Assembly (NCBI RefSeq): GCF_019285775.1
Contig: NZ_CP079105.1
Span: 1,302,001 to 1,366,000 of the forward strand
DNA: 64,000 nucleotides
DNA from: Skermania piniformis
Lineage (GTDB): Bacteria; Actinomycetota; Actinomycetes; Mycobacteriales; Mycobacteriaceae
Direction of reading: 5' to 3'
Positions 1 to 64,000 of this stretch are shown here, piece after piece. Every line of letters starts with the position of its first letter. Within the stretch, counting starts at the first letter, position 1. Both the position numbers and the translations under genes were made by a program. The notes below the pieces were generated by a model, which did not search any database, had not been told where the DNA came from, and was given only the letters and a program-made list of their open reading frames with translations.

Positions 1-779
1 TGTTCGCCGAAGATCGGGTCGTGGTCTTCGAGGCCGCCGGGGACGCGGGCAAGGACGCGGTCGCGGTGCTGCAGGATGCGGTCGCCGCCCCGCCGGACGG
101 TGCAGTGCTGGTGATCCAGCATTCCGGGGGTGGTCGGGCAAAGGCGCTGGCAGGTGTCGTCCGCAAGGCCGGCGCCGAAGAGCACGACTGTCGACGGGTG
201 ACCAAAGCAGCGGAGCGGGCGGATTTCGTCCGCGCCGAGTTCCGCGCAGCCGGGGTGCGAGTCTCGGTGGACGTCGTCCAGGCGGTGCTCGACGCTATCG
301 GCTCCGACCTGCGGGAACTGGCGGCAGCGTGCTCGCAACTGGTCGCCGATACCGGTGGCCGGATCGACGTCGCCGCGGTGCGCCGGTACTACTCCGGCCG
401 CGCCGAGGTATCCGGTTTCGAGGTCGCCGATCTGGTGTTGGCCGGCGAGCGGGAGCGGGCGATGGAGGCACTGCGCTGGGCAACCTTACGCGGGGTTCCG
501 CCGGTCTTGCTCGCCGACGCCCTGGCAGATGGGGTGCTGACAATCGCGCGGGTCGGCTCCGCCGGTCGCGGCGATCCGTTCGGACTGGCATCGAGCTTGG
601 GGATGCCGCCGTGGAAGGTGAAGCGAGCGCAGGCGCAAGCTCGGCGGTGGACGCCGCAGTCGATCGGTGCGGCGTTGGCGATCGTGGCCGAACTCAACGC
701 CGACGTCAAAGGCCAGGCGGTGGACGCCGACTACGCGGTCGAGAACGCGGTGCAGCGAGTGCTGGCGATTCGCGGTTGA
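1..779 (+). CDS. holA: DNA polymerase III subunit delta, 5'-truncated by window edge
   Basis: Clamp-loader delta subunit, which opens the beta sliding clamp during replication. The frame is open from base 3 through the window edge, so the start lies upstream; about 258 codons are visible. The visible part matches the middle and C-terminal domains of HolA: a segment around [14 protein letters not shown], then an all-helical C-terminal half ([31 protein letters not shown]). HolA proteins are usually about 320 residues, so roughly 60 N-terminal residues are missing. It is followed by convergent rpsT, as in mycobacteria. Identity rests on these segments and on position next to rpsT. Confidence 0.9.
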
Positions 780-782
780 GCG

Positions 783-809
783 CGCCGCTGCACCGTGCGG
801 TCAGCGGCG
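783..809 (+). terminator. Stem-loop after holA
   Basis: Perfect 8-bp inverted repeat CGCCGCTG/CAGCGGCG with an 11-nt loop, starting 4 bases after the holA stop and lying between convergent holA and rpsT. There is no U-tract, which is common for actinobacterial terminators. The function is inferred. Confidence 0.45.
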
Positions 810-856
810 GCGTGTCGTAACCGCAGTCGTCTACGACGGCTCGGCGCTGGGCGAAC

Positions 857-1117
857 TCAGAGCTTGTTCAGGGCGAGTGCCAGCGCCGACTTCTTGTTCG
901 CGGCCTGGTTCTTGTGGATCACACCCTTGCTGGCCGCCTTGTCCAGCTTCCGACTCGCCACCAGGAGCAACTCGCCGGCCTTGGTCTTGTCGCCGGCATC
1001 GGCGGCTTCGCGGAACGAACGGATCGACGTACGCAGCGCCGACTTGACCGACTGATTGCGCTTGCGGCGCTCCTCGTTGGTGCGAATCCGCTTGATCTGA
1101 GACTTGATATTGGCCAC
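857..1117 (-). CDS. rpsT: 30S ribosomal protein S20
   Basis: Small basic 16S-rRNA-binding protein of the 30S subunit, 86 residues, the usual length. The N-terminus [20 protein letters not shown] is the family signature, followed by [13 protein letters not shown] and the conserved helix [19 protein letters not shown]. It is a single gene, divergent from the ATP-grasp cassette across about 210 bp and convergent with holA. The ATG start gives the full conserved N-terminus. Confidence 0.97.
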
Positions 1118-1327
1118 GCGTTGCTCGTCCTGTTCCTGGGCTCGGGCTGGTCGGGTTTGTTCGAGAACTCTCGGGACACCGTCGGTCCCCCGGCGCGGCG
1201 TTCACCGACCGTCGAGGATACCAGTCGCTCACCTCGGCCCCCAAAACACGGCCCGGGGCGCGGGCCGCGGTGCGAAACGATCGCGTCCCGGTCGGCGCGG
1301 ACAGCCCTGGTGTAGCAGGATTTCTTT

Positions 1328-2998
1328 ATGACCCGCTCAATCGTTTCTCGGTCGACCCGGCGCGCGGCGAGGCCTCCCGCAGGCCACCGCGCCGACGCGC
1401 GGGTATTCGATCAGTACGAGTCCGGCCCCTACGTCGACGCATTCGACGAGATGTTCGATGCCGACGGCAAGGTTCGCACTCCGTATCGGGGCATATACGA
1501 CGCCTTGTCGCCGATCGCGGTGGAGGATCTCGCCGCTCGTTCGGAGGCGCTGGGCCGCGCATTCATCGACCAGGGGATCACCTTCTCGCTGTCCGGCAAA
1601 GAGCGGCCGTTTCCGCTGGATCTGGTGCCCCGGGTGATCGCGGCCGCCGAGTGGGCCAAGCTGGAGCGCGGGATCAAGCAGCGGGTTCGGGCGTTGGAGT
1701 TGTTCCTCGCCGACATATACGACGAGCAACACATTCTTCGGGACGGCGTCATCCCCAAACGGCTGGTTACCTCGTGTGAGCATTTTCACCGTGAAGCCGC
1801 CGGTCTCGCACCGCCGAACGGGGTCCGAATCCACGTTGCCGGGATCGATCTGGTTCGCGACGAGAACGGCGTGTTCCGGGTGTTGGAGGACAACCTGCGC
1901 TCGCCGTCGGGCGTCTCCTACGTGATGGAGAACCGCAGCACGATGGCGCGGGTCTTCCCGGATCTGTTCACCTCGAACCGGGTCCGTGCCGTCGGTGACT
2001 ACGCCACCCATCTGTTGCGGGCGCTGCGCGCGTCGGCCGCGCCGAACGAGGCCGACCCGACGGTGGTGGTGCTCACTCCGGGGGTGTACAACTCGGCGTA
2101 CTTCGAGCATTCGCTGCTGGCGCGGCAGATGGGTGTCGAGCTGGTCGAGGGCCGGGACCTGTTCTGCCGGGACAACGTGGTGTACATGCGGACCACCGAG
2201 GGCGAGCGCCAGGTGGATGTGATCTACCGTCGGCTCGACGACGAGTACCTCGACCCGATGCACTTCCGACCGGATTCGGTGCTCGGCGTGGCGGGGGTGC
2301 TGAATGCGGCACGGGCCGGCAACGTGGTGATCTCCAGCGCGGTCGGTAACGGCGTGGGGGACGACAAACTGGTCTACACCTACGTGCCCACCATCATCGA
2401 GTACTACCTGGGTGAGAAGGCGATGCTGCCCAACGTGGACACGTTGCGTTGCTGGTTGGACGACGAACGTATCCAGGTGCTGGATCGCATCGAAGAGCTG
2501 GTGATCAAGCCGGTCGAAGGCTCGGGCGGGTACGGGATCGTCTTCGGGCCGGATGCGACTCCCCGTGAGCTGGACGCGACGCGCCGCAAGATCAAGGCCG
2601 ATCCCCGCGGGTGGATCGCCCAGCCGGTGGTGCAGCTGTCCACGGTGCCGACCAAGATCGGCGCTCAGTTGGCGCCGCGGCACGTGGATCTGCGGCCGTT
2701 CGCGGTCAACGACGGCGACGACGTGTGGGTGTTGCCCGGCGGGCTGACCCGGGTCGCCCTGCCCGAGGGTTCGCTCGTGGTCAATTCGAGCCAGGGTGGG
2801 GGCAGCAAGGATACCTGGGTGCTCGCCACCCGGGCGTCGGTCGGAGCCCGGGAACTCGCCGGTGAGGAACTGGTCAGCGAGCCGCCGAAGGGTGATCGTC
2901 CGGAGGTCGGCCGGGAGCTCACTGCCTTGCAGGCCCACCAGCAGCAGCAACAGCAGCAGCAATCGGCTCGTGGCGACTCGGGTGTGGCATCGTGCTAG
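1328..2998 (+). CDS. Circularly permuted ATP-grasp type 2 protein
   Basis: 556 residues with the circularly permuted ATP-grasp fold (former DUF404/DUF407). Visible landmarks are YDALSPIAVEDLAARSEALGRA, ERPFPLDLVPRVI, RVLEDNLRSPSGVSYVMENR and the nucleotide-binding loop VIKPVEGSGGYGIVFG near residue 395. ATP-grasp enzymes ligate a carboxylate to an amine; the substrate of this family is not established. It is the first gene of a three-gene cassette: the stop overlaps the next start (GTGCTAG, 2992-2998). An AGGA 8 bases before ATG 1328 supports the start. The C-terminus carries a run of eight glutamines (2939-2962) just before the overlap, probably a disordered tail. Equivalent by order to M. 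tuberculosis Rv2411c. Confidence 0.9.
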   Translation: MTRSIVSRSTRRAARPPAGHRADARVFDQYESGPYVDAFDEMFDADGKVRTPYRGIYDALSPIAVEDLAARSEALGRAFIDQGITFSLSGKERPFPLDLVPRVIAAAEWAKLERGIKQRVRALELFLADIYDEQHILRDGVIPKRLVTSCEHFHREAAGLAPPNGVRIHVAGIDLVRDENGVFRVLEDNLRSPSGVSYVMENRSTMARVFPDLFTSNRVRAVGDYATHLLRALRASAAPNEADPTVVVLTPGVYNSAYFEHSLLARQMGVELVEGRDLFCRDNVVYMRTTEGERQVDVIYRRLDDEYLDPMHFRPDSVLGVAGVLNAARAGNVVISSAVGNGVGDDKLVYTYVPTIIEYYLGEKAMLPNVDTLRCWLDDERIQVLDRIEELVIKPVEGSGGYGIVFGPDATPRELDATRRKIKADPRGWIAQPVVQLSTVPTKIGAQLAPRHVDLRPFAVNDGDDVWVLPGGLTRVALPEGSLVVNSSQGGGSKDTWVLATRASVGARELAGEELVSEPPKGDRPEVGRELTALQAHQQQQQQQQSARGDSGVASC

Positions 2999-3957
2999 CC
3001 CGTAATGCCGAATCGTTGTACTGGATCGGCCGCTACGTCGAGCGAGCCGACGACACCGCCCGGATCCTGGACGTCGCTGTGCATCACCTGCTCGAGGACG
3101 CTACCGTCGATCCGGATCGAACCTCCCGAGTACTGCTGCGAGTGCTCGGGATAGACCCGCCGTCCGGTGCCCTGGACGTGTGGTCGGTCACCGACCTGGT
3201 TGCTTTCGGCCGGGACAACGATGCCTCCATCGTGGCGGCGATCAGCGCAGCGCGGGAGAACGCCCGCGGCGCCCGGGAGGTCACCTCCGGCGAGATGTGG
3301 GAATGCCTGAACGCAACCTTCAACGGTCTGCCGGATCGGGAGCGGGCGGCTCGTCGGCTCGGCCCGCACGAGTTCTTCCGATTCATCAAGGAGCGGGCGG
3401 CGATGTTCGCCGGGCTGTCCGACTCGACGCTGTCGCGCGACGACGGTTACCGATTCCTGCTGTTGGGCCGCTCGTTGGAACGCGTCGACATGACCGTCCG
3501 ACTGTTGCTGTCGCGGGCCGGGGATCGGATGTCGTCGCCGGCCTGGGTGACCTTGCTGCGATCGGCCGGCGGTCACGACACCTACCTGCGCACCTATCGC
3601 GGCGCGATGGACGCCCACCTGGTCGCCGAGTTCATCCTGCTCGACCGGCTCTTTCCGCGGTCGGTGTTCCATTCGGTCCGGCTCGCCGAGACATGTCTGC
3701 AGGAGCTGGACCAGCGTCCGGACAGTCGCGTCGGGGCCCGGGCCGAGGCGCAGCGATTGCTCGGCCGCGCTCGCAGCGAGCTGGAGTTCCTGCCGCCGGG
3801 CGCGTTGTTGGAGGACCTGCAGGACCGGCTACTGGCCCTGCAGCTGATCTGCCGAGAGGTCGGCGAGGCGATCGCATTGCAGTATTTCCACGCTTCGCCG
3901 TGGGTGGCCTGGACCGATGCCGCCGCGCCGGCCGACGTCGTCGAGGGTGAGGAATGA
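2992..3957 (+). CDS. Alpha-E domain protein
   Basis: 321 residues, GTG start overlapping the upstream stop. It matches the alpha-E domain family (DUF403): MLARNAESLYWIGRYVERADDTARI at the N-terminus, then a largely alpha-helical chain with RRLGPHEFFRFIKERAAMFAGL and GYRFLLLGRSLERVDMTVRLLL. The family almost always sits between the permuted ATP-grasp protein and a transglutaminase-like protein, exactly as here, and is presumed to act with them; the biochemical role is unknown. The tight overlaps point to a single transcript and co-translation. Corresponds by order to Rv2410c. Confidence 0.88.
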   Translation: MLARNAESLYWIGRYVERADDTARILDVAVHHLLEDATVDPDRTSRVLLRVLGIDPPSGALDVWSVTDLVAFGRDNDASIVAAISAARENARGAREVTSGEMWECLNATFNGLPDRERAARRLGPHEFFRFIKERAAMFAGLSDSTLSRDDGYRFLLLGRSLERVDMTVRLLLSRAGDRMSSPAWVTLLRSAGGHDTYLRTYRGAMDAHLVAEFILLDRLFPRSVFHSVRLAETCLQELDQRPDSRVGARAEAQRLLGRARSELEFLPPGALLEDLQDRLLALQLICREVGEAIALQYFHASPWVAWTDAAAPADVVEGEE

Positions 3958-3961
3958 GTCG

Positions 3962-4804
3962 ATGACCTGGCGAATGCGTGTCGTCCACGCGACCGGATAT
4001 GCCTACGACGCCCCGGTCACCCAGTCGTTCAACGAGGCGCGGCTGACCCCGCGCGCGGATCACCGACAGAACGTGGTGCTGAGCCGGGTCGAGACCGTTC
4101 CGGCCACTCGCGCATACCGGTACACCGACTACTGGGGCACCGCGGTGACCGCGTTCGATCTGCACGCGCCGCATACCGAGCTGGAGGTGACCAGCTCGTC
4201 GGTGGTCGAGACCGAGGCGTTCGCCGGCCCGACCGACGTGCTGTCCTGGGCCGAACTGCGCGACGAACATTTGTTGGACCGGTTCGACGAGCTGTTGACC
4301 CCGACCGCCTACGTGCCGCGGGAGCGCAAGCTGGCGACCGTGGCGCGACAGCTGGCGCGCGGGGTCACGCCGGACCGTGCCGTGGTCCGCGCGGCGGAGT
4401 GGGTGCATTCCGAGATGGAGTACCTGCCGGGCACTACGTCGGTGCACACCTCGGCGCTGCAGGCCTTCGCCGAACGTGAGGGCGTCTGTCAGGATTATGC
4501 CCATCTGACGTTGTTGTTGTTGCGCAGCATGGGAATTCCCAGTCGCTATGTATCCGGCTACCTGCACCCCGAGCCGCAGGCCCGGATCGGTCGGCCGGTC
4601 GACGGTCAGAGCCATGCCTGGGTGGAGGCGTGGACGGGCAATTGGTGGGCGTACGACCCGACCAACGCCACCGAGATCACCGAGCAGCACGTGTCGGTGG
4701 GGGTCGGGCGGGACTACGCCGACGTCCCACCGTTGAAGGGGATCTTCACCGGTGGCAGTTCGACCGATCTCGATGTCGTCGTGGAGGTTACCCGGCTTGC
4801 GTAG
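3962..4804 (+). CDS. Transglutaminase-like cysteine protease family protein
   Basis: 280 residues. ATG 3962 was chosen because MTWRMRVVHATGYAYDAPV is the conserved start of this family, and it lies 4 bases after the alpha-E stop. The N-terminal beta domain (about 1-90) is followed by a transglutaminase/protease core with a complete catalytic triad: Cys176 in EGVCQDYAHL, His218 in GQSHAWVEAW and Asp232 in WAYDPTN. Such proteins cleave or form amide bonds. Third gene of the ATP-grasp/alpha-E cassette, so a peptide-like substrate made or processed by the trio is plausible but inferred. Corresponds to Rv2409c. Confidence 0.9.
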   Translation: MTWRMRVVHATGYAYDAPVTQSFNEARLTPRADHRQNVVLSRVETVPATRAYRYTDYWGTAVTAFDLHAPHTELEVTSSSVVETEAFAGPTDVLSWAELRDEHLLDRFDELLTPTAYVPRERKLATVARQLARGVTPDRAVVRAAEWVHSEMEYLPGTTSVHTSALQAFAEREGVCQDYAHLTLLLLRSMGIPSRYVSGYLHPEPQARIGRPVDGQSHAWVEAWTGNWWAYDPTNATEITEQHVSVGVGRDYADVPPLKGIFTGGSSTDLDVVVEVTRLA

Positions 4805-4833
4805 CCCGGACCGGGTTCGCGCCGACCGGCCGG

Positions 4834-5409
4834 TCAGCGCCAGCGGTACTCGGCCACCAGTCGATGCGCTACCAGGTCGAATCGCTTCCGCTCCAGGATC
4901 GCCCCCTCGCGTCGGATACCCGCCTCCGGCACATCGAGCACCCGGTCCAGCCGGACCCAACTGGGCCGGCCGTCCTGGTCCCACGTGCCGCGGCCGATGC
5001 CGATCCAGCGGCGGTCGGTCGCCCGGGCCGGATTGGCCGAGAGCATCAGGCCGAGCAGGGTATCGCCGTCGCGGCCGACCACCAGCACCGGTCGGTCCTT
5101 ACCCTGACTCGGATCCTCCTCGTAGGTCACCCAGGTCCAGACGATCTCGCCGGGATCGGCCCGACCGTCCAGGCTGGGCGCGTAGACGAGCTGCCGGGCG
5201 CGTTCGGCCGTCGGCACTGTGGTGGAGGTCACCGGCCGTCCGGGCAGCTGGTCGGGCCGGCGGGTCAGGCTGTTCAGCGCCGCGGTGACGAGGTTTCCCG
5301 AGCGCTCGATCCCGTCCGCCAGCTTGGGAACCTGGCGCACCAGCCGGGGCGTCTGCTCCCGGGCGATGCTGCCGAGTTGCCGGCCGAGGGAGGAGAAGCT
5401 GCGAGCCAT
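4834..5409 (-). CDS. PemK/MazF-like fold protein
   Basis: 191 residues. The C-terminal 120 residues resemble the MazF/PemK barrel: [38 protein letters not shown] has the pattern seen near the start of MazF toxins, and [26 protein letters not shown] the later strands. A basic helical N-terminal extension (about 60 residues) precedes it. MazF toxins are ribonucleases, but no antitoxin gene lies beside it and the extended N-terminus is unlike a free toxin, so it is probably a chromosomal conserved protein (position similar to Rv2405). Divergent from lepA with only 20 bp between starts. Confidence 0.7.
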
Positions 5410-5429
5410 CCTTCGAGCCTAATATCCGG

Positions 5430-7337
5430 GTGAGTTGTAGATTGGACTACGCCGCCAGAATCCTGAAGGAGCCTTCGATCAGCAGTTTCGCCGACACGAC
5501 CTTCACCGATCCCGCCCGCATCCGGAACTTCTGCATCATCGCGCACATCGATCACGGCAAGTCGACGCTTGCCGATCGGATGTTGCAGTTGACCGGAGTC
5601 GTGGAGGAACGGCAGATGCGCGCGCAGTACCTCGACCGGATGGATATCGAGCGTGAGCGTGGCATCACGATCAAGGCACAGAACGTCCGGTTGCCGTGGC
5701 GGGTCCGCGACGCCGACGGCATCGAGCAGGACTACGTGCTGCACCTGATCGACACGCCCGGGCACGTCGATTTCACCTACGAGGTATCGCGGGCGCTGGA
5801 GGCGTGCGAGGGCGCGGTGTTGCTGGTCGATGCGGCGCAGGGGATCGAGGCGCAGACCTTGGCCAACCTGTACCTGGCGCTGGACAAGGATCTGACGATC
5901 ATCCCGGTGCTGAACAAGATCGACCTGCCGGCCGCCGACCCGGATCGATACGCCGCCGAAATTGCCCACATCGTCGGCTGCGACCCGAGTGACGTGCTGC
6001 GGGTGTCCGGCAAGACCGGTGCGGGCGTGGTGGATCTGCTCAATCACGTGATCGCCGAGGTGCCGCCGCCGGTAGGCGACCCGGGTGCGCCGTCCCGAGC
6101 GATGATCTTCGACTCGGTCTACGACACCTACCGCGGTGTGGTCACCTACGTTCGGGTCGTGGATGGGCGGCTCACCCCGCGCGAGAAGATCAAGATGATG
6201 TCCACCGGGGCCACGCACGAACTGTTGGAGATCGGCATCGTCTCCCCGGAACCGAAGCCGACCCAGGGCCTGGGTGTGGGCGAGGTGGGGTACCTGATCA
6301 CCGGGGTGAAAGATGTGCGGCAGTCGAAGGTCGGCGACACCGTGACGTCGGCGCGGATTCCGGCGGCGGAACCGCTGACCGGATACCGCGAGCCGCGGCC
6401 GATGGTCTATTCCGGCCTCTACCCGGTGGACGGCTCGGACTATCCGGATCTCCGTGACGCGCTGGACAAGTTGCAGCTCAACGATGCCGCGCTCACCTAC
6501 GAGCCGGAGACCTCGGTGGCGCTGGGGTTCGGGTTCCGGTGTGGCTTTCTCGGCTTGCTGCACATGGAGATCACCCGGGAGCGCTTGCAGCGCGAGTTCG
6601 GTCTGGACCTGATCTCCACCGCGCCCAACGTGGTCTACCGGGTCGAGTTGGAGGACGGCAGCGAGCTGATCGTCACCAACCCGTCGGACTGGCCGGCCGG
6701 CAAGGTGCGGTGCATCTACGAGCCGGTGGTGAAGTGCACCATCCTGGCGCCGAGCGAGTTCGTCGGGACCATCATGGAACTGTGCCAATCCCGTCGCGGC
6801 GAGCTGGGCGGCATGGATTACCTGTCGGAGAGCCGGGTCGAGTTGCGCTACACGCTCCCACTCGCCGAGATCATCTTCGACTTCTTCGATTCGCTGAAGT
6901 CGCGGACCCGCGGCTACGCCAGCCTGGACTACGAGGAGGCGGGCGAACAGTCGGCGCAGCTGGTCAAGGTGGACATCCTGTTGCAGGGGGAGGCGGTGGA
7001 CGCGTTCAGCGCGATCGTGCACAAGGACGCGGCGTTCGCCTACGGCAACAAGATGACCACCAAGCTGCGTGAGTTGATCCCGCGCCAACAGTTCGAGGTG
7101 CCGATCCAGGCCGCGATCGGCTCGAAGATCATCGCCCGGGAGAACATCCGGGCGATCCGCAAGGACGTGCTGGCCAAGTGCTACGGCGGCGACATCAGCC
7201 GCAAGCGCAAGCTGCTGGAGAAGCAGAAGGAGGGCAAGAAGCGGATGAAGACCATCGGTCGGGTCGATGTCCCGCAGGAGGCCTTCGTGGCGGCGCTCTC
7301 CTCGGACGCGGCGGCGGACCAGCCGAAGAAGAAGTAG
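5430..7337 (+). CDS. lepA: Elongation factor 4 (LepA) GTPase
   Basis: 635 residues. Ribosome-bound translational GTPase that can back-translocate ribosomes. It shows the GTPase motifs ([49 protein letters not shown]), LepA-specific blocks ([39 protein letters not shown]) and the basic C-terminus [19 protein letters not shown]. The annotated GTG at 5430 has no clear Shine-Dalgarno sequence and leaves only 20 bp to the divergent gene. Family alignment begins at [17 protein letters not shown], so a start at TTG 5442 or CTG 5463 is possible. Convergent with the GH15 gene. Confidence 0.96.
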
Positions 7338-7353
7338 CCGGGGACTCGCGGCG

Positions 7354-7387
7354 GCCGGCCGGGGTTCCGATATCGATCCCGGCCGGC
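7354..7387. terminator. GC-rich hairpin between convergent lepA and GH15 genes
   Basis: Perfect 10-bp stem GCCGGCCGGG/CCCGGCCGGC with a 14-nt loop, lying between two convergent stop codons. It could terminate transcription from both sides; there is no U-tract. Confidence 0.5.
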
Positions 7388-7397
7388 TACGTCCGCG

Positions 7398-9404
7398 TCA
7401 GCTGGGCCCGTTGGCCGGCTGGAACTGCCCCGCGTTGGCTGCCTCCTCCGCGCGGATCACGTGCATGACGGCGTTGATCTGTGCCAGGTGGGTGAACGCT
7501 TGCGGGAAGTTGCCGAGATGGCGGCCGGTATGGGTGTCGATTTCCTCGGCGTACAGCTTCAGCGGGCTGGCGTAGCCGAGCAGGCGGGCGCACAGATGCT
7601 TGGCCCGGTCCAGCTCACCGATCTCGACCAGCGCCGAGACGAGCCAGAACGAGCAGATGGTGAAGGTGCCTTCCTCGCCGCTCAGCCCGTCGTCGGTTTC
7701 CTCCACCTTGTACCGCAGCACCAATCCGTCCACGGTCAGCTCGTCGGCGATGGCGAGCACGGTGGCGCGCACTCGCGCATCATCCGGCGGCAGAAAGCGC
7801 AGCAGCGGCACCAGCAACAACGACGCGTCCAGCGCCTTGGTGCCGTAGTACTGGGTGAAGACGTTGCGGTCGTCCAGGCCGTAGGTCAGGATGTCGGCCT
7901 TGATCTCGTCGGCGATGTCGGTCCACTGTTGGGCATAGGTGTTCTCGCCGTGCATGATCGCCAGCTTGACGCCACGGTCCAGCGCCACCCAGCACATCAC
8001 CTTGGACGAGGTGAAGTGCTTCGGCTCGCCCCGGACCTCCCAGATCCCGCGGTCGGGTTGGCGCCAGTGTTTGATCGCCTCTTCCACCTGCCGCTTGAGC
8101 AGCGGCCAGAGGTTTTCCGGGACGCGTTCGCGCGAGCGGACATGCAGGTACACCGAGTCCAGCATGGTGCCCCAGATGTCGTGTTGCTCCTGGTCGTAGG
8201 CCGCGTTGCCGACCCGGACCGGGCGAGCGCCCTCGTAGCCGGACAGATTGTGCAGCTCGTCCTCTTCGAGCTCCAGCTCGCCGCCGATCCCGTACATCAC
8301 CTGCAGTGGAACCGGTTTGCCGTCTTTCATCGACACGTCGTACATGAACGCGAAGAAATCGTTGGCCTCACGGTCCAAGCCGAGCGAATAGAGGCCCCAG
8401 AGGGCAAAGGTAGAGTCGCGCACCCAAGCGTAACGGTAGTCCCAGTTACGCACCCCGCCAGGGGTTTCCGGCAACGATGTGGTGCCGGCGGCCATCAGCG
8501 CGCCGGTCGGAGCGTAGGTGAGCCCCTTCAACGCCAAGGCACTGCGCTGCAGGTAACCGCGCCAGGGATGGTCGGGGAACTTGCCGATGGTGATCCACTG
8601 CCGCCAGCACTCTGCGGTCTGCCACATCTTCTCCTGCGCCTCGGCGAAGGTGCGCGGCGGCGGCAGGTCGGACCACGACAGGGCGACGAAGATCTTGTCG
8701 CCCTCCTTCATCCGGGTGCGAGCTCGCGCCTCGCGGCCTTCCAGGCCGAGTCGCAGGTCGGTGGTCAAGGTGATCGGTGGGGCGCCGGACTCGGCCGATG
8801 TGCATACCGCGGTGGCCTGCTCGTATACCTTGCCGGTGTACTCCCAGCGGGCCGGTTGGCGGTGGTAGTCGAACGCCGGCTCGCAGCTCAGCTCCAGCTC
8901 GACCACGCCGCTGACGCAGCGCACGGTGCGGAGCAGAATATGCTCGGCGTCCCAATCCCACGGTGTCCGCCGGTGGGTTTTGCTGCGCTGATCGGTGTTG
9001 TGCCACGGCCCGAGCACCAGTGCGTCGCGGACGATCAGCCAGCCGGACTCGGTTTGCCAGGTGGTTTCCACAATCATGCCGCCGGGTAGGTAACGGCGCG
9101 CTGCCGGAACATTCTGGCCGTACGGGCCGATCCGGAAGTGACCGGCGCTGCGATCGAGCATGGCGCCGAATACGCTCGGCGAATCCGGGCGGGGCAAACA
9201 CATCCATTCGACGGCGCCGTTGCGTGCGATCAGACACAACGTTTCGCAGTCGGACAGAAATGCGTAGTCGTCGATCGGGGGGAACGGACTTCGTTTACGC
9301 AGAATCTCCGCGCCGGCCCCGGTGCTGTCGCCGAACTCGTCGTTCAGTGGAGCGGGAACCGGGGTCGGCGCAACGATGTCGGTTTCGCGGTCGGGCGCGG
9401 TCAT
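7398..9404 (-). CDS. Glycoside hydrolase family 15, trehalase-like
   Basis: 668 residues from ATG 9404 (MTAPDRETD). It has the N-terminal beta-sandwich found in bacterial GH15 proteins (PPIDDYAFLSDCETLCLIARNGAVEWMCLPRPDSPSVF) and the C-terminal (alpha/alpha)6 barrel with GVRNWDYRYAWVRDSTF and AKHLCARLLGYASPLKLYAEEID. GH15 members are glucoamylases, but the mycobacterial protein at this map position (Rv2402) has been characterised as an inverting trehalase, so cytosolic hydrolysis of trehalose to glucose is the best guess. The longer frame up to 9593 is less likely because the extra residues are not family-like. Faces convergent lepA. Confidence 0.85.
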   Translation of the reverse strand: MTAPDRETDIVAPTPVPAPLNDEFGDSTGAGAEILRKRSPFPPIDDYAFLSDCETLCLIARNGAVEWMCLPRPDSPSVFGAMLDRSAGHFRIGPYGQNVPAARRYLPGGMIVETTWQTESGWLIVRDALVLGPWHNTDQRSKTHRRTPWDWDAEHILLRTVRCVSGVVELELSCEPAFDYHRQPARWEYTGKVYEQATAVCTSAESGAPPITLTTDLRLGLEGREARARTRMKEGDKIFVALSWSDLPPPRTFAEAQEKMWQTAECWRQWITIGKFPDHPWRGYLQRSALALKGLTYAPTGALMAAGTTSLPETPGGVRNWDYRYAWVRDSTFALWGLYSLGLDREANDFFAFMYDVSMKDGKPVPLQVMYGIGGELELEEDELHNLSGYEGARPVRVGNAAYDQEQHDIWGTMLDSVYLHVRSRERVPENLWPLLKRQVEEAIKHWRQPDRGIWEVRGEPKHFTSSKVMCWVALDRGVKLAIMHGENTYAQQWTDIADEIKADILTYGLDDRNVFTQYYGTKALDASLLLVPLLRFLPPDDARVRATVLAIADELTVDGLVLRYKVEETDDGLSGEEGTFTICSFWLVSALVEIGELDRAKHLCARLLGYASPLKLYAEEIDTHTGRHLGNFPQAFTHLAQINAVMHVIRAEEAANAGQFQPANGPS

Positions 9405-9512
9405 GGTGACATCATCGCTGTTCAGCGGGTAGCTCGCCACCGACTTGCGCGCAATAGTTACGCACGGATCCGAGTCGTCCGGGCCGCGCGCGGCGCACCG
9501 CTCTCGGCGGCC

Positions 9513-9518
9513 TAGGCT
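9513..9518 (+). promoter_or_regulatory. -10 box TAGGCT of a leaderless transcript
   Basis: TAGGCT ends exactly 6 nt before ATG 9525, the geometry of a leaderless mRNA start in Mycobacteriales. It supports the small gene that follows. Confidence 0.55.
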
Positions 9519-9524
9519 GGCGGA

Positions 9525-9734
9525 ATGGAACGGATCGCGACCGGCTGGGATGCGGTCGAACTGTGGATTGCCGGACTTCCGTTCGTGCCCCAATTGTTCG
9601 TGGTATTACTCGCCGTCCTCCCGATCTGCTTCCTGATCGCCAGGACGCTGGACGCGACATCTGCGGCGATTGTGCGACTGGTCGGTCGGGGTGTCGGGGA
9701 ATCGCGCCGCGACTCGATGGACGGCTTGGGTTGA
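9525..9734 (+). CDS. Small single-pass membrane protein
   Basis: 69 residues. MERIATGWDAVELWIAGLPF is followed by a hydrophobic stretch (about residues 20-40, FVPQLFVVLLAVLPICFLIA) and a basic tail, so one membrane segment with a cytosolic C-terminus is likely. Function unknown. A -10 box TAGGCT 6 nt upstream suggests a leaderless start at the ATG. The stop overlaps the next micro-ORF (TGATG). By position it may correspond to the small membrane protein next to subI in mycobacteria (Rv2401A); this is an inference from order only. Confidence 0.65.
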   Translation: MERIATGWDAVELWIAGLPFVPQLFVVLLAVLPICFLIARTLDATSAAIVRLVGRGVGESRRDSMDGLG

Positions 9735-9811
9735 TGCCGCGCTCCAGGGTGACCACCGCACTCGTGCTGTTGCTGATCCTGCTGGTCGTGGCCTGGTTCG
9801 CGACCCGGTAG
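9734..9811 (+). CDS. 25-residue membrane micro-protein
   Basis: A 25-codon ORF whose ATG overlaps the preceding stop (TGATG), so translation would be coupled. The product is MPRSR followed by a hydrophobic run (VTTALVLLLILLVVAWFA) and ends TR, a minimal positive-inside transmembrane helix. Shorter than most gene callers accept. No family recognised; the support is the coupling and the clean membrane segment. Confidence 0.45.
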   Translation: MPRSRVTTALVLLLILLVVAWFATR

Positions 9812-9847
9812 CCGGCTGGTCGACTGGCCTCCCTTTGGTCGCTCTGC

Positions 9848-9853
9848 TACGGT
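9848..9853 (+). promoter_or_regulatory. -10 box TACGGT for the subI leader ORF
   Basis: TACGGT is followed by exactly 6 nt and then GTG 9860, predicting a leaderless mRNA whose first codon starts the leader peptide upstream of subI. Confidence 0.5.
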
Positions 9854-9859
9854 TTTCCG

Positions 9860-9949
9860 GTGCCCGCAAATTCCGCTCGAACGATCCGCCATGAGCTGGC
9901 GTTGATCTCGATCGGTGCGCTTGCGGTTGCCGACGTCGCCTGTCGGTAG
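9860..9949 (+). CDS. Putative sulfur-responsive leader peptide upstream of subI
   Basis: 29-residue leaderless ORF (GTG start, 6 nt after a TACGGT -10). It begins MPANSARTIRHELALISIG and ends with VADVACR, placing the only Cys second from last. It stops 118 nt before subI. Cys-containing leaderless uORFs act as cysteine-responsive attenuators of sulfur operons in mycobacteria; this peptide lacks the poly-Cys run but has the same position and terminal Cys. The intervening leader can form a hairpin that masks the subI Shine-Dalgarno sequence (10049-10064). No experimental evidence; the reading frame could be fortuitous. Confidence 0.5.
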   Translation: MPANSARTIRHELALISIGALAVADVACR

Positions 9950-10048
9950 CGGTCTGGTAGTGGTGAGCCCGGCGTAACGGACTCGAGGCTCGCCCATTCC
10001 TTTCGAATATTTCGGCTGCGCGTCGTCGCGTCGCCGTTCGGAGTTCCC

Positions 10049-10064
10049 GATGAGAGGTCTCGTC
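10049..10064 (+). promoter_or_regulatory. Hairpin covering the subI ribosome-binding site
   Basis: GATGAG-AGGT-CTCGTC pairs as a 6-bp stem (one G-U) with a 4-nt loop. The SD GAGAGG (10052-10057) is inside it, 10 nt before ATG 10068. Could gate translation of the sulfate-binding protein. Confidence 0.35.
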
Positions 10065-10067
10065 ACC

Positions 10068-11096
10068 ATGAAAAAGAAAACCTACTCCGCTGCAGCCGCT
10101 TTGGTGGCGATTGGAGTTCTGGCGCTCACCGCCTGCTCGGGTGGGGCCAGTGATACTGTGGGCGAGTCGAATTCCGCCGGATCGGGCGGAATAACCCTCA
10201 ACCTCTATGCCTTTGCGGTACCCAAGCCTGGGTTCGACAAGGTGACGCCGGCCTTCGCCGAGACCGACGCCGGTAACGGAGTCACGGTACAAGCCAGTTA
10301 TGGTGCGTCCGGAGATCAGTCCCGCAAGGTGCGCGACGGCGCCCGGGCCGACGTGGTCAATTTCTCTGTCGCGCCGGACGTCACCCGGCTGGTCGATGCG
10401 GGTTTGGTCGATTCGAACTGGAATGCCGATGCCAACAAGGGGATTCCGTTCGGATCGGTGGTGACTCTGGTGGTGCGCAAGGGGAACCCCAAGGGAATTC
10501 GGAACTGGGACGACCTACTTCAACCGGGTGTGGAGGTGGTGACGCCCAACCCGTACAGCTCGGGTTCGGCCAAGTGGAACCTGCTCGCGCCGTACGCGGT
10601 CAAGAGTGAGGGCGGACGTAATCAGCAGGCCGGTCTGGACTTTCTGGACAAGCTGGTCGGCGAACACGTGAAGGTGCAGCCGAAGTCGGGCCGTGAGGCG
10701 ACCGAGACGTTCCTGCAGGGCACCGGTGACGTACTGATCAGCTACGAGAACGAGGCCATCTTCACCGAGCGCAACGGTGATCCGGTCGAACATGTCACCC
10801 CGCCCGACACGTTCAAAATCGAGAATCCGGTCGCGGTGGTGAAGACGTCCGAGCACCTCGCGCAGGCGACCGCCTTCCGCGACTACCTGTTCACCGAGCC
10901 GGCGCAGAAGCTCTGGGCCGAAGCAGGTTTTCGGCCGGTGGACCCGGCGGTGGCCGAGCAGTTCAGCACCGATTTCCCGACCCCGCAGAAGCTCTGGACA
11001 ATCGATGACCTGGGTGGCTGGAGCGCGGTCGACACCGATCTGTTCGCGCCCGACACCGGCAAGATCTCGGTGATCTACGACAAGGCGACGAAGTAG
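10068..11096 (+). CDS. subI: Sulfate/thiosulfate-binding lipoprotein
   Basis: 342 residues. Periplasmic-side binding protein of the sulfate ABC importer. ATG 10068 is preferred over 10050 because it gives a compact lipoprotein signal (MKKK, hydrophobic core, lipobox LTAC, Cys23) and is preceded by GAGAGG at 10 nt. The mature part has the sulfate-binding-protein pattern: TLNLYAFAVPKPGFDKVTPAF, ASYGASGDQSRKVRDGARADVVNFSVAPDV, NPYSSGSAKWNLLAPYA and GDVLISYENEAI. First gene of subI-cysT-cysW-cysA; the next start is 5 bp after its stop. Preceded by a putative regulatory leader ORF. Confidence 0.95.
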   Translation: MKKKTYSAAAALVAIGVLALTACSGGASDTVGESNSAGSGGITLNLYAFAVPKPGFDKVTPAFAETDAGNGVTVQASYGASGDQSRKVRDGARADVVNFSVAPDVTRLVDAGLVDSNWNADANKGIPFGSVVTLVVRKGNPKGIRNWDDLLQPGVEVVTPNPYSSGSAKWNLLAPYAVKSEGGRNQQAGLDFLDKLVGEHVKVQPKSGREATETFLQGTGDVLISYENEAIFTERNGDPVEHVTPPDTFKIENPVAVVKTSEHLAQATAFRDYLFTEPAQKLWAEAGFRPVDPAVAEQFSTDFPTPQKLWTIDDLGGWSAVDTDLFAPDTGKISVIYDKATK

Positions 11097-11101
11097 CCGT
11101 C

Positions 11102-11944
11102 GTGAGTACTGCGCAGAAGTCGGCCGCGGGCCGGTGGCGCGGCGGCCCGCCGGCGTCCGGCGCGGTCGGATCGCTCGGCATCGGCGTGGCGGTGCTGTGG
11201 TTGTCCCTGATCGTGTTGTTGCCGTTGGCCGCGTTGACCGTCACCGCCTTCGAGGACGGGATCCGTGGCTTCTGGGCTGCGGTGACGGCGCCGGCCGCGC
11301 TCGCCTCGCTGAGCTTGACCGTGACGGTGTCCGCGGTGGTGGCGGTGATCAACGTCGTGATGGGCACGCTCATCGCGTGGGTGCTGGTGCGCGACGACTT
11401 TCCCGGCCGGCGACTGGTCGACGCGCTGATCGACCTACCGTTCGCGCTGCCGACCATTGTCGCGAGCCTGGTGCTGCTCTCGTTGTACGGGCCGCAGAGC
11501 CCGATCGATGTGCACCTCAACGCAACCCGGCCCGGCTTGGTCGTTGCACTGGCCTTCGTCACGCTCCCGTTCGTCGTTCGGTCGGTGCAGCCGGTGCTCC
11601 ACGAGCTGGACCGCGACGTCGAACAAGCCGCAGCGTCGCTCGGCGCGGACAACTGGACCACCTTCCGGCGGATCGTGTTGCCGGCGTTGGCCCCGGCCAT
11701 CCTGTCCGGGGGTGGGCTGGCGTTCGCTCGCGCCATCGGCGAGTACGGATCGGTGGTGCTGATCGGTGGGAACATTCCGCGGGTCACCCAGATGTTGTCG
11801 CAACACATCCAGCAGCAGATCGAAATCGATCGCCCGACGAGCGCCGCAGCCGAGTCGGTGGCGTTGTTGGCCATCGCATTTGCCACCTTGCTGGTGCTTC
11901 GGTTGTTCGCCGATCGCGGGTTACGCCGTGAACAGCGGGCGTGA
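11102..11944 (+). CDS. cysT: Sulfate ABC transporter permease CysT
   Basis: 280 residues with about six membrane segments, the first at about residues 22-45 (GSLGIGVAVLWLSLIVLLPLAAL). The EAA loop that contacts CysA is clear: EQAAASLGADNWTTFRRIVLPALAPAILSG, with the family-typical FARAIGEYGSVVLIGGNIP after it. It pairs with CysW to form the sulfate channel. GTG start 5 bp after subI; CysW follows after 9 bp. It is more like CysT than CysW (GSVVLIGGN versus GAVIMVSSG). Confidence 0.94.
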   Translation: MSTAQKSAAGRWRGGPPASGAVGSLGIGVAVLWLSLIVLLPLAALTVTAFEDGIRGFWAAVTAPAALASLSLTVTVSAVVAVINVVMGTLIAWVLVRDDFPGRRLVDALIDLPFALPTIVASLVLLSLYGPQSPIDVHLNATRPGLVVALAFVTLPFVVRSVQPVLHELDRDVEQAAASLGADNWTTFRRIVLPALAPAILSGGGLAFARAIGEYGSVVLIGGNIPRVTQMLSQHIQQQIEIDRPTSAAAESVALLAIAFATLLVLRLFADRGLRREQRA

Positions 11945-11953
11945 GGGGGACCG

Positions 11954-12760
11954 GTGAAGCTTTCCTATCTGTCCCGGATCTCGCTGCGCACGGTCGCTCT
12001 GGGCTATCTGGCCGTGTTGGTGGTCCTCCCGGTCGGGATGATCCTGTGGCGTTCGTTCGAACGCGGTCTGGGGGCGTTCTTCGACGCGGTCAGCACGCCC
12101 GCAGCGATCTCGGCGCTGAACCTGTCGTTGCTCATCGTGGCAATCGTCGTCCCACTCAACGTGTTGTTCGGCGTGGTCACCGCGCTCGCCCTGGTCCGGG
12201 GCCGCTTCCCCGGCCGCGGTTTTGTGCAAGGCATCGTCGACCTACCGTTCGCGGTATCCCCGATCGTGGTCGGGGTATCGCTGATCCTGCTCTGGGGGGT
12301 CAACGGCTGGTTCGGCGGGCTGGACCGGTACGGGCTTCAGGTGATCTTCTCGCTGCCCGGCATGGTGCTCGCGACCATCTTCGTCACCTTGCCGTTCGTA
12401 GTACGCGAAGTGGAGCCGGTGCTGCACGAGATCGGCGACGAACAAGAGCAGGCGGCCGCGACGTTGGGTGCGTCCAACTGGCAGACCTTCTGGCGGATCA
12501 CCTTGCCGGCGATCCGCTGGGGCCTGACCTACGGCGTGGTGTTGACCGTCGCTCGTTCGCTCGGTGAGTTCGGCGCCGTGATCATGGTGTCGTCCGGATT
12601 TCCGGGCGTCTCGCAGACCCTGACCTTGCTGGTACACGCCCGCTACATCGACGCGCACGACGCGTTCGGTGCCTATTGTGCGGCCACTTTGCTGATGAGT
12701 ATCGCCCTGTTGACCTTGTTGTTGATGACCCTGCTCGACCGAAAGAGGAGTCCCCGATGA
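11954..12760 (+). CDS. cysW: Sulfate ABC transporter permease CysW
   Basis: 268 residues, six predicted membrane helices. The EAA loop [29 protein letters not shown] is followed by [19 protein letters not shown], the CysW-type version. It forms the heterodimeric permease with CysT. GTG start 9 bp downstream of cysT; its stop overlaps the cysA start as ATGA (12757-12760), indicating translational coupling. Confidence 0.94.
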
Positions 12761-13797
12761 TCACGGTGACCGGGGCGAACAAGCGCTACGGCAGTTTTGC
12801 CGCGTTGGACGATGTGTCGCTGGATATTCCGGACGGCTCGTTGACCGCGTTGCTGGGCCCGTCCGGATCCGGGAAATCGACGTTGCTGCGGTCGATCGCC
12901 GGACTGGAGACGTTGGATTCCGGCGTGGTCCGGATCGGTGACCGGGAGGTGACCGACGTGCCGCCGCAGAAACGGGATATCGGCTTCGTCTTCCAGCACT
13001 ATGCGGCGTTCAAACACATGACCGTGCGCGACAACGTGGCGTTCGGATTGAAGATCCGGAAGCGGCCGAAGCGGGAGATCGCCGCCCGGGTCGACGAACT
13101 GCTCGGCATCGTCGGACTCGACGGCTTCCAGCACCGCTACCCGGCACAACTGTCCGGCGGCCAACGGCAGCGGATGGCGCTGGCGCGGGCGTTGGCGGTC
13201 GATCCGCAGGTGCTCCTGCTGGACGAGCCGTTCGGCGCGCTGGACGCGAAGGTCCGGGCGGACCTGCGGACCTGGTTGCGCCGGTTGCACGAGGAAGTGC
13301 ACGTGACGACGGTGTTGGTCACCCACGACCAGGAGGAGGCGTTGGATGTCGCGGACCGGATCGCGGTGTTGAACAAGGGCCGGATCGAGCAGGTCGGCGC
13401 ACCTGCGGAACTGTACGACCGGCCGGCGAACGAGTTCGTCATGTCGTTCCTCGGCTCGGTCGCTCGGCTCAACGGACATCTGGTGCGCCCGCACGACATC
13501 CGGATCGGCCGGGACCCGAGCATGACCCGGGCCCGCGACGAGGGGACGGCGGAGTCGGCGGGGATCACCCGGGCCACCGTCGAGCGGGTGGTGCCGCTCG
13601 GTTTCGAGGTGCGGCTGGAGCTGCGCAATGCGGCAACCGGTGAGCCGTTCACGGCGCAGGTCACCCGGGGCGACGCCGAGGCGCTCCAGCTGGCCGACGG
13701 CGAGACGGTCTATGCCCGGGCCACCCGGATTCCGGAACTGCCCGTGCGGGTGGAGTCGGTCGCCGCGTCCGCGGTACCGGTGACGAGGGGCGATTGA
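12757..13797 (+). CDS. cysA: Sulfate ABC transporter ATPase CysA
   Basis: 346 residues. ATG 12757, preceded by AGAGGAG (12744-12750), gives the family-typical N-terminus [20 protein letters not shown]; the longer upstream reading is rejected. Walker [10 protein letters not shown] (residues 34-42), Q-loop [18 protein letters not shown], signature [15 protein letters not shown], Walker [13 protein letters not shown] and the H-loop [14 protein letters not shown] are all intact. The C-terminal 100 residues form the TOBE-like domain found in CysA. It powers sulfate import and is the last gene of the transporter operon; the sulfatase gene follows after 1 bp. Confidence 0.96.
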
Positions 13798-13798
13798 C

Positions 13799-15193
13799 AT
13801 GGACCAGCGATCGAACGTGCTGTTCGTGCATTGGCACGATCTGGGTCGCCATCTGGGCGTCTACGGCATGCCCGAGGTGTCGAGTCCGCGTGTCGACGCG
13901 CTCGCCGACCAGGGCATTCGGTTCACCCGGGCGCACGCCACCGCGCCGCTCTGCTCGCCGTCGCGGGGCTCGTTGTTCACCGGGCGCTACCCGCAGAGCA
14001 CCGGACTGATCGGGCTGGCACACCACGGCTGGGAGTACCGGTCGGACATCCGTACCCTGCCCGCGATTCTCTCCGAATCAGGTTGGTACACACAGTTGTT
14101 CGGCATGCAGCATGAGACGTCGTTCCCGCCACGGCTCGGCTTCGACGCCTACGACGTGTCGAACTCGTTCTGCGAGTACGTAGTCGAGCGGTCGACCGAG
14201 TGGCTACGAACCGAGGCGGCCGCGCGGGGTCCGTTCCTGCTCACCGCGGGCTTCTTCGAGACCCACCGGCCCTATCCGGCGACCCGCTACCGGCCGGCGG
14301 AGCGGGTCGACGTGCCCGACTATCTGCCGGACACGCCGGAGGTTCGCGGCGATCTCGCCGAGTTCCACGGGTCGGTTACCGTCGCGGACGCCGCCGTGGG
14401 CGAACTGCTGGATACGTTGGCCGAGACCGAGCTGGATCGGACCACGTGGGTGGTGTTCGTCACCGATCACGGCCCGGCCTTTCCCCGGGCGAAATCGACT
14501 CTCTACGAGCCGGGTACCGGGATTGCCCTGATCATCCGGCCGCCCACGGCGCTGGGGATACGGCCGTTCGTCTACGACGAGTTGTTCTCCGGAGTGGATC
14601 TGGTGCCGACCCTGTTGCAACTGCTCGGGCTGCCCGAACCCGACGACGTGGAGGGCTTCTCCCACGCAGCGCAGTTGCTGCAGCAGGCCCCGACGGAGCC
14701 ACCGGTGCGGACCCAGGTGTTCACGTCGAAGACGTATCACGATTCGTTCGATCCGATCCGGGCGATCCGCACCAAGGACTACAGCTACATCGAGAACTAC
14801 GCGAACCGGCCCGAACTCGACCTGCCGTGGGATATCGCGGACAGTCCGGCCGGTCGGGTCGTGCAGGGCCGGGTGTCGGGGCCGCGCCCACACCGGGAGC
14901 TCTACGACCTGCACGCCGATCCCGGCGAGACCGACAACCTGCTGCTGAGCTCCGGCGAACGGCGCGCGAGCGCCGAAGCGGTCGCCGAAGATCTGGCGCT
15001 CCGGCTGCACACGTGGCGAGAGTTCACCCAGGACGTGATCCCCTCCGAATTCGTCGGGACTCGGATCTCCGAGCGCTACACCGATACCTATCTGCGCGTC
15101 CACGGGTCGAGCTTGGCGTCGCGGGAGGCGCTCGGTGGGAACCGTGGATACGTCGTCGCACCGGCGACCGACCGGCCGCAACGAGACCATTAG
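13799..15193 (+). CDS. Cys-type sulfatase (formylglycine-dependent)
   Basis: 464 residues of the alkaline-phosphatase/sulfatase superfamily. The metal-binding N-terminus [19 protein letters not shown] and the modification motif C-S-P-S-R (Cys52-Arg56, in [17 protein letters not shown]) identify a type I sulfatase whose Cys must be converted to formylglycine. Later landmarks are [38 protein letters not shown] and [14 protein letters not shown]. No signal peptide, so it should act in the cytosol. The HxHD start and overall pattern resemble sulfamidase-like members; the substrate is unknown. The start is 1 bp after cysA, so it rides on the sulfate-import operon. An FGE gene lies 0.8 kb downstream. 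Confidence 0.9.
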
Positions 15194-15209
15194 CAACAAA
15201 GGACGACCT

Positions 15210-16013
15210 GTGGCCGAGTTTCCGACCAAGTATCTGGTTCTGGCATCGCAACGCAGCGGGAGCACACTGCTGGTGGAGTCGTTGCGGGCCACCGGGGTTG
15301 CCGGTGAGCCGGAGGAGTATTTCCAGCAGCTGCCGGAGACCGGCCGCGCGCCGCAACCCCGGGATTGGTTCGCCGGGGTCAGCGACCCCAGCCTGCTCGA
15401 ATTGCTTCCGCCGTCGCAGCCCGGCGCCGCCGAGCCGGAGTCCGCCGTCGACCGGCGGGACCGGATCCTGCGCGCCGGGTGCAGTCCGAACGGGGTGTGG
15501 GGCGGCAAGCTGATGTGGAATCAGACTGCGCTGCTGCAACAATGGGCCGCGGAGCTACCCGACCGGTCCGGCTCGGATCTCCGTTCGGCGATCCGGGACG
15601 TGCTCGGCGACGACGTGCTCTTCGTGCATGTCACCCGACCCGACGTGGTGCACCAGGCGGTGTCGTTCTGGCGGGCGGTGCAGACCCAGACGTGGCGGGC
15701 GCCCCGGGAGCGGCGGGCCGACACCAAGGCGCGGTACCACGCCGGCGGTATCGCCCATCTGCTGCAGGTGCTCCGGAATCAGGAGCGGAGCTGGCGGGAG
15801 TGGTTTACCGAGGCGGGGATCACGCCGATGAGGGTCAATTATCGGGATCTCGCGGCGGACACCACCGCGGTCGTCGCTGCCGTGCTGGCAGCGTTGGGTC
15901 AGGATCCGGCGCTGGCGCCACCACCGGCCTTGGAACGGCAGGCCGACGTCCGGTCGAACTCATGGGTCGAGCGCTACCTCGTCGAGGCGATGGCAAAGGG
16001 GTTGCCGGTCTGA
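15210..16013 (+). CDS. stf0: Stf0-family sulfotransferase (trehalose 2-sulfotransferase-like)
   Basis: 267 residues from GTG 15210, chosen because AAAGGA (15198-15203) lies 6 nt upstream and the length equals the M. tuberculosis enzyme. It is highly similar to remembered Stf0: [22 protein letters not shown] is the PAPS-binding loop, and [60 protein letters not shown] and [16 protein letters not shown] follow. Stf0 transfers sulfate from PAPS to the 2-hydroxyl of trehalose, the first step of sulfolipid-1 synthesis in M. tuberculosis. Here it is co-directional with cysTWA and the sulfatase, 16 bp after the latter. No Pks or acyltransferase genes for a sulfolipid are in the window. Confidence 0.9.
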
Positions 16014-16015
16014 GC

Positions 16016-16879
16016 TCACCGGCGGACGCAGCGGAAACCGAGATGTCCGGTAGCGGAGTCCGCGCTCTGCGGTTGTCGGGCTGCCGGCCGATAGCGCAGG
16101 CAGTAGTTGGGCGCACACAGGTGCGACCCGCCTTTGATCACCCTCGGTGACCGCGGGTCGCCGCCGGTGCGGTCCGGTGTGCAGCAGGAGCGCAGCCGCG
16201 CCGGTCCGGCGGCGTAGCGGTCGGCAGTCCACTCCCAGACGTTGCCGGTCATGTCGTACAGCCCGAACCCGTTGGGCGGATAGCTGCCCACGGCCGATGT
16301 GGTGCCGATACCCAGGCATTGCCAAGGGAATTCGCCGATCCACGTGTTGGCTCGGCCGCGCGGGTCCGGATCGACGCCCCAGGCGAACGGTTGCCGGTCC
16401 AGGCCGCCGCGCGCGGCCAGCTCCCACTCGGCCTCGGTCGGCAGGTCTTTGCCGGCCCATCGGGCGTAGGCCAGCGCATCGGTGTGCGAGACCTGGGTCA
16501 CCGGGTGGTGGTTCCGCCCGGTGACCGAGCTGTCCGGGCCGCTCGGATGGCGCCAATCTGCGCCGGGGGTCCACGACCACCACCGGCGGATGTCGGTCAA
16601 GGGCACCGGGCCGTCCGGTGGGTCGAACACCAGCGAGCCGGGCACCAGCTGCGCCGGGTCGGCGTCGGGATAGTCTGCCGGGTCCGGCGCGGTTTCCGCA
16701 GTCGTGACGTAGCCGGTGGCCATGACGAACTCGGCGAACATCTGCACGGTCACCGGGGTGAGGTCGATCTCGAAGCCGGCCACCGAAACCTGGTGGATCG
16801 GCCGTTCCTCCGGGTAGTAGTCGGCAGACCCGAGCCATCCCACCGCGCCGGGCACGGCGGCCATTCGGCCGGCGATCAC
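16016..16879 (-). CDS. Formylglycine-generating enzyme (sulfatase-activating)
   Basis: 287 residues from GTG 16879; ATG 16864 (MAAVPGAVGW) is an equally plausible start. It has the FGE-sulfatase fold: GSADYYPEERPIHQVSVAGFEID at the N-terminus, HPVTQVSHTDALAYARWAGKDLPTEAEWELAARGG, and YDMTGNVWEWTADRY. The two copper-binding catalytic cysteines of aerobic FGEs are present (Cys255 and Cys260 in KGGSHLCAPNYCLRYRPAAR), and the C-terminal LGFRC motif is kept. The enzyme oxidises the sulfatase CxPxR cysteine to formylglycine. It converges on stf0 with only 2 bp between stops and surely activates the neighbouring sulfatase. Confidence 0.92.
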   Translation of the reverse strand: MIAGRMAAVPGAVGWLGSADYYPEERPIHQVSVAGFEIDLTPVTVQMFAEFVMATGYVTTAETAPDPADYPDADPAQLVPGSLVFDPPDGPVPLTDIRRWWSWTPGADWRHPSGPDSSVTGRNHHPVTQVSHTDALAYARWAGKDLPTEAEWELAARGGLDRQPFAWGVDPDPRGRANTWIGEFPWQCLGIGTTSAVGSYPPNGFGLYDMTGNVWEWTADRYAAGPARLRSCCTPDRTGGDPRSPRVIKGGSHLCAPNYCLRYRPAARQPQSADSATGHLGFRCVRR

Positions 16880-17144
16880 GCCGATCGGTGCGCCGCAGCG
16901 GCGGATCCCAGCATGGTGCTCAGCCTCATTTCACCCTGTCCTCGGTCGCGACCTTACGCTCGTTCGGTCACTGCTCGTCCGGTTCGGTTCGCGCTGTCGG
17001 TTCCCGTGCGCTACACCGAATGGGAACTACGTGTGAAACACGTTGCGCACCGATATGGCCCGACGATGTTTCCGCGCCGCACGGCACGCCCGCTGTCCCG
17101 AAATTCGGTTGAGACGAGGGCTCGCGACCACCGATGATGTCGGT

Positions 17145-18114
17145 ATGGAATCAGCCGAAACCACACTCGTGCTGGGTGTGGATTTCGGTCGTGTCATCCA
17201 GGGCGGTGACACGCTCGACGCCACCGACGTCGATACCCAGTTCCTCGGCGCCTCGTACCATGAGGCACTGCGATCCCCACCCACCGCCTGCGTGTTCGAT
17301 GTCCTTCCGGGATTGGTCGAACAGTTCGACGGCCGCGTGTGGATCATCTCGAAATGCGGCCACCGGATTCGCGAGGTCATGCTGGGCTGGCTCGACCACC
17401 ACGACTTCTACACCCGCACCGGTATGCCGCGCGGGAACATCCGCACCTGCGCCAAACGGGCCGACAAAGCCGTGCATTGCGTCGATCTCGGTGTCACGCA
17501 CATGATCGACGATCGCCTGGATGTCCACACCCACCTCCGCGGGATCGTGCCGAACCTCTATCTTTTCGGCATCCAACCCGCCACCACACGACCACCGGCT
17601 TGGGTGACGCCGGTACCGAACTGGGAGCACGCCGGCAACGCGATCCAGGCCAGCCTGAAGCGCGTGAACCACTCGAAGACCCGTATCGACTCCTTCACCG
17701 GTGAGCACCGGTTCCTGAGCAACTTCGCCCCGTACCCGACGGTTTTCGACGGGATCGAATACCCCACCGCCGAGCACGCCTATATCGCGGCCAAAACCCT
17801 CGACCCCGACATCCGCGCCATTGTCCGAGCGACTCCGGCGCCGGGCTCTGCGAAAGCTACGGGCGATCACCCTCCGACCGGACTGGACCGAGGTCCGTGA
17901 ACAGGTCATGCTCGAGATCCTGCGCTCCAAAGTCGCCAACCCGGACGCCGCCCGACTCCTCCGCGCCACCGGCACCGCCGAACTCGTCGAGGGCAACCGT
18001 CGGCACGACAACCATTGGGGCCACTGCACCTGTAGACCCTGCCGCCGCAAAGGAACCCAAGGCCTCAACACCCTCGGCAAACTCCTCATGCAAATCCGGG
18101 ACGGACTCCGGTAG
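17145..18114 (+). pseudogene. HAD-like / NADAR fusion, interrupted by a +1 frameshift
   Basis: Two overlapping frames together encode one two-domain protein of about 320 residues. The N-terminal part (from ATG 17145) is HAD-like: GVDFGRV (nucleophile Asp13, with the second motif-I Asp replaced by Gly), VWIISKCG (motif II) and HMIDDRLDV (motif IV). From about 17690 a NADAR (DUF1768/YbiA) domain begins: GEHRFLSNFAPYPTVFDGIEYPTAEHAYIAAKTL. This frame ends at 17900, but the frame from about 17845 continues the domain: AITLRPDWTEVREQVMLEILRSK, then LLRATGTAELVEGN, NHWGH and LGKLLMQIR. The switch is near the AAAG at 17858-17861 and needs one skipped base. NADAR domains remove ADP-ribose from guanine bases. 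It may be a recent pseudogene, a sequencing error or a recoded gene. Confidence 0.75.
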
Positions 18115-18283
18115 CCGAGCTGACTACGGCTGTCCGGCTGGGGTTCGCTCGACGTCGTCGCGCACGTAGTTCGGGGGTAGAACGACGGAGCCGGGCGACG
18201 CACCTTCGGCGAAGACTTCTCCCAAGTCCGCACCGACCACGCTTCTTCGCGTCGTGGCTACCTCGGTCGGTAGGTGTGCCGGA

Positions 18284-19027
18284 CTACGAAGCGTGCAGTC
18301 CGCACTCGGTCTTCGACTGTCCGGCCCACCGGCCGCTGCGTGGGTCGGCTCCGGGGGCCGGCTTGCGCGTGCACGGTTTGCAGCCGATCGACGGATAGCC
18401 CTCGTCGATCAGCGGGTTCACCAGAATGCCGTACTCGGCGATGTACGCCGCGACCTCGTCGTCGGTCCACGCCGCGAGCGGATTGATCTTCACCAGGCCG
18501 AAGCTCTCGTCAAAGGAGATCAACGGGGCGTTGGCTCGGGTGGGAGCCTCCACGCGACGGATACCGGTGACCCAGGCGCGGTATCCGCTGAGCGCGCGCT
18601 GCAGCGGCACCACCTTGCGCAGCCGGCAGCACTCGTTGGAGTCGCGGGCGAACAGGTCGGCACCCAACAGCGCATCCTGCTCGGCCACCGATCGTTCCGG
18701 CGCCACGTTCACCACGTTCACGCCGTAGACGGCTGCGACAGCGTCCCGGGTGCCGATGGTTTCCGGGAAGTGATATCCGGTATCGAGAAACAGCACATCC
18801 ACGCCCGGACGCACCTGCGCGGCCAGCTGGACCAACACGGCGTCCTGCATGTTCGAGGCGACGATGTAGCCGCTGCGTGGACCTGGTGCCGGGGTGCCGA
18901 ACGTGTCGTCGGTCCAGCGCAGGAGTTCACCGGCCGAAGCGCCGGCCAATTCCGCTGCGCCGAGCTCCGCGATGGCGCGCAGATCGTCGGTCAGATCGGT
19001 CTCCGGGCTGTTGTGGGTCATGGTCAT
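18284..19027 (-). CDS. cysH: Assimilatory APS reductase (4Fe-4S CysH)
   Basis: 247 residues. Reduces adenosine 5'-phosphosulfate to sulfite. ATG 19027 overlaps the sirA stop (ATGA) and has a strong GAGGAGGA upstream. The bacterial APS-reductase type is shown by the [4Fe-4S] ligands: Cys133-Cys134 (NECCRLRKVVPL) and Cys216/Cys219 (GCKPCTRK), plus the C-terminal catalytic Cys242 in ECGLH. DVLFLDTGYHFPET and RRVEAPTRANAPLI form the nucleotide and substrate site. Second gene of sirA-cysH, so sulfite made here is used by the adjacent sulfite reductase. Confidence 0.96.
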   Translation of the reverse strand: MTMTHNSPETDLTDDLRAIAELGAAELAGASAGELLRWTDDTFGTPAPGPRSGYIVASNMQDAVLVQLAAQVRPGVDVLFLDTGYHFPETIGTRDAVAAVYGVNVVNVAPERSVAEQDALLGADLFARDSNECCRLRKVVPLQRALSGYRAWVTGIRRVEAPTRANAPLISFDESFGLVKINPLAAWTDDEVAAYIAEYGILVNPLIDEGYPSIGCKPCTRKPAPGADPRSGRWAGQSKTECGLHAS

Positions 19028-20730
19028 CGCAGATCGTCCTCCTCGGCTCGGACCGCCCACTGGGCGAACCGTTCGCCATCGGTGCGGTGCTTCACGAAAT
19101 TGCGCACCACCCGCTCGATGTAATCGCCCAGCTCGGTGCTGGCTACCTTGTGCTGTCGCAACTTTCGGCCGAACGCGCTGTCGAACCCGAGGCTGCCGCC
19201 CAGATGAACCTGGAAACCCTCGATCTGATTCCCGTCGCCGTCGTCGATCAACTGCCCCTTGAAGCCGATATCGGCGATCTGCGACCGGGCACAGGAGTTG
19301 GGGCAGCCGTTGATGTTGACGGTGATCGGCACGTCGAGGTCGGCGTTCAGGTCGGCCAGCCGCTGCTCCAGATCCGGGACCAGCGTCTGGGATCGCTTGC
19401 GGGTCTCGGCGAACGAAAGCTTGCAGAACTCGATCCCGCTGCAGGCCATCAGGTTCTGCCGCCATATCGACGGACGCGCTTGTAAACCCAGGGGTTCCAG
19501 CTCGGCGATCAGGGTTTCGACCTGGTCGTCGGGCACGTCCAGGACGATCAACTTCTGATACGGGGTGAACCGGATGCGGTCCGAGCCGGCCCGCTGCGCC
19601 GCGTCCGCGACGGCGGTCAGGATGGTGCCGGACACCCGGCCGGCGATCGGCGCGAACCCGATCGCGTTGTGGCCGTTGCGCAATCTCTGTACCCCGACGT
19701 GGTCGATCGGTCGGGTCGGCTGCTCCGGGGCCGGCCCGTCGATCAGTGTTCGCTTCAGGTACTCCTGCTCGAGCACCTCACGGAACTTGGGAATGCCCCA
19801 GTCCTTGATCAGGAACTTCAGCCGGGCTTTGGCGCGCAGGCGGCGGTAACCGTAGTCCCGGAAGATCGAGACCACCGCCTCCCACACGTCGGGCACCTCG
19901 TCCAGCGGTATCCACACGCCGACCCGCTGGGCGAGCATCGGATTGGTCGACAGTCCACCGCCGACCCACAGGTCCAGGCCGGGGCCGTGCTCGGGATGCA
20001 CGACGCCGACGAAGGCGACGTCGTTGATCTCGTGCACGACATCCTGCAGACCGGAGATGGCGGTCTTGAACTTGCGCGGCAGGTTCGAGTACTCGGGCTT
20101 GCCGATGTAGCGGCGGACGATCTCGTCGATCGCGGGTGTCGGGTCGAGCACTTCGTCCAGCGATTCGCCGGCCAGCGGAGAACCGAGCACGACCCGCGGG
20201 CAGTCGCCGCACGCCTCGGTCGTCTTCAGCCCGACGTCCTCCAGCCTGCGCCAGATCTCCGGGACGTTCTCCACCTCGATCCAGTGGTACTGCACGTTCT
20301 CCCGGTCGGACAGGTCGGCGGTATCACGCCCGAACTCGGTGGAGATCTGTCCGAGGGTGCGGAGCTGAGCGACGTTCAGCGCGCCGGCGTCGCAGCGCAC
20401 CCGCATCATGAAGTACTTGGCCTCGAGCAGGTCGATATTCTCGTCGCCGGTCCAGGTGCCGTCGTAGCCTTGCTCACGTTGGGTGTAGAGCCCCCACCAG
20501 CGAAACCGGCCGCGCAGATCGCCCTTGTCGATCCCGTCGAAGCCGGTCCGGGCGTAGATGTTCTCGATCCGGGCGCGGACGTTGAGCGGATTGTCGTCTT
20601 TCTTCGCCTGCTCGTTGGCGTTCAGCGGCTCGCGGTAGCCCAGCGCCCACTGTCCCTCGGCGCGCCGTCGTCCCGCCGGTCGGCGCCGCGGTGCAGGGGC
20701 TGCTGCGTCGGTGATTGCATCGGCGGGCAT
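19024..20730 (-). CDS. sirA: Ferredoxin-dependent sulfite reductase
   Basis: 568 residues (also called nirA in mycobacteria). Six-electron reduction of sulfite to sulfide using ferredoxin. ATG 20730 is preceded by AGGAG (20736-20740) and gives a length like the M. tuberculosis enzyme; the longer frame to 20895 is non-homologous. The siroheme/4Fe-4S ligands C-x5-C (MACSGIEFCKLSF) and C-x3-C (NINGCPNSCARSQI) are present, as are both ferredoxin-like repeats (YFMMRVRCDAG and IRFTPYQKLIVLDV). First gene of the sirA-cysH operon; a Cys-containing leader peptide precedes it by about 110 nt. Confidence 0.96.
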   Translation of the reverse strand: MPADAITDAAAPAPRRRPAGRRRAEGQWALGYREPLNANEQAKKDDNPLNVRARIENIYARTGFDGIDKGDLRGRFRWWGLYTQREQGYDGTWTGDENIDLLEAKYFMMRVRCDAGALNVAQLRTLGQISTEFGRDTADLSDRENVQYHWIEVENVPEIWRRLEDVGLKTTEACGDCPRVVLGSPLAGESLDEVLDPTPAIDEIVRRYIGKPEYSNLPRKFKTAISGLQDVVHEINDVAFVGVVHPEHGPGLDLWVGGGLSTNPMLAQRVGVWIPLDEVPDVWEAVVSIFRDYGYRRLRAKARLKFLIKDWGIPKFREVLEQEYLKRTLIDGPAPEQPTRPIDHVGVQRLRNGHNAIGFAPIAGRVSGTILTAVADAAQRAGSDRIRFTPYQKLIVLDVPDDQVETLIAELEPLGLQARPSIWRQNLMACSGIEFCKLSFAETRKRSQTLVPDLEQRLADLNADLDVPITVNINGCPNSCARSQIADIGFKGQLIDDGDGNQIEGFQVHLGGSLGFDSAFGRKLRQHKVASTELGDYIERVVRNFVKHRTDGERFAQWAVRAEEDDLR

Positions 20731-20770
20731 CGTCGCTCCTGACGAGATCGGGCATTGGGGAATGGGGAAT

Positions 20771-20819
20771 GGGCCGGCGTTTACGGTTGACGTCGACCGG
20801 GCGGCCCGAAGAAATCGGG
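20771..20819 (-). promoter_or_regulatory. Possible attenuator: mutually exclusive hairpins before sirA
   Basis: On the sirA strand CCCGA-TTTCT-TCGGG (20805-20819) and GGGCCG...CGGCCC (20802-20807 with 20771-20776) share three bases and cannot form together. They lie between the leader-peptide stop and the sirA start, as expected for an attenuator; unproven. Confidence 0.3.
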
Positions 20820-20839
20820 GTATCGAAGACGGACGTCGG

Positions 20840-20953
20840 CTACTGGCGAACGACGACCGGACACCGCGCGCTGCACACGCGCTGGAAGTCGACATGACGG
20901 CGAGAGACGAGGCGTAGGCCGCGGGCAGCGGCGTAGCTCGTCGAACCGGTCAT
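20840..20953 (-). CDS. Sulfur-metabolism leader peptide upstream of sirA
   Basis: 37-residue ORF (ATG 20953, TAG 20840) on the sirA strand. Its core LVSRRHVDFQRVCSARC fits the actinobacterial leader-peptide pattern R-x-H-V-D-[LF]-x-R-x-x-S-A-x-C seen upstream of sulfur-assimilation genes. It ends 109 nt before sirA. Ribosome progress over its two cysteines could sense cysteinyl-tRNA. The hexamer CATCAT sits 6 nt before the ATG, close to but not a perfect -10 box, so leaderless expression is possible. Confidence 0.75.
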   Translation of the reverse strand: MTGSTSYAAARGLRLVSRRHVDFQRVCSARCPVVVRQ

Positions 20954-21049
20954 CGTCCCATGATGCCATGTCGGATCGGGATGCTCGATTCGACGATCGC
21001 CAGGTGCCCCGATGGTGGCGCACTTCGCCGGGGGAGTGACGATGAGCGG

Positions 21050-22234
21050 GTGAGCCCCGATGGTCCGAACTTCCTGCTGCCGGCCGCCGCGACCGTCGGG
21101 CTCGGCACTCGACCGTTCGGGGTGTACGTCCACGTGCCGTTCTGCGCGACCCGCTGCGGTTACTGCGATTTCAACACCTATACCGCGGGGGAGTTGGGCA
21201 GCTCGGCCTCGCCCGCTTCCTGGCTGGAGGCGCTGCGAATCGAGCTGGCGACGGCCGCTGCGCTGCTCGGCGGGCCGGTGGTCGACACGGTGTTCGTCGG
21301 TGGGGGGACGCCGTCGCTGTTGGGCGGGGACGGGTTGGCCGCGGTGCTGGAGGGGGTCCGGGCCGGCTTCGGACTGGCGCCGGACGCCGAGGTGACCACG
21401 GAGGCGAATCCGGAGTCGACCTCGCCGGAGTTCTTCGAGCGGATCCGGCGGGCCGGCTACACCCGGGTCTCGCTGGGGATGCAGTCGGCGGCCGCGCATG
21501 TGCTCGCGGTGCTGGACCGGGTGCACTCGCCGGGCCGGCCGGTCGCGGCTGCCCGGCAGGCCCGGGCAGCCGGATTCGAGCACGTCAACCTCGACCTGAT
21601 CTACGGCACGCCGGGAGAATCGGACGCCGATCTGGACCGGTCGCTGGACGCCGTGCTGACCGCCGGGGTCGATCATGTTTCGGCGTACGCGCTGATCGTC
21701 GAGGACGGCACGGCGCTGGCTCGGCGGGTCCGCCGGGGGGAGACCGTGGCGCCGGACGACGACGTGCTGGCGGAGCGGTACGAGCGCATCGACGCCCGGC
21801 TGGCTGCGGCCGGTCTGCGCTGGTACGAGGTGTCGAACTGGGCGGCGTCCGACTCGGCACGCTGCCGGCACAATCTGGGCTACTGGGCCGGCGGGGACTG
21901 GTGGGGCGCCGGGCCCGGCGCGCACAGTCACGTCGGCGGGGTGCGCTGGTGGAACGTGAAGCACCCTGCACGATATGCCGAGGCGTTGGCGGCGGGTCGG
22001 CTCCCGGTCGCCGGCTCGGAGAGGCTGAGCGCCGCCGAGCGACACACCGAAGAGGTGATGTTGGGGATCCGGCTCGCCGACGGGCTGCCAGTGTCGGTGC
22101 TGGCGCCGGGCGAGCGAATCGCCGCGGACCGGGCGGTGCAGGACGGCTTGCTCGGCACGAGCGCGGGGCGCTACGTCCTCACCGCGCGCGGGCGGCTGCT
22201 GGCCGACGGTGTAGTGCGCGATCTGCTGGCCTGA
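21050..22234 (+). CDS. hemW: Heme chaperone HemW (radical SAM)
   Basis: 394 residues. GTG 21050 is taken because upstream residues are not family-like; the Shine-Dalgarno sequence is weak. The radical-SAM cluster motif CxxxCxxC is present (Cys32, Cys36, Cys39 in FCATRCGYCDF). Other blocks are VDTVFVGGGTPSLL, RVSLGMQSAAAHVLAVLDRVH, NLDLIYGTPGESDADL and the HemW hallmark RCRHNLGYWAGGDWWGAGPGAHS. HemW delivers heme to respiratory proteins; such genes were long misannotated as hemN coproporphyrinogen oxidase. Corresponds to the Rv2388c position. Confidence 0.92.
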   Translation: MSPDGPNFLLPAAATVGLGTRPFGVYVHVPFCATRCGYCDFNTYTAGELGSSASPASWLEALRIELATAAALLGGPVVDTVFVGGGTPSLLGGDGLAAVLEGVRAGFGLAPDAEVTTEANPESTSPEFFERIRRAGYTRVSLGMQSAAAHVLAVLDRVHSPGRPVAAARQARAAGFEHVNLDLIYGTPGESDADLDRSLDAVLTAGVDHVSAYALIVEDGTALARRVRRGETVAPDDDVLAERYERIDARLAAAGLRWYEVSNWAASDSARCRHNLGYWAGGDWWGAGPGAHSHVGGVRWWNVKHPARYAEALAAGRLPVAGSERLSAAERHTEEVMLGIRLADGLPVSVLAPGERIAADRAVQDGLLGTSAGRYVLTARGRLLADGVVRDLLA

Positions 22235-22248
22235 ACTCTGCGGGCCGT

Positions 22249-23718
22249 TCATGCGGCGTCGCTTCCGAATCCGGCGCGGTGCCGGAACCATTGGGCGGGG
22301 CGGTGGTAGGTGTTGGTGCGGGGCTTCTGTTCCGGGTCGAGCCATTGCGGTGGTACCCAGTCGATGCGGGCAGTGTTCGGGTTGCGGTACACCCGCCAGC
22401 CTTGATCGACCAGGCGGTGGTGATGCGGACACGCGGGTGCCAGGTCGGTGATATCGGTCGGCCCGAGCTCCAGCCAGCTGGTGACATGGTGCAGTTCGCA
22501 GTCGCTGGCCGGGCGCGGACAGCTGGGGAACGAACACCCGCCGTATTGGGCGGTGGTCACGATCCGTTGATCGGGTGAGGCGAGCCGTTTCGACCTACCG
22601 AGGTATAGGGGTTGGTCGGTGTGGTCGTCGAAGATCGCGAGGTAGTGCCAGGCGTGGGTGGCCATCCGGATCAGGTCCCGGTAGGGGATCCAGGTACCGG
22701 TCGCGGTGTAGGCCTTCCCACACCTGCCCCCGGAGTCGGGCGGTGCCGCCGGCGGCGGGGGTGGAGGTGTGGCCGCCCGCCCCGGCTGGGGCTGCGGCTG
22801 GGGTTCCGCCGCGCCGAGGAGGTCACCCACAGTGGCGGTGATGACGATGGTCACCGGCAGGCCGGCGTGCCGACCCAGGTCGCCGGAGGTGAGCATGGCT
22901 CGCACCATCGCATTCAGGGCATCATGACGGCGCTGACTCGCACTGCGCTGATCCCTGCCGGCCTGCTCGGTGGGCGGGTCACCCTCCACGACCGGGACCG
23001 GGTCCTCCGGGTTGCACATGCCCGGCGCAGCGAGCTTGGCGAACACTGCTTCCAGACCGGCGCGTAGCTCCGGGGACACATACCCGCTGATCTTGGACAT
23101 GCCGTCACGTTCCTGATCCCCGAGCCGTACACCGCGCTTGCGTTGCCGGTCGCGTTCGTCGGTGAGGTTGCCGTCCGGGTTGAGGATCGCACCCAGATGG
23201 GTCGCGAGTTTGCGCAACTGGTCCGGCCGCAACGTCACCGCCGCCGACGCCAACTCTTCCTCGGCTTTCCCTCGTGTCTGCATGTCGACGGCGGTGGGGA
23301 GGTCGTGCAGGAACGTGCGGATCACTGTCACGTGATCGCGGCCGACCCGGCCGGCCTCGACCTCGGCGGCCACCGCGGCCAGGACTGGTTCCAGGGGTTC
23401 GCCGGTGAGAGTGCACCCCGCGGTCAGGTCCAAGGCCTCGAACACTCGCGCACCCGCGTCTTTCGGGTGGATCCGCAACGCGCCGGCGAGCACATTGCGG
23501 GAGCGTTGCCCGCCGAACTCGTCCGACGGCGCTTCGACCACGGTCCGGATCAGCCGGTACCCGACGGCGGTGATCCGCCGCTGCAGTCGTTCCAGTTCCT
23601 GCAGCAGGTGCAGCGCCGCGGTACCCGTGTCGGGCAGCACCGCGCTCAGGGTGTCGAGGTCGGCGTCGAGCGCTGCAGTCACCGCGTCGGGTGTCTCGGA
23701 GCGGCCGAACTGGTTCAT
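22249..23718 (-). CDS. DUF222 / HNH endonuclease (13E12-repeat family)
   Basis: 489 residues. The N-terminal two thirds are DUF222 (ELERLQRRITAVGYRLIRTVVEA, LSPDQLRKLATHLGAILNPDG-like region); a Pro/Gln-rich linker follows (repeated PQ, then six prolines). The C-terminal HNH nuclease has GGCSFPSCPRPASDCELHHVTSWLELGPTDITDLAPACPHHHRLVDQGW with the zinc cysteines and catalytic His. This is the family of the mycobacterial 13E12 repeats, present in many copies in actinobacteria, with DNA-damage-linked expression. A LexA-type box lies 12 bp before the start. The -10 TAGAAT 6 nt before ATG 23718 indicates a leaderless transcript. DNA target unknown. Confidence 0.9.
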   Translation of the reverse strand: MNQFGRSETPDAVTAALDADLDTLSAVLPDTGTAALHLLQELERLQRRITAVGYRLIRTVVEAPSDEFGGQRSRNVLAGALRIHPKDAGARVFEALDLTAGCTLTGEPLEPVLAAVAAEVEAGRVGRDHVTVIRTFLHDLPTAVDMQTRGKAEEELASAAVTLRPDQLRKLATHLGAILNPDGNLTDERDRQRKRGVRLGDQERDGMSKISGYVSPELRAGLEAVFAKLAAPGMCNPEDPVPVVEGDPPTEQAGRDQRSASQRRHDALNAMVRAMLTSGDLGRHAGLPVTIVITATVGDLLGAAEPQPQPQPGRAATPPPPPPAAPPDSGGRCGKAYTATGTWIPYRDLIRMATHAWHYLAIFDDHTDQPLYLGRSKRLASPDQRIVTTAQYGGCSFPSCPRPASDCELHHVTSWLELGPTDITDLAPACPHHHRLVDQGWRVYRNPNTARIDWVPPQWLDPEQKPRTNTYHRPAQWFRHRAGFGSDAA

Positions 23719-23724
23719 GGGGCA

Positions 23725-23730
23725 ATTCTA
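23725..23730 (-). promoter_or_regulatory. -10 box TAGAAT of the HNH gene
   Basis: Read on the minus strand, TAGAAT is 6 nt before ATG 23718, the leaderless arrangement. The LexA-type palindrome directly abuts and partly overlaps it, so a bound repressor would block RNA polymerase. Confidence 0.55.
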
Positions 23731-23750
23731 TCGAACGCATGTTCGATAGA
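23727..23750. promoter_or_regulatory. LexA (SOS) operator
   Basis: TCTATCGAAC-GCAT-GTTCGATAGA, a perfect 10-bp inverted repeat with a 4-bp spacer. Its core TCGAAC-N4-GTTCGA is the mycobacterial/Gram-positive type LexA box. It sits over the promoter of the HNH/DUF222 gene, whose relatives are damage-inducible. Confidence 0.85.
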
Positions 23751-23924
23751 CGAAGCCTCGCTTGCTGATTCGCGAATTACGGTAGGCGTAGGGCCGGTCG
23801 ATCCCTGCGCTACGTCGACCCTGTGCTCGCTAGCCGGCAAGTCGAGATGTGCAGGCCGGGATGACGACTGCTAAGTAACCGATCCGGCCGCCTTCATCGG
23901 GGTCGAACCGATCGAATCGGCGGG

Positions 23925-24221
23925 CTATCCCGCCATCTCGTACACCCGGGCGTGGAGGACGACCCGGTTGCGCAACGCGGCGCGCACCGTCTGGTGCAGC
24001 CCGTCCTCGAGATAAACCACCCCACGCCAGTACACCGCGTGGGGGAAAAGGTCACCGTAGAAGGTGGAGTCTTCGCTCAGCAGCCGGTCCAGCTCCAGGA
24101 CTCGGGTGGTGGTGACGATCTCGTTCAAGCGGATCTGGCGCGGCGGGATCTGGGACCATTCCCGCATCGAAAGTCCGTGGTCGGGATAAGGCTTGCCGTC
24201 GAGGACTCCGCGGAAGATCAC
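23925..24221 (-). CDS. Conserved actinobacterial hypothetical protein
   Basis: 98 residues, MIFRGVLDGKPYPDHGLSMREWSQIPPRQIRLNEIVTTT and then LLSEDSTFYGDLFPHAVYWRGVVYLEDGLHQTVRAALRNR. The second half (a required element plus a diagonal of conserved Trp/Tyr/His) recalls small ParB/sulfiredoxin-like folds, but I do not recognise a function. It is divergent from hrcA, the same arrangement as the hypothetical Rv2375 next to hrcA in M. tuberculosis. Confidence 0.75.
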   Translation of the reverse strand: MIFRGVLDGKPYPDHGLSMREWSQIPPRQIRLNEIVTTTRVLELDRLLSEDSTFYGDLFPHAVYWRGVVYLEDGLHQTVRAALRNRVVLHARVYEMAG

Positions 24222-24282
24222 GCGTCCAGCCTAGGCGCCGATCGACCTGCGGGCATGTCCCCGGCGCGTCGCCGATCCCCGA

Positions 24283-24288
24283 TAGACT
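24283..24288 (+). promoter_or_regulatory. -10 box TAGACT of hrcA
   Basis: TAGACT lies about 30 bp before the hrcA GTG, leaving a short leader containing the ribosome-binding site AGGAGGTGA (24306-24314). No CIRCE element was found by eye in this interval. Confidence 0.45.
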
Positions 24289-24317
24289 GGTAGGTCAGGT
24301 GGAGTAGGAGGTGAGCG

Positions 24318-25361
24318 GTGTCGAGCACTGATGATCGTCGATTCGAGGTCTTGCGAGCCATCGTCGCCGATTACGTTGCCACCAAGGAGCCGGTCGGCTC
24401 CAAGGTGTTGGTCGAGCGGCACAATCTGGGTGTGTCCAGCGCCACTGTACGCAACGATATGGCGGTACTCGAGGCGGAGGGGTACATCACCCAGCCGCAT
24501 ACCAGCTCCGGCCGGGTGCCGACCGACAAGGGCTACCGGCAGTTCGTCGACCGGATCGCCGAGGTCAAGCCGTTGTCGCCGGGTGAGCGCCGCGCGATCT
24601 TGGAGTTCTTGGAGTCCGGGGTCGATCTGGACGATGTGCTGCGCCGTGGCGTGCGGTTGCTCGCCCAGCTCACCCGGCAGGTCGCCGTCGTGCAGTATCC
24701 GACGTTGTCGGCCTCGTCGGTGCGCCACCTGGAAGTGGTTGCGCTGAACCCGGCCCGGCTGTTGTTGGTGCTGATCACCGACACCGGCCGAGTGGATCAG
24801 CGGATCGTCGAGCTCGGTGAGCTGATCGACGATGCGGGTCTGTCCCGGCTGCGGGTGTTGCTCGGTAGTGCGCTGGAGGGCAAGCGGTTGGCCGCCGCGT
24901 CGGTTGCCGTCGGTGAACTGGCGGAGAACGCGCCGGCATCGCTGCGGGATGCGGTGATCCGAACGGCGACGGTGCTGATCGAGACGCTGGTCGAGCATCC
25001 GGACGAGCGGTTGGTGCTGGGCGGCACTGCCAACCTCACCCGCAACGTCGCCGACTTCAGTGGCTCGGCCGGGTTTCCCGGGTCGCTGCGCGATCTGCTG
25101 GAGGCACTGGAGGAGCAGGTGGTGGTGTTGAAGCTGTTGGCGGCCGCGCAGCAGCCGGGTACCGTCACGGTCCGGATCGGCGAGGAAACCCAGATCGAAC
25201 AGATGCGTGGCGCGTCGATGGTGTCGACCGGATACGGTGCGGCGGGGACCGTGTTGGGCGGGATGGGGGTGCTGGGTCCGACTCGGATGGACTATCCGGG
25301 AACAATAGCCTCGGTCGCAGCTGTTGCCAGATACATCGGCGAGGTACTCGCAGGGCGGTAG
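24318..25361 (+). CDS. hrcA: Heat-inducible transcription repressor HrcA
   Basis: 347 residues, GTG start with an excellent AGGAGGTGA 4 nt upstream. Winged-helix DNA-binding domain at the N-terminus ([64 protein letters not shown]), then the GAF-like/dimerisation core and the C-terminal [23 protein letters not shown] motif. HrcA binds CIRCE operators upstream of groE-type genes. It is followed after 77 bp by dnaJ in the same direction. Confidence 0.96.
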
Positions 25362-25438
25362 CGCTCGACCGCTCGACACGGGTCGGTCGGCGACGAACAG
25401 GTGGGACGACACTTCGGACAGGTGGAGAGATCAGTCAG

Positions 25439-26587
25439 GTGGCCAGCGACTATTACGGAATTCTCGGGGTCGGCAAGAACGCTTCCGATCAAGAGATCAA
25501 GCGGGCGTATCGCAAGCTTGCGCGCGAACTGCACCCCGATGTGAATCCGGATCAGCAGGCGCAGGTCAGGTTCCGCGAGATCTCGACCGCGTACGAGGTG
25601 CTGTCCGACCCGGAGAAACGGCGGATCGTCGATCTGGGCGGCGATCCGATGGAGTCTGCCGGTGCCGGTGGGTTCGGCGCCGGCTTCGGTGGGTTCGGTG
25701 ACGTGTTCGAGGCGTTCTTCGGTGCCGGTGCGACCGGCGGCGCGGGCGGCCGCAGACAGCGTGGCCGCGTGCAGCCCGGTGCGGATTCGCTGTTGCGGAC
25801 CCGGGTGACGCTGGCCGAGTGTGCGACGGGGGTGACCAAACACCTCACGGTCGAGACGGCGATTCTGTGCGACAACTGCACCGGCTCCGGCACCAACGGT
25901 ACGTCCAAGCCGGTCCGCTGCGACATCTGCGGCGGAATGGGCGAGGTACAGACCGTGCAGCGGTCGTTCCTGGGACAGGTGATGACCGCACGTCCGTGTC
26001 CGACCTGTCGCGGCACCGGTGAGGTGATTCCGGATCCCTGTACCAAGTGTGGCGGTGACGGGCGGGTGCGCGCCCGCCGAGAGATCGCGGCCAAGATTCC
26101 GGCCGGGGTGGCCGCGGGGATGCGGGTTCGGCTCGCCGCGCAAGGTGAGGTCGGCCCAGGCGGCGGTCCGGCGGGCGATCTGTACGTCGAGGTGGTCGAA
26201 CAGCCGCACGATGTGTTCGTCCGCGACGGCGACGACCTGCACTGCACCATCCGGGTGCCGATGGTGGACGCAGCGCTCGGTGCCACCGTGGTCGTGGAGA
26301 CGCTGATCGACGGCCCGACCGAGCTGACCATCACACCCGGCACCCAGCCCGGCGACGTCTCCGCGCTGCGTGGGCAGGGCATGCCCAAGTTGCGTGCCGG
26401 CACTCGTGGCGACCTGTTGGCCCACCTGGAGGTGGTGGTGCCGACCAAGCTGGACCACAAGCAGGTCGAGCTGCTCGAGGCATACAAGGCCAGCCGCGAT
26501 CGGGACCGCAGCGAGGTGGTGTCCAGCCAGTCCGCGCAGCAGGGTGGCTTGTTCTCCCGGCTACGGGCATCGTTCTCCGGTCGCTGA
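25439..26587 (+). CDS. dnaJ: Chaperone protein DnaJ (DnaJ2 type)
   Basis: 382 residues. J-domain ([34 protein letters not shown], with the HPD motif), Gly/Phe-rich stretch ([27 protein letters not shown]), four CxxCxGxG zinc repeats ([32 protein letters not shown]) and two C-terminal client-binding domains. Stimulates DnaK ATPase. The GTG start is preceded by GGAGAG. It sits directly after hrcA, which probably co-regulates it. Confidence 0.95.
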
Positions 26588-26597
26588 CCCGTCGAGC

Positions 26598-27362
26598 GTG
26601 GCAGCGACGGTCTTCTATCTCGACTCGGTTCCCGAGCCGGGCGCGGTAGCGGTGCTCGACGGCCCCGAAGGTCATCACGCCGCCACGGTGCGACGGATCG
26701 GTCCGGGCGCGGCGGTCACCTTGTCCGACGGCCGCGGGGTGTCGGGCCGAGCGCGGGTGCTCACGGCCGGCCGCGGCCGGCTCGAACTGATCGTCGACGA
26801 CCGGGAGACCGAACAGCCACCCTGTCCGAGGGTCACGCTGGTCCAGGCGCTGCCCAAGGCGGACCGGGCCGAGGCCGCGGTCGAGCTGGCGACCGAAGCG
26901 GGGGTCGATGCGATCCTGCCGTGGCGCGCGGCGCGGTGCGTCGCCCGCTGGGATGGCAAGGCGGACAAGGCGGTGGCGAAATGGCGGGCGACCGCTCGGG
27001 CGGCCGCCCGGCAGTCCCGGCGGGCGTGGATTCCCGAGGTCGCCGAGCTGCACGACACGGCAGCGGTGCTGGCTCGGATCGCTGCGGCCGGGGGACCGGT
27101 GGCGGCGTTGCACGAGGCGGCGGACCGGCCGTTGGCCGGCTTACCGTTCGCCGGAGCGAGCGATGTGCTGCTGATAGTCGGTCCGGAGGGCGGTCTCGAC
27201 GACGGCGAACTCGCGCGATTGGTCGCCGCCGGCGCGCAGCCGGTGCGGCTGGGCCCGACGGTATTGCGGACCTCTACCGCAGCGGCGGTCGCGCTCGGAG
27301 CGCTCGGAGTGCTCACCGACCGGTGGTCCGGGCGGCCACCGCCGGATCGATCGCCGCAGTAG
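26598..27362 (+). CDS. rsmE: 16S rRNA m3U1498 methyltransferase RsmE
   Basis: 254 residues from GTG 26598, 10 bp after dnaJ. SPOUT-type methyltransferase: N-terminal PUA-like domain (VFYLDSVPEPGAVAVLDGPEGHHAATVRR) and a C-terminal knot with VTLVQALPKADRAEAAVELATEAGVDAILPW and the SAM-binding LLIVGPEGGLDDGELARL ... VRLGPTVLRTSTAAAVAL. Methylates U1498 of 16S rRNA. The N-terminal extension in the longer frame overlaps dnaJ and is not family-like. Confidence 0.93.
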   Translation: MAATVFYLDSVPEPGAVAVLDGPEGHHAATVRRIGPGAAVTLSDGRGVSGRARVLTAGRGRLELIVDDRETEQPPCPRVTLVQALPKADRAEAAVELATEAGVDAILPWRAARCVARWDGKADKAVAKWRATARAAARQSRRAWIPEVAELHDTAAVLARIAAAGGPVAALHEAADRPLAGLPFAGASDVLLIVGPEGGLDDGELARLVAAGAQPVRLGPTVLRTSTAAAVALGALGVLTDRWSGRPPPDRSPQ

Positions 27363-27374
27363 AATTCACGCCCA

Positions 27375-28475
<1,101 letters not shown>

Positions 28476-28505
28476 GCCGGGCCGTGGCACCGTCGCCGGT
28501 CCGGT

Positions 28506-28511
28506 TAGGGT
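28506..28511 (+). promoter_or_regulatory. -10 box TAGGGT upstream of ybeY
   Basis: TAGGGT is followed by 6 nt and GTG 28518, predicting a leaderless start on a six-residue ORF that ends on the ybeY start codon. Confidence 0.4.
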
Positions 28512-28517
28512 GACCGC

Positions 28518-28538
28518 GTGAGGATGAGCCACCGGTGA
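28518..28538 (+). CDS. Six-residue leaderless mini-ORF coupled to ybeY
   Basis: GTG 28518 reads MRMSHR and stops at TGA 28536-28538, which overlaps the ybeY GTG (28535) as GTGA. A leaderless ribosome would terminate exactly where ybeY begins, so it may feed ybeY by re-initiation. Very short; the evidence is positional only. Confidence 0.35.
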
Positions 28539-29080
28539 GCATCGAGGTCTCGAACGAGTCCGGCGTCGAGGTGGCCGAGGCCGACCTGGTCGCACTGTCC
28601 CGGTTCGCGCTCCGCCGGATGGACGTGTCCCCGGCGGCCGAGCTGTCGATCGTCCTGGTCGATTCGGCGACCATGTCGGACCTGCACCTGCGTTGGATGG
28701 ACCTGCCCGGGCCGACCGACGTGATGTCGTTCCCGATGGACGAGTTGGAGCCGGGCGGACGCCCCGACAGCCCCGAGCCCGGTCCGGCGATGCTCGGCGA
28801 CATCGTGCTCTGCCCCGATTTCGCGGCCGGGCAGGCGGCGAAGGCCGGACACTCGCTGGAGCACGAGTTGACCGTGTTGACGGTGCACGGAGTGCTGCAC
28901 CTGCTCGGGTTCGATCACGGAGATCCGGACGAGGAGCGAGAGATGTTCGGTGTGCAGGCCGAGATCGTCGAGCAGTGGTACGCGAGCCTGCGCGCGGCCG
29001 AGCAGGCGGTCGCCCAGGCCGAGCGGGACCGGCGACTGCTCGGCAAGACCGGCTTCATGGACCGGAATCAGCAGTGGTGA
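28535..29080 (+). CDS. ybeY: Endoribonuclease YbeY
   Basis: 181 residues. Zinc-dependent RNase for 16S rRNA 3'-end maturation and 70S quality control. The signature [11 protein letters not shown] carries the three metal-binding histidines, preceded by [12 protein letters not shown] and [18 protein letters not shown] start overlaps the stop of an upstream mini-ORF. Lies between phoH and the CNNM gene in the conserved phoH-ybeY-CNNM-era order. Confidence 0.95.
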
Positions 29081-29120
29081 TAACCGCAGTAGCGATAGCC
29101 GCAGTGGTGATACTCGTACC

Positions 29121-30407
29121 GTGAACGGCAGCCTCACCCCGATTCTGCTCGCCACGGCGCTGACCGTGGCCGCTGGGTTGTTCGCCGCGGTCGATTCGGC
29201 GCTGAACACGATCTCGCCCGCTCGGGTGGACGACCTGGTTCGGCTCGGGCGGCCGGGGGCGACGCGGTTGGTCGCGATCGTGTCCGACCGGGCCCGCTAT
29301 GTGAACCTGGTCGTGCTGCTGCGCACGTTGTCCGAGATCGGGGCGACGGTGCTGCTCGCGGCCGGCATGTTGCGGTTGCTGCCGCAGGGTTGGGCGCTGA
29401 CCGTGACCGTCACGGTGATGGCGCTGGTGTCGTACGTGGTGATCGGTGTCGGTCCGCGGACGTTGGGCCGGCAGCAGGCGTACTCGATCGCGCTGTTCGC
29501 GGCGCCGTTGTTGCAGGGGATCGGGACCTTGCTCGGCCCGCTGACCCGGCTGTTGATCCTGATCGGTAACGGCATCACCCCGGGTCGGGGCTTCCGCAAC
29601 GGGCCGTTCGCCTCGGAGATCGAGCTGCGCGAGGTGGTCGACCTGGCGCAGCAGCGCGGAATCGTTGCCGACGACGAACGGCGGATGATCCAGTCGGTGT
29701 TCGAGCTGGCCGACACGGCGGCGCGTGCGGTGATGGTGCCGCGCACCGACATGGTCTGGATCGAATCGGAAAAGTCGACGGCTCAGGCGGTTTCGCTGGC
29801 AATGCGCAGTGGGCACTCGAGAATTCCGGTGATCGGGGAGAACGCCGACGACGTGTTGGGCATCGTCTACCTCAAAGATCTGGTGTCCGAAGTGGATCGG
29901 GCGCGGCGGGTTGCGGAGGTGATGCGACCGGCGATGTTCGTGCCGGACTCGAAGCCGCTCGACGACCTGCTCGACGAGATGCAGCGGGATCGTCGGCACA
30001 TGGCGTTGCTGGTCGACGAGTACGGCGGGATCGCCGGTCTGGTGACCATCGAAGACATTCTCGAGGAGATCGTCGGCGAGATCGCCGACGAGTACGACGG
30101 CAACGAGGTGGCTCCGGTCGAAGACCTGCACGACGGGAGATATCGGGTATCGGCCCGGTTGTCGCTGGACGATCTCGGTGAGTTGTTCGGCACCGAGGTC
30201 GACGAGGAGGACGTCGAGACGGTCGGCGGCCTGATCGCGCACGAGCTCGGCCGGGTGCCGCTGCCGGGTGTGATCGTGACCTCGCACGGGCTGGTGTTGC
30301 GGGGTGAGGGTGACCCGGATCAACGCGGCCGGATCCGGGTCCATACCGTGCTGGTAGAGCGTGCGCCGGCAGCGGAGCCGGCACGGCTGGTGGAGGAGCA
30401 GCGATGA
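29121..30407 (+). CDS. CNNM/CorC-family membrane protein with CBS domains
   Basis: 428 residues from GTG 29121 ([12 protein letters not shown]). An N-terminal CNNM transmembrane domain (three to four hydrophobic segments, about residues 5-140) is followed by a CBS pair ([48 protein letters not shown]) and a CorC_HlyC domain ([17 protein letters not shown] ... [16 protein letters not shown]). Such proteins were annotated as hemolysins and are now linked to Mg/Co efflux. Its stop overlaps the next start (ATGA). Two copies of GCAGTGGTGATA exactly 30 bp apart (29071, 29101) precede it. Confidence 0.9.
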
Positions 30408-30769
30408 CGGGTCCGAGCGGCGCCGCGCGGGACAGCGGGCTTGATGACGAAGATCGCAAGCTGGTCGTGCTGGCCCGGGGAGCGCTGGGCCGGACGCAGA
30501 GCGGGGCCGGGGCGGCGGTACGGGATACCGACGGGCGGACCTACGCGGCCGGGGAGGTGTCGCTGGCGGCGTTGCAGCTGACCGCGCTGCAGGCGGCGAT
30601 CGCGGCCGCGCTCTCCAGCGGTGCCGAAGGTTTCGAGGCTGCAGCGGTGGTCGGGAGCGCCGCCGAGACCGATCCGGGGATCGCGGCACTGCACGAGCTG
30701 AGCTCCGGCGCCACGCGAATCCTGGCGCGGCCCGACGGCACTGTCACCGAGGTGCATCGACATGGCTGA
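30404..30769 (+). CDS. Degenerate cytidine-deaminase-fold protein
   Basis: 121 residues. The order of elements follows cytidine deaminase ([55 protein letters not shown]), but the catalytic motifs are gone: [11 protein letters not shown] stands where CAERxAI should be, and [12 protein letters not shown] replaces PCGxCRQ. Zinc binding and deamination are therefore not expected. A homologous degenerate protein (Rv2365c) occupies the same slot between the CNNM gene and era in M. tuberculosis, suggesting a conserved non-catalytic role. Coupled to both neighbours by overlaps (ATGA upstream, 8 nt with era). Confidence 0.8.
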
Positions 30770-31667
30770 CGAGCAGTTCCGGTCCGGGTTGGTCTGCTTC
30801 GTCGGCCGACCGAATACCGGTAAGTCCACGCTGACCAACGCGTTGGTCGGGGAGAAGATCGCGATCACGTCGTCGCGGCCGCAGACCACCCGGCACACCA
30901 TCCGCGGCGTGGTCAATCGGCCGGATGCGCAGCTGATTCTGGTGGATACGCCCGGCCTGCACCGGCCGCGGACGTTGCTCGGTCAGCGCCTCAACGACCT
31001 GGTCCGCGACACCTACTCCGAGGTAGACGTGATCGCGCTGTGCATTCCGGCCGACGAGAAGATCGGCCCCGGCGACCGGTGGATTCTGCAGCAGGTGCGC
31101 CAGCTCGCCCCGGAGACCAAGCTGGTCGGCGTTCTCACCAAGATCGACAAAGTACGGAAACAGCAGTTGGCGCCGCAGCTGCTTGCGCTGTCCGAACAGA
31201 TCGGTCCGGATGTCGAGATCGTTCCGGTGTCGGCGACCGACCGGGACAACCTCGACACCCTGGTTCGGGTGCTGGCGTCGTTGCTGCCGCCCGGACCGGC
31301 GCTCTATCCGGACGGCGAGCTGACCGACGAGCCGGATGAGAAGTTGATGGCCGAGCTGATCCGGGAGGCGGCGCTGGAGGGCGTGCGTGACGAATTGCCG
31401 CATTCGCTCGCGGTGGTCATCGAGGAGGTACGGCCGCGGGAGGACCGCACCGATCTGCTGGACGTGCACGCGTTGATCTACGTGGAGCGGTCCAGCCAGA
31501 AGGCGATTGTGATCGGCAAGGGGGGCGCGCGGCTACGTGAGGTGGGCACCACCGCGCGCAAGCAGATCGAACGCCTGCTCGGGACCAAGATCTACCTGGA
31601 CCTGCACGTCAAGGTGGCCAAGGATTGGCAGCGGGATCCGAAGCAGTTGGGCAAGTTGGGGTTTTGA
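30762..31667 (+). CDS. era: GTPase Era
   Basis: 301 residues. G1 GRPNTGKSTLTNALVG, G2 region RPQTTRHTIRG, G3 DTPGLH and G4 TKIDKV, then the C-terminal KH domain with VIGKGGARLREVGTTARKQIERLLG. Era binds 16S rRNA near its 3' end in 30S assembly, fitting its neighbours YbeY and RsmE. ATG start overlaps the preceding ORF by 8 bp. Confidence 0.97.
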   Translation: MADEQFRSGLVCFVGRPNTGKSTLTNALVGEKIAITSSRPQTTRHTIRGVVNRPDAQLILVDTPGLHRPRTLLGQRLNDLVRDTYSEVDVIALCIPADEKIGPGDRWILQQVRQLAPETKLVGVLTKIDKVRKQQLAPQLLALSEQIGPDVEIVPVSATDRDNLDTLVRVLASLLPPGPALYPDGELTDEPDEKLMAELIREAALEGVRDELPHSLAVVIEEVRPREDRTDLLDVHALIYVERSSQKAIVIGKGGARLREVGTTARKQIERLLGTKIYLDLHVKVAKDWQRDPKQLGKLGF

Positions 31668-31754
31668 TTCGAAGCTGACGCGAGCCGGTCGGCGCTGCAC
31701 CGGAGGGTGCCGGTGCAGCGTCGCGCCGTCGTTCTTGCCGGGGGCCGCTCGCGG

Positions 31755-33203
31755 TCAACGCTCGGCGGTAGCCCACCAGGGCTCCGGCCGCTGTTCGGCC
31801 CAGCGCAGTTCGGTTTCCAGCTGGGCGGCCAACGCCACCAGCCGGACCTCGCTGTTTGCCGGGCCGAGCAGTTGGGCGCCGATCGGGAGACCGGTGTCGG
31901 TGAAACCGGCCGGCACGTTGACTCCGGGCCAACCGAGCAGGTTCCACGGCCAGGTGTACGGGCAGGCGCCGATGATCAACCGGTCGGTGTCGACCGGGCC
32001 GAGGCCGTCCATCGCACGCACCGGGGGTGGTGGGGTTGCGGTGGTCGGGGTGAGGACCACGTCGTAGCTTCCGCCGTTGCCACGCGTACCCGACGCGTCG
32101 CCGAAGATTCGACCGACTCGGCGGGCGATCGGCGCCTCCGCGCGGCGGGCGGCGCGCAGAATCGGCCCGGACAGCAGTCGTCCGGTGCGAGCGTTGCTGC
32201 GGGTGCGCGGATCGACCTGGGTCGTGCGCGGCATCCCGGCCAGCCAGTCGGCGACACCGGAGGTCGCGCGGGGCAAGAAGGCCGCGCCCATCGTCTTCGG
32301 GTACGGCAGTTCGGCGACTTCGACCTCGTGCCCCAGCCCACGCAATGCGTCGGCGATCCGGGTCACCCCGGCGGCGACCTGGGCGTCGAGTTCTACTGGA
32401 ACCGCCATGAACGGCGGGTCGAGTGCGATCGCCACCCGGAGCCGGCCGGGGTCGCGGCCGACGGCTTCGCGCAGCCGAAGCGTCGGCGGCCGGTGCCGGT
32501 CGCCGACGTGGTTGCCCGCGGCCAGGTCGAGCAGCAGTGCGGCGTCGGCGACCGTGCGGGCCAGCGGACCGTGCACGGTGATGCCGTGGAACGCCTCGGC
32601 GTCCGGCCACGTGGAGATTCGGCCCCGCTGCGGCTTGATCCCGACCAGATTCGTCCAGCTCGCCGGTATCCGCACCGAACCGGCGCCGTCCGAACCGATC
32701 GCGGCCGGCACCAAGCCCGCCGCGACGGCGGCCGCGCTGCCCCCGGAGGAGCCACCGGGAGTGTGCTCGCGGTGCCACGGGTTGCGGGTGTAGCCGAAGG
32801 CGGCACCGTCGGTGAACGGCCATTGTCCCAGCTCGCAGGTGTTGGCCTTGCCGACGATCACCGCGCCGGCGGCACGCAGCCGCCGGGCCACCTCGGCGTC
32901 GGCCGTCCGCACCGGAAACGATCCGCCGCAGCCGAACGCGGTCGGCGTGCCGGTCAGGTCGGTGTCGTCCTTGATCGCGACCGGGACGCCCAGCAGCGGT
33001 GCCCGCGCACCGTCGGCTCGGCGGCGGTCCGCAGTTTCGGCTTCGGCGAGCGCTTCGTCGCGGCGCACCACCCGGAACGCGTTGAGCGTGTCCTGACTGG
33101 CGTCGATCCGGTCGAGCGCGGCACCGACCGCTTCGACCGAACTCAGCTCACCGTCGGCGATCGCGGTGGTCAGGGCGCCCAGCCCGAGTGTGTCCAATGG
33201 CAC
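31755..33203 (-). CDS. amiA2: Amidase signature family enzyme
   Basis: 482 residues from GTG 33203, supported by AAGGAG 7 nt upstream. The Ser-cisSer-Lys triad is visible: Lys in VPVAIKDDTDL, and the serines in GSSGGSAAAVAAGLVPAAIGSDGAGSVRIPA. Hydrolyses amides; the substrate is unknown. Convergent with era and divergent from recO, the position of amiA2 (Rv2363) in M. tuberculosis. The symbol is given by position and family only. The longer frame beyond 33203 is not homologous. Confidence 0.88.
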   Translation of the reverse strand: MPLDTLGLGALTTAIADGELSSVEAVGAALDRIDASQDTLNAFRVVRRDEALAEAETADRRRADGARAPLLGVPVAIKDDTDLTGTPTAFGCGGSFPVRTADAEVARRLRAAGAVIVGKANTCELGQWPFTDGAAFGYTRNPWHREHTPGGSSGGSAAAVAAGLVPAAIGSDGAGSVRIPASWTNLVGIKPQRGRISTWPDAEAFHGITVHGPLARTVADAALLLDLAAGNHVGDRHRPPTLRLREAVGRDPGRLRVAIALDPPFMAVPVELDAQVAAGVTRIADALRGLGHEVEVAELPYPKTMGAAFLPRATSGVADWLAGMPRTTQVDPRTRSNARTGRLLSGPILRAARRAEAPIARRVGRIFGDASGTRGNGGSYDVVLTPTTATPPPPVRAMDGLGPVDTDRLIIGACPYTWPWNLLGWPGVNVPAGFTDTGLPIGAQLLGPANSEVRLVALAAQLETELRWAEQRPEPWWATAER

Positions 33204-33339
33204 GGGTACTCCTTCGACGTCCTTACCTACCCGACAGTAATCGGAGACAGCGCGTCCGACGGTAGATTTGTCGGCGGCACGTGCGAGACTTCGAACACCA
33301 AGTTGCGGCCGAGCGTAGGTACCGATCGGGTAGGTGTAG

Positions 33340-34134
33340 ATGCTGCTGTACCGGGACCGGGCGGTCGTGCTCCGGCAGCACAAGTTGGGCGAAGCCGATC
33401 GGATCGTCGGCCTGCTCACCCGCCGGCACGGGCTGGTTCGGGCGGTAGCCAAGGGAGTGCGCCGGACCCGCTCGAAGTTCGGGGCCCGGTTGGAGCCGTT
33501 CGCCCACGTCGACATCCAGCTCTACCCCGGGCGAAATCTGGACACGATCACCCAGGTGCAGACCATCGACGCGTTCGCCGGCGAGATCGTCGACGATTAC
33601 TCCCGCTACACCACGGCATGCGCAGTGCTGGAGACCGCCGAACGGCTTGCCGGGGAGGAGCGGGCGCCGGCGGACGCGTTGCACCGACTCACCGTCGGCG
33701 CGCTACGGGCGATCGGCGAGCAGCAGCGTCCGCTGGAGCTGATCCTGGACGCCTATCTGCTGCGGGCGATGGGTTTCGCCGGCTGGGCGCCGGCCGTGGA
33801 CGAATGCGCCCGGTGCGGTACCCCGGGCGAGCATCGAGCGTTCCATGTAGCTGCTGGGGGAGCGGTGTGCGTGCACTGTCGGCCGGCCGGTGCGGCGTTG
33901 CCGGCCCCGGGGGTGTTGGCGCTGATGAACGCGTTGCAGCGGGGCGACTGGCCGGCCGCCGAGGACAGCGCCGACGGTGTCCGTCGCCAGTCCAGCGGAC
34001 TGGTCGCAGCGCACCTGCAATGGCACTTGGAGCGGCAGCTGCGCACATTGCCGCTGATCGAGCGCAGCGTCGCCGGCGGGATCGGGCAGGATGGAGCGCG
34101 TGATCCGTCGTCTCGCGCCTCGAGTTCAGCCTGA
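33340..34134 (+). CDS. recO: DNA repair protein RecO
   Basis: 264 residues. N-terminal OB-fold ([46 protein letters not shown]), helical C-terminal domain, and a zinc site (CARCGTP ... CVHCRP). Promotes RecA loading in the RecFOR pathway. The 3' end overlaps uppS by 44 bp, so the C-terminal Ser/Ala/Arg-rich tail of RecO is coded in the uppS start region. Confidence 0.94.
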
Positions 34135-34900
34135 TCGGACGGTCCGGCCGCCTTCGCCGCATCCTTCCGGCGCCCGGCCGCCGGAGATCCCGTCCGAGCT
34201 GGTGCCGCGACACGTCGCTTTGGTGATGGACGGCAACGGCCGCTGGGCCCAGGAGCGCGGGCTGGCGCGCACCGCCGGGCACGAACGTGGCGAGGCGGTG
34301 CTGATGGACACGGTCGAAGGCTGCATCGAGATCGGCGTGCAGTGGCTGTCGGCATACGCTTTCTCCACCGAGAACTGGCGGCGCAGCCCGGAGGAGGTGC
34401 GCTTCCTGATGGGGTTCAACCGAGACGTGATCCGCCGCCGGCGGGACGAGATGCACGAGATGGGGGTCCGGGTGCGCTGGGCCGGGCGGCGACCCCGGCT
34501 GTGGCGCAGCGTGATCACCGAGCTGGAGGTCGCCGAGGAGCTGACCCGGGACAACACCGTGATGACGTTGACGATGTGCGTCAACTACGGCGGCCGGGCC
34601 GAGATCGCCGACGCGGCACGTGAGATCGCCCGGCTGGCGGCTCGGGGCGAGCTCGACCCGGAACGGGTGGACGAGGACACGATCGCGCGCTTTCTGGACG
34701 AACCGGATATGCCGGACGTCGATCTGTTCCTCCGGCCGTCCGGCGAGTTCCGCTCGTCGAACTTCCTGCTCTGGCAGTCGGCTTACGCCGAGTTCGTCTA
34801 TCAGAACACGCTTTTCCCGGATTTCGACCGGCGTGACCTGTGGGCCGCCTGTCTGGAGTACGCGCGCCGGGATCGCCGATTCGGTGGGGTGAAGAAATGA
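34091..34900 (+). CDS. uppS: (Z)-isoprenyl diphosphate synthase (decaprenyl/undecaprenyl)
   Basis: 269 residues. Cis-prenyltransferase that makes the lipid carrier for peptidoglycan and arabinogalactan. Catalytic P-loop [18 protein letters not shown], then [23 protein letters not shown], and the C-terminal [25 protein letters not shown]. About 35 variable residues precede the core; ATG 34091 or GTG 34100 are both possible. By order it matches Rv2361c, the long-chain (decaprenyl) enzyme. The start lies inside recO. Confidence 0.94.
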
Positions 34901-35316
34901 GCGGCGTGGGTATCGACGACGCGACCTCGGCCGAGGAGTTGCAGGCACGGGCCGGGGCCGGTCTGTCTCGGCTGATGGAAATCACCGTGGCCGATGACGG
35001 TTCGCTCGGCTTCGAGTACGGCGGCGCGCTCTGCTCGATGCGCGCGGTGAACCTGTCCGACGGGTTGGACGTACTGACCCTGACCTGTGTGCTCGCCTGG
35101 GATCGACCGTTGCGGCCGGCGTTGCACAAGCGGGTCGCCGACCGCAACGACGCGCTGCAGTTCGGCACGATCAGCATCGTCGGGCACGGCAAGCTGGCCG
35201 ACATCATCATGCGGTACACGTTCCCGGCTGCCGGACTGACCGACGCGGCACTGACCACGATGCTGCTGCTGATCCTTTCCGGCGCCGAGCGCTGCCGGAA
35301 GGGCCTGGTGCCCTGA
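34897..35316 (+). CDS. YbjN-like conserved protein
   Basis: 139 residues from ATG 34897, overlapping the uppS stop (ATGA). A single alpha/beta domain ([64 protein letters not shown]) of the YbjN / type III secretion chaperone-like kind. Corresponds to the slot of Rv2360c after uppS. Function not established; probably soluble. Confidence 0.75.
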
Positions 35317-35329
35317 CCGAGCGGCCGGG

Positions 35330-35740
35330 TCAGAACGGCACCGGGTTCGGCCCCAATCCGGGTGCGGCGGTGGGGAGGTCGACCAGATTCGCGATCGCGA
35401 GCATCCGCCGGTCGTAGGAGATGAACAAGTGCAGGTCGGGACCCAGCATCTGCGCGCTGGCGATATGCAACGAGTCCAGGGTGCGCACCCCCGACGGCAG
35501 GGCGGCTGCTGCCTCCCGGACCTCCTGGGTGATCAGGATCTCGGTGAAATCCCGTACCAGGTCGGTCATCAGGGTGGGATAGCTGCCGATCCGGTCCATC
35601 GTCCGGACGGTCTCGATGAAGCCCACAGTGCTGGTTGCCATGGGCATGTCGCCTCGGGCATCGAGCGCGTCGCGCAACGAGGCCGAACCGTGCCGGCCGG
35701 AAATCAGCGTGACGATTGCCGAAGCATCCAGATAGATCAC
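35330..35740 (-). CDS. VapC-like PIN-domain toxin
   Basis: 136 residues. PIN-domain ribonuclease with the acidic residues in place: Asp5 (MIYLDASAIVTLI), Glu43 (TVGFIETVRT), the Asp in VRTLDSLHIASA and the Asp in FISYDRRM. The ATG overlaps the stop of the upstream antitoxin (ATGA), the standard antitoxin-toxin coupling. Likely cleaves RNA when freed from its antitoxin. Confidence 0.88.
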   Translation of the reverse strand: MIYLDASAIVTLISGRHGSASLRDALDARGDMPMATSTVGFIETVRTMDRIGSYPTLMTDLVRDFTEILITQEVREAAAALPSGVRTLDSLHIASAQMLGPDLHLFISYDRRMLAIANLVDLPTAAPGLGPNPVPF

Positions 35741-36021
35741 CGGTCGTCGACCTCCCGGTCGGCCAATAGCAGGTCGAGCGGCGAAAGGCCTTCCGGCACT
35801 TCGACGGTCGTGATTCGATCGATATCGCTGGTGGTGGTCGCCGCCAGTTTGACCAGTCCGCTGGTCGCGAGCGGGGCATACCGGGCGAGCGCTGCTCCAC
35901 CCGGTAACAGGACGGCGATCACCCGATCCTGCCGGGTGATCTCGATCGTCTCACCCTGCTCTACCCGCGCGAACATGGCGGTCGGGTTGTACGAGAATTC
36001 GCGGACCGACACCGTGCTCAC
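35737..36021 (-). CDS. Phd/YefM-type antitoxin
   Basis: 94 residues from GTG 36021, preceded by GGAGG. STVSVREFSYNPTAMFARVEQGETIEITRQDRVIAVLLP is the Phd/YefM DNA-binding fold; the C-terminal half (VPEGLSPLDLLLADREVDDR) should wrap the VapC partner encoded immediately downstream. A -10-like TACACT (36055-36060, minus strand) lies about 35 bp upstream. Autorepression is expected from the family. Confidence 0.85.
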   Translation of the reverse strand: MSTVSVREFSYNPTAMFARVEQGETIEITRQDRVIAVLLPGGAALARYAPLATSGLVKLAATTTSDIDRITTVEVPEGLSPLDLLLADREVDDR

Positions 36022-36137
36022 TTCCTGCCTCCCTGATGTAGGCGAAACTCCGGCAGTGTACCCATATCTGCCATTCCGTCGGCGTAAATCAGCCGGTCTG
36101 TGCGAGCCACCGATGCCGGTGAGCACGAGTGTGGCAA

Positions 36138-36554
36138 CTATGACCGCGGCACCGAGCCGTGGCAGCTGCGGCAGGTGCCGAAGATCTCGACCGTGTGGCT
36201 GGCGTCGGTGAAACCATGTTGCTCGGCGACCGACTGCGACCAGGTCTCGACGGTCGGGCCGTCGACTTCGACGGTGTAGCCGCAGTCCCGGCAGACCAGG
36301 TGGTGATGGTGGCCGGACGAGCACCTGCGGTACACCGACTCGCCGCTGTCGGTGCGCAGGACATCGACCGTTCCGGCGTCGGCGAGCGACTGCAGGGTTC
36401 GGTAGACGGTGGTCAGGCCGATGCCCTCACCGCGTCGGCGCAGCTCGTCGTGCAGCTCCTGGGCCGAGCGGAACTCGTCGGTGTCGTCGAGCAGTGCCGA
36501 GATCGCGCTGCGCTGTTTCGTGCTGCGCTGGGTCGTGCGGTGCGCCACCGTCAC
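36138..36554 (-). CDS. zur: Zinc uptake regulator (Fur family)
   Basis: 138 residues. Winged helix (EFRSAQELHDELRRRGEGIGLTTVYRTLQSLADAG), zinc/metal residues HHHHLVCRDCGYTVEV and the C-terminal CRSCHG pair of the structural zinc site. GTG start overlaps the stop of the upstream ArsR gene (GTGA). This smtB-zur pair in front of glyS is the M. tuberculosis arrangement (Rv2358-Rv2359), where Zur represses zinc-uptake and alternative ribosomal-protein genes. Confidence 0.92.
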   Translation of the reverse strand: MTVAHRTTQRSTKQRSAISALLDDTDEFRSAQELHDELRRRGEGIGLTTVYRTLQSLADAGTVDVLRTDSGESVYRRCSSGHHHHLVCRDCGYTVEVDGPTVETWSQSVAEQHGFTDASHTVEIFGTCRSCHGSVPRS

Positions 36555-36910
36555 CCTTCCTCGGCGTGCGACACGGCGTCGACCACGATGTGCGATAGAT
36601 GATCGTCGACGAGTTCGTAGAGCACTTCGCGGCCGTTTCGTGCGCTGCGCACCACGCCGGCGGTCTTGAGCACCCGCAGATGTTGGCTGATCAGCGGCTG
36701 GGTCACGCCTAACGCATCGACCAGTTCGTGCACGCAGCGAGCCGACTCGCGCAGCTGCAGCACGATCGCGATCCGGACCGGGGCGGCCAGAGCGCGCAAG
36801 ATCTCGCCGGCCGCATCGAGTGTCGCCTGCGGCGGGACCGGTACCGGCGGCGTGGGCGCGAACGGCGTCGGGGCGCTCTGGGCGATGAAGTGCTCGGTCT
36901 GGTACCGCAC
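36551..36910 (-). CDS. smtB: ArsR/SmtB-family zinc-responsive repressor
   Basis: 119 residues. Winged helix ALAAPVRIAIVLQLRESARCVHELVDALGVTQPLISQHLRVLKTAGVV; the alpha-5 metal site is suggested by the C-terminal DDHLSHIVVDAVSHAEE. Operon with zur (4-nt overlap). In mycobacteria SmtB represses zur at low zinc. GTG start with GGGAGG upstream. A CATAAT -10-like element (minus strand) lies near 36945-36950 in the upstream AT-rich patch. Confidence 0.9.
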   Translation of the reverse strand: MRYQTEHFIAQSAPTPFAPTPPVPVPPQATLDAAGEILRALAAPVRIAIVLQLRESARCVHELVDALGVTQPLISQHLRVLKTAGVVRSARNGREVLYELVDDHLSHIVVDAVSHAEEG

Positions 36911-36992
36911 GGAACCTCCCTACCGGAAACCGTTCCCACGTTTATTATGCACGAATGCGCATGTCGAACCGTGCCCCGCGCGCGCAAGCTGA

Positions 36993-37024
36993 CGTCCCGC
37001 GCGCGGATATCCGCGCGCGGGACG
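36993..37024. repeat. Perfect 32-bp palindrome between smtB and glyS
   Basis: Each 16-base arm is CGTCCCGCGCGCGGAT, followed at once by its exact reverse complement with no spacer (centre 37008/37009, GATATC). It lies between the divergent smtB and glyS promoters. Could be a protein-binding site or a cruciform or hairpin. Confidence 0.7.
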
Positions 37025-37071
37025 CCAGGATGCGCGCGGTGACCGGCGCGGACCGGTCGGGCTTCGCCGGA

Positions 37072-37077
37072 TAGGGT
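37072..37077 (+). promoter_or_regulatory. -10 box TAGGGT of glyS
   Basis: TAGGGT lies 38 bp before the glyS GTG; the leader then contains GGAGAG about 10 nt before the start. Confidence 0.45.
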
Positions 37078-37115
37078 GACGAGAACCCTCGCACCTCGAA
37101 CGGAGAGCTACCGCC

Positions 37116-38507
37116 GTGGCACCCAAGTCGAAGATCGACACCGTCGCCAACCTCGCCAAACGTCGCGGCCTGGTGTTCCAGAGCGGTGAGATCTACGGCG
37201 GAACACGGTCGGCATGGGACTACGGCCCGCTCGGGGTGGAGCTGAAGGAGAACATCAAGCGGCAGTGGTGGCAGGCGATGGTCACCGGCCGCGACGACAT
37301 CGTCGGCCTCGACTCGGCGGTGATCCTGCCCCGCCAGGTATGGGTGGCGTCCGGGCATGTCGGGGTGTTCAACGACCCGCTGGTCGAATGCCTGAACTGT
37401 CACAAGCGGCATCGGCAGGATCACCTGCAGGAGGCCTACGCCGCCAAGAAGGGCATCGCCGATCCGGAGTCGGTGCCGATGACCGAGATCGTCTGTCCGG
37501 ATTGCGGCACGAAGGGCGAGTGGACCGAGCCGCGCGATTTCAACATGATGCTCAAGACCCATCTCGGTCCGGTGGAGTCCGAGGACGGGTTGCACTACCT
37601 GCGGCCGGAGACTGCGCAGGGAATCTTCGTGAACTTCGCCAACGTGCTCACCACGTCGCGGCGCAAGCCGCCGTTCGGCATCGCGCAGATCGGTAAGAGC
37701 TTCCGCAACGAGATCACCCCGGGCAACTTCATCTTCCGGACCCGCGAATTCGAGCAGATGGAGATGGAGTTCTTCGTCAAGCCGGGCGAGGACGAGCAGT
37801 GGCATCAGTACTGGATCGACGCCCGGCGAGACTGGTATGTCGACCTCGGCATCGACCCGGCGAACCTGCGGCTCTACGAGCACCCGAAGGACAAGCTGTC
37901 GCACTATTCGACGCGCACCGTCGACATCGAGTACCGGTTCGGCTTCGCCGGCGGTGAGTGGGGTGAGCTGGAGGGCGTCGCCAACCGCACCGACTACGAC
38001 CTGACCACGCACGCCACCCATTCCGGGGTGGACCTCGGCTACTTCGATCAGACGACGAACGAGCGCTACACCCCGTTCGTGATCGAGCCGGCCGCCGGGT
38101 TGACCCGGTCGCTGATGGCATTCCTGGTCGACGCCTACGCCGAGGACGAGGCGCCGAATGCGAAGGGCGGGGTGGACAAGCGCACGGTGCTGCGGCTGGA
38201 TCGACGGTTGGCGCCGGTGAAGGCCGCGGTGCTACCGCTGTCGCGCACCGAGGCGCTGACCCCGAAGGCGCGCGACCTGGCCGCCGAGCTGCGCCGGACG
38301 TGGAACGTCGAGTTCGACGATGCCGGCGCGATCGGCCGCCGCTACCGGCGGCAGGACGAGATCGGCACGCCGTTCTGCATCACGGTGGATTTCGACACGC
38401 TCGACGACCAAGCGGTGACTGTGCGCGAGCGGGACTCCATGGCCCAGCAACGGATCGCGCTCGACCAGGTGCGCGGTTACCTGGCCCGGCAGTTGCTCGG
38501 ATTCTGA
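37116..38507 (+). CDS. glyS: Glycine--tRNA ligase (dimeric type)
   Basis: 463 residues. Class II aminoacyl-tRNA synthetase of the alpha2 type. Motif 1 region ([33 protein letters not shown]), zinc-like cysteine pairs ([18 protein letters not shown]), motif 2 ([28 protein letters not shown]) and motif 3 ([18 protein letters not shown]), then the anticodon-binding domain. GTG start with GGAGAG. Charges tRNA-Gly. Confidence 0.97.
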
Positions 38508-38525
38508 CCGAATCGGTGGTGCCGG

Positions 38526-40502
38526 TCAGAACCGGCCGCCGCCGCCGATCCGCCGCGAGCTGCCGGCGCCGCCGAACGAGCCCGGGCTGTGGCCGTGGCC
38601 GCCGGTGTCCCATCGATTGCCGTGGCTGCCGGAGCCGAATCCGCCGCGCAACACGCTGTCCAGGATGATCCCGCCCAGGATCGCGCCGTTGTTGCCGCCG
38701 CGACTGTCGCGACGTTGCGCTTCCCACTGCCGGACGTCGGACTGGGCCGACGAGAGTGCCCGGGCCCCGAGGTCGGCCGCTGCCTGGGCGTACCGGGTGG
38801 CTTGTGCCGGATCGCTCGTCTGTAGCTGCTGGGCCTGATCCAGATTCCGCTGCGCCTCGGCCAACCGGGTTCGAGCCTCCGCGTCGACCGCGCCGCGGCG
38901 GGTGCCGATGAAGTCGGCGGCGGCCCCGACCTGCGCGCGGGCCGCAGTGAGTGCCTGGGCCAGCTGTTGGCGTAGCCGCTCGTCGGTCTGCCGGCGGTCG
39001 CCGGCGGTCGCCACCGCCTGTTCGAGTGCAGTGTCGGCGGTGACGATCGCGCGGTAGGAGCCGAGCGGGTTGTTCACCGGGTCGGCTTGGGCGATCGCGG
39101 TTTCGGTCGCCGCCCGGGCCCGAGCCAACTCGTCCCCGCCGAATGCGGCCAGCCCGGTGGCCGCGGCAACGTCGGCCTTGGCATCGTCGAGCACCTGCGG
39201 CAACGTGTCGACCGCGGTGCGGATATCGCCGGCCGCCGTATCCACCGCGTCGAGCAGCGTGCCGGCCTGGGTCAGTGCGGACTCGGCTGCGCGGATCGCC
39301 GGCACCGCCGGACCCTGCTTTCCGGCCGGGAGTGCCACGGCCTCCCGGGCATGCACGAGGCTCTGATCGGCAAACCCGGCGCGTTCCTTGGCCATCGTGA
39401 CGTTGCTCGCAATCGGGGCGAGCACCGACGCCGGGTACTGCTGGGTGAGCTGGGTGTAGGTCGCTTCCGACTTGGGGATCCGGACGCTCAGGTCCACCGA
39501 CTGACGGGTCAGGGCGTCCAGCCGCTGATCCGCGTTGATCAACAGGTTGCGCATTCCGTCGAACTCGTCCACCCGGGCGTCCAGTTCCCGGTCGGCGACG
39601 CCACACCTGCTGATCAGCTCGACCAGCAGGTCTCGTTGCTGCTGCTCGGTCTCGGGCTGATCGTCGTCGAGCTGTTGCCGAATGGCGAACGCACGGGCCA
39701 GCGCCGCGCGCGCATGGTTCAGCGCGGTGACGAACGGGCGTACCGCCTCGTCACCGAACTCGCCGCGAGCCAGCTCGAGCTCCTCGCTGCTGGTCCGGAC
39801 CGCATTGTCGATCTCCACCAGCACCTCACGTGACCGCACGTCCAGTGCGGCAACCGGCAGCCCGGCCAGCGCCGCGGTGTCGGACGGATCGATGGTGCGC
39901 GCGGTCGCTGCGCCCGACTCGGCCCGCCCGCGCCGCCGGCGGCGGGCGTAGAGCAGTGCCCCGCCGGCGCCGACGACGGCCACGCCGCCGCCGATCAGCA
40001 CGGTGCGGGTGGATATGCCGCTGGTCGACGCGGCGGCATCGGACAAGCCGGATGCGGCCGCAACCGCCGCAGCGGCCCAGTCGCGTTGGCGCAGCGCCGG
40101 TTCGACGGCGTTCTGTTGGATATCGGTGATCTCGCCGGCGGTCACGCCGGGCAGCGCGCTCGACGCCGAGAAGTAGTACGCCCGATCCTCGGTGGCGACG
40201 GCGAGCAGCACATCCCGGTCGCCGAACGAACTGAGCTGCACAGTTCGATCGGCCCAGGTCGCGGGATCCAACCCGGAGAAGTCCGCGGTGTAGATCACCC
40301 ACAACTTGATCCGGTGGGCGTTGTACAGATCGTCGATCTGCTGCTGCGCTGCCGCTCGACCGGTCGAGTCCAGCGCCCGGGCATGGTCGATCAGCTGCCC
40401 CGGCATGTTCAGCGGTGACTCGGCGGATGCCGGTGCCGCGAGGGTGAACGGGAGCAGAGTCAGCGCCGCGAGGGTGAACAGGAGTGCGAAGATCCGCCGC
40501 AT
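38526..40502 (-). CDS. Secreted/membrane-anchored TPM-domain protein
   Basis: 658 residues from ATG 40502. Signal peptide (MRRIFALLFTLAALTLLPFT, cleavage after PASA), TPM domain (about 35-160: LIDHARALDSTGRAAAQQQIDDLYNAHRIKLWVIYT ... YYFSASSALPG), one membrane helix (VLIGGGVAVVGAGGALLYA, then RRRRRG), a long Ala/Gln/Arg-rich helical region likely to be coiled coil, and a Gly/Ser-rich C-terminus. Same domain plan and length as Rv2345 of M. tuberculosis. The TPM domain would be extracytoplasmic; function unknown. Convergent with glyS. Confidence 0.88.
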   Translation of the reverse strand: MRRIFALLFTLAALTLLPFTLAAPASAESPLNMPGQLIDHARALDSTGRAAAQQQIDDLYNAHRIKLWVIYTADFSGLDPATWADRTVQLSSFGDRDVLLAVATEDRAYYFSASSALPGVTAGEITDIQQNAVEPALRQRDWAAAAVAAASGLSDAAASTSGISTRTVLIGGGVAVVGAGGALLYARRRRRGRAESGAATARTIDPSDTAALAGLPVAALDVRSREVLVEIDNAVRTSSEELELARGEFGDEAVRPFVTALNHARAALARAFAIRQQLDDDQPETEQQQRDLLVELISRCGVADRELDARVDEFDGMRNLLINADQRLDALTRQSVDLSVRIPKSEATYTQLTQQYPASVLAPIASNVTMAKERAGFADQSLVHAREAVALPAGKQGPAVPAIRAAESALTQAGTLLDAVDTAAGDIRTAVDTLPQVLDDAKADVAAATGLAAFGGDELARARAATETAIAQADPVNNPLGSYRAIVTADTALEQAVATAGDRRQTDERLRQQLAQALTAARAQVGAAADFIGTRRGAVDAEARTRLAEAQRNLDQAQQLQTSDPAQATRYAQAAADLGARALSSAQSDVRQWEAQRRDSRGGNNGAILGGIILDSVLRGGFGSGSHGNRWDTGGHGHSPGSFGGAGSSRRIGGGGRF

Positions 40503-40632
40503 ACACTCGAATCTATCCGCATTGCCCGCTTCGCAGGCCGAATGCTCGAACGGCACGCGGATCTGGCTGTCGCGGCACGGACCTGGCCGGTTCGACTGGG
40601 CGAGGGCCGCCCGGCCTGGCACAATGATCTAG

Positions 40633-41331
40633 GTGAACTCGGCTCCAGCGCGTTATCGGCCTGCCACTCATCGCGCGGAGCCGGCACCATGGCCGGGGGT
40701 TGACTCGATGGTTGCGCATTGGCCGGGCCGGTTTCTGGTCGGCATCGTACTGGTCGGTCTGATTTTGGTCGGTGGTACTGCGTGGCGGGTGTGGCAGGTT
40801 GCGCGGATCAACGACTACATGCCGGCCGATGCCATCGTGGTGCTCGGGGCGGCGCAATACGACGGGAACCCGTCGTCGGTGTTCGAGGCTCGGTTGGAGC
40901 AGGCGCGCCAGCTCTATCAGCGTGGGGTAGCGCCGCTGGTCGTGACGGTGGGTGGCAAGCAGGTCGGCGACCGCTATACCGAGGCCTCGTCCGGGAAGAA
41001 CTATCTGGTCGATGCGGGAGTCCCCGGTGACAATGTGTTGGCGGTGGAGGAGGGGTCGGACACGCTGCGCAGCATCGCGGCGGTGGCGACGGCAATGCAG
41101 GATCGTGGCCTGAAATCGGCGGTCCTGGTCAGTGATCCGTGGCATTCGCTGCGCACCCGGACGATGGCCCGGGATGCGGGGCTCGCGGCATGGACCGCGC
41201 CGACCCGGCAGGGCCCGGCGGTGATCACCCGAGAATCGCAGGCACACGGCATCGCCAGGGAAACCGGCGCTCTCCTGTGGTACCAACTGACTCATACGCC
41301 GGCAGATTTCCGGTACACCGTCAGTCAGTGA
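40633..41331 (+). CDS. YdcF/DUF218 family membrane protein
   Basis: 232 residues. One N-terminal membrane segment ([18 protein letters not shown], about residues 34-52), then a DUF218 domain: [69 protein letters not shown] and [19 protein letters not shown]. ElyC/SanA relatives affect envelope integrity. GTG 40633 or ATG 40708 could be the start. Divergent from the TPM gene and upstream of dgt. Confidence 0.85.
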
Positions 41332-41440
41332 GGGACGTCACCTCGTCGAGGTAGCCGGACACCGACGTGAGCATTCCGGGCTGGCACTATGGTCGGGTGA
41401 TCCCGGCCCCGACCCGATTCATCCCCGGCATGCCACGCCG

Positions 41441-42682
41441 GTGAGGTACACGCTGCACGACCTGGGCCGGATGGTGGCCGAACCGCCGAAGTCCGCGGGT
41501 CTGCCGGATACCGATGCGGCGCATCGCAGTGATTTTTCCCGGGATCGGGCGCGGGTACTGCACTCGGCGGCCTTGCGCCGGCTGGCCGACAAGACCCAGG
41601 TGATGGGGCCGCGAGACGGCGATACGCCGCGCACCCGGCTGACCCATTCGCTGGAAGTGGCGCAGATCGGTCGCGGCATCGCCGAGGGCTTGGGCTGCGA
41701 TTTCGATCTGGTCGATCTGGCCGGGCTGGCGCACGATATCGGCCACCCGCCGTACGGGCACAACGGGGAACGGGCGTTGGACGAATTCGCCGAGAATCAC
41801 GGCGGATTCGAGGGCAACGCGCAGAATCTGCGCATCCTGACCCGGTTGGAGCCGAAGGTGCTCGGGTCCGACGGCGTGAGCGTGGGGCTGAACCTGACCC
41901 GCGCGTCGCTCGATGCGGTTACCAAGTATCCGTGGCCGCGACAACCCGGCGTCCGCAAGTTCGGTGCCTACGACGTCGACCTCGATCGGCTGAGCTGGGT
42001 GCGGGCCGGCGCGCCGGACCGGCGGCAATGCCTGGAGTCGCAGGTGATGGACTGGTCCGACGATGTCGCGTACTCGGTGCACGACGTCGAGGACGGGGTG
42101 ATCGCCGGCCGGATCGACCTGCGTGCGCTCGCCGACGACGCCGAGCAGCAAGCCCTCGCCGAGCTGGGCCATGCCGAGCACCCGACGCTGTCGGTCGATG
42201 TGCTGGCCGAGGCCGCCCGGCGGCTGTCCGGGCTCCCGGTGATCGCCGAGGCGGGCCGCTACGACGGCACGATCGCCGGCTCGGTCGCGTTGAAGCGACT
42301 CACCAGCGAACTGGTCGGCCGGTTCGCCACCGCGGCGATCTCCGGCACCCGGGCGGTGGCCGGGCCCGGGCCGTTGACCCGCTACGGCGCCGACCTGCTG
42401 GTGCCGCCGGTGGTGGCGGCCGAAGTGGCGATGCTCAAGACGGTCGCCTTGCGCTATGTGATGTCCGATTCCGATCACCGAGTGCAGCAGGCGGAGCAGC
42501 GTGCGCGGATCCACCAGGTGGCGACCCGGCTGCTCGCGGCGGCGCCACACGGTCTGGACCCGGCGCTGCTGCCGGCGTGGCAGACCGCCGACACCACCAC
42601 CGAACGGGTGCGGGTGGTGGTCGATCAGATCGCCTCGATGACCGAGAGTCGACTGGAGCGGTTGGCCGATCAGGTGCAATAG
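41441..42682 (+). CDS. dgt: Deoxyguanosinetriphosphate triphosphohydrolase-like protein
   Basis: 413 residues. HD-domain dNTPase: [18 protein letters not shown] and [20 protein letters not shown] supply the H...HD metal ligands, and [18 protein letters not shown] the later Asp. Cleaves dNTPs to nucleoside and triphosphate. GTG start. Followed by dnaG after 23 bp, as in mycobacteria. Confidence 0.94.
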
Positions 42683-42693
42683 CGGCCCGACGA

Positions 42694-42699
42694 TAGACT
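42694..42699 (+). promoter_or_regulatory. -10 box TAGACT of dnaG
   Basis: TAGACT is 6 nt before ATG 42706, indicating a leaderless dnaG transcript starting at the ATG. Confidence 0.5.
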
Positions 42700-42705
42700 C
42701 GCGCG

Positions 42706-44610
42706 ATGGCCGGCCGTATTCCCGAACGCGACATCGCCGCGATTCGTGACAAGGTCCGGATCGAGGATGTGGTCGGCGAGTACGTCGCGCTGCGTCGGGC
42801 CGGCAGCGACTCGATGAAGGGACTGTGTCCCTTCCACGACGAGAAGTCGCCCTCGTTCCATGTCCGCCCCAACCACGGCCATTTCCATTGCTTCGGCTGC
42901 GGTGAGGGCGGCGACGTCTACTCGTTCCTGCAGAAGATCGAGCACGTCAGCTTCGTCGAGGCGGTCGAGCAGCTCGCCGATCGGGTGGGGTACCGGATCG
43001 ACTACGAGGGCGGCGGTCCGTCGGTGCAACGAGATCGAGGCACCCGCGCCCGGCTCGTGGCGGCGAACGCCGCCGCCGCCGAGTTCTATGCCGCGCAGCT
43101 GCGCGAACCGGCCGCGGCCGCGGCCCGGGCCTACTTGACCGAGCGAAACTTCGACGCTGCCGCGGCGGCGCAGTTCGGCTGCGGGTATGCCCCGGACGGG
43201 TGGGATGCGCTGACCATGCATCTGCAGCGGCGCGGGTTTTCGCTCAAAGAGCTGGAGGATGCCGGCCTGGCCAAACCGGGGCGGCGCGGCCCGATCGACA
43301 ACTTCCGCCGCCGCCTGCTCTGGCCGATCCGCAACCTGGCCGGCGACGTGATCGGCTTCGGCGCGCGCCGGCTCTACGACGACGATCCGCTTCCGGCCAA
43401 GTATCTGAACACCCGGGAAACCATGCTGTACAAGAAGTCCCAGGTGATGTTCGGCCTGCACGAGGCCAAGCGGGAGATCGCCAAGGGGCATCAGGCGGTG
43501 GTGGTCGAGGGCTACACCGACGTGATGGCCATGCATCTGGCGGGGGTGAAGACGGCCGTCGCCTCGTGCGGTACCGCATTCGGCGACGAGCATCTGGCGG
43601 TGTTGCGCCGGCTGCTGCTCGACGACAACTTTTGGCGCGGCGAGATCGTCTACACCTTCGACGGTGACGCGGCGGGGCGCGCCGCCGCGCTGAAAGCCTT
43701 TGCCGGCGAACAGAAGCTGGCCGGGCAGACGTTCATCGCCGTCGCGCCGGACGGCCAGGACCCGTGCGAGTTGCGGCAGAGCGCGGGGGACGCCGCGGTG
43801 CGGGACCTGGTATCGCGTCGGGTGCCGTTGTTCGAGTTCGTGATCCGCGGCATCGTCGAGCGGCACTACTCGGACCCGGCAAGCAGGGACATGACCCCGG
43901 AAGGGCAGGTCGAGGCGTTGCGCGAGGCGGTGCCGATCGTCGCTCAGATCAAGGACGACGCGCTGCGCAAGGCCTATGCCACCCGGTTGGCGGGGTGGGT
44001 CGGTTGGGACGACATCGGTCAGGTGATCCGGCGGGTGGGCGAGCAGACCCGCCGCCGGGGTATGCCGACCACCGAGCGCTCGGCCCGCCGGCGCAGCGCA
44101 CCGCAGCTCGTCCGGCCGCGCGCCGACGATCCGGCGCTCGGTCCGCAGCGCAACGCACTCAAGGCCGCGTTGCAATACCCGGCGATCGCCGGGCCGGTGT
44201 TCGATTCGTTGCCCGCCGAATCGTTCACCGACTCCACGTATGCGACGGTGCGTGGCGCGGTCGCGGCTGCCGGCGGTACCGCGGCCGGGCTGTCCGGTGC
44301 CCAATGGGTCAGCGCGGTCGCCGATCGGACCGACGACCTGGACGTTCGCTCGCTGGTGATGGAACTCGCGGTGGAGTCGATCGAAGCGGCAGACGACGCG
44401 ATTCCGCGCTACATCACCGGAGTGTTGGCCCGGCTGCAAGAAGTCTGGGTCGGCCGGCAGGTGGCCGAGCTGAAGTCGAAGCTGTCCCGCATTTCACCGG
44501 GCGAACGCCCGGACGACTACCACGCATTGTTCGGCGACCTGGTGGCGTTGGAGCAGTACCGGCGCAGCCTGCTGGAGCAGGCGATGGGGAACAGCTACGA
44601 AGCCGGTTAG
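42706..44610 (+). CDS. dnaG: DNA primase
   Basis: 634 residues. Makes the RNA primers for replication. Zinc-binding domain (CPFHDEKSPSFHVRPNHGHFHCFGCGEGGDVYSFL), RNA polymerase domain with Toprim motifs (QAVVVEGYTDVMAMHLAG, VYTFDGDAAGRAAALKAF), and a C-terminal DnaB-binding helical domain. Nearly all family length. A leaderless -10 (TAGACT) precedes the ATG by 6 nt. Confidence 0.97.
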   Translation: MAGRIPERDIAAIRDKVRIEDVVGEYVALRRAGSDSMKGLCPFHDEKSPSFHVRPNHGHFHCFGCGEGGDVYSFLQKIEHVSFVEAVEQLADRVGYRIDYEGGGPSVQRDRGTRARLVAANAAAAEFYAAQLREPAAAAARAYLTERNFDAAAAAQFGCGYAPDGWDALTMHLQRRGFSLKELEDAGLAKPGRRGPIDNFRRRLLWPIRNLAGDVIGFGARRLYDDDPLPAKYLNTRETMLYKKSQVMFGLHEAKREIAKGHQAVVVEGYTDVMAMHLAGVKTAVASCGTAFGDEHLAVLRRLLLDDNFWRGEIVYTFDGDAAGRAAALKAFAGEQKLAGQTFIAVAPDGQDPCELRQSAGDAAVRDLVSRRVPLFEFVIRGIVERHYSDPASRDMTPEGQVEALREAVPIVAQIKDDALRKAYATRLAGWVGWDDIGQVIRRVGEQTRRRGMPTTERSARRRSAPQLVRPRADDPALGPQRNALKAALQYPAIAGPVFDSLPAESFTDSTYATVRGAVAAAGGTAAGLSGAQWVSAVADRTDDLDVRSLVMELAVESIEAADDAIPRYITGVLARLQEVWVGRQVAELKSKLSRISPGERPDDYHALFGDLVALEQYRRSLLEQAMGNSYEAG

Positions 44611-44623
44611 GACCTGGGCCGGC

Positions 44624-44866
44624 TCACCGCAGCTGGTCGTGCGGGACGAGCACCGTGGTGTGCTCGTCGATCGCTTCCAGTGGCTCTAACCGGGGCCGCG
44701 TGCTGAGCTTGTCCGACAGTTTCTGTCGACCGACGGTGACCACCTTGCGGGTAACCGGGCTGGTGGTGACGGCTCGGGTCGCTTTGCTGATCTGCTCGTA
44801 GCGGACCCGGCCGGCCTTTGCGCCGAGCACGTAGCCGGCAGCAACACCGATCATCAGTCGCATCAT
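44624..44866 (-). CDS. Small conserved protein with YtxH-like N-terminus
   Basis: 80 residues from ATG 44866; GGGGAG upstream supports this over the ATG at 44902. The N-terminus MMRLMIGVAAGYVLGAKAGRV is a hydrophobic glycine-rich helix of the YtxH type, followed by RYEQISKATRAVTTSPVTRKVV. Probably membrane-associated. Same slot after dnaG as Rv2342 in M. tuberculosis. Function unknown. Confidence 0.8.
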   Translation of the reverse strand: MMRLMIGVAAGYVLGAKAGRVRYEQISKATRAVTTSPVTRKVVTVGRQKLSDKLSTRPRLEPLEAIDEHTTVLVPHDQLR

Positions 44867-45010
44867 GTCCTCGCGGCCCTCCCCATCCTTCGGTCGGATC
44901 ATCCTCCCATGGACTGCCGGAGCACGCGGGTGGGTGGGATTTGGGTCGACCGGGGCGGTGCGCTAGGGTCTGTAATCGGTTCACCGACGAGTGTGGGCCA
45001 TGCCAAGCGG

Positions 45011-45083
45011 TCCCCTGTAGCTCAATTGGCAGAGCATTCGACTGTTAATCGAACGGTTGCTGGTTCGAGTCCAGCCGGGGGAG
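45011..45083 (+). tRNA. asnT: tRNA-Asn (anticodon GTT)
   Basis: Acceptor stem TCCCCTG pairs with CGGGGGA; D-arm GCTC...GAGC; anticodon loop CTGTTAA inside the stem TTCGA/TCGAA; T-arm GCTGG-TTCGAGT-CCAGC. Discriminator G, no encoded CCA. Same position after dnaG/Rv2342 as asnT in M. tuberculosis. Confidence 0.96.
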
Positions 45084-45146
45084 CTTTCGGGAAGGTGCGG
45101 CACACTTGCCGGGGAGGCTTCCGCCTGGAGCCCCGGAAAGGCAGAC

Positions 45147-46274
45147 GTGGACCAGCCACACGGGCACGCATCAGGTCCGGCCCGGGTGCGGCGGGAGGTT
45201 CGGGCCCTACGGCTCGGCCAGTTCGGTCCGCTCGCCGTTCGGCGTAACGGCGACCGCGGTTCGACGGAGACCTCGTCTCCGCTGAACGCAGCCGTGATCG
45301 ACTGTGCGGTCTATCTCGACGGGGTCCGGGTCGCCGGGACGTTCACGCCCTGCGAGGCGGTGGCGCGGGTCCGGGAGCAGGGCGAAGGCTTCGTCTGGGT
45401 CGGGCTGTGGCATCCGGACGAGCAGCAGATGAACGAGGTCGCGCAATGCTTCGGGCTGCATCCGCTCGCGGTCGAGGATGCGGTGCAGGCCCACCAACGG
45501 CCCAAACTGGATCGCTACGACGATCTGTGCTTTCTGGTACTCCGCACCGTGCATTACGTCGAGCACGACATGCACACGGTGAGTGAGATCGTGGAGACCG
45601 GGGAGATCATGATCTTTGTCGGGCCGGAGTTCGTGGTCACCGTGCGACACGGCGAATTCTCCGGCCTCCGTGGGGTGCGCGATCGGCTCGAGCTGCGTCC
45701 GGAGGTGCTTGCGGTCGGTCCGTTCGCGGTACTGCACGCGATCGCCGATCATGTGGTGGACAGCTACATCGAGGTCGCCGATCACGTCGAGGGAGACGTC
45801 GACGCGATGGAGGAAGAGGTGTTCGACCCGCGCACGCTGGTCGCGGTCGCGCCGATCTACCAGCTCAAGCGGGAGGTCGTCGAGTTTCGTCGCGCCGTCC
45901 TGCCGCTCGCCACCGCATTGCAGGAGCTCATCCAGCCCGGGATTGCGCCGAAAGAGGTGCGGCGCTATCTGCGCGACGTGGTGGATCACCAGACCTCGGT
46001 CGCCGACCGGATCGCGGAGTTCGACGAATCGCTCAGCGCCCTGATCGGAGCCGCTCAAGCGATGGTGTCGTTACGGCAGAACACCGACATGCGCAAGATC
46101 TCCGCCTGGGTCGCGATCGCGGCGGTACCGACCGCGATCGCCGGGTGCTACGGCATGAACTTCGACAATATGCCGGAACTTCACTGGCATTATGGCTATT
46201 TCCTGGCGTTGGGGGTCATGCTCAGCGCCTGTGTCGGGCTGTTCGTCACTTTCCGGCACAACAACTGGCTCTGA
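45147..46274 (+). CDS. corA: CorA-family divalent cation transporter
   Basis: 375 residues from GTG 45147, supported by GGAAAGG 6 nt upstream; the longer frame runs into tRNA-Asn. A cytosolic alpha/beta N-terminal domain (about 1-230) is followed by a long helix and two C-terminal membrane helices. The selectivity motif Gly-Met-Asn is present (CYGMNFDNMPELHW) between them, and the chain ends FRHNNWL. Likely Mg2+/Co2+ channel. Confidence 0.92.
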   Translation: MDQPHGHASGPARVRREVRALRLGQFGPLAVRRNGDRGSTETSSPLNAAVIDCAVYLDGVRVAGTFTPCEAVARVREQGEGFVWVGLWHPDEQQMNEVAQCFGLHPLAVEDAVQAHQRPKLDRYDDLCFLVLRTVHYVEHDMHTVSEIVETGEIMIFVGPEFVVTVRHGEFSGLRGVRDRLELRPEVLAVGPFAVLHAIADHVVDSYIEVADHVEGDVDAMEEEVFDPRTLVAVAPIYQLKREVVEFRRAVLPLATALQELIQPGIAPKEVRRYLRDVVDHQTSVADRIAEFDESLSALIGAAQAMVSLRQNTDMRKISAWVAIAAVPTAIAGCYGMNFDNMPELHWHYGYFLALGVMLSACVGLFVTFRHNNWL

Positions 46275-46312
46275 TTCTTCGCGATTGGGCGGCAATCCCG
46301 ACTTCCCGGCGG

Positions 46313-46318
46313 TAGCCT
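46313..46318 (+). promoter_or_regulatory. -10 box TAGCCT of the TetR gene
   Basis: TAGCCT is 7 nt before GTG 46326, consistent with a leaderless transcript. Confidence 0.45.
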
Positions 46319-46325
46319 CGCCCGC

Positions 46326-46955
46326 GTGAGTGCGCCGATTGCGCGCCGCTACGGCGGCCGGCCGGTTGCGGATCGTCGCGCCGATCGCCGCAACCGGTTC
46401 ATCGATGCCGGTCTGCAGGTCTTTGCCGACAACGGATACGCGCACAGCTCGGTCTCCGATGTCTGTGCCGCGGCGGGGTTGTCCCGACGGCAGTTCTACG
46501 AGGCGTTCGAAGACCGGGAGGCGTTGCTCGTCGCGGTCGACGACCGGATCCAAAGTGATGCCCGAGCCGCCGTACTCGCGGCGGTGATCGGTCCGCCGAT
46601 GAGCCGGCCGCGCGCGGTCGCGGAGCGGATCCTGACCGCCTACGTCGGCGCGCTCGGGCCGGATGCCCGGCGGGCCCAGGTGTCGTTCGTCGAGACGGTC
46701 GGTGTCAGTCCTGCCGTCGAGGAACACCGGCGAGCGCGTCGGGCGGCCTGGGCCCAGACGTTCGAGATCGCGGTCCGGGCCACCCTGGGTTCCGAGGTAC
46801 GGCCGGTCGGCGGCTACCCGATGGCGGCGACCGCGTTGATCGGCACCGTGCATGCCTTGGTGTACGAATGGCTACGCAGCGAGGAGCGGCCGCCGATCAC
46901 CGATCTTGTGGACGTGCTGGCGACGGTATCGTCGGCGCTGTTGCCGACGAAGTGA
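46326..46955 (+). CDS. TetR-family transcriptional regulator
   Basis: 209 residues. N-terminal HTH (FIDAGLQVFADNGYAHSSVSDVCAAAGLSRRQFYEAFEDREALLVAV) and a helical ligand domain. Follows corA and converges on the DUF4032 gene (37 bp between stops). The target is not evident; its own promoter region contains no obvious long palindrome. Confidence 0.9.
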   Translation: MSAPIARRYGGRPVADRRADRRNRFIDAGLQVFADNGYAHSSVSDVCAAAGLSRRQFYEAFEDREALLVAVDDRIQSDARAAVLAAVIGPPMSRPRAVAERILTAYVGALGPDARRAQVSFVETVGVSPAVEEHRRARRAAWAQTFEIAVRATLGSEVRPVGGYPMAATALIGTVHALVYEWLRSEERPPITDLVDVLATVSSALLPTK

Positions 46956-46992
46956 TGTCAGCTGGTCGATATCGGGCGAGATCGGTTGCCGC

Positions 46993-48210
46993 TCAGTCTG
47001 GCTCGGTGCTGGGCAGTTCGCCGATACTCAGCCGGGCGGCCGAGTCGGTCGGCGCCGCGCCGCCCAGTTCCGCCAGCGCGGCCGCGTCGCCCACATCACG
47101 GCCGGCCCGCTCGCTGAGCAGCCATCGGACTTCCAGCAGGTCGCAGTAGGCCTGGAGCGGCTCGCCCACCCGTCCGACGGCGGCGTGCGCGCGGGCCATG
47201 CCCGGATTCAGCACCTGGAGCACCCACCGGGCGGCCAGGTCGAGATCGGGTTCGTGGTCGGCGATCTCCGGTCGGTTCGCGGCTCGGTACGACCGGAAGT
47301 CGCCCAGCAGAATGGCGGCCTGACCGGCCCCGACGTCCAGGCCGGTGAGCTGTCGCAGCAACTGCGCGTGATAGTTCCGTTCGCCGACCCGAATCGACAA
47401 CCGCAACCGGCCGTCCGGCCGTGGGGTGAGGTCCACCTCGTCGACGGTGAAGCCGAGATCGTTGAGCCGATGGACGGTACCTTCCACGCGGTACCGGTCG
47501 GTGAAGGCAAAGGTCGGTTCGGCGTGGATCAGGTCCCATAGTGCGTGATAGCGATCGGCGATGCCCTGGGCCTCGGCGATCAACGCCGAGCTCAGCGCCA
47601 GTCGGTCCAACCGCGCGGCCAGGTCGAGCAGGCCCATCGCCACGTTCTCGATCAGGATGTCCAGGTCATGGCGTCGCTGCCCGTCGCTCAGCGACGGGTG
47701 TACCTCGCTGGTCTCGGCGTCGACGAACCACGCCTGCAGCAGTTGCCCGTCGCGGGAGAACAGGGTGTTGGCCAACGAGCAGTCACCCCAGAACACGCCG
47801 TGGCGGTGCAGCTCGACCAACAACGTGACCATGGCGTCGAGCAGTCGAGCTCGTTGTGCCGGCTGGTCGGGCGGCAGGTTCAGGAACACCCGTCGGTACT
47901 GCCACGTGGCGTCCAGGTAGCGAGTGATCAGGATGGCGTCCCGGCCGCCGGGGAGCACGATCCCGGCCGGCCGCGCGGCGGGCAGCCGAAATTCTTCGAG
48001 TCGGCGCAATACCCGATACTCGCGTTCGGCCAGGTGTCGCGGCAGTTCCTTGACCGCCCACAGCCGGTCGTCGGAGTCGACGAATCGGACCGGGTGCCGG
48101 TGCGGGCCGACGGGCAGTTCGCGCAACGGGACCTGCGGCGCGGTCCAGTCGGCCAGCGGGCGGTCCCACGGCAGGGTGAGCAGCCCGGGCGCCGGCGTGC
48201 GGAGCCGGAT
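46993..48210 (-). CDS. DUF4032 / lipopolysaccharide-kinase-like protein, start uncertain
   Basis: About 405 residues. The N-terminal half has a protein-kinase-like core: WAVKELPRHLAEREYRVL (Lys and Glu of the N-lobe), HGVFWGDCSLANTLF (catalytic loop) and AWFVDAET (in place of DFG). The C-terminal half is DUF4032 (FTDRYRVEGTVHRLNDLGFTVDEVDLTP). Family-like sequence extends upstream to IRLRTPAPGLLTLPWDRPLADW, yet no in-frame ATG, GTG or TTG precedes it within about 90 codons that do not run opposite the divergent histidine kinase. TTG 48126 would cut off conserved residues, so a non-canonical start such as ATC 48210 is used here provisionally. Substrate unknown. Confidence 0.75.
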   Translation of the reverse strand: MRLRTPAPGLLTLPWDRPLADWTAPQVPLRELPVGPHRHPVRFVDSDDRLWAVKELPRHLAEREYRVLRRLEEFRLPAARPAGIVLPGGRDAILITRYLDATWQYRRVFLNLPPDQPAQRARLLDAMVTLLVELHRHGVFWGDCSLANTLFSRDGQLLQAWFVDAETSEVHPSLSDGQRRHDLDILIENVAMGLLDLAARLDRLALSSALIAEAQGIADRYHALWDLIHAEPTFAFTDRYRVEGTVHRLNDLGFTVDEVDLTPRPDGRLRLSIRVGERNYHAQLLRQLTGLDVGAGQAAILLGDFRSYRAANRPEIADHEPDLDLAARWVLQVLNPGMARAHAAVGRVGEPLQAYCDLLEVRWLLSERAGRDVGDAAALAELGGAAPTDSAARLSIGELPSTEPD

Positions 48211-48271
48211 GGTGGGCGTGCTGGGCGGGTGCGAGGACGTCGCCGCAGCGTAGCAGCCGTGGTGCCGCCGA

Positions 48272-48277
48272 TACGCT
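48272..48277 (+). promoter_or_regulatory. -10 box TACGCT of the histidine kinase operon
   Basis: TACGCT is 7 nt before GTG 48285, a leaderless geometry for the first gene of the sensor-regulator-symporter run. Confidence 0.45.
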
Positions 48278-48284
48278 GATACCT

Positions 48285-49469
48285 GTGATCGTCGCCACAG
48301 TGTCGGCTGTCGTCGTGCTCGCGGTCGCGGGATGGGTGTGGACGCGGTCTCGGCGTACGCTGACCACCCCGGCCGAGCGGGCCGTCCACGAGGCCCTGCG
48401 GATGGCCGCGGCCGCGGCAGACCCGCTGCGAGCCGGCTTGGACGAGCGGTCCGCCGGGGCCGCCGCCCCACAATTGCGTCGACTGATCGGCGCGGCCGGG
48501 GTGGCGATTGCCGACCCGGACGGGACGGTTCTGGCGTGGTCCGGGGGCGGCCGTGAGCTCGGTGCGGCGTTTCAGGCCGCCGCCGCGCAGGCGGCGGGGA
48601 CCGGTCCGGCCGTGGACCGGCGGGTGCTCGTCGTCCGAAAACCGGGACCCGGCGCGCTGATCGTCCAGCCGCTGCTCGCGGACGCCTCCGGGTCGCTCGG
48701 CGTGCTCGGCGTCGTCACCGACGTATCGCCTGGGCCGGGGCTGCTCGGTGTGGTTCAGCAGGTTGCCGACTACGTCTGCGGTCAGCTGGAACTCGCTGAG
48801 CTGGACGCGTCCCGCACCCGGCTGGACCGCGCGGAGATCCGGATGCTCCGGGCGCAGATCAGCCCACACTTCATCTACAACGCGCTGACCACGATCGCCT
48901 CGTTCGTCCGCACCGACCCGAGCCGCGCCCGCGAACTCATCCTGGAGTTCGCCGACTTCACCCGGTACTCGTTTCGGACTGCCGGCGAGTTCACCGTGCT
49001 GGCCGACGAGCTGCGCAACATCGATCGTTACCTCGCCTTGGAACGGGCCAGATTCGGTGCGGCGCTGCGGGTTCGGGTGCAGGTAGCGCCGGAGACACTG
49101 AGCGTGGTGTTGCCGTTTCTCGCGCTGCAGCCGTTGGTGGAGAACGCGGTTCGGCACGGCCTGGCCGGTCGAGCGAGCGGTACGGTAACCATCCTGGCGG
49201 CCGACGAGGGCGCGGACTGTGTCCTCAGCATCGAAGACGACGGGGTCGGGATGGATCCGGCGCTGCTGCGGTCGGGCGAGATCGATGCGGTCGACAGCTC
49301 CGGTCCGACGAGTACCGGCGAACTGGCGCACGTCGGCCTGGCGAACGTGGACGATCGGATGCGGGCCGCGTTCGGTGACGAGTACGGCCTGGTCGTCGAG
49401 ACCGCGCTGGGCGCAGGGACGAAGGTGATCATGCGGGTGCCCAAGTTCCGGCCGGGGGTACGGACATGA
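48285..49469 (+). CDS. LytS/BtsS-type sensor histidine kinase
   Basis: 394 residues. One N-terminal membrane segment (VATVSAVVVLAVAGWVW), a GAF-like middle part, then a HisKA_7TM-independent kinase of the LytS type: phosphoacceptor AQISPHFIYNALTTIASFVR (His in SPHF), N-box LQPLVENAVRHGLAG and G-boxes EDDGVGMDP and GAGTKVIMRVPKF. Works with the LytTR regulator encoded next (ATGA overlap). Related systems in E. coli (BtsSR, YpdAB) sense pyruvate and control carboxylate transporters, which matches the symporter genes downstream. Confidence 0.9.
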   Translation: MIVATVSAVVVLAVAGWVWTRSRRTLTTPAERAVHEALRMAAAAADPLRAGLDERSAGAAAPQLRRLIGAAGVAIADPDGTVLAWSGGGRELGAAFQAAAAQAAGTGPAVDRRVLVVRKPGPGALIVQPLLADASGSLGVLGVVTDVSPGPGLLGVVQQVADYVCGQLELAELDASRTRLDRAEIRMLRAQISPHFIYNALTTIASFVRTDPSRARELILEFADFTRYSFRTAGEFTVLADELRNIDRYLALERARFGAALRVRVQVAPETLSVVLPFLALQPLVENAVRHGLAGRASGTVTILAADEGADCVLSIEDDGVGMDPALLRSGEIDAVDSSGPTSTGELAHVGLANVDDRMRAAFGDEYGLVVETALGAGTKVIMRVPKFRPGVRT

Positions 49470-50221
49470 CCGGGCCGCGGCTGGTCGTGCTGGCGGTGGA
49501 CGACGAGCCGCCGGCGCTGGACGAACTGGTCTATCTGCTCCGCGGCCAAGAGCAGGTCGAGCGGGTGGTCGCGGCGAGCGACGCGGCGCAGACGCTGCGC
49601 GTGCTGGCTGCCGAACCGGTCGACGCGGTGTTTCTCGACATCAACATGCCCGGGATGAACGGGATGGAACTCGCCGGGGTGCTGGCCGGTTTCGCCGTCC
49701 CGCCGGCCGTGGTGTTCGTCACCGCGCACGACGATCGGGCGGTGGCCGCGTTCGATGTCGGTGCGGTGGATTACCTGCTGAAACCGGTCCGGGAGGCGAG
49801 GCTGGCCGCCGCGGTGCGGCGGATCGCGAGTACGCGCGGCGACCCGGGGACGTCGCCGGCTCCGGCGACGGTGATTCCGGTGGAGCTGGGCGGGGTGACG
49901 ACCCTGGTCCCGCGGGCGAGCGTGGGTTGGGTGGAGGCCGAAGGCGACTATTCACGGCTGCACGCGACCGGCGGCGCGCACCTGGTTCGGATCCCGATCT
50001 CGGCGCTGGAGGCGCGGTGGGCGGAGGTCGGGTTCCAGCGGGTGCACCGGTCCTACCTGGTCTCGCTCGCGTTCGTCACCGGCACCCGCTCGCTGGGCAA
50101 CGGGGTCGTGGTCTGTCTGCGGTCGAACGGTCGGGAACCGGCCGCCGAGCTGCCGGTGAGTCGTCGGCACGCCCGAGCGCTGCGCCAGCGATGGCTGCGG
50201 CCCGGGGGGACAGCCGGATGA
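49466..50221 (+). CDS. LytTR-family response regulator
   Basis: 251 residues. Receiver domain (VVLAVDDEPPALDELVYLL, phosphoacceptor Asp in AVFLDINMPGMNGMEL, FVTAHDDRAVAAFDVGAVDYLLKPV) and a C-terminal LytTR DNA-binding domain (WVEAEGDYSRLHATGG ... FQRVHRSYLVSLAFV). Overlaps the kinase by 4 nt and the next gene by 4 nt, so co-translated. Probably activates the downstream transport genes. Confidence 0.92.
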   Translation: MTGPRLVVLAVDDEPPALDELVYLLRGQEQVERVVAASDAAQTLRVLAAEPVDAVFLDINMPGMNGMELAGVLAGFAVPPAVVFVTAHDDRAVAAFDVGAVDYLLKPVREARLAAAVRRIASTRGDPGTSPAPATVIPVELGGVTTLVPRASVGWVEAEGDYSRLHATGGAHLVRIPISALEARWAEVGFQRVHRSYLVSLAFVTGTRSLGNGVVVCLRSNGREPAAELPVSRRHARALRQRWLRPGGTAG

Positions 50222-50580
50222 CCACCCGCCCACCCCGGCAGCGGGTGGTGCTCGGCCGGCGCCGCGGCGCCCGGTTGGTGCGTACCCGGGTCGAAGTCAC
50301 CGAGCAGACGGCGGTCGGGGCCGCGCTGGTCGACGGCCTGGTCCGGGCCCAGCTGGCGCTCGCGGTGCGATCGGCGATCGTCGCCGTGGGCCTGCTCGGC
50401 GCGATTCCGCTGCTGACGGCGCTGGTACCAGGACTGCCGACGGCGAACGTGCTGGGCGTTCGACTGGTCTGGTTGCTGCTCGGCGGGGTGGCGTTCATCC
50501 TGCTGTATCTCGTCGGGCGCAGGTACGTGCAGGCGGCCGAGCGGATCGAGCGCGAATTCACCAGCCTGGTCGGGGAGTGA
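50218..50580 (+). CDS. Small two-helix membrane protein, symporter partner
   Basis: 120 residues from ATG 50218 (ATGA overlap with the regulator). A basic N-terminus (RQRVVLGRRRGARLVRTR) is followed by two membrane segments (SAIVAVGLLGAIPLLTALVPG and LVWLLLGGVAFILLYLVG). It lies 1 bp before an SSS symporter gene, the position taken by DUF485-like small subunits of such transporters. Not clearly DUF485 by sequence. Confidence 0.75.
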   Translation: MTTRPPRQRVVLGRRRGARLVRTRVEVTEQTAVGAALVDGLVRAQLALAVRSAIVAVGLLGAIPLLTALVPGLPTANVLGVRLVWLLLGGVAFILLYLVGRRYVQAAERIEREFTSLVGE

Positions 50581-50581
50581 G

Positions 50582-52351
50582 GTGACCGGGTCCGCGCCGC
50601 TGACGGTATCGGCACTGGTCGCGGTGGCCGTGACGACCGTGGTGATCGGTGCCTACGGTGTCCGGTTGTCCCGTACCACCTCCGACTTCCTGGTCGCCTC
50701 ACGCAGCGTGGGCGCGCGGTGGAACGCGGCCGCGATCGCCGGGGAGTACCTGTCGGCGGCGTCGTTCCTCGGTGTCGCCGGCCTGATCGCGAAGTTCGGC
50801 GCGGACGCGTTGTGGTTTCCGGTCGGATTCACCGCCGGCTATCTCGGTCTGTTGTTGTTCGTCGCCGCCCCACTGCGCCGCTCGGGCGCCTATACGGTGC
50901 CCGATTTCGCCGAGTTCCGGCTCGGTTCGACTCGATTGCGTGGGGTCACGACGGCAATCGTGGTGCTGATCTGTCTGCTGTACCTGGTGCCGCAGTACCA
51001 GGGCGCCGGCCTGACCCTGGCCATCGTGCTCGGCGCGCCGACCTGGGTCGGTGCGGTAGCGGTCGCGGCGATCGTGACGGCGAACGTGGTCGGCGGCGGG
51101 ATGCGGTCCATCACGTTCGTTCAGGGGTTCCAGTTCTGGCTCAAACTGACCGCGATCGCCGTGCCGGCCGTGGTCCTGGCCGGTGCCTTCGTCGCCGATC
51201 AGCGCACGCTCGGCGATCCGGCACCCCCGGTGCTCGCCGAACGGACCACGGTCGACATCCGGACCGACGTGGTGGTGCAGGTCGCGACGACCCAGCCGGT
51301 GGTCGTGGACGGGGTGGCGAGCACGCTGGTCGCCGGTCGGCACGAGTTCGCGGCCGGCACGACCGTGGTGTTCGAGGCCGGTGCGGTGACGCCGGTGGTG
51401 GACGGGGCGCCCGGCAGCGACGCCGACTGGTTGCGCCCGGGTAACGGGTTCGGCGGCGGGCATCCCACGTATCAGGTGTATTCGCTGATCGTGGCGCTGT
51501 TCCTGGGCACGATGGGGTTGCCACACGTGCTGGTGCGGTTCTACACCAACCCGGAGGGCCAGGCGGCGCGGGCGACCGCGCTGGCGGTGATCGGGCTGGT
51601 CGGGCTGTTCTACCTGTTTCCGATCGGGTTGGGGGTGCTGGCCCGCAGCTATCTGCCACAGCTGATGATCACCGGCACGTCGGATGCGGCGGTCCTGCTC
51701 CTGCCCGGCGCGGCGTTCGGTGGGGTGGTCGGCCGGCTCCTCGCCGCGTTGGTTGCCGCCGGTGCGCTGGCAGCGTTCCTGTCCACCTCGTCCGGGCTCC
51801 TGGTCACCGCGGCAGCGGTGTTGAGCACCGATCTGTTGCCGGGCCGGGTGCGCGATTTCCGGGTTGCGGCGGTCATCGGTGGGTCGGTCCCGGTGGCGCT
51901 GAGCTTGTCGGTCGATTCGCTGGATGTTTCGCGGACGGTCGGTCTGGTCTTCGCGGTCGCCGCGTCCACGTTGTGTCCGTTGCTGTTGCTGGGCATCTGG
52001 TGGCGCGGGCTGACCGTCACCGGCGCGGCCGCCGGTCTGGTCGTGGGCGGTGGCAGCGCGGCGGCGGCGACGACGGTGGCGGCCCTGGGTGGGCCGAGCG
52101 ACCTGGTCGCGGGCGGCTGGCCGGCGGCGATCCTCGGCTACCCGGCCGCGGTGACCGTGCCGCTCTCGTTCGGCGTGATGGTGCTGGTCAGCCGGTTCGA
52201 CCGGCGCCGCGTACCGCTCGACGTGGTGCGGACGTTCGCCCGGATGCACGCACCGGAACGGATCGGGATGGGCGTCGACCGGCTGGCCCGGATCGACCGC
52301 TCGTCGCAGCGAAATGACCGCTCGTCGCACGCCCGGCGGCGACGTATGTGA
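50582..52351 (+). CDS. Sodium:solute symporter (SSS family)
   Basis: 589 residues with about 13 membrane segments. SSS signatures: AGEYLSAASFLGVAGLIAKFG (first unwound helix), LPQYQGAGL-like region, GGMRSITFVQGFQFWLK and GTMGLPHVLVRFYTNPEGQAARAT. Closest in pattern to ActP/MctC monocarboxylate symporters. An unusual insertion of about 70 residues, rich in Val/Thr (RTTVDIRTDVVVQVATTQPVVVDG), lies between helices in the middle and should face outside. The C-terminus contains a small direct repeat (DRSSQ, DRSSH). GTG start directly after the small membrane protein. Confidence 0.88.
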   Translation: MTGSAPLTVSALVAVAVTTVVIGAYGVRLSRTTSDFLVASRSVGARWNAAAIAGEYLSAASFLGVAGLIAKFGADALWFPVGFTAGYLGLLLFVAAPLRRSGAYTVPDFAEFRLGSTRLRGVTTAIVVLICLLYLVPQYQGAGLTLAIVLGAPTWVGAVAVAAIVTANVVGGGMRSITFVQGFQFWLKLTAIAVPAVVLAGAFVADQRTLGDPAPPVLAERTTVDIRTDVVVQVATTQPVVVDGVASTLVAGRHEFAAGTTVVFEAGAVTPVVDGAPGSDADWLRPGNGFGGGHPTYQVYSLIVALFLGTMGLPHVLVRFYTNPEGQAARATALAVIGLVGLFYLFPIGLGVLARSYLPQLMITGTSDAAVLLLPGAAFGGVVGRLLAALVAAGALAAFLSTSSGLLVTAAAVLSTDLLPGRVRDFRVAAVIGGSVPVALSLSVDSLDVSRTVGLVFAVAASTLCPLLLLGIWWRGLTVTGAAAGLVVGGGSAAAATTVAALGGPSDLVAGGWPAAILGYPAAVTVPLSFGVMVLVSRFDRRRVPLDVVRTFARMHAPERIGMGVDRLARIDRSSQRNDRSSHARRRRM

Positions 52352-52372
52352 GCCGCGACGCGCCTCTGTCAC

Positions 52373-52388
52373 TGTGAGCGGGACCACA
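52373..52388. promoter_or_regulatory. CRP-like (cAMP receptor protein) binding site
   Basis: TGTGAGCGGGACCACA matches TGTGA-N6-TCACA with one mismatch and lies 30 bp before the DUF485 start. CRP control of acetate genes is known in enterobacteria and mycobacteria. Confidence 0.5.
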
Positions 52389-52417
52389 ATCACCCCTTCC
52401 GCCCGACGGAGTCATCG

Positions 52418-52777
52418 ATGACCACCACCGACGAACCCCATTCATCACCGGATGTCCGGCTCGGCCCGGACGGTGCCGACTACCTGCGGGTTCAGGCCGA
52501 ACCCGAATTCCAGGAGCTGCGTCGCCGGCTCCGTCGCTTCGTCTTCCCGGTGACGGCGTTTTTCCTGACCTGGTACTTCGTCTACGTCTTGCTCGGCGCG
52601 TACGCGCACGACTTCATGGCGACCAAGGTGTTCGGCAACATCAACGTCGGTCTGTTGCTCGGCCTCGCACAGTTCCTCACCACGTTCGCGATCACCGGAC
52701 TCTATGTCTGGTACGCCGGGCGGCGGCTCGATCCGCTCGCCGCCGACCTGCGTGCGGAAATGGCGGGACGGTCATGA
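52418..52777 (+). CDS. DUF485 small membrane subunit (YjcH-like)
   Basis: 119 residues. DUF485 pattern: EFQELRRRLRRFVFPVTAFFLTWYFVYVLLGAYAHDFMATKVFGNINVGLLLGLAQFLTTFAITGLYVWYA, with two membrane helices. In E. coli (yjcH) and Corynebacterium it is co-encoded with ActP/MctC. Here it overlaps actP by 4 nt (ATGA). A CRP-like site lies 30 bp upstream. Confidence 0.92.
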   Translation: MTTTDEPHSSPDVRLGPDGADYLRVQAEPEFQELRRRLRRFVFPVTAFFLTWYFVYVLLGAYAHDFMATKVFGNINVGLLLGLAQFLTTFAITGLYVWYAGRRLDPLAADLRAEMAGRS

Positions 52778-54405
52778 ACCCGACGCTGCTCGCTGCCGAG
52801 GCGGTCGGTAATCCGGCTGCCAACATCGCCATCTTCGGGGCTTTCGTCGCCGTCACCATGGTCGTGGTGATCCGGGCCAGTCGGCGCAACGCCACCGCGT
52901 CGGAGTTCTTCACCGCCGGGGGTGGCTTCTCCGGCCCCCAGAACGGGGTGGCGATCGCCGGCGACTACCTGTCCGCGGCCAGCTTCCTCGGGATCGCCGG
53001 CGCGATCGCGGTGTACGGCTACGACGGATTCCTCTACTCGATCGGCTTCCTGGTGGCCTGGCTGGTCGCGTTGTTGCTGGTCGCCGAGCTGTTGCGGAAC
53101 ACCGGCAAGTTCACCATGGCCGACGTGCTCAGCTTCCGGCTGAAGGAACGTCCGGTCCGCACCGCAGCGGCGTTGTCCACGCTGACGGTATCGCTGTTCT
53201 ATCTGCTTGCCCAGATGGCCGGCGCCGGCGGACTGGTAGCGCTGCTGCTCAACATCAGCAACCGGGCCGGGCAGTCGGTGGTGATCGCGGTGGTCGGCCT
53301 GTTGATGATCGTCTACGTGCTGGTCGGCGGGATGAAAGGCACCACCTGGGTGCAGATCATCAAGGCGGTGTTGCTGATCACCGGTGCGGCGTTCATGACC
53401 GTCCTGGTGTTGGCGAAGTTCGGCTTCAACCTGTCGGAGATCCTCGGTGCGGCGCAGAACGCGGTGTCCGATTCGACCAGCACGACGGTCGCGGCCCGGG
53501 ACGTCCTCGCGCCCGGCGCCCAGTACGGCGGCAGCGACACCGCTCGGTTGAACTTCGTCTCCCTGGCGATCGCCTTGGTGCTCGGCACGGCCGGCCTGCC
53601 GCACGTGCTGATGCGGTTCTACACCGTGCCGACCGCCAAGGAGGCCCGCCGCTCGGTGGTCTGGGCGATCGCACTGATCGGCGCGTTCTACCTGTTCACT
53701 CTGGTGCTCGGGTACGGCGCGGCAGCGATCGTCGGTCCGGACAAGATCCTCGCCTCGGCCGGCGGGCAGAACTCGGCCGCTCCCTTGCTGGCGTTCGAGC
53801 TCGGTGGCGTGGTGCTGCTGGGGGTGATCTCGGCGGTCGCGTTCGCGACTATCCTTGCCGTTGTGGCCGGGCTCACGATCACCGCGTCGGCGTCGTTCGC
53901 GCACGACATCTACGCCAGCGTGATCAAGCGTGGCGCAGCGAGCGGTGCCGACCAGGTCCGGGTGTCTCGGATCACCGCGGTCGTGATCGGCGTGCTCGCG
54001 ATCGGACTCGGCATCCTGGCCAACGGACAGAACATCGCGTTCTTGGTAGCGCTGGCCTTCGCGGTCGCCGCGGCGGCCAACCTGCCGACCATCGTGTACT
54101 CGCTGTTCTGGCGTCGGTTCAACACCGCGGGCGCGCTGGCCAGCATGTACGGCGGGCTGATCTCGACCATCGTGCTCATCGTCTTCTCGCCCGCGGTGTC
54201 CGGCGCCAAGACGTCGATGATTCCGAGCGCGGACTTCGACTGGTTCCCGTTGTCCAACCCGGGCATCGTGTCCATTCCGCTCGGATTCGTTCTCGGCATC
54301 GTCGGCACGCTGCTGTCGTCGGACCGCGGCGACCCGGCGCGCAACGCCGAGATGGAAGTCCGTTCGTTGACCGGCGTCGGCGTCGAAAAAGCCGTCACCC
54401 ACTGA
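52774..54405 (+). CDS. actP: Acetate/monocarboxylate cation symporter
   Basis: 543 residues, about 13 membrane helices. ActP/MctC signatures: GGFSGPQNGVAIAGDYLSAASFLGIAGAIAVYGYDGFLYSIG, LLAQMAGAGGLVALLL, GGMKGTTWVQIIKAVLL, GTAGLPHVLMRFYTVPTAKEARRSV. Second SSS symporter in this run, but without the extra extracytoplasmic insertion of the first. Next to DUF485 and acs, so acetate (or pyruvate/propionate) import is the likely role. Confidence 0.9.
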   Translation: MNPTLLAAEAVGNPAANIAIFGAFVAVTMVVVIRASRRNATASEFFTAGGGFSGPQNGVAIAGDYLSAASFLGIAGAIAVYGYDGFLYSIGFLVAWLVALLLVAELLRNTGKFTMADVLSFRLKERPVRTAAALSTLTVSLFYLLAQMAGAGGLVALLLNISNRAGQSVVIAVVGLLMIVYVLVGGMKGTTWVQIIKAVLLITGAAFMTVLVLAKFGFNLSEILGAAQNAVSDSTSTTVAARDVLAPGAQYGGSDTARLNFVSLAIALVLGTAGLPHVLMRFYTVPTAKEARRSVVWAIALIGAFYLFTLVLGYGAAAIVGPDKILASAGGQNSAAPLLAFELGGVVLLGVISAVAFATILAVVAGLTITASASFAHDIYASVIKRGAASGADQVRVSRITAVVIGVLAIGLGILANGQNIAFLVALAFAVAAAANLPTIVYSLFWRRFNTAGALASMYGGLISTIVLIVFSPAVSGAKTSMIPSADFDWFPLSNPGIVSIPLGFVLGIVGTLLSSDRGDPARNAEMEVRSLTGVGVEKAVTH

Positions 54406-54433
54406 TCCATCAGCATTCGAGGAGAGCGATCAC

Positions 54434-56389
<1,956 letters not shown>

Positions 56390-56400
56390 CGACCGATGCG

Positions 56401-56444
56401 CGCAACTCCGGCAACCCGGTAGCATCCGAGTTGCCGGAGTTGCG
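56401..56444 (+). terminator. Long hairpin between acs and tRNA-Met
   Basis: Perfect 15-bp inverted repeat (arms CGCAACTCCGGCAAC and its reverse complement) with a 14-nt loop, starting 11 bp after the acs stop and ending 8 bp before the tRNA. Likely the acs terminator; no U-tract. Confidence 0.6.
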
Positions 56445-56452
56445 GCGTGTTC

Positions 56453-56529
56453 GGGGCGGTAGCTCAGTCGGTTAGAGCCGTGGACTCATAATCCATTGGT
56501 CGCGGGTTCGAGCCCCGCCCGCCCCACCA
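56453..56529 (+). tRNA. tRNA-Met (anticodon CAT), CCA encoded
   Basis: Acceptor GGGGCGG/CCGCCCC (G1:C72, so not initiator), T-arm GCGGG-TTCGAGC-CCCGC, anticodon CAT in ACTCATAAT, CCA encoded at 56527-56529. Elongator Met is favoured; a lysidine-modified tRNA-Ile2 (CAT) cannot be excluded by eye. The accessory region starts just downstream. Confidence 0.88.
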
Positions 56530-56592
56530 TCACAGCCTTACTCGAACCCTCGACAGAAAACATAGGTCAGGGTGAGCGGGTCTGTCACGGTC

Positions 56593-56630
56593 GAACGAAG
56601 CGAAGCCTCGGCTATGCCGGAGCTTCGTTC
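56593..56630 (+). repeat. Hairpin downstream of tRNA-Met
   Basis: GAACGAAGC/GCTTCGTTC, 9-bp perfect arms, with an inner CGGC-TAT-GCCG stem, in the 227-bp interval between the tRNA and the STAND gene. Could be a terminator or a regulatory structure for the NTPase gene. I see no gene in the rest of this interval. Confidence 0.4.
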
Positions 56631-56756
56631 ATGTCCGTCTTCCGGGCGTTTCTCGCTGTGGGGTCAAGGCCCGGTGGAGGTTGAGGTGGTGGCGAGGCCC
56701 TGATCAGCGTCTGTCGCCCTCGCCGGCGATGCTTCCAAGAAGCCAACGCTGGACGA

Positions 56757-59700
56757 ATGCTGATCATGGATGATGGCTGCGTGTCGACTGATCAGGCCGA
56801 CCTCGAGCAGGCACGTGCCGACTACGCCGTTTGTTTGCGTACGCTCAAGAAGGCGACCGTTGCCGCGTATCGATTCGTCCAGGACGAGGATCTTTCGTCG
56901 GGGCAGGTGGCACGTGCGATTGGAGTAGCGCCGGCGACGTACCGGCGTTTGATCTCCGACGGTGACGTTGTCGGCTGGAAGCCGCCGAGTCAGAGGCTGT
57001 GCGATGTAGTCGACCGCTTCGTTGCCGAACGGTTCACTGTCAATTTCGAGCTGGGTGTCCGTCGGCGTGAGCTGGAGCAAGCGAGAAAGACCCTGAATGC
57101 CGCGGAACTCGCCTATCAAGCAGTATCGGATAAGCGCGACTTGCGAGAGGCGAGGAGTGACGCTCACGGCGCTCCGTTGATCGCCTACCTTAGGGCGCTG
57201 ACTACTGCGCTGGCCGCGACGTCGCCGTGGCTGCCGTTCACGGACATGGCAACGGGGTTCCAGGGACGAAAGGTGACCGTCAGCACTGATCCGCCGGAGT
57301 CGGCGGGATCGGCTGAAGTGTATGACGATTCATCACCGACGCTTCGGGGCGACGTGGCTTGGCAGCAGGCGGTAGCGACAGTGCCGGTCGTCGTTGTCCT
57401 TGCCGACGCGGGGTTCGGTAAGACGTGGCAACTCCGGCGCCACGCGCGATCGATCGGTGAGGACGGCCTCGTCGCCCTGGAGCGGGGCGACGATCCCCTT
57501 CGAGTTACGATCCCTCTTTTTGTTCATGCCGCCGAACTGGCGCGACGCTGGCGCACATCTGCGAATCCCACAGACGCGGTGCTGGCCGCTGCTGCGGCCG
57601 AGATCCGCGCGATTGGACGAGCATCTACGACATCAGAGCGTGAGCTGCTGCGCGACCGGATCGACGGGAATGGCCCAGCGGTCGTACTCATCGACGCGTA
57701 TGACGAAATCTTTGAGGATACCGACCGGAGTGCGTTCCGCCAGGCAGTGCAGTGGCTCCATATACAGGCCGGGCCGCGCCTCCAGGTAGTGCTGAGTGCC
57801 CGCCGGGCGGGCTACGACGATCCCTTCGATCATCGGAACGACGCTCCTGCCCCGCGCTACATGATGCTTGGGCTTCTTGAAGAGTCACAAGTCCGTCAGC
57901 TGTGGTCATCCTGGTTCGAGGTGCGTGGACGCTCAGTTCCCCGCGCACGGCTGGAACCGGCGATTACCCCGGTGTCGCCGCTGCGGCGGTTTGTTCAAGT
58001 GCCATTGATCGCCGCCTTCTGCGCATGGGTCGCCGAGACTGAAGTAGTTGCTCCGACACGTGCCGGACTCTACCGACAGGTTGTGGACCGCTTTATCGCC
58101 CAGGCGTGGAAGGTTGATGCGAGCTATCCAGCGACCGGCGTCCAGAGGCAGGATGGCGCTCGACGGGCCGCACACTTGGCGAGCCTGGGATCATTGGCGT
58201 GGGCGATGGCAACCGGCGTCGGCTGGCGCGACGCGGTTCAGGTTGAAGTATGCGACGCGGTTCTGGCCCGCGAAGGGCCGCAACCATTTCCGGGACGGAG
58301 TTATGCCTGGGCGCCGATCCGTGAGATCGGCATCCTTGTGCAACCTGGGACCAGTAGCAGCCAGCCGCTGGGTGACGGCCCCGTGACATGGGTTCACCGC
58401 AGTGTGCACGAGTATCTTGCTGCCACCCGCCTGATCGGCATGACCATCGAGGATGTTGCAGCGATCAAGCAGCGCTGCTGGTTTCATCCGGCTTGGGCGA
58501 ACGTGCTCGATTTCGCGATCGGTCTTGAAGCCGATGGTGGTGAGCCCGCCGACACAGCAGTTGTCACAGAGATAGTTCACGAGGCTGCCGTGAGCGACGG
58601 CGACGGGCTCGGGTGGTTCGCGTCGGTACTCGCGGCGGCCAGCGGCGGTCTTCCACCCGATCAAGCTAGTCGGGAGGACGTGATCGATCGGATTTGGCGG
58701 CTCTGGAGTGGCGGCCTGATGACGTCGGTGCATCTGGCGCGCGTTCTTGCGCTGGTCCCTGAGGCCGACGAACAGCGAATCGTCAACACATTGCTCGACA
58801 GTCTCGCAGGGACAGGTGCGCGGCAGGAGGTGTGGGATTCGATCGCGTGGTGTGGGCCGGTCGGTCGGGGGACGCTCGCCGAGCTCGTTCGGGAATCGCC
58901 CGACGGTGCGGGTACCACCAGGGCTCTCCACAATGTCGACCCTCCCCGAGCGTTGGCGGCACTGTCAGAACGCATTCGTCGAGACCTGCCGTTGCATTCG
59001 GCGGACAACTCCGTTCTGAAAGAGGTCGGCACCGCCGACGTCGAACTCCTGCGGCAGCGCTACCTCGACGACACGACATCCGCGCAGCGTGCCGAATCGT
59101 ACGCGTCAACACGATCAGCTGCGGCTCGCGCCGTTTTCACCAGCCCAGGGCTCTTGAAGAGCGATGACGCACGTGTGCGAGCTGTGGCAGCGCACGGTCT
59201 TGGAATCTGGTATCGCAACGACATCGATCGTGAAGGATTCGATAGTCTGCTCGACTTAGCAGTCGACGATCCGGATCCACAGCTGCGACTTCAGGTTCGT
59301 TCAATACTCCAGACGATTGCGATGTCCGTGCCGTGGGTCGAGGAACTCATTGGCGGCGCATTCGCTGCGTTGTATGCAGATCGCTCACAGCCGGATATCC
59401 AGGATCTGGAGACCCTCGCCGAGAATCTGATGACCAATGGGCCAGCGTTCTCGAAAGCGCTGACGATGATTCTCGTCGAACCACGACTCCTTACCGGTCC
59501 CGTGGTGCCAGCGATCCAGCATGTGACCGCTCGCGCGCTGATCGGCGAACTCGACGTCATCGCGACGCGTGACATTCTGACGATTGGAGGGCCCCTCATC
59601 ATCGGGCTGGCCGCCGACAGAATTCGGCGGGACGACATCCATGCAGCCGCTGCTGCCCAGATTGCCGTCGGGCTCTGCTTCGCGGCTAAGGACGATGCCG

Positions 59701-59966
59701 AGGTCTACTCGGCCGTCGTCGAGGCCGCCGGAAAACACTCGCACCTGTTGCTGGAAGCTGCCCTTCGAGTGCATTCCGGCCGGGCCGAGGCACGGTTAGC
59801 GATACTGCTCGATGCGATGGTCCGGCTCGAACGTCGAAACCCGCAGGCGATTCGGGTGTGGACAGCGGCCGTCCGGGCACTCCTGCTCGAACTCGACTAT
59901 GACGCCCGCCACCAGTTCCAGGCGCGGTGCATCGAGGCAACCAATCACGTGATCGGCATGCAGTAG
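56757..59966 (+). CDS. STAND/NACHT-like NTPase with N-terminal helix-turn-helix
   Basis: 1069 residues. N-terminal helical part with an HTH-like segment (about 47-70: LSSGQVARAIGVAPATYRRLIS). The NTPase follows: Walker A ADAGFGKTWQLRRHA (Lys222, Thr223), Walker B VVLIDAYDEI (Asp313, Asp316, Glu317; the acidic pair typical of NACHT) and sensor LQVVLSARRAGYDD. After about residue 560 come many short helical repeats, HEAT-like, probably the sensor. STAND ATPases of this type often act in phage defence or as signal-gated regulators. No catalytic effector domain is seen. ATG 56757, ATG 56766 and GTG 56781 are all possible starts; there is no strong Shine-Dalgarno sequence. GC is lower than in the core genes. 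Confidence 0.85.
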   Translation: MLIMDDGCVSTDQADLEQARADYAVCLRTLKKATVAAYRFVQDEDLSSGQVARAIGVAPATYRRLISDGDVVGWKPPSQRLCDVVDRFVAERFTVNFELGVRRRELEQARKTLNAAELAYQAVSDKRDLREARSDAHGAPLIAYLRALTTALAATSPWLPFTDMATGFQGRKVTVSTDPPESAGSAEVYDDSSPTLRGDVAWQQAVATVPVVVVLADAGFGKTWQLRRHARSIGEDGLVALERGDDPLRVTIPLFVHAAELARRWRTSANPTDAVLAAAAAEIRAIGRASTTSERELLRDRIDGNGPAVVLIDAYDEIFEDTDRSAFRQAVQWLHIQAGPRLQVVLSARRAGYDDPFDHRNDAPAPRYMMLGLLEESQVRQLWSSWFEVRGRSVPRARLEPAITPVSPLRRFVQVPLIAAFCAWVAETEVVAPTRAGLYRQVVDRFIAQAWKVDASYPATGVQRQDGARRAAHLASLGSLAWAMATGVGWRDAVQVEVCDAVLAREGPQPFPGRSYAWAPIREIGILVQPGTSSSQPLGDGPVTWVHRSVHEYLAATRLIGMTIEDVAAIKQRCWFHPAWANVLDFAIGLEADGGEPADTAVVTEIVHEAAVSDGDGLGWFASVLAAASGGLPPDQASREDVIDRIWRLWSGGLMTSVHLARVLALVPEADEQRIVNTLLDSLAGTGARQEVWDSIAWCGPVGRGTLAELVRESPDGAGTTRALHNVDPPRALAALSERIRRDLPLHSADNSVLKEVGTADVELLRQRYLDDTTSAQRAESYASTRSAAARAVFTSPGLLKSDDARVRAVAAHGLGIWYRNDIDREGFDSLLDLAVDDPDPQLRLQVRSILQTIAMSVPWVEELIGGAFAALYADRSQPDIQDLETLAENLMTNGPAFSKALTMILVEPRLLTGPVVPAIQHVTARALIGELDVIATRDILTIGGPLIIGLAADRIRRDDIHAAAAAQIAVGLCFAAKDDAEVYSAVVEAAGKHSHLLLEAALRVHSGRAEARLAILLDAMVRLERRNPQAIRVWTAAVRALLLELDYDARHQFQARCIEATNHVIGMQ

Positions 59967-60159
59967 AGGCGCGTCCGTCATCGACCAGCCTCGGTGAGAT
60001 CGATCCTCGCCTTCCGCGCGACACGGGTCCTCGAAACCCGTTTCCGGCACAAGAAACACCTCAAAACACGCCTTCTGATAGCGGGTACCTCAGGGCCCGA
60101 ACCACTGCGTCGCGGAACGAGTCCCTGGGCAACGTCCACGTCGATGGTTGTGAGGCCCC

Positions 60160-61611
60160 ATGAACAAGAAACACGTCCAACCCGGCTTGTCGGCCGCTTT
60201 CGGCCGCTTCAACACGGCCGGCCGCTATCCGGGGTACACCGCGTTCTTGGCCCGGCACGGCCTGCGGGCCGAGATGATCGTGACCGAGGAGGATTTCGCG
60301 AGCCTGCCGCCGATGACCAAGGAAGACTTGCTGGTCGCGTGGCCGCTCGGGGAGCAGCTGGAGCAGCAGGACGCCAGCGAGCCGTCGATGGTGGTGGCCA
60401 GCTCGGGCTCGTCTGGTCAGCCGATCTACATGCTCCGCGGAGCGGGATCGTTCCAGACTGGGATCGAGGTGTTCGACCGGCTGTTCCGGAACGTGTACGG
60501 AACCACGTCCCGGTCGACGCTGGTGATCGTGTGTTTCGCGTTCGGCACGTGGGTGGGCGGCACATACGTGTTGCTGGCGTTGCTCGCGCTGCGCGCTCGT
60601 GGTCACCGGATCACGGTGATTCCGCCCGGAGTAGATCTCGCGTCGGCGCGGGACGCCTTGGTCCGGCTGGGGCCGCTGTTCGAGCAGGTGGTGATCGCCG
60701 GGTATCCGCCTCACGTCCGGGAAGTGCTGGATCAGACACCCGCCGAGGCGCTGTGCCAGGACATCCGGTTGCTGATCGGTGGTGAGCCGACCAGCGAAGA
60801 CGTCCGTGACCACATGCTCGGGCGGCTCGGACATCCAGTCGCGCCCGAGCTGGTCACCGCTGTGTACGGGGCGTCCGAGCTCGCGTTCGTCGGCAACGAA
60901 ACACGGCTGACGATCACCGTGCGGCGGGCTGCCCGCGATGATGCCCGGCTGGCTGCCGTCGTGTTTGACAATGGCCGTCCGGCGTCGGGCTGGAGTGGCG
61001 TAGCCGGTGACGAGGACCTGGTGCAGCCGACGCTGGTCGAGTACGACCCGACCGTCTGCTTCATCGAGGCCGACGAGGACGGGTACCTGTTGTTCACGGT
61101 CGAAGCGACGGTGCCGCTGGTGCGGTACCGGGTCTACGACCAGGGCGCGGTGTTCGATAGCGACGAGTTCGCTGCCGTGCTGCGTGCGGCTGCCCGTCCC
61201 GACCTTGCGGCACAGGTCAACCCCGACGCCGGCTATCTCGTGATGTACGGACGCACGGACGTTGCCGCGATCTTCGGTGGGGCGAACATCTTTCCGGGAC
61301 AGATCCAGCCGGCCCTCGATGACCCCGTATTCGCCGATCACGTGACCGGGAAGTTCGTCGCATCGATCGTCGGCGGCCGGCTCCAAATCCGCGTCGAACT
61401 CGGCGACGGTGTCACGGCTGATGATCAGCTGGCGGTACGGCTGGCTCGGGCTGTCAGCGACAAACTCATCCGCACGTGCAGCGAGTACCGGGTTCTCCGG
61501 GAACGAGGCAGCGTGAACACCGAGCCGGTGATCGTGCTCGATCCACACGGGTCTCCCGCGTTTCCATCGACCCCGAAGCAGCGGAGGGTTGATCCCGATT
61601 CCGAGACGTAG
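60160..61611 (+). CDS. PaaK-like AMP-dependent ligase (phenylacetate-CoA ligase family)
   Basis: 483 residues. Adenylate-forming fold: the P-loop is SMVVASSGSSGQPIYML, then YGASELAFVGNETRLTI (A5-like) and the hinge/C-terminal domain LVMYGRTDVAAIFGGANIFPGQIQPAL. Such enzymes activate an aryl or fatty acid as an acyl-AMP and transfer it to CoA or a carrier. GTGAGG 7 nt before the ATG supports the start. It lies alone, with no other phenylacetate genes around, between the STAND NTPase and a double-TetR regulator; the substrate cannot be told. Confidence 0.85.
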   Translation: MNKKHVQPGLSAAFGRFNTAGRYPGYTAFLARHGLRAEMIVTEEDFASLPPMTKEDLLVAWPLGEQLEQQDASEPSMVVASSGSSGQPIYMLRGAGSFQTGIEVFDRLFRNVYGTTSRSTLVIVCFAFGTWVGGTYVLLALLALRARGHRITVIPPGVDLASARDALVRLGPLFEQVVIAGYPPHVREVLDQTPAEALCQDIRLLIGGEPTSEDVRDHMLGRLGHPVAPELVTAVYGASELAFVGNETRLTITVRRAARDDARLAAVVFDNGRPASGWSGVAGDEDLVQPTLVEYDPTVCFIEADEDGYLLFTVEATVPLVRYRVYDQGAVFDSDEFAAVLRAAARPDLAAQVNPDAGYLVMYGRTDVAAIFGGANIFPGQIQPALDDPVFADHVTGKFVASIVGGRLQIRVELGDGVTADDQLAVRLARAVSDKLIRTCSEYRVLRERGSVNTEPVIVLDPHGSPAFPSTPKQRRVDPDSET

Positions 61612-61650
61612 AGCGACCCTTCGGTCGCCACCCCGAAATCTTCGACCTAT

Positions 61651-61683
61651 GACAGCACCGCGTGAGTCTCACGCTGTGCTGTC
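61651..61683. terminator. Hairpin between convergent PaaK-like and TetR genes
   Basis: GACAGCAC/GTGCTGTC arms (61651-61658, 61676-61683) with an inner GCGTGAG/CTCACGC stem, one C/T mismatch. The TetR stop lies inside it. A smaller stem GCGACC-CTTC-GGTCGC (61613-61628) follows the PaaK-like stop. Confidence 0.5.
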
Positions 61684-63006
61684 ATGCGTGATAACCCCGT
61701 GCAGCACGAGTCTGTTCACGATCGCCATGACTTCTTCGCCGGACTCTTCTCGGCGGCTCAGGCATCGGAAGATGATGTTATTGGTGTAGGCCGCCGCGAT
61801 CTCGACCGCCGCCACGTCAGAGGTGATCGCTCCACTGGCCTGGCCGGCTTCGATCGTCTCGACGATCAGGCCGGGGAAGAACATCGCCTCTCGCAGAAGG
61901 GTCGAGTCAACCTGCCCCTGCGATCGTTGCACGCTCATCACGAGAGCCATCGCCTCGATGAAGGTGGGGTCGGCGACGATGAGTTCGGCAAGGCGAAGAC
62001 CGTAGCGTTCGATGATCTGTTTGGGCTTGCGACGGACTTTGATATCACTCGTGACGCGCCGTCGGAGCGGCTCGAACATCGGCTCCAAGCCGGCGGCGAC
62101 GATGTCGACCTTCGACGGGTACAGCGCGCGGAGCAGATCGAGATCGACACCCGCCGTAGCGGCGATGTGCGCGCGCTGAGTCGAGTAGTAGCCGCGCTGG
62201 CCGAACTCGATCCGCGCCGCATCGACGATCGCCTGCTCCGGGTCGTCCGGGAGGTCGCGCTCACGCTGCGCGTACTCGCTCATCGCCGCCGTTGCGAGCG
62301 GCGCAACGACGTCGTCGATGTGCTCATGGGTCTGCTCGACATCCATGATCGAGGCGAACAGCGCCAGCACAGCGTCGCCGAACAGCTCCGGCGACACCGC
62401 CTCGGGATCGAACCGGGACCGCAACACCAGGCCCTCGACCAGCGCTGTCATCACGACGGCCAGCTTGTCCAGGGTGAACGGCTGTCGCAGGCTCGCTCCC
62501 CACGATCGCAACATTCCTTCGGTCGTCTCGTGCGCGATCCGAAGGAGGTCGCTATAGCTCGCCTTGACCGATCTGACCGCGCGCTTGTTGTCGCGAGCGA
62601 CCGCACAGGCAACGATGCGCAGCTGCGTGTCTTCTTCGTCCCGCACACGTTCGTAGTCCCAGCGACAGATGTCCCGAACCAACTGCCGCGGGTCCCCGAT
62701 CGCTGCGGCGGACTGCGCGGCTACCACGTCTTCGACCCGTGCCCGTAACTTCGGATCTCGGTGGTCGAGCAACGTGTCCAGCAGTTCGGCGATGAAGGCA
62801 GCCTTGCCGCCGACGACCCCAGCACCAGACCTGGTCGAAAAGGCAGTGTGAAAAGTCTGCCCGGAAAGGCCCGCACTCTCCGCGACTTGATCTACCGTCA
62901 GGCCGCTTAACAGCAGGCCTTCGTCACTGCTCGCGAGAACTCGCCGACCTGCCTCCAACAGCAGGGACCGTGTCGGTACACGCCTATCCCTCGGTAACAC
63001 GTCCAC
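61669..63006 (-). CDS. Tandem double TetR-family regulator
   Basis: 445 residues, twice the usual TetR length, made of two complete modules. Module 1: HTH at 37-56 (LTVDQVAESAGLSGQTFHTAF) and a ligand domain to about 225. Module 2 from about 256: IVDAARIEFGQRGYYSTQRAHIAATAGVDLDLLRALYPSKV with its HTH at 278-297, then a second ligand domain. GTG start 63006; no strong Shine-Dalgarno sequence. It should bind DNA as a double-headed protein, and the sequence upstream has four CTGAG/CTCAG half-sites. Converges on the PaaK-like gene, which it may control. Confidence 0.85.
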   Translation of the reverse strand: MDVLPRDRRVPTRSLLLEAGRRVLASSDEGLLLSGLTVDQVAESAGLSGQTFHTAFSTRSGAGVVGGKAAFIAELLDTLLDHRDPKLRARVEDVVAAQSAAAIGDPRQLVRDICRWDYERVRDEEDTQLRIVACAVARDNKRAVRSVKASYSDLLRIAHETTEGMLRSWGASLRQPFTLDKLAVVMTALVEGLVLRSRFDPEAVSPELFGDAVLALFASIMDVEQTHEHIDDVVAPLATAAMSEYAQRERDLPDDPEQAIVDAARIEFGQRGYYSTQRAHIAATAGVDLDLLRALYPSKVDIVAAGLEPMFEPLRRRVTSDIKVRRKPKQIIERYGLRLAELIVADPTFIEAMALVMSVQRSQGQVDSTLLREAMFFPGLIVETIEAGQASGAITSDVAAVEIAAAYTNNIIFRCLSRREESGEEVMAIVNRLVLHGVITHDSTA

Positions 63007-63376
63007 CTCTTGCCTGAGTTCAACAAAACCATCCTGCTCAGAACTGAGTCCTGCCTCAGATCGGTCTTGACCACAAACTGGCTCATCGTAGACGAGGGTG
63101 TAGGCGTGGTGTAGATCCGCGTGAGTGGCTGGACTGGCGCGTCGATGCCGGGTAGGTGCTCGACGCTACTACCTTCGCCCGGCCTGATCCGACCACGTTT
63201 GTCCGGCTCGACGAACTCGGTCTCGAAGTGATCATTGCTCTGGAAAGCCAGGGCCGAAGGCGGAGGCGACAGGTGAGCGCGCCTTGCAGGCTATCGAAAT
63301 TTCGATTGCGATTCTGCGGAAGGTATTTGTAGATGGGAAAGAGTGAGCGGTTGCCGCTCGACGCCGGAGAGGGCGC
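63007..63376. other. 370-bp intergenic region with operator-like half-sites and a palindrome
   Basis: No credible gene. It contains CTGAG (63014), CTCAG-AA-CTGAG (63037-63048) and CTCAG (63055), grouped within 60 bp of the double-TetR start, and a perfect 14-bp AT-rich palindrome ATCGAAATTTCGAT at 63293-63306. Confidence 0.5.
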
Positions 63377-64000
63377 TCACGGTTCTCGACGATGTCGTCC
63401 TCGATAGCAGGTCGGGGATTCATCGACATCCGTATTGTGCTCGCGATCGGCGACGATATGGCCGATCTCCAGCTGCTCGCGAATGGTGAGCAGCAGGTCG
63501 GCAACGTCGTCGTCGCCGCGCGCACGGTAATCCCCGATGATGCCGGACACCGGAGCGTCGGCGGGCAGTTCGACCGCGCCGGCGAGCGCAACACGTGCCG
63601 CGGCGGGATCGGATGTGGGTGGTGCTCCGACCAGCGTGAGGGCGTCGGCGAGGGAGTCACCGACCTGGTCATGTGCCTGCTCGAAGCTGAATCTGCGGTT
63701 GTCATGGATGATGAGAAACACCTCCGTGCCGGCCGTCACGTCTTCGTCCAGAAGGAATCGACGGATAGTGCCGAACGACGGCTGGATACCGGTCCATGCA
63801 ACCGCCTGGGGGCCGAGCCGGGAATCGAGCTGTACGGTCCGTCCTTCTTCGAGACCGAGGATCGTTGCAATCGCGATCGGCGCGACGGAACCGCTGCCAC
63901 GAAGGTGATCGGTCGTGATGCGCACGCGATATGCCCACGCGTCAGCCTGGCGGAACAGCCGCCGCGTTCGCCTCGGTGACTTTCGCGCAGTTCTTTCGCC
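63377..64000 (-). CDS. C-terminal part of an unrecognised protein, 5'-truncated
   Basis: The frame is open to the window end, so the gene starts beyond it; about 207 codons are visible. The visible sequence (RRLFRQADAWAYRVRITTDHLRG; GLEEGRTVQLDSRLGPQAVAWTGIQPSFGTIRRFLLDEDV; EVFLIIHDNRRFSFEQAHDQVGD) looks like the C-terminal beta-rich domain of a large multidomain protein, perhaps a helicase-type one in a defence locus, but I do not recognise a family. A start at GTG 63925 would make a 182-residue protein but removes coding-like sequence. Confidence 0.6.
   Translation of the reverse strand, partial: GERTARKSPRRTRRLFRQADAWAYRVRITTDHLRGSGSVAPIAIATILGLEEGRTVQLDSRLGPQAVAWTGIQPSFGTIRRFLLDEDVTAGTEVFLIIHDNRRFSFEQAHDQVGDSLADALTLVGAPPTSDPAAARVALAGAVELPADAPVSGIIGDYRARGDDDVADLLLTIREQLEIGHIVADREHNTDVDESPTCYRGRHRREP

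What the first reader, a model, noticed from the sequence alone, without database searches (positions are those of the whole stretch)
9848..9949. Leaderless Cys-terminated uORF upstream of subI
A TACGGT -10 box is exactly 6 nt from GTG 9860, which opens a 29-codon ORF ending ADVACR and stop, 118 nt before the sulfate-binding protein. It parallels the poly-Cys leaderless uORFs of mycobacterial sulfur operons but has one Cys at the penultimate position and a different sequence from the sirA leader. It may be a second leader class.
Basis: partly seen in the sequence, partly recalled or inferred. Interest (0 to 1): 0.6.

Follow-up and report, generated by a model that had tools for sequence, protein, structure and literature searches.

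The report
Known cysteine leader peptide before subI
The short gene in front of the sulfate-uptake genes belongs to an already catalogued family of cysteine leader peptides; comparing relatives suggests that one cysteine is enough, that its codon is UGU in every relative examined, and that an RNA hairpin inside the gene is kept, which the usual "run of cysteines" picture does not explain.

Summary
In detail: TACGGT lies 6 nt before GTG 9860, which opens MPANSARTIRHELALISIGALAVADVACR*, 118 nt before the likely subI start. It is not a new leader class. It scores 42.8 bits against NCBIfam NF042937 "Ms4533A family Cys-rich leader peptide" (cut-off 31). That family exceeds its cut-off in 151 of 301 genomes sampled from the window's GTDB family. 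A leaderless-type ORF of this kind precedes subI in 68 of 78 named loci, including the closest one returned, Aldersonia. It does differ from the window's sirA-type leader.

One Cys before a final Arg is common: xCR* ends 44 of 137 distinct leaders, in 16 of 22 genera. Two features may be new: the conserved Cys codon is UGU in 137 of 137 leaders and in 89 of 93 leaders of sister families, whose other Cys codons are mixed; and a hairpin over codons R-H-x-L-A (9887-9901) is kept in 122 of 137. Folding gave no support for a stalled ribosome unmasking the subI ribosome-binding site. Best reading: a cysteine-responsive attenuator of subI-cysTWA, a known kind, with its output step unresolved.

The parts
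9845..9853 (+). extended -10 element TGC-TACGGT; TACGGT 9848-9853 is 6 nt before GTG 9860
   Evidence: TAnnnT 6-8 nt before the chosen start codon in 140 of 142 leaders
9860..9949 (+). leaderless-type leader ORF, MPANSARTIRHELALISIGALAVADVACR*, Ms4533A family
   Evidence: NF042937.1, E 4.2e-11, 42.8 bits against cut-off 31
9887..9901 (+). conserved hairpin HP1, CGCCA-UGAGC-UGGCG, over codons R-H-E-L-A
   Evidence: 5 Watson-Crick pairs in 122 of 137 distinct leaders against a mean of 4.5 (max 12 in 1000 draws) for synonymous codons drawn at spacer composition; -5.8 kcal/mol in the window
9929..9947 (+). possible second hairpin HP2, GCCGACG-UCGCC-UGUCGGU, pairing the Asp codon with the UGU Cys codon (core 9931-9945)
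   Evidence: core pairs in 115 of 137 against null mean 28.4, max 52; window -3.0 (core) and -8.3 kcal/mol (extended), but weak on average (-1.38) and no predicted fold in 46 of 137
9941..9943 (+). conserved Cys codon, TGT, followed by Arg codon CGG and stop
   Evidence: TGT in 137 of 137 distinct leaders at this column
9950..10067 (+). untranslated spacer between leader stop and subI start; no intrinsic terminator found
   Evidence: 31 C and 33 G in its first 100 nt, so without the C>G bias seen in 116 of 120 leaders
10068..11096 (+). subI, sulfate-binding lipoprotein (longest ORF from 10050)
   Evidence: Pfam solute-binding families; relatives in named genomes; the name subI is by similarity and context
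11102..11944 (+). ABC permease, cysT-like (name by position)
   Evidence: PF00528
11954..12760 (+). ABC permease, cysW-like (name by position)
   Evidence: PF00528
12757..13797 (+). ABC ATPase with TOBE domain, cysA-like
   Evidence: PF00005 and TOBE

Best explanation
The ORF is the subI-operon leader of the Ms4533A family: a cysteine-responsive, ribosome-mediated attenuator. Transcription starts at the GTG (inferred from the -10 geometry). A 70S ribosome starts on the leaderless GTG and reads to the UGU codon, two codons before the stop. When Cys-tRNA is short it dwells there, and the subI-cysTWA operon is expressed; when cysteine is plentiful it terminates and leaves, and expression falls. 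Shown here: family membership, conserved position, geometry, peptide and UGU. Inferred from the published system: response to cysteine and its sign. Unresolved: how ribosome position reaches subI. My first guess is Rho-type polarity on the untranslated spacer, which is C-biased in most relatives, with a rival in unmasking of the subI ribosome-binding site.
For: NF042937 hit above cut-off; 151 of 301 sampled genomes of the GTDB family above cut-off, 165 of 301 at E<=0.001, 0 of 14 controls; subI downstream in 138 of 142 and TAnnnT geometry in 140 of 142; 68 of 78 named SubI loci carry it (some are the same genomes as the unnamed ones). Purifying selection on the peptide: between genera, pN 0.18 against pS 0.59 in the core outside HP1; V, D and C invariant in 137 of 137 (the D and C are required by my anchor, the V is not). 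Column conservation falls off at the stop codon. Cysteine-dependent attenuation by such M. smegmatis ORFs is stated in PMC9031893 (passages) and relied on in PMC9094748 (passages). For polarity: no intrinsic terminator in 9700-10150, and C>G skew 0.142 in the spacer against -0.028 upstream, higher in 115 of 120; 100-nt stretches before 40 other genes average 0.062, positive in 26 of 40.
Against: No transcript, ribosome or cysteine-response data were available for this organism. The window has one Cys codon, whereas the published regulators are described as polycysteine. The window's own spacer lacks the C>G bias (31 C, 33 G), which weakens the Rho idea here, and some bias is general (0.062 before other genes). 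A ribosome at the Cys codon does not unmask the SD in folding (0.391 with and without), so the published output step is not supported either.
Confidence: 0.85

Rival explanations
1. Passive published model unchanged: a ribosome paused at Cys codons physically blocks an RNA structure that otherwise hides the subI ribosome-binding site.
For: This is the mechanism I recall from the abstract of Canestrari et al. 2020 (paper not held). PMC13236596 describes SD unmasking by uORF stalling in general terms and cites Canestrari for cysteine genes (passages).
Against: With lipobox-checked subI starts, in 120 of 120 loci folded the SD was not clearly more hidden than with shuffled spacers (mean unpaired 0.391 against 0.414; lower in 63 of 120, p 0.25), masking the Cys region did not open it (0.391, p 0.63), and a gain above 0.2 occurred in 5 of 120. 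An earlier run with less reliable starts also showed no unmasking (109 of 129 loci). Spacer length varies from 70 to 242 nt and spacer columns are not conserved.
Confidence: 0.3
2. Nascent-chain arrest: the conserved peptide (RHxLALIAVG..AVAD[IV]xC) and its RNA hairpin, not the number of Cys codons, make the ribosome stop at UGU, as in arrest peptides.
For: 49 of 137 leaders have one Cys after the D[IV] motif, in 17 of 22 genera; pN/pS 0.31 in the core; the V two residues before D is invariant and only Cys or Arg follows the conserved Cys, 87 and 50 of 137; HP1 in 122 of 137.
Against: No stall data; peptide conservation could partly mirror RNA constraint, as synonymous sites in HP1 are also somewhat constrained (pS 0.47, against 0.58 to 0.65 in the neighbouring segments).
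Confidence: 0.3
3. The UGU codon, Asp codon and HP1 are conserved because the mRNA folds (or the DNA palindrome at HP1 binds a regulator), and the peptide is a by-product.
For: TGT 137 of 137 against 8% TGT among 134 Cys codons of the SubI genes; C-G to G-C swap at the outer HP1 pair in 14 leaders; in the 48-row alignment 95.6% of cells pair, reached by 0 of 500 shuffles, and the covariation score is reached by 2 of 500; in the window HP1 is a DNA palindrome with a 5-nt centre.
Against: The swap is confined to genus g30 (14 of 14), so may be one event; shuffles reach the count of pairs changed on both sides in 175 of 500, and a slide by +3 columns scores higher on covariation (0.194 against 0.183) though only 67.9% paired; HP2 changes are all one-sided and 46 of 137 have no predicted HP2 fold; amino acids are conserved where codons vary.
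Confidence: 0.25
4. Chance ORF with no function.
For: Short, one Cys, no transcript data.
Against: Conservation of sequence, place and geometry.
Confidence: 0.01

Closest known systems
NCBIfam NF042937.1, leader_Ms4533A (Ms4533A family Cys-rich leader peptide)
   Same: Whole-length match above cut-off; same place before subI; same leaderless-type geometry
   Different: One Cys, as in many relatives; ends Cys-Arg-TAG, where 69 of 72 leaders with their stop at this column have TGA
NCBIfam NF042936.1 leader_Ms4527A and NF042934.1 cis_reg_atten (RRHVDLxR...C leaders, which the window's sirA-type leader resembles)
   Same: Short leader ORFs with an Asp and a UGU Cys (89 of 93)
   Different: Different sequence; Asp-to-Cys distance 9 codons instead of 3; window sirA leader scores below both cut-offs
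Polycysteine leaderless short ORFs of M. smegmatis (Canestrari et al. 2020, recalled; cited in PMC9031893, PMC9094748, PMC13236596)
   Same: Leaderless-type uORF in front of cysteine/sulfur operons
   Different: No polycysteine run in the window
uORFC-8-2 motif before cysS in Rhodobacterales (PMC8632094, passage)
   Same: Cys codons in a uORF, ribosome-mediated attenuation proposed
   Different: Intrinsic terminator present; two tandem Cys codons; UGC dominates there

Membership tests
NF042937 leader_Ms4533A | profile score above the curated cut-off | tested here: met
   42.8 bits against 31, residues 1-29 to profile 1-30
NF042937 leader_Ms4533A | lies upstream of subI | tested here: met
   118 nt before subI
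Polycysteine leaderless attenuators (Canestrari et al. 2020, recalled) | leaderless start (transcript begins at the start codon) | tested here: inconclusive
   -10 box 6 nt before GTG and conserved geometry; no mapped transcription start
Polycysteine leaderless attenuators (Canestrari et al. 2020, recalled) | several Cys codons, contiguous | tested here: not met
   one Cys codon, TGT 9941
Polycysteine leaderless attenuators (Canestrari et al. 2020, recalled) | downstream expression rises when cysteine is short | not testable with these tools
   needs a reporter
Polycysteine leaderless attenuators (Canestrari et al. 2020, recalled) | stalled ribosome opens a structure that hides the downstream ribosome-binding site | tested here: inconclusive
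   thermodynamic folding gave no support in 120 loci; probing not possible
NF042936 / NF042934 (sirA-type leader) | RRHVDL..C profile match | tested here: not met
   the finding's ORF hits NF042937 only at E<=10

The most novel reading that the evidence does not exclude
Actinobacterial cysteine leaders are built around one position-specific UGU codon at a fixed distance from an Asp codon, plus (in the Ms4533A family) an in-ORF hairpin; the ribosome stops there because of nascent peptide and RNA context, not because it runs through a row of Cys codons. UGU is then a required part of the sensor, in at least two sequence families.
Probability: 0.3. Interest if true: 0.6.

Novelty: new member of a known kind. 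Interest (0 to 1): 0.3.

Why it matters
The window's ORF itself is a routine, useful annotation. If the UGU rule and the hairpin are functional, they would turn a vague "polycysteine" idea into a precise sensor with a testable codon, explain how single-Cys leaders (49 of 137 have one Cys after the D[IV] motif) can work, and give a simple way to find such leaders in other Actinobacteria.

Tried and rejected
Chance ORF: set aside because of conservation. New leader class: rejected by NF042937. Rfam at gathering thresholds: only two tRNAs in the window. SD unmasking by a stalled ribosome: no support. My first run (109 of 129 loci, stopped by my time limit; native 0.401, stalled 0.393, shuffled 0.384) used subI starts picked by SD strength alone, and several of the starts printed look internal; I repeated it with lipobox-checked starts (starts for 120 of 132 leaders with a SubI match, all 120 folded) and use those figures. 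The same applies to the spacer skew: 0.141, 123 of 130 positive; 0.142, 116 of 120 positive. Intrinsic terminator or full sigma-70 promoter in 9700-10150: none. Guessed accessions NF042935 and NF042938 turned out to be a 477-residue protein family and an Erm methyltransferase model; I used their 40 loci only as a composition control. My first anchoring mis-placed several leaders whose N-terminus reads VSD or VSA; the counts for HP1, HP2 and codons come from the corrected run. The column profile keeps that flaw in a few rows. Dropped before counts: L126 and L173 (no TAnnnT-linked start; L173 is from the one genome outside the GTDB family that passed the cut-off), L124 (28.6 bits, not recovered by my own profile), and duplicate ORFs; two leaders found in the upstream scan (L140, L145) were added. 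Of the 165 genomes with a hit, I fetched leaders from only part. The 137 leaders and the 93 sister leaders include close relatives, so the counts are not independent events; the genus counts are the safer ones. HP2 as a stable hairpin: not accepted. In one search, 7 of 103 loci gave no match to my pattern (L194, L195, L199, L230, L237, L307, L309) and three duplicates were dropped; that pattern requires Asp and Cys at fixed spacing, so it cannot test whether Asp is invariant there. The four TGC exceptions are L235, L285, L289 and L302. Literature on a UGU rule: none seen in the listings (titles and starts of abstracts) or in the passages I opened; the key paper is not held, so I do not claim it is unpublished.

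Full report
What is there. The stop is 118 nt before ATG 10068, the likely subI start. Downstream lie subI, two permease genes, an ABC ATPase with a TOBE domain, and a sulfatase. Only 16 of 3531 ATG/GTG triplets in the window have TAnnnT 6-7 nt upstream, and this is the only one of them that opens a 15-60-codon ORF with Cys in its last three residues. A consensus scan found no full sigma-70 promoter there, so the promoter rests on the -10 alone.

What it is. The peptide matches NCBIfam NF042937.1, "Ms4533A family Cys-rich leader peptide", over its whole length (E 4.2e-11, 42.8 bits, cut-off 31). Of 301 genomes sampled from the GTDB family, 165 have a match at E<=0.001 and 151 exceed the cut-off; 0 of 14 control genomes match. 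In the order-level sample 29 of 298 exceed the cut-off, and only one of these genomes (G339) lies outside the window's GTDB family. I pulled 142 leader ORFs: 138 have subI downstream on the same strand, and 140 have TAnnnT 6-8 nt before the start codon chosen by that rule (7 nt in 125, 6 nt in 12, 8 nt in 3). Of the four without subI, three sit within 40 nt of the end of the fetched stretch and one (L126) has no subI in 1.4 kb. In a scan with named genomes (partly the same genomes), 68 of 78 SubI loci with upstream DNA carry such a leader; the ten without are four Phycicoccus/Pedococcus, four Solirubrobacter-type, one Patulibacter and one uncultured actinobacterium. The closest SubI returned, from Aldersonia kunmingensis (76% identical; records of the window's own genome may be left out of that search), has VTASAVSQVRHRLALIAVGMLAVADIACR*.

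Is it a second class? It is distinct from the sirA-type leader of the window (minus strand, near 20840-20955), which resembles NF042936 and NF042934 but stays below both cut-offs. But the distinction is already in the databases. The single Cys is not special: 44 of 137 distinct leaders end xCR*, in 16 of 22 genera, and 49 of 137 have a single Cys after the D[IV] motif. In the named set 39 of 68 have one Cys in all. The residue after the conserved Cys is Cys in 87 and Arg in 50 of 137, nothing else.

Codon and RNA constraints. Over 137 distinct leaders from 22 genera the conserved Cys codon is TGT in all 137; synonymous codons drawn at the spacer's base composition give a mean of 50.8 and a maximum of 72 over 1000 draws. 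In SubI genes of these loci TGT is 8% of 134 Cys codons. In 93 leaders matched to the sister families the Cys nine codons after Asp is TGT in 89; other Cys codons in the same ORFs are 73 TGT and 105 TGC. So the preference belongs to a position, not to the ORF's composition. In sister leaders with several Cys the earlier ones are often TGC (for example DLC-TGC ... LC-TGT in KRRAVDLCRVATCLC), which speaks there against simple slow decoding at the first hungry codon; in the Ms4533A family the UGU is mostly the first Cys of the final run, so that argument does not apply to it. Reason unknown. Many of these leaders are close relatives, so counts overstate independent events.

HP1, [CG]GCCA-N5-TGGC[CG], is complete in 122 of 137 (null mean 4.5, max 12) and in the majority of leaders in 19 of 22 genera, with a variable 5-nt loop. 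The outer pair changes from C-G to G-C in 14 leaders, all of genus g30, where HP1 is complete in 13 of 22. On a 48-leader alignment 94.2% of HP1 cells pair; for HP1 and HP2 together the share of paired cells is reached by 0 of 500 shuffles and the covariation score by 2 of 500, but only 2 cells changed on both sides (27 of 500 shuffles reach that; 175 of 500 for pairs), and a slide by +3 columns scores slightly higher on covariation at 67.9% paired. HP1 is thus well conserved, with thin covariation evidence. In the window it is also a DNA palindrome, so a protein site is not excluded. HP2 would pair the Asp codon with UGU and is complete in 115 of 137 (null 28.4, max 52), but its changes are one-sided, and its energy is weak, with 46 of 137 not folding. 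In the window it extends to seven pairs thanks to CGG-TAG (-8.3 kcal/mol), and both hairpins appear in the minimum-energy fold, though the leader with its spacer is not unusually stable (z -1.38).

The peptide is also selected: between genera pN is 0.18 and pS 0.59 in the core outside HP1, while the N-terminus is nearly free (pN 0.58, pS 0.65). Column conservation falls off at the stop codon.

How it works. By analogy with the M. smegmatis ORFs (PMC9031893 and PMC9094748, passages; PMC4633059, passages and one legend, whose legend shows cysA2, Rv0485 and nirA examples but not subI), ribosome dwell at the Cys codon reports cysteine supply. The original 2020 paper was not available; its SD-unmasking model is recalled from its abstract. 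I tested the output step by folding: with lipobox-checked subI starts the SD is not clearly more hidden than with shuffled spacers (0.391 against 0.414; lower in 63 of 120, p 0.25), and masking the Cys region does not open it (0.391; gain above 0.2 in 5 of 120). There is no intrinsic terminator in 9700-10150. Spacers of the family are C-biased (skew 0.142, positive in 116 of 120; upstream -0.028), more than stretches before 40 other genes (0.062, positive in 26 of 40), as for Rho sites (recalled); the sister families share it (0.166, positive in 93 of 96). The window's spacer does not (31 C, 33 G). I therefore favour cysteine-responsive attenuation with high confidence, and leave the output step open, Rho-type polarity first.

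Verdict. Real, conserved, and a member of a known family; low to moderate interest. The UGU rule and the in-ORF hairpin are the parts worth following.

Noticed in passing
Matches NF042936 and NF042934 below cut-off.
   Followed up: partly
   Followed up: partly
L140:1154, L145:1283, L122, L125, L130: Divergent leaders of the type ...LALFAVEYRCVRDVMCR* with a second Cys upstream, before subI; two of them (L140, L145) come from genomes with no NF042937 hit at E<=0.001.
   Followed up: partly
L175-L204: No in-frame ATG/GTG with TAnnnT 5-9 nt upstream was found for any of 30 Ms4527A-type matches, unlike the subI leaders; other start codons or -10 variants were not tested.
   Followed up: no
G000:C1:3593664-3593720 (L235): Another leader of the NF042934 family in the window's genome, reading PLLTKRRTVDLCRLGGCCCLCF*, with a TAnnnT-linked GTG start.
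   Followed up: no
Streptomyces lividans metL (PMC8079986, passage): A leader annotated as methionine-dependent, MSTTSDRTPATEATTTPGARCMCRRMCAF*, has three Cys near its end and may be a cysteine leader instead.
   Followed up: no
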